Shown here: positions 1 through 33,987 of the stretch, in pieces
Layout: each line of letters begins with the position of its first letter
How positions within the stretch are numbered: position 1 is the first letter of the stretch
Source of the DNA: Akkermansia muciniphila
Lineage (GTDB): Bacteria; Verrucomicrobiota; Verrucomicrobiia; Methylacidiphilales; Verrucolacustridaceae
Length of the DNA: 33,987 nucleotides
Direction: 5' to 3'
NCBI GenBank assembly: GCA_945878585.1
Contig: CAMDXQ010000005.1
Span: 1 to 33,987 of the forward strand
Notes under the pieces: generated by a model
The model's input: the letters and a program-made list of their open reading frames with translations, nothing else
Told to the model about the DNA's origin: nothing
Database searches by the model: none
Made by a program: the position numbers and the translations under genes

Positions 1-54
1 GGTGTATACGGGCTAGCGCCACCTTCAAAACCGATGTCTTGAGAAGGAGCAGAA

Positions 55-159
55 ATGGGGAAGGATAAAATGGAGAGGAGGCAGAGGAGGGGTAGGAGGA
101 GAGGAGTTGTCATTGGTTCATTATCCGATGTTCTGGATAAAGTGCCAGCCTCGCCTTGA
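55..159 (+). CDS. possible 34-residue basic leader peptide
   Basis: This short reading frame starts at an ATG preceded by AAGGAG with five bases of spacing, the best ribosome-binding site in the first 200 bases. The product is very basic in its first half (runs such as RRQRRGRRRG). It lies in an almost pure purine tract (about 43-106), so the arginines may simply reflect base composition. It ends before the signal peptide of the following WG-repeat protein and could act as a leader for it. I do not recognise the product, and it may be chance. Confidence 0.2.
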   Translation: MGKDKMERRQRRGRRRGVVIGSLSDVLDKVPASP

Positions 160-178
160 CCCCGCTTCTCTCAAACCT

Positions 179-1021
179 ATGGGTGGAGAGGTGAGAGCCT
201 TGCAAATATTGGCCCTTTGGATCCTCGCCGCAGCGGTTGGAACAACGGTAAAAGGGGAGGAGCAGCAGGATCCAGAAAAACGGTTATTCGCCAAAGGTCC
301 TGCTCCTACGAAGGGGGAGAACGGCAAATGGGGATTTCTCTCGCCGGATGGAACGTGGGCCGTCGAACCGAAGTTTATCGAAGTAAAAGCATTCCAAGGG
401 GATCTCGCGGCAGCTCGGGAGGGAGAAAAGTGGGGATACATTGAAGCAAAAGGGAATTGGAAGATTCCTCCCCGCTTTTCCTGGGCAGGCGAGTTTTCCG
501 AGAACCTAGCTCCTGCTTCGGAGGGGGATCGCCTAACGGGAAAGTTTGGGTACATCGATCGACAAGGCCGCTGGGCGATTGAGCCAGAATACATCTGGGC
601 TCGTCCTTTTCAGGGTGGATATGGAGCTGTGAAAGACGGATCGAAATGGGGATTCGTGGATGCCAAAGGGAAACTGGTGGTCGAACCGGATTACGATCAA
701 GTTGGCAGTTTCTCGGAAGGGGTTGCCGCGGTTCAAAAGAGTGGTCCACCGGGTGACAAGAAAACGTGGATTTATATTCTCCCGGATGGGAAAAGTCCGT
801 TTGAATCGAAGTTTGCCTGGGCGGGTCAGTTTTCCGAAGGATTCGCACGCGTGCAGATGGAAGACCGGATTACGAGCAAGTTTGGCTACATTAATAAACA
901 GGGTGTACTTGTCATTCCCGCTGAATTTGATGAAGCAACAGATTTTCGAAACGGGCAGGCTCACGTTCGAACTGGAAGCCAGTTCAAGATCATCGACAGC
1001 AAAGGGAAAGTGAAGGAGTGA
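179..1021 (+). CDS. secreted WG-repeat protein
   Basis: The protein is about 280 residues and made almost wholly of about seven WG (KWG) repeats. Each carries a core such as KWGFLSPDG, KWGYIEAKG, KFGYIDRQG, KWGFVDAKG or KFGYINKQG, followed by an aromatic/acidic segment ending in EPKF, EPEY or EPDY. WG repeats are thought to form beta-rich binding modules; no enzymatic activity is implied. I chose ATG 179 because a signal-peptide-like stretch follows at once (a basic residue, then LQILALWILAAAVG). An in-frame TTG at 107 has a purine-rich tract in front of it, and ATG 128 and GTG 191 are also possible; the earlier starts would put about 25 residues before the signal sequence. The product is probably exported to the periplasm or cell surface. 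Its ligand is unknown. Confidence 0.85.
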   Translation: MGGEVRALQILALWILAAAVGTTVKGEEQQDPEKRLFAKGPAPTKGENGKWGFLSPDGTWAVEPKFIEVKAFQGDLAAAREGEKWGYIEAKGNWKIPPRFSWAGEFSENLAPASEGDRLTGKFGYIDRQGRWAIEPEYIWARPFQGGYGAVKDGSKWGFVDAKGKLVVEPDYDQVGSFSEGVAAVQKSGPPGDKKTWIYILPDGKSPFESKFAWAGQFSEGFARVQMEDRITSKFGYINKQGVLVIPAEFDEATDFRNGQAHVRTGSQFKIIDSKGKVKE

Positions 1022-1070
1022 CGGCAGGGAGATTTCTTGTCTTGCAGACGTTCTGCGTTAAATCAAAGGG

Positions 1071-1271
1071 ATGATCTTAACCTCGATGACCTTAGGTGCG
1101 GTGGCGGTTCTTGCTGGAGGAGCCCAGCTAGCAAAACATCGGAAGGATATTCCTCACTTTCCCATGTGGGTGGGTTTTGGTTTAACCGTTTTAATTCCCT
1201 CTGTGCTCATTGTTTTCGTTATTGAATGGATGGCTCTCTGCGCTTGGAACCCATTGATCTGGATGGAGTAA
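1071..1271 (+). CDS. small two-helix membrane protein, hypothetical
   Basis: This 66-residue frame starts at ATG 1071 behind the purine-rich AAAGGG. It encodes a short hydrophobic N-terminal stretch (residues 4-19), a basic loop (KHRKD) and a strong hydrophobic helix (about 32-54, VGFGLTVLIPSVLIVFVIEW), as expected of a small inner-membrane protein. It follows the WG-repeat gene by about 50 bases on the same strand and could be co-transcribed with it. A second frame (1037-1225) overlaps it but lacks membrane-like character. I recognise no family. Confidence 0.5.
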   Translation: MILTSMTLGAVAVLAGGAQLAKHRKDIPHFPMWVGFGLTVLIPSVLIVFVIEWMALCAWNPLIWME

Positions 1272-1280
1272 TACTCCTTT

Positions 1281-1302
1281 ATCCCCGCGACGTCTCGGGG
1301 AT
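1281..1302 (+). terminator. hairpin after the small membrane gene, possible weak terminator
   Basis: ATCCCCG (1281-1287) and CGGGGAT (1296-1302) form a perfect seven-pair stem with an eight-base loop, ten bases after the upstream stop codon. No T-run follows, so it is not a classical intrinsic terminator. It may separate the upstream genes from rnpB, whose -35 box begins at the end of the stem. Confidence 0.35.
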
Positions 1303-1329
1303 TGTCAGGCTTTGAATACGGCGTATTCT
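1302..1329 (+). promoter_or_regulatory. likely sigma-70 promoter of rnpB
   Basis: TTGTCA (1302-1307) and TATTCT (1324-1329) are separated by 16 bases, and the P RNA 5' end inferred from pairing (about 1336) lies six bases beyond the -10 box. The spacer and -10 box contain a perfect palindrome, GAATACG-G-CGTATTC (1314-1328), which could be an operator or a coincidence. Confidence 0.55.
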
Positions 1330-1335
1330 AATTCC

Positions 1336-1745
1336 GGAATCAGGGCAGTCGCCCTCAGCTTGTCTGGGGGAGGAAAGTCCGGACACCACAGGATAATCCG
1401 CCCCAGGAAAGCTGGGGGCAGTCTCGCCGCAAGTCGGGATTGACGGAAAGTGTCACAGAAAAAATACCGCCTAGCGCAAGCTGGGTAAGGGTGAAAAGGC
1501 GGGGTAAGAGCCCACCACCTTTCGGGTAACCGAAGGGGATGACAAACCACGGATGGTGCAAGGCCGAGCAGGGGGAACGGGTGATCCGCCCGTCGCGCGT
1601 AAGCGGGACACCCCCGGGTTGGAGCCGCATCGGGAAGGTGGAAACACCCGACCGAAACTCGTCGTCAGGCGGGTTAGAGAAATGGCTGCCAGCTCATCAG
1701 GGAAACTTGGTGAGTCACAGAATCCGGCTTACGGATTCCACAGGA
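1336..1745 (+). ncRNA. rnpB: RNase P RNA, bacterial type A
   Basis: This is the catalytic RNA of ribonuclease P, which removes 5' leaders from precursor tRNAs. The universally conserved blocks appear in order: GGAGGAAAGTCCGGAC near 1369, CACAGAAAAAATACC near 1454, GGTAAGGGTGAAAAGGCGGG near 1484 followed by GGTAAGAGCCCACC, and the 3' block CACAGAATCCGGCTTA near 1716. The 5' GGAATC (1336-1341) can pair with GATTCC (1734-1739), closing the P1 helix and fixing both ends to within a few bases. The length of about 410 is normal for the type A fold. It has its own promoter upstream and a strong hairpin terminator just after it. Confidence 0.95.
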
Positions 1746-1750
1746 ACGAG

Positions 1751-1789
1751 GGCCGGGTGGCGAAAAGGCCATCCGGCCTTCGCCTTTTT
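1751..1789 (+). terminator. intrinsic terminator of rnpB
   Basis: Two overlapping strong stems are possible: GGCCGGGTGGC with GGCCATCCGGCC (1751-1778), and GGCGAA...GGCC with GGCCTTCGCC (1759-1784). The second is followed at once by TTTTT (1785-1789). The T-run touches the stop codon of the convergent TPR gene, so the site may also help end transcription from that side. Confidence 0.75.
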
Positions 1790-3164
1790 AGCCTTGCTGA
1801 TAGGCGGCTTCGACCCGCTCTGCGATATCACGGAACTGGCTATCCACTTCGTAAATTTTCTTAAACTCTTCCAGAGCCTCAACTTTTTTACCCATTTCCT
1901 CGAGAATCACACCGAGAGAGTAGATCGCATCCTTTTTCACGTTATCCATCGCCACGATTTCTGATGCGGCGAGAGCGTACTGCTTGGCTGCAAGATCGAG
2001 CATTTTTCGTTTCTGATAAGAGACTCCAAGCAGGTTGAGTGCCCGATGCCGAACCGAAGGCTGACGCAGTGCCTGCTGTAGTTCCGGAACGGCTTCTTTG
2101 TACCCACCATTATCGATCAAAGCTTCACCCAATTCAAAGCGGTACTGAAGGTCATTTGGATAACGCTTCACCCGATCTTTCGCTCCTTCCAAGATTACCG
2201 ATTTTTTCCGCGCCAGAATCTCATCACATACGGCGTCGTCTGATCCAGCGGCTTTCGCCTGCTCCCACTCTTGGTCGAGAAGGGCACATTGGAGACGAAA
2301 AACAGCCTTTTCGAGAACCGGGTCGGTTTTCTGAGTGAGCTCATGTGAAAACTGGAACCACTGCAGGGCATGATCGAGAGATCCTTGTGTTTCGCACAGC
2401 TCCGCAATTTGCTTCGCCAAAACAACATTCTGGGGCTCCTTCTCAAATTGAGCATGGAGGCGTGCCAACTGCTCTGCGACTGCCTCGGCCGTCTTGACTA
2501 CTTTAGAAGCAGATTCAAGGGCCGAACTTTCCTCTTTATTTTTCAGTGAGTCGCGGAAGTCCTCCGATTTTTCCCAGCCTCCGCTTTGGGTGGCGACAAG
2601 AGCGCTCGCATCTTTCATTCCTTTCAGGGCAGCCCCGTCTGTGGGAGCCACTTCCAAAATGTTCTGATACACGTCCCGAGCTTTGCTCATCTGTTTTGCG
2701 GCAATCAGTGCTTGAGCCAGTCCGTGTAGATTCTGGGTGTCTTGAGGTTTGGCTGTACGGACCGTTTCATATGCAAAAACAGCTGTTCCAGGAAGGTCGT
2801 TTTGTAGCGCAATTTCACCCAAGGCTGCATTGGCCTGAGGACTAAAAGGATCAAGGGTAAGGGCTTCCTCCAGCTTGGCCAATCCCGCCCCGAGTGATTT
2901 TCCGACTGCAGATTTCGCCTGCATGACTGCAGGGGCAATGCGCACCGCAGCCATACTTTTATCCATTTTCGATGCTGCTTTCGCTTTCGCAATTTGGCTG
3001 GCCCGAAGGATTTTCCTGCCCTCAAGAAGGCCAGGGTTTGCCTCAAGAACAGGGGGCATCAGCATGATCACGTAGTCGTGATTTTGCCGAGCCATTGCAT
3101 CCTTAGCTTTACGGAAGGTGTCGAGACTCGATCCCGTCAGCTGGGCGGACGTAATTTCAGGCAT
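1788..3164 (-). CDS. cytoplasmic TPR-repeat protein
   Basis: The 458-residue protein has many tetratricopeptide-like helical pairs. Recognisable units include the segments around LTLDPFSPQANAALGEIAL, AKPQDTQNLHGLAQAL and YQNILEVAPTDGAALKG in the first half, and YPNDLQYRFELGEALIDNGG and RALNLLGVSYQKRK in the second. A charged, coiled stretch (about 195-250) separates two TPR blocks. There is no signal peptide or membrane helix, so it probably acts in the cytoplasm as a protein-interaction scaffold. The start ATG 3164 gives an N-terminus (MPEITSAQLTG) without leader features. It is transcribed away from plsY across a 98-base gap. Verrucomicrobia carry many such proteins; the partner is unknown. 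Confidence 0.85.
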   Translation of the reverse strand: MPEITSAQLTGSSLDTFRKAKDAMARQNHDYVIMLMPPVLEANPGLLEGRKILRASQIAKAKAASKMDKSMAAVRIAPAVMQAKSAVGKSLGAGLAKLEEALTLDPFSPQANAALGEIALQNDLPGTAVFAYETVRTAKPQDTQNLHGLAQALIAAKQMSKARDVYQNILEVAPTDGAALKGMKDASALVATQSGGWEKSEDFRDSLKNKEESSALESASKVVKTAEAVAEQLARLHAQFEKEPQNVVLAKQIAELCETQGSLDHALQWFQFSHELTQKTDPVLEKAVFRLQCALLDQEWEQAKAAGSDDAVCDEILARKKSVILEGAKDRVKRYPNDLQYRFELGEALIDNGGYKEAVPELQQALRQPSVRHRALNLLGVSYQKRKMLDLAAKQYALAASEIVAMDNVKKDAIYSLGVILEEMGKKVEALEEFKKIYEVDSQFRDIAERVEAAYQQG

Positions 3165-3262
3165 AGTCCAAAAGGATAACCGAAAATACGATTTTCTCCC
3201 AATGGAAAAATTGCGAGTGGTTTTCCTTGCCCTTTTCGTTCAGGTGGGCCAACTCGCAAGGG

Positions 3263-3865
3263 ATGCAAAACCCTGTTTTCTACCTTCTTTTGGCTTTTTT
3301 CCTTGGCTCTTTACCGTTCGGCCACTGGCTGGCCTTACGTCTCGGTGTAGATCTGCGAAAACAGGGAAGCGGCAACACCGGAGCAACCAACGTCAGTCGG
3401 GTTCTTGGAAAGAAGTGGGGGTATCTCGTGTTCGCGCTGGACTTCGCCAAAGGATGGATCCCGGTAGTTTTGGCAATTCGCGCAGGGAATCTCAGCGACT
3501 CCTGGGTAGTGGGAACCGGAGTATGCGCAGTATTGGGTCACGTATTTTCGCCATGGCTGGGATTCCGCGGGGGAAAAGGGGTGGCAACGTCTGCTGGAAT
3601 TTTGATCGGACTTACACCATCGGTATCCCTTGGGGTAGGTGTGATCTGGTGGATAGCGTTTCAATTCAGTCGGACCGTCTCGGTAGCCTCCTTGAGCGCA
3701 GCCACTGCCTTTCCAATTCTAGTCGCATGGTTATGCCCCGAACGAGCCGCGCTCCAGTGGGCCGCTCTTGGTATGGCCGGGCTGGTTTGGATTCGGCATC
3801 GTGATAACATCCAAAGAATCTTTCGGGGAAAAGAAAGTCGGTTTTCAGAGAAAGAGAAACTGTAA
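3263..3865 (+). CDS. plsY: glycerol-3-phosphate acyltransferase PlsY
   Basis: This inner-membrane enzyme transfers an acyl group from acyl-phosphate to glycerol-3-phosphate, the first step of phospholipid synthesis in most bacteria. The 200-residue product shows the family motifs in order: GSLPFG near the N-terminus, GSGNTGATNV (acyl-phosphate/G3P binding), and GHVFSPWLGFRGGKGVAT in the middle. Several hydrophobic helices lie between them. I chose ATG 3263 because it places the first membrane helix at residue 4, as usual; an upstream TTG (3227) would add 12 polar residues. gpsA, which makes the glycerol-3-phosphate substrate, starts three bases after the stop, so the two are very likely co-transcribed. 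Confidence 0.95.
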   Translation: MQNPVFYLLLAFFLGSLPFGHWLALRLGVDLRKQGSGNTGATNVSRVLGKKWGYLVFALDFAKGWIPVVLAIRAGNLSDSWVVGTGVCAVLGHVFSPWLGFRGGKGVATSAGILIGLTPSVSLGVGVIWWIAFQFSRTVSVASLSAATAFPILVAWLCPERAALQWAALGMAGLVWIRHRDNIQRIFRGKESRFSEKEKL

Positions 3866-3868
3866 ATT

Positions 3869-4765
3869 ATGCACAATACGATTCTTGGAAAAGGGGCATG
3901 GGGTTTGGCGATTGGCCAAGCCCTTCAAGAAAGGGGACACACGGTCACCTGGCTGGACAAGGGGGAGTCGGATATTCCGGCAAAGACCGATCTCCTTTGG
4001 GTGGCATTACCTACTCAGTCAGTTCGCGAGTGCTGCCAGAAACTTCGTGGGTGGAAAACGGGCACTCCAGTGGTCAGCCTCTCGAAAGGGATCGAAGTTT
4101 CCACAGGAAAAAGAGTGAGTGAAATTGTGGCTTCTGTTTTTCCTGAATCCGCGCTGGCTGCGGTCTCGGGCCCGAGCTTGGCAGCTGAGGTGATCCAAAA
4201 AATCCCCACTGCACTGGTCTCAGCCTCCCAAGACGAGGGGTTAGCCATGAACATCCAAAAAGCACTACACGGCCCAGGGATTCGTGTGTATCGGAGTCCC
4301 GATCTGATCGGGGTGGAATGGGGAGGGGCATTGAAAAATGTTTACTCCCTTGCCGCCGGAATGTGTGCAGGACTGGGTTTAGGGGAGAACAGCCTGGCCG
4401 GTTTGACGACCCGAAGCTTGCGTGAGATGACCCGTGTGGCGGTTCATTTCGGTGCGGAGGAAGAAACTCTCCAAGGCTTAAGTGGTGTAGGGGATCTCGT
4501 TCTCACCTCCTACAGCCGAGCAAGTCGGAATCGTCGGGTTGGAGAAAGACTCGGGGCAGGAGACAGTGTGGTCCAGGCGTTGGCTTCGGTAGATGGTGTT
4601 TGTGAAGGAATTCCGACCACCGAGGCACTCCATCCCATTCTGCTCAAGAACTCGATTGATGCGCCGATCGCCAAGGAGTTGTTCCAAGTCGTGAAGGGCT
4701 CAAAATCTCCTAAGGCCGCGCTTACGGCTCTTTTGGATCGCGGAACGAAGTTGGAGACGGAATAA
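3869..4765 (+). CDS. gpsA: NAD(P)+-dependent glycerol-3-phosphate dehydrogenase
   Basis: The enzyme reduces dihydroxyacetone phosphate to sn-glycerol-3-phosphate, the backbone for phospholipids and the substrate of the neighbouring PlsY. The N-terminus has the dinucleotide-binding motif GKGAWGLAIG (residues 7-16), followed by SLSKGIE and AAVSGPSLAAEV. The catalytic lysine is K156 in GGALKNVYSLAAG, and LAGLTTRSLREM follows in the helical C-terminal domain. At 298 residues it is somewhat shorter than the roughly 330 typical of the family; the shortening is in the Rossmann half, where the usual segment between the first strand and the substrate motif is compact. The start ATG 3869 is supported by the position of the nucleotide motif. 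Confidence 0.95.
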   Translation: MHNTILGKGAWGLAIGQALQERGHTVTWLDKGESDIPAKTDLLWVALPTQSVRECCQKLRGWKTGTPVVSLSKGIEVSTGKRVSEIVASVFPESALAAVSGPSLAAEVIQKIPTALVSASQDEGLAMNIQKALHGPGIRVYRSPDLIGVEWGGALKNVYSLAAGMCAGLGLGENSLAGLTTRSLREMTRVAVHFGAEEETLQGLSGVGDLVLTSYSRASRNRRVGERLGAGDSVVQALASVDGVCEGIPTTEALHPILLKNSIDAPIAKELFQVVKGSKSPKAALTALLDRGTKLETE

Positions 4766-4803
4766 GGGAAGATTACTGTTCGACGGAACGGGGCAGGGAG
4801 GGA

Positions 4804-5208
4804 ATGATAGTCCTCCTTATGAAAGTTGGCCGATGGCTCCATACAAGATTGCGGGTGGAAAACCTTCCGCAAGCCCGTCAATTTTTTCAAAAAGTTCTTG
4901 GGCTGGTTCCGATTTCGGAGAGTGTTTCGCCCCGTGGAAGTTCTCTGGTCTTTTTGCAACCCTCCTCGGGGGGTGAAATGCTTGAGTTGTGCCACTTTCC
5001 GGCATCCGGACCGGTCAAAGTCCCGCCTGATCTGATTCACTTGGCCTTCGAGGTGGATGATCTAGATGCGTTCGGCCGTCATGCCACCGAACAGGGATAC
5101 CCTTGGAGCGATGGTCCATCGACCACTGCGGGAGGTTCGCGATTTGCCTTTCTGGATGCCCCGGAAGGTTACGAGATCGAAATCATCGAAAAAGGAGAAT
5201 CCCGATGA
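4804..5208 (+). CDS. VOC/glyoxalase-family metalloprotein
   Basis: The 134-residue protein has a single vicinal-oxygen-chelate domain of two beta-alpha-beta-beta-beta modules. Candidate metal ligands occupy the expected places: His in WLHTRLRV, Glu in EMLELCHF, His in LIHLAFEVDD and Glu in GYEIEIIE near the C-terminus. This H-E-H-E pattern and the motif RFAFLDAPEGYEIEI match lactoylglutathione lyase-like proteins, which detoxify methylglyoxal, but VOC proteins also include dioxygenases and epimerases and the substrate cannot be read off. ATG 4804 follows GGGAGG; ATG 4819 is an alternative. The last codon overlaps the start of rpe (ATGA), implying coupled translation in a sugar-phosphate neighbourhood where methylglyoxal detoxification would fit. 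Confidence 0.85.
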   Translation: MIVLLMKVGRWLHTRLRVENLPQARQFFQKVLGLVPISESVSPRGSSLVFLQPSSGGEMLELCHFPASGPVKVPPDLIHLAFEVDDLDAFGRHATEQGYPWSDGPSTTAGGSRFAFLDAPEGYEIEIIEKGESR

Positions 5209-5891
5209 CCAATCGCCCCATTATCGTTGCACCATCCATATTGGGAGCTGACCTCGGTCGGATTGAGGATGAGGCCAGGCGGATTCAGGCCAGCGGAGCT
5301 GAATGGGTTCATGTCGATATTATGGATGGGCATTTCGTGCCCAACATCTCCTTTGGCGTCAACATGGTGAAGACCCTTCGGCGCCTGATGGGGGAAGCGA
5401 CGTTGGATGTCCACTTGATGATCGAACAACCCGACCGGTATGCAAATGACTTCATTGAAGCTGGAGCCGATTGCCTGAACATCCACTTGGAAGCCAGACA
5501 TCAATCCGCAAGAACTTTGGAGTCGATCCGAGAAAAAGGGTGTCGAGCAGGTCTTGCCATCAATCCCGCCACTCTCCTCAAGCACGCCATTCCACTTTTA
5601 CCTCTGTGCGACCAACTCCTTTGCATGACAGTGAATCCCGGGTTTGGTGGCCAACCCTTCATGAAGGAGGTCCTTCCTAAAATTCGCGAAGCCCGGGAAG
5701 TGATTCTACGCCAGAACTACCAGATCGACATAACTGTGGATGGAGGAGTTAACGACGAGACCGCTCCCAGCTGTGTCGGATCCGGAGCCAACGTACTCGT
5801 TTCCGGATCCCATCTTTTTGCACAACCTGATTTGAATCAAGCTGTCGCAAAATTGCGATCTGCTGCAACGGCGGCAAATGTCTCAGGCTGA
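5205..5891 (+). CDS. rpe: ribulose-phosphate 3-epimerase
   Basis: The enzyme interconverts D-ribulose 5-phosphate and D-xylulose 5-phosphate in the pentose phosphate pathway. The 228-residue TIM barrel shows all family motifs: APSILGADLG (9-18), WVHVDIMDGHFVPNISFG (34-51), LDVHLMIEQP (67-76), MTVNPGFGGQPF in the C-terminal half and VDGGVN near residue 180. The metal-binding and catalytic residues H36, D38 and H70 are present, as is the later Asp. I chose ATG 5205, which overlaps the previous stop codon (ATGA) and lies behind AAAGGAG. The frame is open for 102 bases further upstream, but that part lies inside the VOC gene and encodes nothing family-like. The 3' end overlaps the lepA frame. Confidence 0.95.
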   Translation: MTNRPIIVAPSILGADLGRIEDEARRIQASGAEWVHVDIMDGHFVPNISFGVNMVKTLRRLMGEATLDVHLMIEQPDRYANDFIEAGADCLNIHLEARHQSARTLESIREKGCRAGLAINPATLLKHAIPLLPLCDQLLCMTVNPGFGGQPFMKEVLPKIREAREVILRQNYQIDITVDGGVNDETAPSCVGSGANVLVSGSHLFAQPDLNQAVAKLRSAATAANVSG

Positions 5892-7713
5892 TTTAGCTCC
5901 TACGTATTTTATGGACCCCAGCCTGATCCGAAATTTTTGCATCATTGCGCACGTAGATCACGGAAAGACCACTCTTTCCGACCGTCTTCTTCAGGTGACG
6001 GGGCTAATCGCGGAACGGGATATGCAGGCTCAATTGCTGGACTCGATGGATCTGGAGCGCGAAAGGGGTATTACGATCAAGGCACATCCTGTCACCCTCA
6101 ACTACAAGGCCAAGAATGGACAAACGTACCGTCTGAACCTGATCGATACTCCGGGTCACGTCGACTTCTCCTACGAAGTTTCACGCTCCCTCGCAGCCTG
6201 CGAAGGAGCGCTTCTCGTGGTGGATGCAGCCCAAGGGGTGGAGGCGCAAACTGTCGCAAACGTGCATCTTGCCAATAAAGAGGGTCTAACCCTGATCCCG
6301 ATTATCAATAAAATCGATTTACCCAGTTCCGACATTCCCGGCGTCAAAAAACAGTTGGAGGAGATTTTGGCGATTCCCGGGGATGAAGCGATTTTAGTCA
6401 GCGCTAAAACGGGGCAGGGGATCGAAGACGTTCTGGAAGCCATCGTCGCTCGGTTACCCGCCCCAAAAGGAGCGGACGGGAAGGAGTTAAAAGCCTTGGT
6501 ATTTGACAGCGTGTTCGACACCTTCCGCGGAGTGATCGCCTATGTCCGGGTGATCTCTGGGGAAATCACAGCTGGGACACCGATCATGCTGATGCAAAGC
6601 GGTCGAAAGTATGAGACGAAAGAGGTTGGAACATTCAGCCCGAAAATGACGATCGGAAAAAAGCTGGGTCCCGGAGATTCCGGTTACCTCGTGGCAAATT
6701 TAAAGACCACAGCCGAAATCGATATCGGGGATACGATCACCCATGCGATCCATCCGGCCAAAGAGCCTCTCACAGGGTTCCGTAAAGTTCAGCCGATGGT
6801 TTTCTCCGGCCTTTACCCGATCAACACGGACGACTTCGAGAAGCTCAAACTGGCCCTCGGAAAACTTCAGGTGAATGACTCCTCCTTGGTTTTTATTCCG
6901 GAGAGCTCTCCTGCGCTTGGTTTTGGATTCCGTTGTGGTTTTCTCGGGCTCCTCCATATGGAGATCGTCCAGGAGAGGCTTTCGAGGGAGTTCGGTATGG
7001 AAGTTCTATCGACTTATCCCAGCGTGATCTACGAGGTTCGTCTCACCAGCGGGAAGGTGCTTTCGGTCGAAAATCCGGTTCAACTCCCGGACCCAAGCGT
7101 CATCGAGGAAATTCGAGAACCCATGGTGACCGTGTTTCTTCTTTGCCCCAACGAAAACATTGGAGACTTGGTGGCGATGGTGAGGGAGAAGCGGGGGGAA
7201 GTGACGAAGACCGATTCCTTGGACGGGAAACGGGTGATGTTGACCACGGACATACCACTGAGTGAGATTCTTGTGGATTTCAGCGACCGAATTAAAAGTA
7301 TCACCCGAGGATATGGATCGATGGACTACGAGCATGGTCCTTATCGGGCAGACGACTTGGTCAAACTGGAGATCCTCGTGAATGGAGAACCGATGGACGC
7401 ATTCTCCTGTATTGTTCATCGAGAAAAAGCGCCCGCCCGCGGTCGCGCCCTGACCGCAAAACTCAAGGAGGTGATTCCGCCCCAGCTATTTAAAGTTTCA
7501 CTTCAGGCGGCCATTGGAGGAAAAATTGTTGCCCGCGAAGATGTAAAAAGCTTCGGGAAGAATGTGACGGCAAAGTGCTATGGTGGTGATATCACGCGGA
7601 AACGAAAGCTCTTGGAAAAACAGAAAGAGGGCAAAAAGCGGATGAAGCAGTTTGGAAAGGTGAACATACCACAGGAGGCCTTTCTCCAGATTCTGAAAGC
7701 GTTCGGGGATTGA
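5878..7713 (+). CDS. lepA: elongation factor 4 (LepA), translational GTPase
   Basis: EF4 is a ribosome-binding GTPase related to EF-G that can promote back-translocation of stalled ribosomes. The 611-residue product carries the G1 motif AHVDHGKTTLSDR (from residue 24), the G2 region RERGITIKAHPVTL, the G3 DTPGHVDFSYEV and the G4 NKIDLPSSD. EF-G-like domains II, III and V follow, then the LepA-specific C-terminal domain (AARE/DVKSFGKNVTAKCYGGD and RKRKLLEKQKEGKKRMK). ATG 5878 overlaps the end of rpe by 14 bases; ATG 5911 would give the usual 600 residues and is equally likely. lepB follows after three bases, the classic lepA-lepB pairing. Confidence 0.95.
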   Translation: MSQADLAPTYFMDPSLIRNFCIIAHVDHGKTTLSDRLLQVTGLIAERDMQAQLLDSMDLERERGITIKAHPVTLNYKAKNGQTYRLNLIDTPGHVDFSYEVSRSLAACEGALLVVDAAQGVEAQTVANVHLANKEGLTLIPIINKIDLPSSDIPGVKKQLEEILAIPGDEAILVSAKTGQGIEDVLEAIVARLPAPKGADGKELKALVFDSVFDTFRGVIAYVRVISGEITAGTPIMLMQSGRKYETKEVGTFSPKMTIGKKLGPGDSGYLVANLKTTAEIDIGDTITHAIHPAKEPLTGFRKVQPMVFSGLYPINTDDFEKLKLALGKLQVNDSSLVFIPESSPALGFGFRCGFLGLLHMEIVQERLSREFGMEVLSTYPSVIYEVRLTSGKVLSVENPVQLPDPSVIEEIREPMVTVFLLCPNENIGDLVAMVREKRGEVTKTDSLDGKRVMLTTDIPLSEILVDFSDRIKSITRGYGSMDYEHGPYRADDLVKLEILVNGEPMDAFSCIVHREKAPARGRALTAKLKEVIPPQLFKVSLQAAIGGKIVAREDVKSFGKNVTAKCYGGDITRKRKLLEKQKEGKKRMKQFGKVNIPQEAFLQILKAFGD

Positions 7714-7716
7714 GTC

Positions 7717-8853
7717 ATGATTGATTTTCTTTTTTTCGGAAAAGCCAAGGAAGAGCGAAAACAACTTCATGCCATCGCACATTTTCTAGCCAAAAGAGTT
7801 CACTATGGTCGGGATGTTTTACCCGAAAAGTTGCTGATGCGCCTTGAAGAGGCGAGGGGAATGGTCCGAGAGGCCCTTGGAATCACGACGCCAGCTTCCC
7901 AGCGCCGATCCATTCTAGAGAAACTGGAAAAGGATTACGGAGATCTTCTTCGGACAGAGCGGCATCACGGACGGAAGGAGAACGCCGAGGTTGCGCTGGT
8001 TGCGATTGTTCTGGCGTTAGGTGTGCGCGCCTATTTTCTTCAGCCTTTCAAGATTCCTACCCATTCCATGCGACCCACCTTGCTCGGTATTCTGAACCAG
8101 TCCGAAACAGCTCCGCCTCCGTTCTTCCTTAGAAGGGCTTTCGATTTTCTCCTTGAGGGCAAAAGCTACCATCGGGCTGTCGCACCACGGGATGGCCAGA
8201 TTCTCTCTGTTCGGGAGGGGCGACTTTTGGGTGTGATTCCTTGGACAACGACGGAAATCATTGCGGATGGATGGAAAGAGACAGTCCTTTCGAGCTTATC
8301 GGAAGCCCGGGAAGGCGGATTGAAAGTTCGAACTGGAGATCAGGTGAAGGCTGGCGATGTTTTGGTGAATTTTAGTTCCGCCACGGGAGATCATCTTTTC
8401 GTCAACAAGTTCATCTATCACTTTCGGAAGCCTCAAAGGGCGGAAACCTTTGTTTTCACGACCGAAGACATCGATGGGATTGAATCAGGATTGCGTCTAC
8501 GTGGCATTGAAGGCTCGCAATATTACATTAAACGATGCGTCGCTTTGGGGGGTGATCTGCTTCAGGTCAAGCCGCCCGAACTTTGGATCAATGGCGCGCC
8601 AGCTGTGGATCCTGCGTCTCAACGGGTCGCCAGCCAGCAGAATGGCTATCCTGGTTACACCTTAGGGCCGACCTATCTCAATCATCCAAACGATTCATAT
8701 CGAGTACCCAATCAGGACTACTGGGCCATGGGGGACAATAGTCCCAACAGTTTTGATTCAAGGGGTTGGGGGGCGGTTCCAGCAAAAAACCTAGTTGGCT
8801 TGGGAGCACTTGTTTACTGGCCGTTTACGAAACGCTGGGGGTTCATTCAATAG
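7717..8853 (+). CDS. lepB: signal peptidase I with long insertion
   Basis: This membrane peptidase removes signal peptides from exported proteins. A charged cytoplasmic region of about 90 residues comes first, then one membrane helix (about 91-110). The catalytic serine is S117 in THSMRPT and the general-base lysine is K272 in YYIKR. The C-terminal family box GDNSPNSFDSRGWG is at 339-352. In E. coli LepB the serine and lysine are about 55 residues apart; here they are 155 apart, so about 100 residues are inserted (120-250, containing a GDQVKAGDVLVNFSS stretch). The catalytic pair and both flanking boxes are intact, so I expect activity. ATG 7717 is three bases after the lepA stop. Confidence 0.93.
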   Translation: MIDFLFFGKAKEERKQLHAIAHFLAKRVHYGRDVLPEKLLMRLEEARGMVREALGITTPASQRRSILEKLEKDYGDLLRTERHHGRKENAEVALVAIVLALGVRAYFLQPFKIPTHSMRPTLLGILNQSETAPPPFFLRRAFDFLLEGKSYHRAVAPRDGQILSVREGRLLGVIPWTTTEIIADGWKETVLSSLSEAREGGLKVRTGDQVKAGDVLVNFSSATGDHLFVNKFIYHFRKPQRAETFVFTTEDIDGIESGLRLRGIEGSQYYIKRCVALGGDLLQVKPPELWINGAPAVDPASQRVASQQNGYPGYTLGPTYLNHPNDSYRVPNQDYWAMGDNSPNSFDSRGWGAVPAKNLVGLGALVYWPFTKRWGFIQ

Positions 8854-8900
8854 AGCACCAAAGCCTTCAGGAGCGTATTTGTCGCACAATAAATATTGTA

Positions 8901-9545
8901 TCAAATATGATTTGTAGCTCTTGTTAGGGCTCTTGCCCTGCTTAATAGAGTCGCGAGGCTCCTTGCAGCTCGAGCTCGATGACTGACCTTCTTTTTTGTA
9001 GCGGCACTCAGCTCTCCAAATGTCCCAAGATAACCCGCCGGGCGAAAGATAGGATCGTATCCAAATCCACCTTCGCCTCTTTCTTCTGTGGTGATTAGCC
9101 CCCAAACCCGGCCGTTTTTGATCCCTAAAACATGACCATTCAAAGCCAGCACCAAGGTGGCCTGAAAATAAGCTCTACGGGCTTGCCCAGATAAACCAAC
9201 CATGGCTTTGAGTAGTTTGGCCCGATTACTTTCGTTTGTCGCCCTAGGGCCGGAATACCGTGCCGAGCGAACCCCTGGTCGCCCCCCCAAGGAAGGCACA
9301 ACAAGGCCGCTATCATCAGCCATTATGAGTTTCCCCGGAAGCGCGTAACTCAGGGCTAAAGCCTTGATCTTGGCGTTGGCAACAAATGTCTTACCCGTCT
9401 CCTTGATCTCAGGAAGCTGAGGAAATGAGTGAAGGTCCCGAACATCCCATTTCGACCCAAATAGACCCCTAAATTCCCGGGTTTTGCCAGGATTGGTGGT
9501 CGCAATCCATAAAACAGGAAGTGCGGTGGAAGTTCGACTTGGCAT
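8901..9545 (-). CDS. rdgB: XTP/dITP diphosphatase (RdgB/Ham1 family)
   Basis: The enzyme hydrolyses non-canonical purine triphosphates (ITP, dITP, XTP) to monophosphates, keeping damaged bases out of DNA and RNA. The 214-residue product has the family signature ATTNPGKTREF at the N-terminus, MADDSGLVVPSLGGRPGVRSARYSG with the catalytic acid pair, GEGGFGYDPIFRP, and SHRARA near the C-terminus. The last 20 residues are basic and not conserved in the family. It is transcribed towards lepB, with 47 A+T-rich bases between the two stop codons, and away from leuS, whose start is only 34 bases upstream, so the two promoters must overlap or lie inside coding sequence. ATG 9545 is the only sensible start. 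Confidence 0.93.
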   Translation of the reverse strand: MPSRTSTALPVLWIATTNPGKTREFRGLFGSKWDVRDLHSFPQLPEIKETGKTFVANAKIKALALSYALPGKLIMADDSGLVVPSLGGRPGVRSARYSGPRATNESNRAKLLKAMVGLSGQARRAYFQATLVLALNGHVLGIKNGRVWGLITTEERGEGGFGYDPIFRPAGYLGTFGELSAATKKKVSHRARAARSLATLLSRARALTRATNHI

Positions 9546-9579
9546 GGTGCTTTGCGTTTAATAACCGCATAACGAATTT

Positions 9580-12042
9580 ATGCAAACCCGCACCCCATAT
9601 CCTTTTTCAGAAATAGAACCCCGATGGCAAAAGAAATGGGCTGAAGCCAACTGCTTCCGTGCCGCTCAACCCGGAGAAGCAGGGTCGGAAAAACCGAAGA
9701 AATATATCTTAGACATGTTCCCCTACCCTTCAGGGGCGGGTCTTCACGTCGGACATTTGGAGGGGTACACAGCAACTGATATTATTTCACGTTACTGGAG
9801 AATGTGCGGAAAAAATGTTCTCCATCCGATGGGATGGGACGCCTTTGGTCTTCCCGCCGAACAGCATGCTGTTCAGACCGGAACCCACCCTCGCCTGACC
9901 ACGAAAAAGAATATCGATAACTTTCGAAGGCAGATCCAGGCCATGGGATTTAGTTATGACTGGTCTCGTGAAATCGATACCACCGATCCCGCCTACTTTC
10001 GATGGACTCAGTGGATTTTCTTGAAGTTATATGAAAAGAATCTGGCCTATGTGGCCGAAGCCCCCGTCTGGTACTGCCCCATTCTTGGGACAGTCCTAGC
10101 CAACGAAGAAGTTCTCAATACTCCCGAAGGTCCCCACTCCGAACGTGGAAACCACCCGGTGGAAAGGCGTCCGATGCGCCAATGGATGCTCAAGATTACC
10201 GCCTACGCCGAACGACTCCTTCAGGATCTCGACCTGCTCGATTGGCCCGAGTCTCTCAAGGAGATGCAAAGAAACTGGATCGGAAAAAGTGAAGGCGCGG
10301 AAGTCGATTTTCAAGTAGATGGATCGGGTCACAGGATCACCGTATACACAACCCGGCCTGACACCCTCTTTGGAGCATCTTACGTTGTCCTCTCTCCTGA
10401 GCATCCTCTGGTCCCTACCCTGACTACGCATGAGCAAAAAATAGCTGTAGAGAAGTATCGAAAAGATAGTTCCTCCAAGTCCGATCTGGAACGAACTGAA
10501 TTAGCGAAAACAAAAACCGGAGTTCCCATCGGCCGTTTTGCAGTAAACCCTGTGAATGGCGAAAAGATTCCGGTTTGGGTGGCCGACTATGTTCTCGCCT
10601 CATACGGGACTGGTGCAGTGATGGCTGTTCCTGCTCATGACGAGCGGGACTTTGAGTTTGCGAAAACATTCGATCTTCCAATTCGTGTGGTAATTCACGG
10701 ACCCGATTCTCACCCGGCCGAAAGCTGCTTCACAGGAGAAGGTGTGAACGTGAATTCGGGTTTCCTTGATAAGAAAACTTCAGCGGAAGCGAAAGTTGCG
10801 ATGATCGAATGGCTGGAGAATCAGAAATTTGGACGGCGGCAAATCCGGTACAAACTGCGCGATTGGCTTTTCTCCAGACAAAGGTATTGGGGGGAACCCT
10901 TTCCGATCGTCTGGCAGGGGGAAAAACATCAACCCCTGTCCCCCCAGGATCTCCCCCTTACCTTGCCTGAAATGCAGGACTATCAACCCTCTCCCACTGG
11001 AGAACCCCCTCTGGCCAAGGCCGTATCTTGGATCAAGCTGGCCGATGGACGAATTCGCGAAACCAATACCATGCCCCAATGGGCCGGCTCCTGTTGGTAC
11101 TACCTTCGCTTTTGTGACCCAAATAACTCCCAAGCCCCTTGGAGTCCCGAGGCGGAAAAGTATTGGATGAGCAATGGTGGAGTCGATTTGTATGTTGGCG
11201 GGGCTGAACATGCAGTTCTTCATCTCCTCTACGCCCGGTTTTGGCACAAGGTCCTATTCGATCTAAAGCTCGTTTCTCATCCGGAGCCGTTTCGGCGCTT
11301 GGTCAATCAGGGCATCATTCTAGGAGAGGATAATCGGAAAATGTCGAAATCGGTAGGGAATGTCGTCAACCCGGATGACGTCATTGCACAATATGGTGCG
11401 GATGCATTGCGGGTATTTGAAATGTTCATGGGACCTTTGGAGCAGATGAAGCCTTGGAGCTCTAAAGGCATGGAGGGGGCGATTCGTTTTCTTGCCAGAG
11501 TTTGGCGACTGGTGTGTGAGGAGACCGAATCGGGAGAATGGATCCCCTCCCCTGCGTTAACGGATGATCCTGCCGATCAAGAGACAGTCCGTGCTCTTGC
11601 CAAAACTACAGCCAAGGTCACTTCGGATATCGAATCCCTCCAGATGAATACCGCTATTTCGGCTCTGATGATCTTGGTGAATCATCTCACGGGACTGAAT
11701 TCTCGCCCAAAGTCTGCAATTATTCATCTTGCCCGCTTGCTCGCCCCCTTTGCCCCTCATCTTGCTGAAGAGATTTATCTGCGCTTGAAAGGAAAAGGCC
11801 TAATCAGTCTTTCCGATTGGCCCACGTATCGTCCGGAGGATCTTGTGGATGCAGTCGTAGAACTTCCGATCCAAGTGAACAGCAAAGTAAGGGGAAAGAT
11901 CCAGCTCTCCCCTCAAGCCTCCAAAGAAGAAATCGAAGTGATCGTAAGGAACCACCCAGAGCTATCAGCTTGGGCCGGAGGCAAGAAGATCGATAAGATC
12001 ATCATCGTCCCAGGCCGGATTGTGAACTGCATCTGCTCATGA
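9580..12042 (+). CDS. leuS: leucyl-tRNA synthetase
   Basis: This class I synthetase charges tRNA-Leu. In the 820-residue product the HIGH motif appears as HVGH (56-59) within PYPSGAGLHVGHLEGY, and the KMSKS motif is intact at 587-591. The CP1 editing domain lies roughly at 230-430, with TTRPDTLFGASYVVLSPEHP and GAVMAVPAHDERDFEFA, including the conserved Asp of the hydrolytic site. The catalytic core continues with QRYWGEPFPIVW and GSCWYYLRFCDP. The C-terminal end has the usual LPIQVNSKVRGKI segment. No convincing ribosome-binding site precedes ATG 9580, which sits in an A+T-rich inverted repeat. The stop overlaps the next small frame (ATGA). Confidence 0.97.
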   Translation: MQTRTPYPFSEIEPRWQKKWAEANCFRAAQPGEAGSEKPKKYILDMFPYPSGAGLHVGHLEGYTATDIISRYWRMCGKNVLHPMGWDAFGLPAEQHAVQTGTHPRLTTKKNIDNFRRQIQAMGFSYDWSREIDTTDPAYFRWTQWIFLKLYEKNLAYVAEAPVWYCPILGTVLANEEVLNTPEGPHSERGNHPVERRPMRQWMLKITAYAERLLQDLDLLDWPESLKEMQRNWIGKSEGAEVDFQVDGSGHRITVYTTRPDTLFGASYVVLSPEHPLVPTLTTHEQKIAVEKYRKDSSSKSDLERTELAKTKTGVPIGRFAVNPVNGEKIPVWVADYVLASYGTGAVMAVPAHDERDFEFAKTFDLPIRVVIHGPDSHPAESCFTGEGVNVNSGFLDKKTSAEAKVAMIEWLENQKFGRRQIRYKLRDWLFSRQRYWGEPFPIVWQGEKHQPLSPQDLPLTLPEMQDYQPSPTGEPPLAKAVSWIKLADGRIRETNTMPQWAGSCWYYLRFCDPNNSQAPWSPEAEKYWMSNGGVDLYVGGAEHAVLHLLYARFWHKVLFDLKLVSHPEPFRRLVNQGIILGEDNRKMSKSVGNVVNPDDVIAQYGADALRVFEMFMGPLEQMKPWSSKGMEGAIRFLARVWRLVCEETESGEWIPSPALTDDPADQETVRALAKTTAKVTSDIESLQMNTAISALMILVNHLTGLNSRPKSAIIHLARLLAPFAPHLAEEIYLRLKGKGLISLSDWPTYRPEDLVDAVVELPIQVNSKVRGKIQLSPQASKEEIEVIVRNHPELSAWAGGKKIDKIIIVPGRIVNCICS

Positions 12043-12134
12043 AGGCTTGGACATTACGTCGCCGAGAGAGAATCCTTATTCTAGGTGGCGGCGCCCTCAT
12101 CATTCTGTTTTCACTGTGCCGATATCTGGCGTAA
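12039..12134 (+). CDS. 31-residue single-helix membrane peptide coupled to leuS
   Basis: The ATG overlaps the leuS stop codon (ATGA), an arrangement that favours translational coupling. The product has a very basic N-terminus (KAWTLRRRERI) followed by one hydrophobic helix (ILILGGGALIILFSLCRYL) and ends at TAA. That is the classic positive-inside, single-span layout of a bacterial membrane microprotein. I do not recognise it. The overlap and the hydrophobicity pattern argue for a real gene, but it is short enough to arise by chance. Confidence 0.45.
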   Translation: MKAWTLRRRERILILGGGALIILFSLCRYLA

Positions 12135-12173
12135 GCCATAGACAAAACAACGCCCTTCGATCATAATTTCAGG

Positions 12174-12659
12174 GTGAGCCACCTTTCACTACCTGAAGCC
12201 GTAAAGAGAATCCGTGAGAAGGATTCCAGGTTTTCAGCACCCGCCTATGATTTCGTTCGGCGCTCCTTGGATCAATCCCTTAGGAAATTTGTTCGGTCGG
12301 AGGATGAGAAACCTGCCCACGTTCGAGGCCATCAACTACTCGAAGGGTTCCGGCAGTTGGCTCTCCAGGAGTTCGGACCGATGGCAAAGACCGTTTTGAA
12401 TGACTGGGGAATCGAGAACTGCGGACAAGTGGGTGAGATCGTCTTTCATCTCGTTCAACACGGAATCCTCGGAAAAAGCGAAACCGATCGGCCGGATGAT
12501 TTCCAAGAAATCTGGACTTTTACAGAAGCTTTTGTGACCCCTTTTCAACCTCAAAAAGCTACATTTGCAGTACGCAAGATTCGCAGGGAGTTGTCCCCTA
12601 CCCCCCGAATCCGCAGAAAAAGGAAAAGCGACTCGGCCTCGTCTTCCAAGAAATCCTAG
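12174..12659 (+). CDS. Minf_1886 family protein of unknown function
   Basis: The 161-residue protein matches what I know of the Minf_1886 family, small proteins found in Verrucomicrobia and Planctomycetes. It has the N-terminal block around AYDFVRRSLDQS, the central GHQLLEGFRQLALQEFGPMA and the segment NCGQVGEIVFHLVQHGIL. The last 25 residues are basic and low-complexity (RIRRKRKSDSASSSKKS), suggesting nucleic-acid or ribosome contact, which is inference. It is soluble, with no signal peptide. The start is GTG 12174; ATG 12247 lies too far inside. The DUF1844 gene begins one base after the stop, so the two are surely co-transcribed and may act together. Confidence 0.85.
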   Translation: MSHLSLPEAVKRIREKDSRFSAPAYDFVRRSLDQSLRKFVRSEDEKPAHVRGHQLLEGFRQLALQEFGPMAKTVLNDWGIENCGQVGEIVFHLVQHGILGKSETDRPDDFQEIWTFTEAFVTPFQPQKATFAVRKIRRELSPTPRIRRKRKSDSASSSKKS

Positions 12660-12660
12660 T

Positions 12661-13128
12661 ATGGCTGAAGTCCAAAAATATAACCCAGCCTTGAGCTCAG
12701 AAATGACGAAACGCTTTGTTCAATTTGTCATGGTTCAAGCGCAGAACATTCTTTACGTCTTGGGTCGGATTCCGACCCCAGAGGGAGATCGCATTCCTCC
12801 AAATCTCCAGGCCGCCAAGATGATGATCGACCATCTTGAGCTCATTCGGGTCAAGACGGAGGGGAACCTTTCTGCACAAGAAACCAAAATTATCACGGAA
12901 GCACTTCAGCAAGTTCAGTTAGCTTTTGTGGAGGCGAGCGGCGGAACTCCTGTTGGAATGATGCCAGATCGCGGGCCTCAGGTAGACATGTCTGCCTTGG
13001 AGGAAGAAATGATGCCGGAAGAAAAACCTGTAGCATCTGCTCACCAACCCAAAACTACAGCGACGCCTCCCAGTACCGACGCCTCGGACGCAGAGGACAA
13101 AAAGAAGTACTTCAAGAGCTACGGATAA
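12661..13128 (+). CDS. DUF1844 domain protein
   Basis: The 155-residue protein has the DUF1844 pattern in its first 95 residues: RFVQFVMVQAQNILYVLGRI, then AAKMMIDHLELIRVKTEGNLS with the characteristic ID-L--L--KT-GNL core, then EALQQVQLAFVEA. DUF1844 occurs across Acidobacteria, Planctomycetes, Verrucomicrobia and others, without a known function. The C-terminal 55 residues are acidic and low-complexity and end in a basic tip (KKKYFKSYG). ATG 12661 begins one base after the stop of the Minf_1886 gene; the frame is open upstream only because it overlaps that gene. It ends 13 bases before the convergent AsmA-like gene. Confidence 0.85.
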   Translation: MAEVQKYNPALSSEMTKRFVQFVMVQAQNILYVLGRIPTPEGDRIPPNLQAAKMMIDHLELIRVKTEGNLSAQETKIITEALQQVQLAFVEASGGTPVGMMPDRGPQVDMSALEEEMMPEEKPVASAHQPKTTATPPSTDASDAEDKKKYFKSYG

Positions 13129-13141
13129 TCTGAAGCCTCCT

Positions 13142-14563
13142 TCATTTGGGGGCTGGACCGAAAAGACTTTTCAAAACATTGACCGCCTGACCGGCTGCAT
13201 CGCCAGAGCCTTGAGTCCCAGTCGCTTTCTCCAATATCTGTGCCACGGTCCGAATTGCAGTTCGTTCAAGAGCTCCTTTTAGTTTCGGCTCTAAATCATT
13301 TTTGGGAGACGAAAGGGTGCCGGAAAGTTGGATGCTTTGGACGGAGTAGCCGTTCTCCGATCGGGCAAAACACTCGCCTCCGGTTAATGCATTTACCTTT
13401 CGACCCAAATCCCCTTCGAGTCCCAATTCGATCCTTCCACTCAAGGATTCTCCTCGAACCTGAATCTGCCCAACAGCCCTCAAAAGGCCCGGCGCCTCGG
13501 CTATAATTTGATTCACATCGTATAGTCCGGGTTGCAGAGCCCATGAGGCTTTTGCCGTAGTTAACGGGCAACCCCGCAGACGCGGCTCCCCAGTGAGAAG
13601 TCCGAGAATACCTAAGATTGTCTCCGATCCACGGCCCGGTTCGAGACGAGCATCGACAAGCTGAACGCGTCCATTGCCAACAGGACCCCCTTTTCGCCAC
13701 TCCTGCAAAACGAAATCTCCAGACATGGATGCAGGAATCTCAAAAAGCCCGACACCAATCTTCCCGCTAGGCACAGCCCACTTGTCCCACGAAATTCTTC
13801 CTTTCGCCTGAGGAACAGCTCCAGGAACAAACTCCCCCGACATCTCCAAAGTTCCGCCTGACTTGGCTTTCACGGAAAGAGAAGTCAGGAATATGGTTGG
13901 ATCAACATATCGACCCTTCGCCTCAACTAGGTTGACCCGCCCCAACCAAGAAAGCGGAGTCTGTATCTCGCCTTGAGCCAATGAAAATGAGGTTGTCTGC
14001 TTGCTGGGCTGAATAAGTGCCGTAATCCCACCAGCACCCCACCCCCCTGTTTTCAAGGAAGGGGCGAATTGAAAGTCACGGACTTCAACTTTACCGATTT
14101 GCACATCCCGAAAGATCTCTGCACTAGGAACTGCCCCTGAGGTACTTGGGGGTGTTAGCTCTCGAACAGGAGACGGGTTGATGCCCGTCTGGAGGCTTAA
14201 TTTGCCAATCGTAATCTCTGGAAATCGAAGAATGCGATCCAGTAGAAGCCTGGGAGAGACTTCTGTCCGTATCTCCCGAATATTCCAAAGGCAAGGCCCA
14301 GGAGCTCCTGGTCGACTCTGAAAACTAGGCGTATAGACTGAAAAAGAATCCCACACGAATGGCTCAAAATCTCCTTCCGTCTGCAACAAGGAGGACACCT
14401 GTAGAGAAGCCAATCGTTGAAACTCTTTTCCGCCAAGCCACTGAACAACCCAGATCGGGAGAAGTGCTCCCATGACTACCACAAGAACAAAAAGAACAGC
14501 GGCAAGTCCGCCCAAGATCCACCACCGACCACCCTTGGAAGGCCCCTGTTTTTGCTGATTCAT
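13142..14563 (-). CDS. AsmA-like membrane-anchored protein
   Basis: The 473-residue protein starts with a short polar N-terminus and one strong membrane helix (about 14-37, WWILGGLAAVLFVLVVVMGA). A long region of alternating short beta-like segments follows, with repeated patterns such as EITIGKLSLQTG, QIGKVEVRDFQF and SGTLEMSGEFVPGAVPQAKGR. A single N-terminal anchor followed by beta-taco-like repeats is the layout of AsmA/TamB-related envelope proteins, some of which move lipids between membranes. The match is by architecture rather than signature motif, so the family name is tentative. It diverges from the ABC transporter gene over about 80 bases and converges with the DUF1844 gene. Confidence 0.7.
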   Translation of the reverse strand: MNQQKQGPSKGGRWWILGGLAAVLFVLVVVMGALLPIWVVQWLGGKEFQRLASLQVSSLLQTEGDFEPFVWDSFSVYTPSFQSRPGAPGPCLWNIREIRTEVSPRLLLDRILRFPEITIGKLSLQTGINPSPVRELTPPSTSGAVPSAEIFRDVQIGKVEVRDFQFAPSLKTGGWGAGGITALIQPSKQTTSFSLAQGEIQTPLSWLGRVNLVEAKGRYVDPTIFLTSLSVKAKSGGTLEMSGEFVPGAVPQAKGRISWDKWAVPSGKIGVGLFEIPASMSGDFVLQEWRKGGPVGNGRVQLVDARLEPGRGSETILGILGLLTGEPRLRGCPLTTAKASWALQPGLYDVNQIIAEAPGLLRAVGQIQVRGESLSGRIELGLEGDLGRKVNALTGGECFARSENGYSVQSIQLSGTLSSPKNDLEPKLKGALERTAIRTVAQILEKATGTQGSGDAAGQAVNVLKSLFGPAPK

Positions 14564-14644
14564 TCTCCTGATGTAGCAGAATCACCGATATGCGGGAGAA
14601 TTTTCCACGTTGCCTTTCCCCTATCAAGAGGATTCTCTATTGGA

Positions 14645-16342
14645 GTGCTGGTTCTTGATTCCATTGAACTCAACCTAGATGCAGACCATGCCCCCCTACT
14701 GACGGGCATATCGGCTTGGTACCCTGCGTCTCATTTTGGGGCAATTATTGGACCGTCCGGATGCGGAAAAAGCACACTGCTTAAGGTAATTGCAGGGATT
14801 ACCCCTCATACCTCGGGATCAATTTATTGGCAGGGAAAAAATCTGGAAACGGAAGATCTTCCCTCAAATCAGCTAGGATACGTTCCACAGTTCAGTTGCA
14901 CCCAACCCCGTTTGACGGTTCGCGAAAATCTCATTTACGGTGCCCGCATTCGTCTGCGTGGCACACCCTCAGAAATCGCCTCCCGAGTGGATCAAGTCGC
15001 CGAGGAAACTGGCCTGACCGAATTGCTGGATCGGCGAGCCGGCGTTCTTTCAGGAGGCCAATTGCGCCGTCTCGCCCTTGCAATGGAATTAACGACCCAA
15101 CCAAGTCTCCTACTGGCTGACGAAGTCACCAGTGGTCTTGATCCCAAATCAGAGGAAGAAATCACAGAACTTCTTGCCTCACTTGCGCAAGAGCAGGGTC
15201 GGCTTGTTCTTCTCGTAACCCACAGTCTTCGACAAAGTCAGATCTACGATTCCCTTACCGTTCTCACGGGTGGGTATTTGGCATACTCTGCCGATCCTCG
15301 TGACGTAACGGAATATTTTCATGTCAATAGCCCGGAGGCTCTTTATCCAGAGCTTGGATTGCGGGATCCGAAGGATTGGGCTGCAGCTTGGCAGGCTCAA
15401 GCCAAGCCGGAGGTTATGACTCCAGAGAATTTTCTTGGCGAGCTAGAATCCCTTGCGATTTCCGAAGAAAAAGAGAGCTCTTCATGCCTCCCAGGTTTTT
15501 TTTCACAGGCATTGACATGGCTGGATCGACGGTTGAAAATCTTCTTTCGAGACCCCGCTCAAGTCTTTCTTCAGCTGTCCCTGCTGCTGGTTTTTCCCAT
15601 TGTCGTGACTCTTTTTGCGTATCGCGGATTACCTGAAGTTCGTAATATGGCGATGTCCTCCGACACGGGGGTCGTTGAGCAACTTCGCGAATCTCTCGCC
15701 TTCACTATCCAATCAAGCCGAGTCGGTACACTGGTGAGCGGGCTGGCTATGTTTCAAGTCATTCTCCTCGCCTTGATGGGGTCGAATAATTCCGCACGTG
15801 AAGTAATTGGTGACCGGGCCATTATAGAGAAAGAAAAACTCGCTGGGCTCCGCCCAGGATCTGCCCTTTTGGGGATGGGGCTATTTTTGTCCATTTTGGT
15901 CATCGCCCAATCGATCTGGATGACCCTGTTTGTTCGAGCCGTATGCCAATTTCCGGGAGATCTCTTGCAGCAGTTTTTTCCATTTCTTTTTCTGACAGGG
16001 GCAGTCACAGCACTATGTCTCGCCATATCCAGCTGGTCTTCTTCTTCAGAACAAGCCTCCTTAGGAAGTCTTTACCTTGTCGGGTTTCAACTCCCCCTCT
16101 CAGGGGCAATTCTTGCTTTGCCTGATTTTCTGGGGCTATTTAGCCGACCATTAATCAGTGCGTACTGGGCTTGGTCAGGGTATCTTCAAACCCTTCGGGA
16201 TACCCGCTTCTACGACTTGGTGAAGTTTATTACGGAAACTCCCATAGCAGCCGTCAACCTATCCCTTTGGATTTTACTGGTTCATCTTCTGATCGGCCTG
16301 GTTTTGGCTTATTTCGGGATCCGTCGCAGTCAATGGCGGTAG
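14645..16342 (+). CDS. ABCG-type ABC transporter (ATPase fused to ABC-2 membrane domain)
   Basis: The nucleotide-binding domain comes first: Walker A GPSGCGKST (36-44), a Q-loop in LGYVPQ, the signature LSGGQLRRLALA, Walker B LLLADEVTSGLDP and the switch His in LLVTHS. A linker with a DPKDW element, where ABCG proteins have NPADF, leads to an ABC-2-type membrane domain of about six helices (roughly 300-560). This half-transporter layout (ATPase N-terminal, membrane domain C-terminal) marks the ABCG/White family and suggests export of a lipid or hydrophobic compound. It should work as a dimer. I chose GTG 14645, which begins the ATPase fold directly; the frame is open for 228 bases upstream, but that stretch overlaps the divergent gene and encodes nothing domain-like. 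Confidence 0.88.
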   Translation: MLVLDSIELNLDADHAPLLTGISAWYPASHFGAIIGPSGCGKSTLLKVIAGITPHTSGSIYWQGKNLETEDLPSNQLGYVPQFSCTQPRLTVRENLIYGARIRLRGTPSEIASRVDQVAEETGLTELLDRRAGVLSGGQLRRLALAMELTTQPSLLLADEVTSGLDPKSEEEITELLASLAQEQGRLVLLVTHSLRQSQIYDSLTVLTGGYLAYSADPRDVTEYFHVNSPEALYPELGLRDPKDWAAAWQAQAKPEVMTPENFLGELESLAISEEKESSSCLPGFFSQALTWLDRRLKIFFRDPAQVFLQLSLLLVFPIVVTLFAYRGLPEVRNMAMSSDTGVVEQLRESLAFTIQSSRVGTLVSGLAMFQVILLALMGSNNSAREVIGDRAIIEKEKLAGLRPGSALLGMGLFLSILVIAQSIWMTLFVRAVCQFPGDLLQQFFPFLFLTGAVTALCLAISSWSSSSEQASLGSLYLVGFQLPLSGAILALPDFLGLFSRPLISAYWAWSGYLQTLRDTRFYDLVKFITETPIAAVNLSLWILLVHLLIGLVLAYFGIRRSQWR

Positions 16343-16377
16343 TTGCCCCCGCCTACTCTTTCACCATAGGATATGAC

Positions 16378-16782
16378 ATGTCCCGTCGGGCCCATCAGAA
16401 GACACCTCACAATCTTTTTTTCGCTCTAATCGCAGGCTTTCTTGTACTTGCAGCAGCAGGTGCATACTTCCTTCAAAAAGGGTCGAACCCCTACCGAACG
16501 ACGGAACTCCTTAAGCCATCTGATTATTTTGAGAATGCGAATAGCCTTCGGGGCAATGTTTATCAGGTGGAAGGGGTTATTTTAAATGCCCTCGCACAAA
16601 ATCCTGAGAAAGGACGCCTCTTCAGTATTTCCGTAACAAGTGAATCCAAAAAGTGGCCTATGCCCATTCTCTTTCCTGCAAAATTACGCCAGATCAATCT
16701 TCAAAAGAATCAATCTTACCGCGCCAAGGTTAAAGTCGACGATGCGGGCATCCTTGTGGCTGAAGAGATTCAAAAGTCATGA
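16378..16782 (+). CDS. small membrane-anchored protein of the ABC transporter unit
   Basis: The product has 134 residues: a basic N-terminus, one membrane helix (about 13-33, FFALIAGFLVLAAAGAYFLQ), then about 95 exported residues. That part, with GNVYQVEGVIL, RLFSISV and QSYRAKVKVDDAGILVAEEI, has the alternating pattern of a small OB-like beta barrel; this is a fold guess without a signature. ATG 16378 lies 36 bases after the ABC gene. ATG 16333, which overlaps the ABC stop, is possible but adds 15 residues before the helix. The stop overlaps the start of the next gene (ATGA). It could be a periplasmic adaptor for the transporter. Confidence 0.65.
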   Translation: MSRRAHQKTPHNLFFALIAGFLVLAAAGAYFLQKGSNPYRTTELLKPSDYFENANSLRGNVYQVEGVILNALAQNPEKGRLFSISVTSESKKWPMPILFPAKLRQINLQKNQSYRAKVKVDDAGILVAEEIQKS

Positions 16783-18836
16783 ATATTTTCACTCCTTTGA
16801 TCCTATTTGTCGGATGGGTCCTGCCTGTCGCCCTCATCGCGCAAGAGGGTGACTCTAAGGCCGCGACTGGAGGAGCACGCCCTCCTCAAATGAATCAGGG
16901 CTTCCTTGGTCGAGATGTTCCGGTCGTCGATCCCGGATCTGAGAACTCCACCTTCGATGGAAAAATATGGAACCTAAATAACAACCGTCTCTTTCGGGCT
17001 CGCTTTGAGAAATATCTGAATGCCCCTGCCGAGACCTCAGAAGCCGACCAGCAGTATGAAAAAGTCATGAATGAAATCCTGACCTTACTCAGCCCGGGTA
17101 AGGTAAATACAGAAAACCTTGATGCTGCATGGAAACTATTGCCGAAGGCTTCGGAATACCGTAGCGACGCTAATCTTTGCAACGCCATGGCCGATGTGGT
17201 CTACAGCGTGTGGTTGGCAAAGAATGAAGTTGCCCGACTTGAAATGGCGAACCGGACCCTTCAAAAAGAAAAGTCGGCATTGGAATGGAATTATCGGATG
17301 AACATTGGATCAGGCACAAAAACAGCTGTCCAAACGGGAACCAATCCAACCACCCCAAGCTCCATCCTTTCTCCTGAAGATGAAGCCCGAGTCGAACCAA
17401 TCAAGGAAGCCCTTTCCGACGTCCGAAGCACCATGGCAAACAACAAGCTAAAGAAAGAAGCTTCTATCGTTCAGGCAAAAATCGATTTTCAGACCATGAT
17501 TATTCAATATTTTGCCCAGCGACGCTTCCGGCACGTTCTGATTGGGACTCGCTTTTATCGATCCCTTTTTGGTGATGGCGACAATCGAATCAGCGCCTTG
17601 GATCAGATTTCCTCTTCCCTGCCTGTCGACAAGGACGCTGGCCAAGTAAAAGTAAAGGCAAAGCTGGATCCCAAAGTATCAGGGAAAGGTGGTTCAGGCG
17701 CTTATGTTGGCGCAGGAAGCAGAACAACAACTGACGGTAACCGAAAATACAGCGGCGCAGGGGCCGATACGTCTTCTTCTGGCGGCGCGTTCAGTGCAGA
17801 GGGAATGCAGTTTGGAATCGAAAATCTTGGGGTCGAAAGCCTAATCAGCGCTGGCGCAAGTGGACTCAAGGCTTTAGGGAAAATGATAAACTCCTTGGGT
17901 CAACTCGACTCCTTAGCCAACGAAGCAATCCGAGATGTGGATGAAGGCGTCGAAGCGTATAAGTTTCTTTTGGAAAAAAATGAACTAAAAAGCGCAACTG
18001 AACGCCTTTTCGAGACATTTATGATGGGGGAATACCTCCCTTCTGTCCGAAAACTATCAAGAGATGACAAACGTTGTGCTTTAGAGTTTACCCGAAAAAC
18101 CAACGAGTTACTCGCTGCGCTGGAAGTCAATGACCTAACCCGTGCTGAGGAACTGATTCGTGAACTGAGCATGACAGCCCGTGACTTTGACACCTCGAAA
18201 CCACTCGCGGTGGTAGAGACAGCAAAAACGGTAAGCGCTATGCATCTTGCAAAAGCCAAAGCAGCTGCCGCCTCCGGAGATAAAAACGCACTGGAAACTG
18301 AACTACGAGCCGCGACGGAGATTTGGCCGCGGAATCCGGCTCTCGCCGAAGTTTCGGCCGCCATTTTCAGTCAGACAGATGTTCAACAACAATCGTTGAA
18401 TGATTTCGATCGCCTCCTTGCCCAGAAGAACTATCGCCAGATCTTTGATGATAAAGTCCGATATATTGCCGCGACCGCCATGTTTCCAGATCGCCAGGAG
18501 AAGCTAAAATCCGTACTCGATCGTGTTCAAAGCGCTGAAGCTGCACTCATGAGATCTCAGGAACTTGCAAAACGGGGTGATGCAGCAGGTGCATGGGAAA
18601 GTGTCGAGCGAGGCTTTTCCGACTATCCCGATGACCCCAAGTTGAATCAGGCACGAGCCGATTACACCACCCAAGCTGCAGAGTTCGTTCGCTCCATCCG
18701 CACCGCTCAGGAAATGGAGCGGAAACGGCAAGTAGGCTCAAGCCTCGCCTGGTACCTACGCGCGTACCAAGACTACCCCAACAGCGAAATTGCTCGTGAA
18801 GGAATCGACCGTATTTCAGCAGATATTGTTAAATAG
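16779..18836 (+). CDS. large exported helical/TPR-like protein, hypothetical
   Basis: The 685-residue protein begins with a signal peptide (IFTPLILFVGWVLPVALIAQ, cleavage likely near residue 21). The mature chain has a helical region (about 60-240, charged, partly coiled), a Gly/Ser-rich linker (about 300-340: GKGGSGAYVGAGSRTT, GADTSSSGGAFS) and an alpha-solenoid C-terminal half. That half has TPR-like units (ELRAATEIWPRNPALAEVSA, ESVERGFSDYPDDPKLNQA, SLAWYLRAYQDYPNSEIAREG). It is probably periplasmic or surface-attached. ATG 16779 overlaps the preceding stop codon, so it is translated with the small anchored protein and the ABCG exporter. I recognise no named family. The stop is ten bases from the der stop. 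Confidence 0.75.
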   Translation: MNIFTPLILFVGWVLPVALIAQEGDSKAATGGARPPQMNQGFLGRDVPVVDPGSENSTFDGKIWNLNNNRLFRARFEKYLNAPAETSEADQQYEKVMNEILTLLSPGKVNTENLDAAWKLLPKASEYRSDANLCNAMADVVYSVWLAKNEVARLEMANRTLQKEKSALEWNYRMNIGSGTKTAVQTGTNPTTPSSILSPEDEARVEPIKEALSDVRSTMANNKLKKEASIVQAKIDFQTMIIQYFAQRRFRHVLIGTRFYRSLFGDGDNRISALDQISSSLPVDKDAGQVKVKAKLDPKVSGKGGSGAYVGAGSRTTTDGNRKYSGAGADTSSSGGAFSAEGMQFGIENLGVESLISAGASGLKALGKMINSLGQLDSLANEAIRDVDEGVEAYKFLLEKNELKSATERLFETFMMGEYLPSVRKLSRDDKRCALEFTRKTNELLAALEVNDLTRAEELIRELSMTARDFDTSKPLAVVETAKTVSAMHLAKAKAAAASGDKNALETELRAATEIWPRNPALAEVSAAIFSQTDVQQQSLNDFDRLLAQKNYRQIFDDKVRYIAATAMFPDRQEKLKSVLDRVQSAEAALMRSQELAKRGDAAGAWESVERGFSDYPDDPKLNQARADYTTQAAEFVRSIRTAQEMERKRQVGSSLAWYLRAYQDYPNSEIAREGIDRISADIVK

Positions 18837-18846
18837 AAAATAGGAT

Positions 18847-20211
18847 TCAACCTGCACTCTTCTTGTCCCGCCCTCGCCATCGCCAACGCAAGGGGCAGCC
18901 ACCCAACTGAAAATGCTCCCGAATTCGGTTGCTGAGAAAGCGTTCGTACGCTTCGGACATCACACCTGGATGATTCACAAAACCCACCAATGTTGGCAAA
19001 GGACCCTCGATCTGGGTCGCATAATAAATCCGTAGCTTTTTCCCACCTTTGACCGGGGTGCTGCGAGATTCGGTTGCACGAGATAAAATCCGGTTTAACT
19101 CCCCTGTGCCAATCTTAATCGAGCGGGCTTTTCTCATCATGGTGACAGCTTCACTCAGTTGCTCGAAACCACTCTTTTTAACAGAGCTGACAAAAACCAT
19201 TGGTACGTCAGGAAGAAAGAAAAGGGCTTTACGCAAGGCAGCTTCGTACTCTTTACGAAAACTTGGCCCCTGTGTTTTCTCTCCCCCTTGCGATGCTAAG
19301 TCCCATTTTGTAATCGCAACAATACACGGGCGCTGTGCTTTTTGGATAAGTCCAGCGACCTTTTTTTCAACCAGACCAACACCCAACACGGAATCGACCG
19401 CCAGGATGGCCAAATGACATCGATCAATCGCATGAGCGGTTCGGCCCCCCATAATCTTCTCCAACGGATCCTCCACGCGACGTTTTTGGCGTAGCCCCGC
19501 AGTATCGATAAAAAGAACTTCCTCCCCGTCAATCTCAGCAGGTACATCGACCGCATCTCGGGTCGTTCCTGCTATGGGAGCAACCATCGTTCGATCTGTC
19601 CCTACCCAGGCGTTCACCAAGGAGGATTTGCCTGCATTTGGTCGACCTACTACAGCGATCCGAGTTCGCTCATCTTTCTGGCGATCTTCTTCAGGCCATT
19701 TCTGACCGATCTCACTCATCAAGTCACCAAATCCAAGACCATGCTCGGCCGAAACTTGGAAACCATCACCGAAACCCAGCTTTTTAAATTCCGTCAGAAC
19801 ACCTTTGCCGTATCCCGGATCCATTTTGTTGATCACGAGAGTGACTTTCTGACCCGCCTTGCGAAGTCGTTTTGCAACTTCCGTATCGAGGACATGAAGC
19901 CCATCTTTTCCGTCCACCACCAATAGAACGCGATCCGCCGAGGCAATGGCCAGATCAGCTTCCCGCTCGACTGCTTCCTGCAGCCCAGCACCGTCCTCGA
20001 GCCCGAGTCCCCCCGTATCAATTAGAACAAAGGGGCGCCCCTCCCAATCAGCATCAGCAACCAAACGATCTCGAGTGACCCCCGGGCGATCGAAAACCAA
20101 GGCAATCCGACGACGACAGATCCTGTTAAAGATCGCACTTTTCCCAACATTCGGACGACCAACAATCGCAACCACTGGACGGGTTGATTTAGTGCTGGGC
20201 AGGCTTGCCAT
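18847..20211 (-). CDS. der: GTPase Der (EngA), ribosome assembly
   Basis: Der is an essential tandem GTPase needed to mature the 50S ribosomal subunit. The 454-residue product has two G domains. The first has P-loop GRPNVGKS (18-25), DTGGL and NKMDPG. The second has P-loop GRPNAGKS near residue 187, DTAGLR and TKWDLAS. A C-terminal KH-like domain follows (RIYYATQIEGPLPTLVGFVNHP...YERFLSNRIRE). The basic tail RWRWRGRDKKSAG is typical. ATG 20211 overlaps the end of pgsA by 23 bases. It is the last gene of the smc-suhB-gltX-pgsA-der run. Confidence 0.96.
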   Translation of the reverse strand: MASLPSTKSTRPVVAIVGRPNVGKSAIFNRICRRRIALVFDRPGVTRDRLVADADWEGRPFVLIDTGGLGLEDGAGLQEAVEREADLAIASADRVLLVVDGKDGLHVLDTEVAKRLRKAGQKVTLVINKMDPGYGKGVLTEFKKLGFGDGFQVSAEHGLGFGDLMSEIGQKWPEEDRQKDERTRIAVVGRPNAGKSSLVNAWVGTDRTMVAPIAGTTRDAVDVPAEIDGEEVLFIDTAGLRQKRRVEDPLEKIMGGRTAHAIDRCHLAILAVDSVLGVGLVEKKVAGLIQKAQRPCIVAITKWDLASQGGEKTQGPSFRKEYEAALRKALFFLPDVPMVFVSSVKKSGFEQLSEAVTMMRKARSIKIGTGELNRILSRATESRSTPVKGGKKLRIYYATQIEGPLPTLVGFVNHPGVMSEAYERFLSNRIREHFQLGGCPLRWRWRGRDKKSAG

Positions 20212-20785
20212 AGTTGGACTGATGGAGGAGATCCCATCCCTGCTTTAAGTAGATGACCATCGACAAGGAAGTCATAGCTCCTGACGCCCAAAGAACAGGC
20301 CAAGTAGATGAATGCCCAGGCAGTAAAAGGCCGAGCAGTACCACCGCAATTTGAAAAAAGGTGCAAACTTTCCCAGTCCAGTGTGGCTTCACAAAATGAT
20401 AGTTATGATGAAGGGTTCCAAGGAAAAGGGTTCCTGTGACCAAGATAAAGTCCCGACTAACTACCAGGATGGGAAACCAAAGAGGTAAACGGCCTTTTCC
20501 GGCTACTCCTACTGTTCCCAGAAGAACTATTCCTGTAACCAAAAGCAGCTTATCAGCGATGGGATCTAGGATTCGCCCCAAATGACTCTGCTGATGGAAA
20601 TGACGTGCGATCCATCCATCCACTCCGTCAGACAAAGCCGCCAAAGCAAAGAAACATATCGCCGCGTAATACCAACCATTCCCCGTGTAACCTTCCTCGT
20701 AATATTCGCGATGATAAAGCAAAGCTCCCGCAAAAAGCGGAACCATGAGAATCCTTAAAAGCGTCAGGCTGGTCGCAAAGGTCAC
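20189..20785 (-). CDS. pgsA: CDP-diacylglycerol-glycerol-3-phosphate 3-phosphatidyltransferase
   Basis: This integral membrane enzyme makes phosphatidylglycerol phosphate. The CDP-alcohol phosphatidyltransferase motif is complete: D53-x2-D56-G-x2-A60-R61-x8-G70-x3-D74-x3-D78 (SDGVDGWIAR...GRILDPIADKLL). About five membrane helices surround it. I chose GTG 20785 because it gives the typical N-terminus (MTFATSLTLLRILMVP) and overlaps the gltX stop as GTGA. A TTG ten codons upstream, at 20815, would add a glycine-rich stretch. Which headgroup is used cannot be proven from the motif; PgsA is favoured by length (198 residues) and the RILMVP start. Confidence 0.88.
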   Translation of the reverse strand: MTFATSLTLLRILMVPLFAGALLYHREYYEEGYTGNGWYYAAICFFALAALSDGVDGWIARHFHQQSHLGRILDPIADKLLLVTGIVLLGTVGVAGKGRLPLWFPILVVSRDFILVTGTLFLGTLHHNYHFVKPHWTGKVCTFFQIAVVLLGLLLPGHSSTWPVLWASGAMTSLSMVIYLKQGWDLLHQSNYGKPAQH

Positions 20786-22143
20786 GCCGATCCCCCCAGC
20801 TTGCCCTCCTCCCAAAGGATGCGAGTCCGCATCAATCGGGCGACAACCTTCGATTTACCCAGAACCACCAGAAGATGGAAAAGAGAAGGTCCGACGGTAT
20901 GACCGGAAACTGCAGAGCGTAAAAGATGAATCACCTTGGCTGGCTTAGGAAGGCCCGCCTCTTCAGCTACTTTTTTACAAACGGCTTCAGCTTCAATTTC
21001 ACTGAGAGGTTCCGCGGAAGAGGAAAACCCCTTCTCCAACGCTGTGAGCCATTTTCCTGCCTCAGGGTTCGAAAACTGTTTTTTTCTAGCCTCTTCTGAA
21101 TAGGGATAATCTTCGGTTAGATAAGGGTCGAGCCATTCAGCCAACTCTTTCCCTGTTCGGATCTTCTCCCGGATCACTCCGAGAAGCCCATTTCGAAAAT
21201 CTGCAGGGAGAGCCGCCACGGCAGGACGGCTTTTTGCGAGTGAGGCTTCGGCAAATTTTGCGAACTCATCATTCTTCATGGCCCTCCAATACTCCCCGTT
21301 GATCCAAAAGAGCTTCGCCCCATCGAATCGTGCATTGCTCCGATTTAGATCCTTAAGATCAAAGCGCCGCACAATCTCCTCAATCGAAAGAATCTCCTCG
21401 TTTGCACCCGGAGACCAACCCAGCAGACAAAGGTAATTCCTGACTGCGGCAGGCAAATACCCTGCTTCCTCGTAAAATCCCAAGGCGGCGCCGTCATCTC
21501 GCTTGCTCATCTTGGATCCACCTTGATTCAGAATGAGAGGGATATGGGCAAATTGCGGGGGCGTCACCCCGAGGGCTTCGTACAAGGCAATGTGCTTATG
21601 GGTATTGCTAAGATGATCCTCTCCGCGAATCACATGAGTGATCCCCATTTCCAGATCGTCCACCACATTGACAAAGTGAAAAACGGGACTTCCGTCTTTC
21701 CTTCGTATCACAAGATCGGGCTCCATCGTGCGGTCAAAGGTCACATCGCCACATACCAGATCTTTCACAACCCCAGGGGTTTTCGGCATCTTGAACTTCA
21801 GAGCTCCACCATCCTCATAGGTCTTCCCTGTGGCCTGTAATTTGTCCAAATACTTCGTATAAATCGAACCACGCTGACTTTGAAAATACGGCCCTTTGTC
21901 ACCCTTCACACCTCCGTTCCCGTCCGGCCCCTCATCCCAATCCAACCCCAACCAGCGCATCCCCCGAAAAATTACGTCCACCGCCTCCTGGGTATTGCGA
22001 GACTGATCGGTATCCTCCACCCGGAGCACAAAAGTTCCGCCCATGTGACGCGCATAGAGCCAGTTAAAAAGAGCTGTTCTTGCGCCCCCAATATGAAGAA
22101 GGCCCGTGGGGGATGGGGCAAAACGAACTCTAACTTTGTTCAT
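20782..22143 (-). CDS. gltX: glutamyl-tRNA synthetase, compact form
   Basis: This class I synthetase charges tRNA-Glu. The 453-residue product has the HIGH equivalent HIGG (17-20) in APSPTGLLHIGGARTA, FVLRVEDTDQSRN, HVIRGEDHLSNTHKH and the KMSKS equivalent KMSKR (211-215). Between TYEDGG (108-113) and ALKFKMP (114-120) the segment that in most bacterial GluRS carries the cysteine-containing insertion (after AYRC/CFCT) is missing, which accounts for the short length. The anticodon-binding helical domain is present. ATG 22143 is preceded directly by GGGAGG. Whether it charges only tRNA-Glu or also tRNA-Gln cannot be decided here. Confidence 0.95.
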   Translation of the reverse strand: MNKVRVRFAPSPTGLLHIGGARTALFNWLYARHMGGTFVLRVEDTDQSRNTQEAVDVIFRGMRWLGLDWDEGPDGNGGVKGDKGPYFQSQRGSIYTKYLDKLQATGKTYEDGGALKFKMPKTPGVVKDLVCGDVTFDRTMEPDLVIRRKDGSPVFHFVNVVDDLEMGITHVIRGEDHLSNTHKHIALYEALGVTPPQFAHIPLILNQGGSKMSKRDDGAALGFYEEAGYLPAAVRNYLCLLGWSPGANEEILSIEEIVRRFDLKDLNRSNARFDGAKLFWINGEYWRAMKNDEFAKFAEASLAKSRPAVAALPADFRNGLLGVIREKIRTGKELAEWLDPYLTEDYPYSEEARKKQFSNPEAGKWLTALEKGFSSSAEPLSEIEAEAVCKKVAEEAGLPKPAKVIHLLRSAVSGHTVGPSLFHLLVVLGKSKVVARLMRTRILWEEGKLGGSA

Positions 22144-22195
22144 CCTCCCTTTCTGCCCATCTTTTGTCGCCGCTTCAATGACCGAAGCTTACTTC

Positions 22196-22954
22196 TTAAA
22201 CAAAATTCAAGGGGATTTGTCCGCTACTCGCCACTAAATGTATCTTCCCGCCCGGTTCGACCGGATTCATCTGCACTTTTCCTCCTGCCTCCTCCACAAG
22301 CAAGACCCCCGCAGCCACATCCCAAATACTCACACCCTGCTCTACGTACGCATCCAATCTTCCTGAGGCTACATAAGCAAGATCTAGCGCTGCAGACCCC
22401 ATCGCCCTCAATTTACGAACTTTATCCCCGTAGTACTGATACAACTCCAAACACTTCTCAATCGTCTTTTTCCCCTTCGAAAAACCCAAAGCAAGAATCG
22501 ATTCCTCAAGGAGTTTTCGCTGGGATACCTGAATCCTTACACCGTTGCAGGTCGATCCGCCTCCTCGATGAACAGAAAACATTTCGTCTCGGTTCGGGTC
22601 ATAGATCGCTCCCGCCAACGTCTGTCCATCCATTCGACAAGCTATGGAAACTGCGTAGTGAGGTATTCCGTGAAATAGGTTCACTGTTCCATCGATCGGA
22701 TCCACAACCCACTCCCGTTGCCCTGGCTTTGCCCCTTCCCCTCCTTCCTCCCCTAAAAAACCGTCTTGAGGACAGGCCTTCAGAATCTCATCTCTTATCT
22801 GCTCTTGTACCCTTCGGTCCAACTCGAGCTTGATGTCATGCTGTTCCGCTGAATCCACCTGAAGGACTTCCGTTTTTGCCTTTCGAAGAGTAACGCCCGC
22901 ATTCCGTGCGACACGCTCCGCCGTCTCCCTCAATAATAACGGGCTAAGGCTCAA
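22196..22954 (-). CDS. suhB: inositol monophosphatase family protein (SuhB-like)
   Basis: This Mg-dependent sugar-phosphate phosphatase has the family's metal-binding motifs: GEEGG (68-72), WVVDPIDGTVNLFHG (82-96, with D85 and D88), GSAALDLAYVASGRLDAY, and WDVAAGVLLVEEAGG near the C-terminus. The first acidic site is altered: the usual D-x-V-T-x-x-D is DIKLELD. The 252-residue length fits. The start is TTG 22954, which follows the smc TAA with no gap; GGAGG six bases upstream supports it. E. coli SuhB also acts in rRNA transcription, but I can only call the phosphatase fold here. It lies between smc and gltX in one operon. Confidence 0.88.
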   Translation of the reverse strand: MSLSPLLLRETAERVARNAGVTLRKAKTEVLQVDSAEQHDIKLELDRRVQEQIRDEILKACPQDGFLGEEGGEGAKPGQREWVVDPIDGTVNLFHGIPHYAVSIACRMDGQTLAGAIYDPNRDEMFSVHRGGGSTCNGVRIQVSQRKLLEESILALGFSKGKKTIEKCLELYQYYGDKVRKLRAMGSAALDLAYVASGRLDAYVEQGVSIWDVAAGVLLVEEAGGKVQMNPVEPGGKIHLVASSGQIPLNFV

Positions 22955-25900
22955 TTACGCCTCCGCAGGTGCAAATAAAGGTGTCTCCTCATCTCGGGTT
23001 AACTTGATCGACATCATTCGCGAAACCCCGGGCTCTGTCGCCGTCACCCCATAAAGCAGATCCGCCGAAGACATAGTCCTCTTATTATGGGTGATCACTA
23101 GGAACTGAGACTTTTCAACAAACCGTTCAATAATTTGCACGAAACGAACTGTGTTCGTTTCATCCAAAGGCGCATCCATTTCGTCCAAAACACAGAAGGG
23201 ACTCGGTTTCACCGAGTAGATCGCAAGAAGAAGAGCCAAAGCCGTCATCGCTTTCTCTCCGCCCGAAAGTTGGGAAATATTCTTTGGCTGTTTACCGGGG
23301 GGCTGAGCCTCAATATCAATGCCACCCTCCAGCGCATCTTCGCCTTCCGTCATTTTTACGGTCGCACGACCACCCCCGAAGAGTTCTCCAAAGAGTGTCC
23401 CAAAGTTGATCCGAACTTTGTCGAAGGTTTCCTCAAATAATAGACGGGTCGTCTGGTTGATCTTGCGGATTGCCTCTTCCAACTGTGCTTTTGCGGTGGT
23501 CAGATCCTTCTCCTCAGTTTCGAGAAATTTCAGACGGTTCTCCAACTCCTCATACTCGGAAATGGCTTCCGTATTCACAGGGCCCATTTCATCCATCTTC
23601 TCCTTCAACGCTTTCGCCTCCTCCTCAAGTTTCCCCCACTCCTCTTCCGTTTGCGGCATCCCCTCCCCTTCAACCTTTGCATCCATTAAGGGGGTGGAGT
23701 AGTCCCGTTGCAGCCGCTCCGCAAGTGCCTGCCGCTGAAAATCAAGTTGGGAACCTTTGACAGCCAGTTCCGCAAGTCTGTCCTTTGCCTTTTCCCCATC
23801 CTGACGCCAGCGGACAACTTCCGACTCTTTCTCAGCCAACAAGGTCACCTCAGTATCCCGTGCCTGTTTGAGGCCTGCGGTCGATCCCTCGATCTCTTGG
23901 GCACGCTGACTTGCGGCCTGCTGTGCTTCGAGTGATGCATGAGACTCCGTGCGCGCACTCTCCATCCTTGCCGTATCTGCGCCAATTTCCTCCCGGCGTT
24001 TGTTCACCAGTTCAACCAACTCTTTCCGACGGGCCTCTGCGGGTTGTAGCTGGGAATTACAAGAGTCCCTTTTCTGCTGTTGAGCCGACCTCTCGACCCT
24101 TCGCTCTGTCAGGAGTTCGTTTAAGCGTACTTCTTCCGCTTCAGCCTGAACCCGCGCTTCCTCCGACTGCCGAGCTTCTAATTCAAGACCTTGCTCCAGG
24201 GCCATAAACTTCTCCACCTCAGAACTCTTTTCGGCAGCAATCTTTTGATGAACGAGGATCTCTTGCTCAAATCTCTGGATCTCTTCCTTTCGACGAGAAG
24301 TTTCAGCCGAAAAAGCACGAACCAAAGCCTCTTTGCGATCATGCCCCCTTCGAACCTCATCTAATCCTTGGCGCACTACTTTTTCGTGATCCCGGGATTT
24401 TTCAAGGGCATCTCGGGCATTCTCGATGTGATCTTTCGCTTGGGATACTTTTACAGAAAGATCGGAAGCTGCTTGCTCTGCCCGGATCGCCGTATCGCGA
24501 GCTGCCTCAATCTCCGCACGTCCAGGTCGGGTGAGGCGTGCCTTGCCACGTCGTTGCCAGCCACGGGGACTGATCATCCTGCCGTCTCGACAGATAATCA
24601 TCGCCGCAGGCCGAGAAGAACGAAGGGCCTGAGCTTCTTCCCAAGAATCTACGATGCAAATCCCAGCTAAAAGATTCGGCAAAAGAGTCTCCCAACCTGC
24701 CCCTCCTTCCACGAAGTTCCATGCTCCCTCAGGCCAATCCGTTGCTTCCACCCCGGATATTTGACGAGAAAGGAGGATTCCCGATGGTCCACCCTCTCCT
24801 GTCTCCAGGGATTCAGCCATTTTATCCAAATCGTCCACCAGGACTCCGTCCAAAACCGGCCCTAACGCGAGCGATATCGCCGCCTCATAGCCCGGGCGCA
24901 CTTTCAAGGCTGGCCACAAAGCTTCTCCCCCCGTCTGCCCCTTTTCCATCCAGACCTTGAGACATGCCTCCGCCTCCCCAGCAGAACGCTCCCGAAGAGC
25001 CTCTTCACGGGAACGTGCCAGCATCTTTTCAGCATCTGCTTCCGAGAGCTTTTTGTCTGCATCCACCAGCTCTGCTTCAGCCCGGCGCAGCGCTTCTTCC
25101 GCTTTCTGCAATCTTTCCCTCGCTTCTGGGAAAAGAGTTTCCGCCTCCTGCAGTCTTCGGAATAACTCCTCTAGGACAGATTTCTCTCTCTGCTCCTCGG
25201 ATTCTTTTCCTGTGATCTCTTGTCTGAGTCGCTCCAGGGACTCGATTCTTTGACGAATGGTCATCTCCTCAGCACTACCCCTAGCTCTGGCACCTTCCGC
25301 TTCACGCCGTGCCGCTTCACGTCGGGAACGGATCGACTCCATAACAGCGACTGCTTCTTCCCTTTTCTTTCGGGCGAGAGCCGCCTTCTCTTGGGCTTCC
25401 TGACAAATTTGCTCGGCCTGCTGGAAGGCGGTTGAAACTTGCTCCATCTCTGCCGTCAATGAGCGAATCAAATCCTCCTGAGCCGAGGTCTGCCTTTCTG
25501 CGAGAGCAATCTCACCACGCGCCCTTTCCATCGCAGCCGCCAACTCATCCGCACGCTGGGCCTGCATACTGGCGCGTTCCCCACACCGAACCTCCTCAGC
25601 ACGGGCTGCCACCACATCCCGCTCCGCCTCACGCCAAGTCCGATCTGCATCCTCCAGCTTCACTCTCTGTCCTCGGACAGCCTGATCGCAGGTGCTCTCG
25701 GCCAACTGAGCCCTTTCGAGATCGGCCTTGGTTTTCGCCTGATTGCTCGAAAGCTCATCGATTTTCAGAAGAAGCTGGTCTCGTTGACGTGCAGATAGGG
25801 CCAAGTCGAACCTCTTCAACTTGTCGAAGATTTCACGGTGTCTCCGAGCCTTCCCGGCCTGTCTTTGCAGCGAGCCAATCTGTCTTCGGACTTCTCTTAA

Positions 25901-26482
25901 AATATCAGCCAACCGCAACAAGTTGGCTTCCGTTCCTTCCAACTTTCTCTCCGCCTCGCGTTTCTGAACCTTAAAACGCATAACCCCTGCGGCTTCCTCA
26001 AAAATTGCCCGACGATCTTCCGGTTTCGATGACAGGATCTGATCAATCTTGCCTTGCTCCATGATGGAGTAAGCGGCACGACCTATTCCAGTATCCAAAA
26101 ACAGCCTCTGAATGTCCTTCAATCGGCAATCCACCCCATTTAATGCGTATTCCCCTACCCCATCGCGAAACACTCGCCGTGTGATCTGAACTTCATGATA
26201 GTCGGTTCCTAAAACCGTCTCACAATCACTGAAGGTCAGCGTCACTTCCGCCATTCCGCTCGCCTTCCTTCCTGCTGCACCGTGAAAAATACAGTCCGCC
26301 ATCTCCTGTCCACGCAACGCCTTGGCCGATTGCTCCCCCAAAACCCACCGGATCGAATCCAGAATGTTACTCTTTCCTGTTCCGTTCGGACCGACAATTG
26401 CAGTGATCCCCTTATGGAAGTCTAAAACGGTTCGATCACAAAAGGATTTGAATCCTTCCATCTCAAGACGCTTCAACTTCAT
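22955..26482 (-). CDS. smc: chromosome segregation protein SMC
   Basis: SMC compacts and separates chromosomes as a ring-shaped ATPase with ScpA and ScpB. The 1175-residue protein has the Walker A motif GPNGTGKSN (about 32-40) with ILDSIRWVLGEQS, then a long coiled coil (about 170-490). The hinge follows (about 500-660, containing ALGPVLDGVLVDDL and MIICRDGRMISPRGW), then a second coiled coil, and the C-terminal ABC signature LSGGEKAMTALALLLAIY with Walker B FCVLDEMDAPLD. Length and layout are canonical. It is the first gene of the minus-strand operon; suhB follows with no gap. Its start faces fumC across a 136-base divergent region. Confidence 0.97.
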   Translation of the reverse strand: MKLKRLEMEGFKSFCDRTVLDFHKGITAIVGPNGTGKSNILDSIRWVLGEQSAKALRGQEMADCIFHGAAGRKASGMAEVTLTFSDCETVLGTDYHEVQITRRVFRDGVGEYALNGVDCRLKDIQRLFLDTGIGRAAYSIMEQGKIDQILSSKPEDRRAIFEEAAGVMRFKVQKREAERKLEGTEANLLRLADILREVRRQIGSLQRQAGKARRHREIFDKLKRFDLALSARQRDQLLLKIDELSSNQAKTKADLERAQLAESTCDQAVRGQRVKLEDADRTWREAERDVVAARAEEVRCGERASMQAQRADELAAAMERARGEIALAERQTSAQEDLIRSLTAEMEQVSTAFQQAEQICQEAQEKAALARKKREEAVAVMESIRSRREAARREAEGARARGSAEEMTIRQRIESLERLRQEITGKESEEQREKSVLEELFRRLQEAETLFPEARERLQKAEEALRRAEAELVDADKKLSEADAEKMLARSREEALRERSAGEAEACLKVWMEKGQTGGEALWPALKVRPGYEAAISLALGPVLDGVLVDDLDKMAESLETGEGGPSGILLSRQISGVEATDWPEGAWNFVEGGAGWETLLPNLLAGICIVDSWEEAQALRSSRPAAMIICRDGRMISPRGWQRRGKARLTRPGRAEIEAARDTAIRAEQAASDLSVKVSQAKDHIENARDALEKSRDHEKVVRQGLDEVRRGHDRKEALVRAFSAETSRRKEEIQRFEQEILVHQKIAAEKSSEVEKFMALEQGLELEARQSEEARVQAEAEEVRLNELLTERRVERSAQQQKRDSCNSQLQPAEARRKELVELVNKRREEIGADTARMESARTESHASLEAQQAASQRAQEIEGSTAGLKQARDTEVTLLAEKESEVVRWRQDGEKAKDRLAELAVKGSQLDFQRQALAERLQRDYSTPLMDAKVEGEGMPQTEEEWGKLEEEAKALKEKMDEMGPVNTEAISEYEELENRLKFLETEEKDLTTAKAQLEEAIRKINQTTRLLFEETFDKVRINFGTLFGELFGGGRATVKMTEGEDALEGGIDIEAQPPGKQPKNISQLSGGEKAMTALALLLAIYSVKPSPFCVLDEMDAPLDETNTVRFVQIIERFVEKSQFLVITHNKRTMSSADLLYGVTATEPGVSRMMSIKLTRDEETPLFAPAEA

Positions 26483-26541
26483 TGCCTTCTATGCCTAGTC
26501 TCAGGACTCCTTGAGGCAAGGAAATCCAAGATCTGGTGTGA

Positions 26542-26557
26542 ATACATTGTTATGTAT
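26542..26557. promoter_or_regulatory. palindrome in the smc/fumC divergent region, possible operator
   Basis: ATACAT (26542-26547) and ATGTAT (26552-26557) form a perfect inverted repeat with a four-base spacer. A further related half-site, ACATAT, follows at 26560. The stretch is A+T-rich within a G+C-richer neighbourhood and lies between two divergent starts, so it could be a regulator site or part of the fumC promoter. I cannot name the regulator. Confidence 0.3.
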
Positions 26558-26618
26558 CTACATATAGAAAATATCCCTCTTGCTACACCCTCCGCTTTTC
26601 GTCCATAAGTGTCTCTTG

Positions 26619-28034
26619 ATGACTCCCGCTGGCTCGAAATCTGGTCAGAAAAGAAAAGAGTCCGATTCGATGGGTACCGTCGAGGTTCCTGCAGATTGCT
26701 ACTACGCAGCCCAAACCGAACGATCCTTGCATCATTTCGATATCGCCCATGACAAAATGCCTGCCCCGCTCATCCACGCCTTTGGTCACCTGAAACGAGC
26801 CTGCGCGTTGGCCAATCAGGAGCTCGGCTTCCTCACGAAGGAAAAAGCCGACCTCATCGTGAAAGCCGCCACCGAAGTCGCCGAGGGCAAATTGGACGAC
26901 CACTTCCCGCTCCGCATCTGGCAGACCGGAAGCGGTACCCAGACCAATATGAACGTAAACGAGGTGATCTCCAACCGGGCGATTGAAATGGCCGGAGGAG
27001 TGCTGGGCTCAAAAAAGCCGGTCCACCCCAACGACGACGTAAACATGTCCCAATCCTCCAATGACACCTTCCCCACCGCTATGCACCTGGCCGCTGTATC
27101 TGAACTCAAAAAGATACTTCTTCCTTCAGTCCAAAAACTCCGCGATGCCATCGATAAAAAATCAAAGGAGTTTAAGGATCTGATCAAAATCGGCCGAACC
27201 CACCTCATGGATGCTGTCCCCATGACCTTGGGTCAGGAGTTTTCCGGTTACGTCGCCCAACTGGATGCCGCAATAGCCCGAATCGAAGCATCCCTTCCGG
27301 AACTTTATGAATTGGCTCTCGGCGGAACGGCCGTGGGAACCGGCCTCAATACCCATGCCCAATTCCCCGGAAAAGCCGCTTCTCACTTAGCCAAGTCCAC
27401 GGGATTCCCCTTTGTTTCAGCCAAAAACAAGTTTTATGCTTTGGCCACCCACGATCCTCTCGTGGCAGCCAGCGGAGCCCTTCGTTCTCTTTCGGTCGCC
27501 TTGATGAAAATCGCCAATGATATCCGATGGCTCGGATCAGGCCCTCGGGCTGGCCTCGCCGAACTTCAACTCCCCGAAAACGAACCCGGCTCCTCCATCA
27601 TGCCCGGAAAAGTGAACCCGACCCAATCGGAAGCCATGACGATGGTGTGCGCACAAGTCCACGGCAACGATTCGGCTATCGGATTCGCGGGATCTCAAGG
27701 CAACTTCGAGCTCAACGTTTTCAAGCCGGTCATCATTCATAACTTCCTGCACTCGGTACAGCTCTTGGCTGATTCTTGCCGCTGCTTCCGTGAATTCTGT
27801 GTAGACGGAATTAAGGCGGACGCCGCCAAGCTGAAGGACTATACCAACCGCTCCCTCATGTTGGTCACCGCCCTTTCCCCCAAGATCGGTTACGACAAGG
27901 CAGCTGAAGTGGCCAAAAAAGCGCACCATGAGAATTCGACCCTGAAAGAGGCCTGTCTCTCCCTTGGTTACCTAAAAGCCGATGAATTCGATAAACTTGT
28001 TCGACCAGAGGGCATGCTTGGGCCTAAAGATTGA
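26619..28034 (+). CDS. fumC: class II fumarate hydratase
   Basis: The enzyme interconverts fumarate and L-malate in the citric acid cycle and, as class II, needs no iron-sulfur cluster. The family signature [16 protein letters not shown] is intact, including the active-site serine. Other conserved blocks are [23 protein letters not shown] near the N-terminus, the substrate segment [36 protein letters not shown], and [15 protein letters not shown] with the catalytic His. At about 471 residues it matches the family. I chose ATG 26619; a TTG at 26580 would add 13 residues. An aspartase would share the fold, but the start and the [16 protein letters not shown] region favour fumarase. Confidence 0.94.
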
Positions 28035-28092
28035 TCTATTCATTCGATAATTCCCATCGTGCTTTTGGGGATTGTTTCGGGCAATCTGTGCG

Positions 28093-29376
28093 ATGCCTTT
28101 TCAACAGCTCGGCCTAGCAGCCCCGATTCAGCAAGCGGTCAAGGAATCCGGTTACACGGAACCCACCCCAATTCAGGTGGCTGCGATTCCTGTCATCCTC
28201 CAAAGGCACGATCTGATGGGCATCGCTCAGACAGGTACGGGAAAGACGGCTGCGTTCGTGCTCCCTTTGCTGTCGCTCATGGCGGCAAATCCACCCCAAC
28301 ATCGTGGAATCCGCGGCCTGATCATGGTTCCCACCCGGGAACTGGTCGTTCAGGTCGATGAAAACATCCATAATTACGCCCGTCATCTACCCCTCCGGAT
28401 TGCCACGATCTTTGGTGGCGTCAGTGAGCGTCCCCAGATTCGAGCCCTCCAACAGGGTGTCGATCTGGTTGTGGCCACCCCGGGAAGGCTTCTCGATCTG
28501 ATTCGTGGACGGGAACAAAGTCTTCGAACTCTCGAGTTTCTGGTTCTGGACGAAGCCGATCGAATGCTCGATATGGGATTCGTGCCGGCCATCCGCCAGA
28601 TCGTTCGACTTCTCCCCCGGCAGCGGCAGACGTTGCTCTTTTCCGCCACCCTTTCCCGGGAAATCGAACGGTTGACCCGGGAGTTCATGCATAACCCGAA
28701 ACTAATTGAGATCGGTCGCCGGTCGAACCCGGCGGAAACGGTGACTCAGTACCTTTTCGAAGTCTCCCACCACGCCAAATCCGCCCTCCTTTCCCATCTT
28801 CTGAAGAATGAAGCCATGAAGACCGTGCTTGTCTTTTCCCGCACGAAACATGGAGCAGACCGCATTGCCCGTCGCCTTGAATCCCTAAGAATCCCCTGCG
28901 CGACTCTTCACGCCAACCGCTCTCAGAATCAGCGTCTTCGTGCACTCCAGGATTTTAAGTCCGGCCGTGTCCGCGTCCTTGTCGCGACCGACATCGCTGC
29001 ACGAGGAATCGATGTGGAAGGGATTTCCCACGTGATCAATTACGACTTCCCCCGTCATCCCGAGGATTATGTCCACAGGATCGGCCGTACTGGCCGTGCC
29101 CAGGCCGTAGGCGAGGCGATCAGCTTCTTAGCCCACGATGACTTCTCCCACCTTAAGACATTGGAACGCTTCCTGGGACGGGGAATTCTTCGTAGAAAGG
29201 TGGAGGGCTTTTCCGAACCGACCAACACCGCAGCTCCCCATCGCCCAGCCGGGCCAAGGGATCCGTCCGCTCCACCTCCCGCCCCTTACCGTCCCCGTCG
29301 CGACACCATGCCTTGGCGTTTGCGTCGCAGTTGGAAAAACAAAGAACGCTTCCCTCCTCACCAACGCCCTCGGTAA
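28093..29376 (+). CDS. rhlE: DEAD-box RNA helicase (RhlE-like)
   Basis: This ATP-dependent RNA helicase probably remodels ribosome-assembly or decay substrates. All motifs are present: Q motif PTPIQVAAIP, I AQTGTGKT, Ia PTRELVVQ, Ib TPGRLLDL, II DEAD, III SAT, V ATDIAARGIDV and VI HRIGRTGRA. The last 60 residues are rich in Pro and Arg (RPAGPRDPSAPPPAPYRPRR), as in RhlE-type tails that bind RNA. ATG 28093 gives the typical FQQLGL start; a TTG seven codons upstream is possible. It follows fumC by 58 bases. The RhlE subgroup is inferred from the tail and the core motifs. Confidence 0.92.
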   Translation: MPFQQLGLAAPIQQAVKESGYTEPTPIQVAAIPVILQRHDLMGIAQTGTGKTAAFVLPLLSLMAANPPQHRGIRGLIMVPTRELVVQVDENIHNYARHLPLRIATIFGGVSERPQIRALQQGVDLVVATPGRLLDLIRGREQSLRTLEFLVLDEADRMLDMGFVPAIRQIVRLLPRQRQTLLFSATLSREIERLTREFMHNPKLIEIGRRSNPAETVTQYLFEVSHHAKSALLSHLLKNEAMKTVLVFSRTKHGADRIARRLESLRIPCATLHANRSQNQRLRALQDFKSGRVRVLVATDIAARGIDVEGISHVINYDFPRHPEDYVHRIGRTGRAQAVGEAISFLAHDDFSHLKTLERFLGRGILRRKVEGFSEPTNTAAPHRPAGPRDPSAPPPAPYRPRRDTMPWRLRRSWKNKERFPPHQRPR

Positions 29377-29398
29377 TCGTTACTTGTCATTTACTTTC

Positions 29399-29458
29399 GG
29401 CGCCCAAGATGGGCGCCCTACACCACGCCCCTCTGTAAGGCGGCCATTCTTGGCCGCC
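29399..29458. repeat. REP-like inverted pair of palindromes (BIME-like)
   Basis: Two perfect palindromes lie back to back: GGCGCCCA-AGA-TGGGCGCC (29399-29417) and GGCGGCCA-TTCT-TGGCCGCC (29439-29458), 21 bases apart. Reading the second on the minus strand gives GGCGGCCAAGAATGGCCGCC followed by TTAC; the first on the plus strand is GGCGCCCAAGATGGGCGCC followed by CTAC. They are therefore two copies of one element in opposite orientation, as in bacterial interspersed mosaic elements. The site directly follows the rhlE stop and may also act as a terminator or mRNA stabiliser. Confidence 0.65.
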
Positions 29459-29515
29459 AACTTTCATCTCATCCTCGTGTTGACCTTTGTAATCTTTCAC
29501 CCAAAGGATGTTGTT

Positions 29516-29833
29516 GTGGATCTAATACCCTCCCATCCCCTTGCCCCGCTTCTGGAGGAAATTCCATATCACCCGAGTCGCAGTTTTCTCCACAAAGTTG
29601 ATTCGGATCAGTGGAAGGAACTTGGCATCCAGAAAAAAGACCAGCTTCTGCTAGAGTTCCGCCCCCTCAAGGATCTCGACCTTGCCCTGATCCTTCATCA
29701 AGGACAGTCGCTTCTAACCCGATATCGGCATCATCCGAAACCCCACTTTCTCCCCCCTTCCCCCTCACCATCCATACCGGAAAACGATGCGGTCCTCCAA
29801 GGTGTCGTGACCTGCCTTATCCGAATGATGTGA
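29516..29833 (+). CDS. UmuD/LexA-fold protein lacking the catalytic dyad
   Basis: The 105-residue product aligns without gaps over 20 residues to the E. coli UmuD core as I recall it: HPS at 19-21, K27 and GI at 37-38 match UmuD's HPS, K55 and GI. It then continues through KDQLLLEF, LDLALILHQGQ, FLPPSPSPSI and the C-terminal LQGVVTCLIRMM, where UmuD has FGVVIHVVK. The catalytic Ser of the GDSM motif is Gln (SDQW, Q32), and the catalytic Lys (UmuD K97) falls on Thr68. The self-cleavage region is absent, so the protein resembles ready-made UmuD'. GTG 29516 follows AAAGGA. The stop overlaps the polymerase start (GTGA). The fold assignment is inference from this alignment; a search should confirm it. 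Confidence 0.65.
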   Translation: MDLIPSHPLAPLLEEIPYHPSRSFLHKVDSDQWKELGIQKKDQLLLEFRPLKDLDLALILHQGQSLLTRYRHHPKPHFLPPSPSPSIPENDAVLQGVVTCLIRMM

Positions 29834-31059
29834 ACTCACCCCGCTCGATTCTTCATCTGGATGCGGATGCGTTTTATGCATCGGTCGAACAAGCGGCCGA
29901 TTCACGACTGCGCGGCAAGGCCATGGCTGTGGGAGGAGAAACGCGGGGCGTGATTTCATCCGCAAGTTACGAGGCCCGCGCCCTGGGCGTGCGGAGCGCC
30001 ATGTCCACCACACAAGCTAAACGTCTTTGCCCCAACCTCATTCTTGTTCCTGGGGATTTCGAAAAATACGAACGCTTTTCCCGCCTCATGTTTGCCTACG
30101 CGTACGACCTGACCCCCGATGTCGAAGTCTGCTCGATCGACGAGGGGTATTTGGATCTCTCGAAACAAGGAAATGGACACCCTCGTGACTCAGCGATCTA
30201 TCTAGCCAAAGTCATCCGTGAAAACCTAAAAATCACCATCTCCCAAGGATTAGCCTCGACTAAGTTCTGTTCCGCCGTCGCTTCAAAATTAAAGAAGCCC
30301 AGCAGTTTCATCGAAGTCGCTCCCGGAACAGAAAGGGAGTTTCTCGCGCCCCTCCCCAGTCGCTGGCTGCCGGGCATCGGCAAGAAAACAGAGTCCCTCT
30401 TTGCTGGTGCCGGGCTTAATTTGATTTCCGACGTGGCTCAGATGCCGTTAAAGGAATTCGAACGGATAGCTGGATCGTCGGCTTCCGCTCTTCACTCTTT
30501 TGCTTTGGGAATTGATCCCAGACCTATCATTCCCGCTTCCTCAGCCCCGAAATCGTTCGGTGAACAAGAAACCTTTTCCTCCAACAGTCAGGATGAGATC
30601 TACATCTTGGCAGTCCTGCGTTCGATGACCGATCGGCTTTGCCGTCGACTCCGGGATGAAGGCCTTGCCGCCCGCACCCTTTCGCTACGAATCCGCTACA
30701 AGGATATGGAGGATACGATGCGATCGGAATCAGTTCAGGAACCCACTCCACACGAAAGCGATTTTTATCCCATGCTCCAACTCTTACTTCGCAAGGCTTG
30801 GACACGGCCCGAGAGTTTGCGTCTGGTCGGTGTCAGGCTCACGAATCTTCATACGGCCCTTCCTGAACCGGAACTTGGCCTGACTGGATTGCCCCAAAAA
30901 AGCGCCATGGAAAGACTTCAATTGGCGGAAGCCTCTGATCTACTTCGCCGAAGATACGGAAGAAAGGCGGTTTTACGGGGCCACGATTTGTGGCTCAGGA
31001 AGAAACTCTCAAGTGGAGAGGGCGACGGAAATCCTCTCCCCGGCCCAGGCAAGAACTAA
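29830..31059 (+). CDS. dinB: Y-family translesion DNA polymerase (DinB-like)
   Basis: The 409-residue polymerase copies past damaged bases with low fidelity. Catalytic acids lie in HLDADAFYASVEQA at the N-terminus and in CSIDEGYLDLS near residue 100. Between them are the fingers segment GVISSASYEARALGVRSAM and LCPNLILVPGDFEKYERFS. SQGLASTKFCSAVASKLKKP and the helix-hairpin-helix WLPGIGKKTESLF follow, then the little-finger domain. The motif spacing is that of DinB (Pol IV) rather than UmuC. The start is GTG 29830, overlapping the UmuD-like stop. The 3' end overlaps the convergent crcB gene by 51 bases. The partner gene suggests joint induction by DNA damage, though I see no clear SOS box. Confidence 0.93.
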   Translation: MNSPRSILHLDADAFYASVEQAADSRLRGKAMAVGGETRGVISSASYEARALGVRSAMSTTQAKRLCPNLILVPGDFEKYERFSRLMFAYAYDLTPDVEVCSIDEGYLDLSKQGNGHPRDSAIYLAKVIRENLKITISQGLASTKFCSAVASKLKKPSSFIEVAPGTEREFLAPLPSRWLPGIGKKTESLFAGAGLNLISDVAQMPLKEFERIAGSSASALHSFALGIDPRPIIPASSAPKSFGEQETFSSNSQDEIYILAVLRSMTDRLCRRLRDEGLAARTLSLRIRYKDMEDTMRSESVQEPTPHESDFYPMLQLLLRKAWTRPESLRLVGVRLTNLHTALPEPELGLTGLPQKSAMERLQLAEASDLLRRRYGRKAVLRGHDLWLRKKLSSGEGDGNPLPGPGKN

Positions 31060-31407
31060 TCCCCCACCCACGCTGATCAGGATATAGACCCAAGCCAGAA
31101 GACTCTCCCCGCGGCGGAAAAGCAGATCCGTTTCTATGCTGAAGGCAGAAAAGGTGGTGAAGCCACCCAGAAAACCGGTGACCAAAAAATACCGGAGATG
31201 AATCCCCATAAACCACCGGTCGGCCACCCAGCCATAAATCAAACCGATGATGAGACAACCCGCCAAATTCACCCCAAGTGTGGCCCAAGGCATTTTGACA
31301 TCTGGATGGTGATGGACCATCCATGCTCCGAAAGCGAAACGTGCCAAGGAGCCGAATCCACCACCCAACATTGCTGCGACTCCGTGTCGGATCAGGTCGG
31401 AACTCAT
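31009..31407 (-). CDS. crcB: fluoride exporter CrcB/FluC
   Basis: FluC channels expel fluoride from the cytoplasm as antiparallel dimers. The 132-residue product has four membrane helices and the family motifs GGGFGSLARF (helix 1), WATLGVNLAGCLIIGLI (helix 2, with the conserved Asn) and GFLGGFTTFSAFSIE (helix 3, with the Phe/Thr/Ser fluoride track). ATG 31407 overlaps the stop of the upstream small membrane gene (ATGA); a GTG at 31422 is less likely. The 3' end overlaps the dinB 3' end. I found no fluoride riboswitch motif in front of the three-gene unit. Confidence 0.93.
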   Translation of the reverse strand: MSSDLIRHGVAAMLGGGFGSLARFAFGAWMVHHHPDVKMPWATLGVNLAGCLIIGLIYGWVADRWFMGIHLRYFLVTGFLGGFTTFSAFSIETDLLFRRGESLLAWVYILISVGGGLVLAWAGERISVALST

Positions 31408-31727
31408 TTTCGAAATAACCACTTCGCATAAAAGACACCCGAAAACCAGCTTCCCAATACCAAGAGCACTCCCACGGTCAGCTTTGGAATGTGTGGCAAA
31501 AAAGCCGCAAGCAGTGTCATTTCTTCATCCCGTTCTCCCACAGCCTGAATTAGCGTTCCGCAAAAGAGAAATGTCCCACTGAGTGCGACGAACATTTCAA
31601 GAAGGCCGCGAAAACGACTCCCCGTTCGAAAAGTACCCAATCCAGGAAGAACTGTTGCATTCAAACCCAAGCAGTTCCTCGCTGCCTCAGTTTGAGCGAG
31701 TATCGGTGGTTCGGAAGATTTGCTCAT
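31404..31727 (-). CDS. small two-helix membrane protein
   Basis: The 107-residue protein has a polar N-terminus, the segment NATVLPGLGTFRTGSRFRGLLE, and two membrane helices (about 44-62 and 84-104, FVALSGTFLFCGTLI and LTVGVLLVLGSWFSGVFYAKW). The N-x4-PGLG-x4-G-x3-G pattern resembles small membrane proteins that carry an N-P-x-x-A-PGLGQ-YNG motif, but I cannot assign a function. ATG 31727 lies inside the 3' end of the upstream GYF-domain gene (41-base overlap), and the stop overlaps the crcB start. The three genes therefore form one translationally coupled unit. Confidence 0.7.
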   Translation of the reverse strand: MSKSSEPPILAQTEAARNCLGLNATVLPGLGTFRTGSRFRGLLEMFVALSGTFLFCGTLIQAVGERDEEMTLLAAFLPHIPKLTVGVLLVLGSWFSGVFYAKWLFRK

Positions 31728-32613
31728 ATGCGATCATCGTGGCAAGAAAAGTCACAGGAATGGTGACAAAAAGCCCGACCAGGAAGCAGAGGATGCCCAG
31801 AAGATTGATGGCTCCCAAAACGAGAAGCAGCCCAAGATAAGGCCAAAAGTTTTTTCGAACACCGCGCCAACTCAAGGTCAATGCAGTCCAAAAATCGGTC
31901 GCACTACATGCAGCCAGAGGAACGGCCAAGGACCAGCAGATCAGGAGGTACATCATTCCCAATGTTCCAGCCAAGATGGGGAGCCCCATTCCCAAGAGAA
32001 GAGATGGATGCTCAGCAAGCTTCTCCATCTCCACTCCAGAAGCACCAAAAAGAGCGGCGGCAGGAATTAGCGCCAAAAGAAAAGGGCCAAAAGCTAGTAG
32101 GCTGGAAACCGTTGTCGCGAGGAAACACGGCAGGAAGCGTTCCTTTACTGTTTCGGTGACATCGCGGACTCCTCCCGGATGCCCCTTGAGATTTTGGAGA
32201 CAAAAGTAGTACACCCCACCGAGAATCGGTCCGTTCAAAAGGAAAGCCAACAACGCCCCCGCCAATGGAATGCTGTTGAGCAGAAACTGGCCGAAAAAAA
32301 CAATTCCGATGACTCCCGTGATTTTCCAAGGATCTTGACGGTAAACATGCCAAGAGCGGCGGAGGCAATCTCCCACGTGAATCTCTCCAAATCCTGCTGG
32401 AATGGCGCCCGGATGACGTTGCGAAATCTTGGGAGGAACAGTTGACTGAGATGGGTAAAATTCTTGGTACGTGCCCAACTCCCTCCATTCCCCCTTCCCT
32501 TCCTCCTTGATCTTTGTCCGTTCGTCAGCCCGACCCTCCCGAATCCAGCGATGAACTTCATCCGCTGTCACAGGTCCGTAGGTTTTGGAATCTCCCCCAA
32601 TGATCGAGTACAT
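31687..32613 (-). CDS. GYF_2-domain multi-pass membrane protein
   Basis: The 308-residue protein begins with a GYF_2-like domain (1-50): MYSIIGGDSKTYGPVTADEV, then WIREGRADERTKI and GEWRELG. This is the pattern YGPV-x-EE-x-I-x-GR-x-T-x-W found in proteins that recognise proline-rich partners. A Pro-rich linker follows, then about six membrane helices (roughly 95-300), including GVIGIVFFGQFLLNSIPLAGALLAFL and repeats of the type seen in DUF4013-like proteins. It is probably an inner-membrane protein of unknown role. ATG 32613 is the domain start. The downstream genes overlap it, so it leads the unit that ends with crcB. Confidence 0.8.
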   Translation of the reverse strand: MYSIIGGDSKTYGPVTADEVHRWIREGRADERTKIKEEGKGEWRELGTYQEFYPSQSTVPPKISQRHPGAIPAGFGEIHVGDCLRRSWHVYRQDPWKITGVIGIVFFGQFLLNSIPLAGALLAFLLNGPILGGVYYFCLQNLKGHPGGVRDVTETVKERFLPCFLATTVSSLLAFGPFLLALIPAAALFGASGVEMEKLAEHPSLLLGMGLPILAGTLGMMYLLICWSLAVPLAACSATDFWTALTLSWRGVRKNFWPYLGLLLVLGAINLLGILCFLVGLFVTIPVTFLATMIAYEQIFRTTDTRSN

Positions 32614-32682
32614 GACCCATCATTGAAACGATCGAAGCAACTCACAAGTTCCTTTTTCTTATCCACATCTTAATCTCAGGCT

Positions 32683-32719
32683 GGGACAGAGTTTATTGGC
32701 CAATGCCAACCCCTGTCCC
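32683..32719. repeat. nested inverted repeat before the secreted protein gene
   Basis: GGGACAG (32683-32689) and CTGTCCC (32713-32719) are perfect inverse copies, and the palindrome TTGGCCAA (32696-32703) lies between them. The element lies in the 117-base divergent region between the GYF-domain gene and the next plus-strand gene, ending 12 bases before that gene's ATG. It could be an mRNA leader hairpin, an operator or a dispersed repeat copy. Confidence 0.5.
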
Positions 32720-32730
32720 ATAAAGAACAC

Positions 32731-33474
32731 ATGCGTCGATCCATTTGCCTGCTCGCGATCTTCACCTTTCCCTATTTTCAGGGCCATTCAGCCCCTTCAA
32801 TGGAAACGTCGTCTCAGCCCTTCGATTTTGATTCTTACCGCAGAAACCCCATTGAGGCGAAGCGTAAGCCCACCTATGCCGCAGAGGGGCGCGATCTTCA
32901 GGACAACCTCCTTGCAGGAAAGAAGGGTGGAAAATCCGATATCTCCAAGGAAGCTGCCGATCTTTTCCCCAAGATGGAAAGCATCCCGCTGAAGACGGAG
33001 CCTCAACCCATCCCCACACCCCGGGAGCTGACGGATCAAGTCACGGCAAACCGTTCTGGCCAGGACTCAAAGGGACGAATTGATTTACTCGCCCGTGGCA
33101 AAGTAGCAAAGGAGCTCAATCTCTCCTCAATGTCGGAGACCGAATACGAACTTTACGCGACTCAAAAGCAGAACTTAGAACAGGAGAAGCCCGACAAACC
33201 GAATCTACTGAACCCAATGCCTACCGTTACGAATCTTAAGACCGATGGGCCGGCTCACGCGTACTCCGTAAGCCAAGCCGGAGTAGGGACACGAACAAAA
33301 ACAGGTTCGAATCAGGATCCTTTTGAAGATGTAGTCAAGTTCCTCCGCCTCGACCAGCCTGTGACACACGGGGAAGATCCGCTGCCCACAGGGTCCAAAA
33401 AATCTACGGCCCCAGTTACGCCGACACCCGCATCGATCACGGGGCAAGCCAGTCCGTCTGCAGGGGCCTACTAG
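32731..33474 (+). CDS. secreted low-complexity protein, hypothetical
   Basis: The 247-residue protein has a short signal peptide (MRRSICLLAIFTFPYFQGHSA, cleavage likely after residue 21). The mature chain is polar and poor in hydrophobic clusters, rich in Lys, Asp, Pro, Ser and Thr, with several segments such as LNLSSMSETEYELYATQKQN and a Pro/Thr/Ser-rich C-terminal tail. That suggests a largely disordered periplasmic or envelope protein. No domain is recognised. ATG 32731 is the natural start because the signal peptide begins there. It is the last chromosomal gene before the tRNA-Ser fragment. Confidence 0.7.
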   Translation: MRRSICLLAIFTFPYFQGHSAPSMETSSQPFDFDSYRRNPIEAKRKPTYAAEGRDLQDNLLAGKKGGKSDISKEAADLFPKMESIPLKTEPQPIPTPRELTDQVTANRSGQDSKGRIDLLARGKVAKELNLSSMSETEYELYATQKQNLEQEKPDKPNLLNPMPTVTNLKTDGPAHAYSVSQAGVGTRTKTGSNQDPFEDVVKFLRLDQPVTHGEDPLPTGSKKSTAPVTPTPASITGQASPSAGAY

Positions 33475-33476
33475 CC

Positions 33477-33508
33477 CCAACCCTATTTTGCTGCAAAAAG
33501 CGGGTTGG
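33477..33508 (+). terminator. hairpin after the secreted protein gene, possible terminator
   Basis: CCAACCC (33477-33483) pairs perfectly with GGGTTGG (33502-33508). Inside it TTTTGC-T-GCAAAA forms a second small palindrome. The hairpin starts two bases after the stop codon. There is no T-run after the stem, so it is either a rho-dependent or non-classical terminator, or a 3' stabiliser. Confidence 0.45.
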
Positions 33509-33534
33509 CTCGCGACCCGATATTCTCGTAATGT
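33505..33534 (+). promoter_or_regulatory. possible promoter of the tRNA-Ser fragment
   Basis: TTGGCT (33505-33510) and TAATGT (33529-33534) are separated by 18 bases, and the tRNA 5' end lies ten bases beyond the -10 box. The boxes match consensus only partly. If it works, the upstream part of the tRNA gene is still its original chromosomal copy. Confidence 0.4.
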
Positions 33535-33544
33535 TTTAGCTCCG

Positions 33545-33604
33545 GGTGCGGTGGCAGAGTGGTCGAATGCGGCGGTTTGCTAAGCGGACTTTCCCTACGG
33601 GAAA
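33545..33604 (+). tRNA. truncated tRNA-Ser(GCU), 5' half only
   Basis: GGTGCGG (acceptor 5' strand), TG, the D arm GCAGAGTGGTCGAATGC and the anticodon arm GGCGGTTTGCTAA (anticodon GCT at 33579-33581) read exactly as a bacterial class II tRNA-Ser up to 33583. Beyond that the 3' anticodon stem should read ACCGC or similar, but the sequence is GCGGA and pairs at only three of five positions. A hairpin TTTCCC-TAC-GGGAAA (33590-33604) sits where a variable arm could be. There is no T arm (no GTTCGA-like loop) and no acceptor 3' strand complementary to GGTGCGG before 33987. It cannot make a functional tRNA as it stands. Confidence 0.75.
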
Positions 33605-33634
33605 TTGTGTTGCAGACAGACTTGGCAACAATTT
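33602..33634. repeat. imperfect inverted repeat beside the tRNA break
   Basis: AAATTGTGTTGC (33602-33613) and GCAACAATTT (33625-33634) are inverse copies with a two-base bulge, separated by 11 bases. The repeat lies between the tRNA break and the integrase start, where recombinase or directionality-factor binding sites are often found. It could equally be an mRNA leader hairpin. Confidence 0.4.
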
Positions 33635-33646
33635 ACACTATTCAGA

Positions 33647-33987
33647 GTGAGTCCTGCTTCCTATCACCACAAAAAATCAAATAATTGGCCGAAAATCTCA
33701 AACGTAAAAGTTAGAGGACAAAAATTCTGGATGGTCGATGCCAGACAATCGATCAAAGGCAAAGCAATCGGACGACGCTTCTTCTTTGAAACTCAAGTCC
33801 TCGCCCTCAAGCATGCCGACGATCTCAGAAAAGAACGCGCCCTCTCAGGCGTTGCCGTGCATGGCGCTATTCCCGGCGTTATGACCGAGGCCGAACGTCG
33901 CGATTGCCTTGAAGCTCTAAACCTCCTTCGCCCTTTACGCTGTTCCCTTTTTGAGGCCGCTCAGCTCGCCAAGGCTCATCTAGAACG
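33647..33987 (+). CDS. N-terminal part of a probable tyrosine-recombinase integrase
   Basis: The frame is open from GTG 33647 to the window end (113 codons), so the C-terminal catalytic domain is not visible. The visible part starts with a short basic region and then VKVRGQKFWMVDAR, KGKAIGRRFFFETQ and ALKHADDLRKER. This beta-strand and basic pattern, followed by a helix, looks like the Arm-type N-terminal domain of integrases: a compact strand-rich unit with a (R/K)-x-FF-x-T-x-x-x-A segment. AEL-type helices (EAERRDCLEALNLLRPL, LFEAAQLAKAHLE) follow, as at the start of a core-binding domain. The assignment rests on this pattern plus the tRNA context. ATG 33731 is a shorter alternative start. 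Confidence 0.6.
   Translation, partial: MSPASYHHKKSNNWPKISNVKVRGQKFWMVDARQSIKGKAIGRRFFFETQVLALKHADDLRKERALSGVAVHGAIPGVMTEAERRDCLEALNLLRPLRCSLFEAAQLAKAHLE

Follow-up and report, generated by a model that had tools for sequence, protein, structure and literature searches.

Phages and islands that target tRNA genes usually carry the 3′ half of the gene in attP and rebuild the tRNA with this element-borne 3′ half while the native promoter is kept, which is unlike the arrangement described here, although the class of target and the enzyme family are the same. The use of a 5′ half was called uncommon in the first-pass annotation of this DNA, and this is borne out by the Islander survey, in which 3760 islands had a 3′ fragment and 159 of the 3919 (about 4%) had a 5′ fragment (PMC4383910). 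The Islander 5′-fragment islands resemble the arrangement proposed for our locus in having a tyrosine integrase, a native 5′ fragment at one end and a rebuilt gene at the other, and the Islander classes include crossovers in the anticodon loop, as presumed here (PMC4383910); the host lineage and the integrase are different. An element that reverses the usual orientation of the target gene and that, like ours, recombines in bacteria with the 5′ portion of its target tRNA gene was reported by Zhao and Williams in 2002 (J Bacteriol 184:859), as that work is cited in PMC6563490. The archaeal pTN3-like integrases likewise use a tRNA gene's 5′ half as attB, after which expression of the rebuilt tRNA comes from the DNA of the element, but the integrase gene is split on integration (PMC8371274), whereas the bacterial relatives described here keep it whole. 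Therefore, the 5′-half class was already known from these three cases; a literature precedent for 5′-half integration in this phylum was not found.

The window (the whole stretch of DNA that was analysed) is the entire contig C5, 33,987 b in length, from a genome bin of 1.48 Mb in 120 contigs that is 88% complete with 4.4% contamination. The features at its right-hand end are given below, where G007 is a finished genome from the same order as the window organism.

32731 to 33474, plus strand: host gene of 247 aa, of no known family, with homologues in 12 genus relatives; native left flank marker of the tRNA locus.
33505 to 33534, plus strand: candidate native tRNA promoter (TTGGCT, 18 nt, TAATGT), of which the TTGG box and the spacing are conserved, as judged by eye, upstream of the relatives' tRNA-Ser(GCU) genes.
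33545 to 33583, plus strand: native 5′ half of tRNA-Ser(GCU), covering nucleotide 1 through the anticodon loop, with the same sequence as its counterparts in genomes G060, G051, G050 and G048 and in phage contig L196.
33577 to 33583, plus strand: anticodon loop TTGCTAA, the presumed 7-bp crossover overlap, at which tRNA identity stops in the window, in phage attP sites and in the G007 element, and from which we infer the exact crossover.
33584 to 33646, plus strand: element arm from the core to the integrase, with a hairpin at 33590 to 33604 and the motif TTGGCAACAATTTACAC at 33622, and without a tRNA 3′ half.
33605 to 33987, plus strand: N-terminal part of a putative tyrosine-recombinase integrase, recognized by similarity to the G007 integrase, cut by the contig end and starting at TTG 33605 or GTG 33647.

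The sequence from 33545 to 33583, GGTGCGGTGGCAGAGTGGTCGAATGCGGCGGTTTGCTAA, is 39 nt long and ends in the seven bases TTGCTAA of the anticodon loop. This 39-mer occurs once in the window, had no matches in shuffled sequence, and is 90 to 100% identical to the 5′ part of tRNA-Ser(GCU) in 14 genus relatives, 13 of which have a gene that is complete by ARAGORN while that of the remaining one runs off its contig. The alignments of the window to the relatives' genes all stop at base 33583, and no mutation was found within the 39 nt, which confirms the original observation that the gene is exact to this base and then loses its 3′ part. After the anticodon loop, the relatives' genes continue as ACCGTTGTACGGG... 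up to CCGCACC, and the window continues as GCGGACTTTCCC..., which is not tRNA sequence. In the window, ARAGORN reported no complete tRNA, no Rfam match was obtained around the split site, and the 3′ half that would complete the gene beside the integrase in a usual 3′-half element is absent after 33583. In the rest of the 88%-complete bin, neither an intact tRNA-Ser(GCU) nor a 3′ half that matches was found. The first-pass annotation had envisaged a second copy of the 5′ half with an intact 3′ half further along; none was found elsewhere in the bin, and the contig ends at 33987.

Comparison with genus relatives placed the split gene at its ancestral locus. Homologues of the gene at 32731 to 33474 are directly upstream of an intact tRNA-Ser(GCU) in several relatives (G056 to G061), and the order in the relatives is host gene, intact tRNA-Ser(GCU) and nadC, with small ORFs between the tRNA and nadC in G057. 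In the window genome, nadC is not on C5 but near the end of contig C3, which, read towards nadC, starts about 10 nt beyond the expected 3′ end of the tRNA. It follows from the 5′ half on C5 and the nadC edge of C3 that the two contigs were ancestral neighbours and that the insertion lies between them. Because the native left flank and the conserved upstream DNA precede it, the 5′ half on the integrase side is the chromosomal original, and a native tRNA 5′ fragment thus stands at one end of the element at the ancestral locus. Since tRNA-Ser(GCU) was found once in each genus relative, the cell presumably needs the gene, which must be kept.

The reading frame that begins beyond the split is 33% identical to the 444-aa G007 integrase over 98 aa (residues 14 to 106; E 5e-7 as a single comparison), a weak similarity, with homology to this recombinase beginning near 33692. 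The integrase-like start had been put 63 bases on; this holds for GTG 33647, but as a fixed figure it does not, because the distance is 21 to 63 bases depending on the start codon. Searches of Pfam and PHROGs with this N-terminal fragment gave no match, and an integrase-family profile run against the window ranked the right frame first at a non-significant E of 0.67, which is explained by a profile that covers little of the N-terminal domain. Close relatives of the window integrase were found neither in the genome contig collection, which also lacked close relatives of the G007 integrase, nor in phage records, and queries of IMG/VR with the integrase protein, the junction pattern and the arm pattern did not recover the same element. 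Weak matches to the frame across the phylum were mostly judged to be chance, except for loci L080 and L085. The arm contains TTGGCAACAA, the complement of a repeat, TTGTTGCCAA, of which two copies lie close to the far end of the element in G007 and near copies adjoin the G007 integrase gene; TTGGCAACAA, a motif picked after inspection and found once elsewhere in the window, occurred in 0 of 5000 shuffles of the 100-b arm. The arm also shares CAAYAATTTACAC with some phage attP arms.

The element in G007 could be compared with an empty site in G008, a congener of G007. The G007 integrase (444 aa) has a PHROG integrase match (3.4e-18) and a weak Phage_integrase match below the curated cut-off, and among annotated phage proteins it is closest to the integrases of Akkermansia phages, a kinship that suggests a verrucomicrobial host. 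Directly upstream of it is a tRNA-Thr(CGU) 5′ half, GCCACTTTAGCTCAGGGGTAGAGCAACGCTTTCGTAA, cut after the anticodon loop at TTTCGTAA and followed by non-tRNA DNA, and 11.5 kb further on there is an intact tRNA-Thr(CGU) and then tRNA-Ala(CGC). The empty site in G008 consists of the same upstream gene (80% identity), an intact tRNA-Thr(CGU) and, where the contig ends, tRNA-Ala sequence. The native 5′ half carries A4, paired with U69, both in G008 and beside the integrase gene of G007, whereas the rebuilt tRNA-Thr(CGU) of G007 has G4 and a G-U wobble. Therefore, the rebuilt G007 gene uses a 5′ half borne by the element. As read from their sequences, the two genomes provide attL, attR and the empty site, with the rebuilt gene at the end distal to the integrase. 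A weak relaxase match between the element ends (E 1.7e-4, below the curated cut-off) and interior frames resembling mobilization and membrane proteins indicate that this is probably a small mobilizable element. In a set of 29 integrase loci from the class, a 5′ half was found next to the integrase in none except the G007 query; where these loci adjoin a tRNA, it is mostly intact.

A search of IMG/VR with the host 3′-half junction retrieved L181, a viral contig of 5.8 kb in which 83 b separate the start of a terminase gene (PHROG terminase, 1.5e-12) from the 5′ end of a tRNA-Ser(GCU) that is intact and of host type, and which stops a few bases past the tRNA. Its relatives with terminases 97 to 99% identical, on contigs of up to 76 kb, have at that place a bare 39-nt tRNA-Ser(GCU) 5′ half, as do more distant relatives with about 86% terminase identity. 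L181 would then be an integrated junction at the integrase-distal end, composed of a phage 5′ half and a host 3′ half; it could instead be a phage with a whole tRNA, given that the contig ends at the tRNA. In the phages, the 5′ half is followed by arm DNA and the integrase gene in the same direction, as in contig L197:

8471 to 9748, minus strand: integrase.
9878 to 9916, minus strand: tRNA-Ser(GCU) 5′ half.
10001 to 11716, plus strand: terminase.

The 39-nt 5′ half was found between the integrase and terminase genes in 15 phage contigs, the arrangement of an attP with a bare 5′ half beside the integrase gene. Identity between phage and host stops 2 to 4 nt after TTTGCTAA. Four of the five phage 5′-half alleles are identical to alleles of the sampled host species, and one phage has the allele of the window itself. 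The 39 bases are kept from nucleotide 1, beyond the needs of the recombinase core, as is predicted if a functional tRNA has to be rebuilt. The window integrase is not close to the integrases of the phages that carry this tRNA-Ser half.

We consider it very probable that an integrated element has its integrase-side junction (attL) at the end of the window, and that a 5′ half at the far end of this element would rebuild tRNA-Ser(GCU); the element is probably a phage or a small mobilizable element. A tyrosine integrase would join attP to the tRNA-Ser(GCU) gene of the chromosome in its anticodon-loop region, with the crossover within the 7-bp loop, so that the native promoter and native 5′ half would stay on the left, beside the integrase gene, and the native 3′ half would be moved to the far end of the element. 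The attP site would bear its own tRNA 5′ half on the side away from the integrase gene, and this half would be joined to the native 3′ half to give a working tRNA at the integrase-distal end, the transcription of which would come from the DNA of the element. A further consequence may be that transcription from the host tRNA promoter continues across the half tRNA and into the integrase gene. The first of the options originally listed, that the tRNA is rebuilt at the far end with a 5′ half brought by the element itself, is supported by the G007 and G008 comparison, the phage attP sites and L181; an intact tRNA rebuilt from an element-borne 5′ half at the other end is seen in G007 and probably in L181. 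The window, G007 and the phages agree in having the integrase gene on the side of the fragment and not on that of the rebuilt gene. Contig C5 stops short of the far end of the element and of the catalytic domain of its integrase, and for the window element we infer the far-end 5′ half, the restoration of the tRNA, the promoter and the catalytic domain.

The proposal that the element supplies a promoter for the tRNA follows from this geometry, but a sigma-70-like promoter was not recognized upstream of the element-borne 5′ halves: strict consensus scans gave nothing above chance in G007 or in phage contig L197. A strict consensus scan also misses the candidate native promoter at 33505 to 33534.

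It is very unlikely that the tRNA is disrupted by the element and left so, with another tRNA-Ser gene reading the AGC and AGU codons. The absence of a far-end copy from the bin would fit such a disruption, but tRNA-Ser(GCU) was found once per relative, the bin has no second copy, and the related element and phages all bear a complete 5′ half.

Less probable again is a usual element that had its 3′ half next to the integrase gene and has since decayed or been deleted. An integrase in the usual order beside an intact tRNA-Ser(GCU) does occur elsewhere in the class, at L085 (862 to 2021), where a broken integrase frame comes right after the tRNA and the same target is used in the ordinary 3′-half way. 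The break in the window, however, is exactly at the end of the anticodon loop, at the same base as in the 15 phage attP sites and the G007 element, which decay would not pick, and the first 39 nt are without mutation.

An assembly chimera or strain mixture that put unrelated integrase DNA next to a tRNA 5′ half, or a group I intron, is the least probable explanation, because, although the bin is fragmented (120 contigs) and 4.4% contaminated and has tRNA-Thr(UGU) twice in near-identical contexts, the junction coincides with the recombination point of independent contigs and a finished genome, and no Rfam match for a group I intron was obtained in the 404 b of insert present.

Other pairs of integrases and tRNA genes were seen in the same genome and elsewhere in the class. 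A second integrase in the window genome (L111, 15560 to 16791, contig C7) begins shortly before the 5′ end of an intact tRNA-Val(UAC) and faces away from it, possibly an integrase-proximal form of a 5′-half element. A third (L114, 622 to 1923, contig C17) is downstream of tRNA-Val(CAC), in the usual order, and is followed by phage-like genes, including a possible DNA polymerase A. Elsewhere in the class, in other genomes, the integrases at L130, L131, L135 and L138 lie close to an intact tRNA, on its 5′ side and with the tRNA on the opposite strand, and these positions raise the possibility that 5′-side integration may be common in this group. The tRNA-Thr(UGU) gene occurs twice in the window genome with near-identical upstream DNA (L268, 1 to 72, on contig C45, and L269 on contig C22), and C45 stops exactly at the 3′ end of the tRNA, as if strains differ by an insertion there.

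Having weighed these alternatives against integration with a rebuilt tRNA at the integrase-distal end, we return to the phages, in which the same site appears in a second form. Seven close relatives (L187, L192, L193, L195, L198, L205 and L248) have, at the same place upstream of the terminase gene and in the opposite orientation, a tRNA-Thr(UGU) 3′ half that is identical to the host gene, and their integrase-side arm resembles that of the tRNA-Ser phages. Because the half tRNA in attP is on the side away from the integrase gene, the host tRNA is expected to be rebuilt at the integrase-distal end, and both the tRNA-Ser and the tRNA-Thr versions would rebuild it at the terminase end. We think it likely that throughout this lineage and its phages the attP half lies away from the integrase gene and the tRNA is always rebuilt at the integrase-distal (terminase) end, and that a single phage lineage, with terminases about 98% identical, swaps both target gene and polarity through one arm of the symmetric anticodon-loop core.

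Elements that use a 5′ half must supply the expression of a host tRNA that is usually essential. As the arrangement is represented here by free phages, by an integrated form, by a finished genome and by an empty site, the questions of whether the element's promoter drives the tRNA and whether the tRNA promoter drives the integrase gene become testable. Exact matching of 5′-half alleles links uncultured phages to host species, and the set of phages suggests how an att site can change its target gene and polarity.
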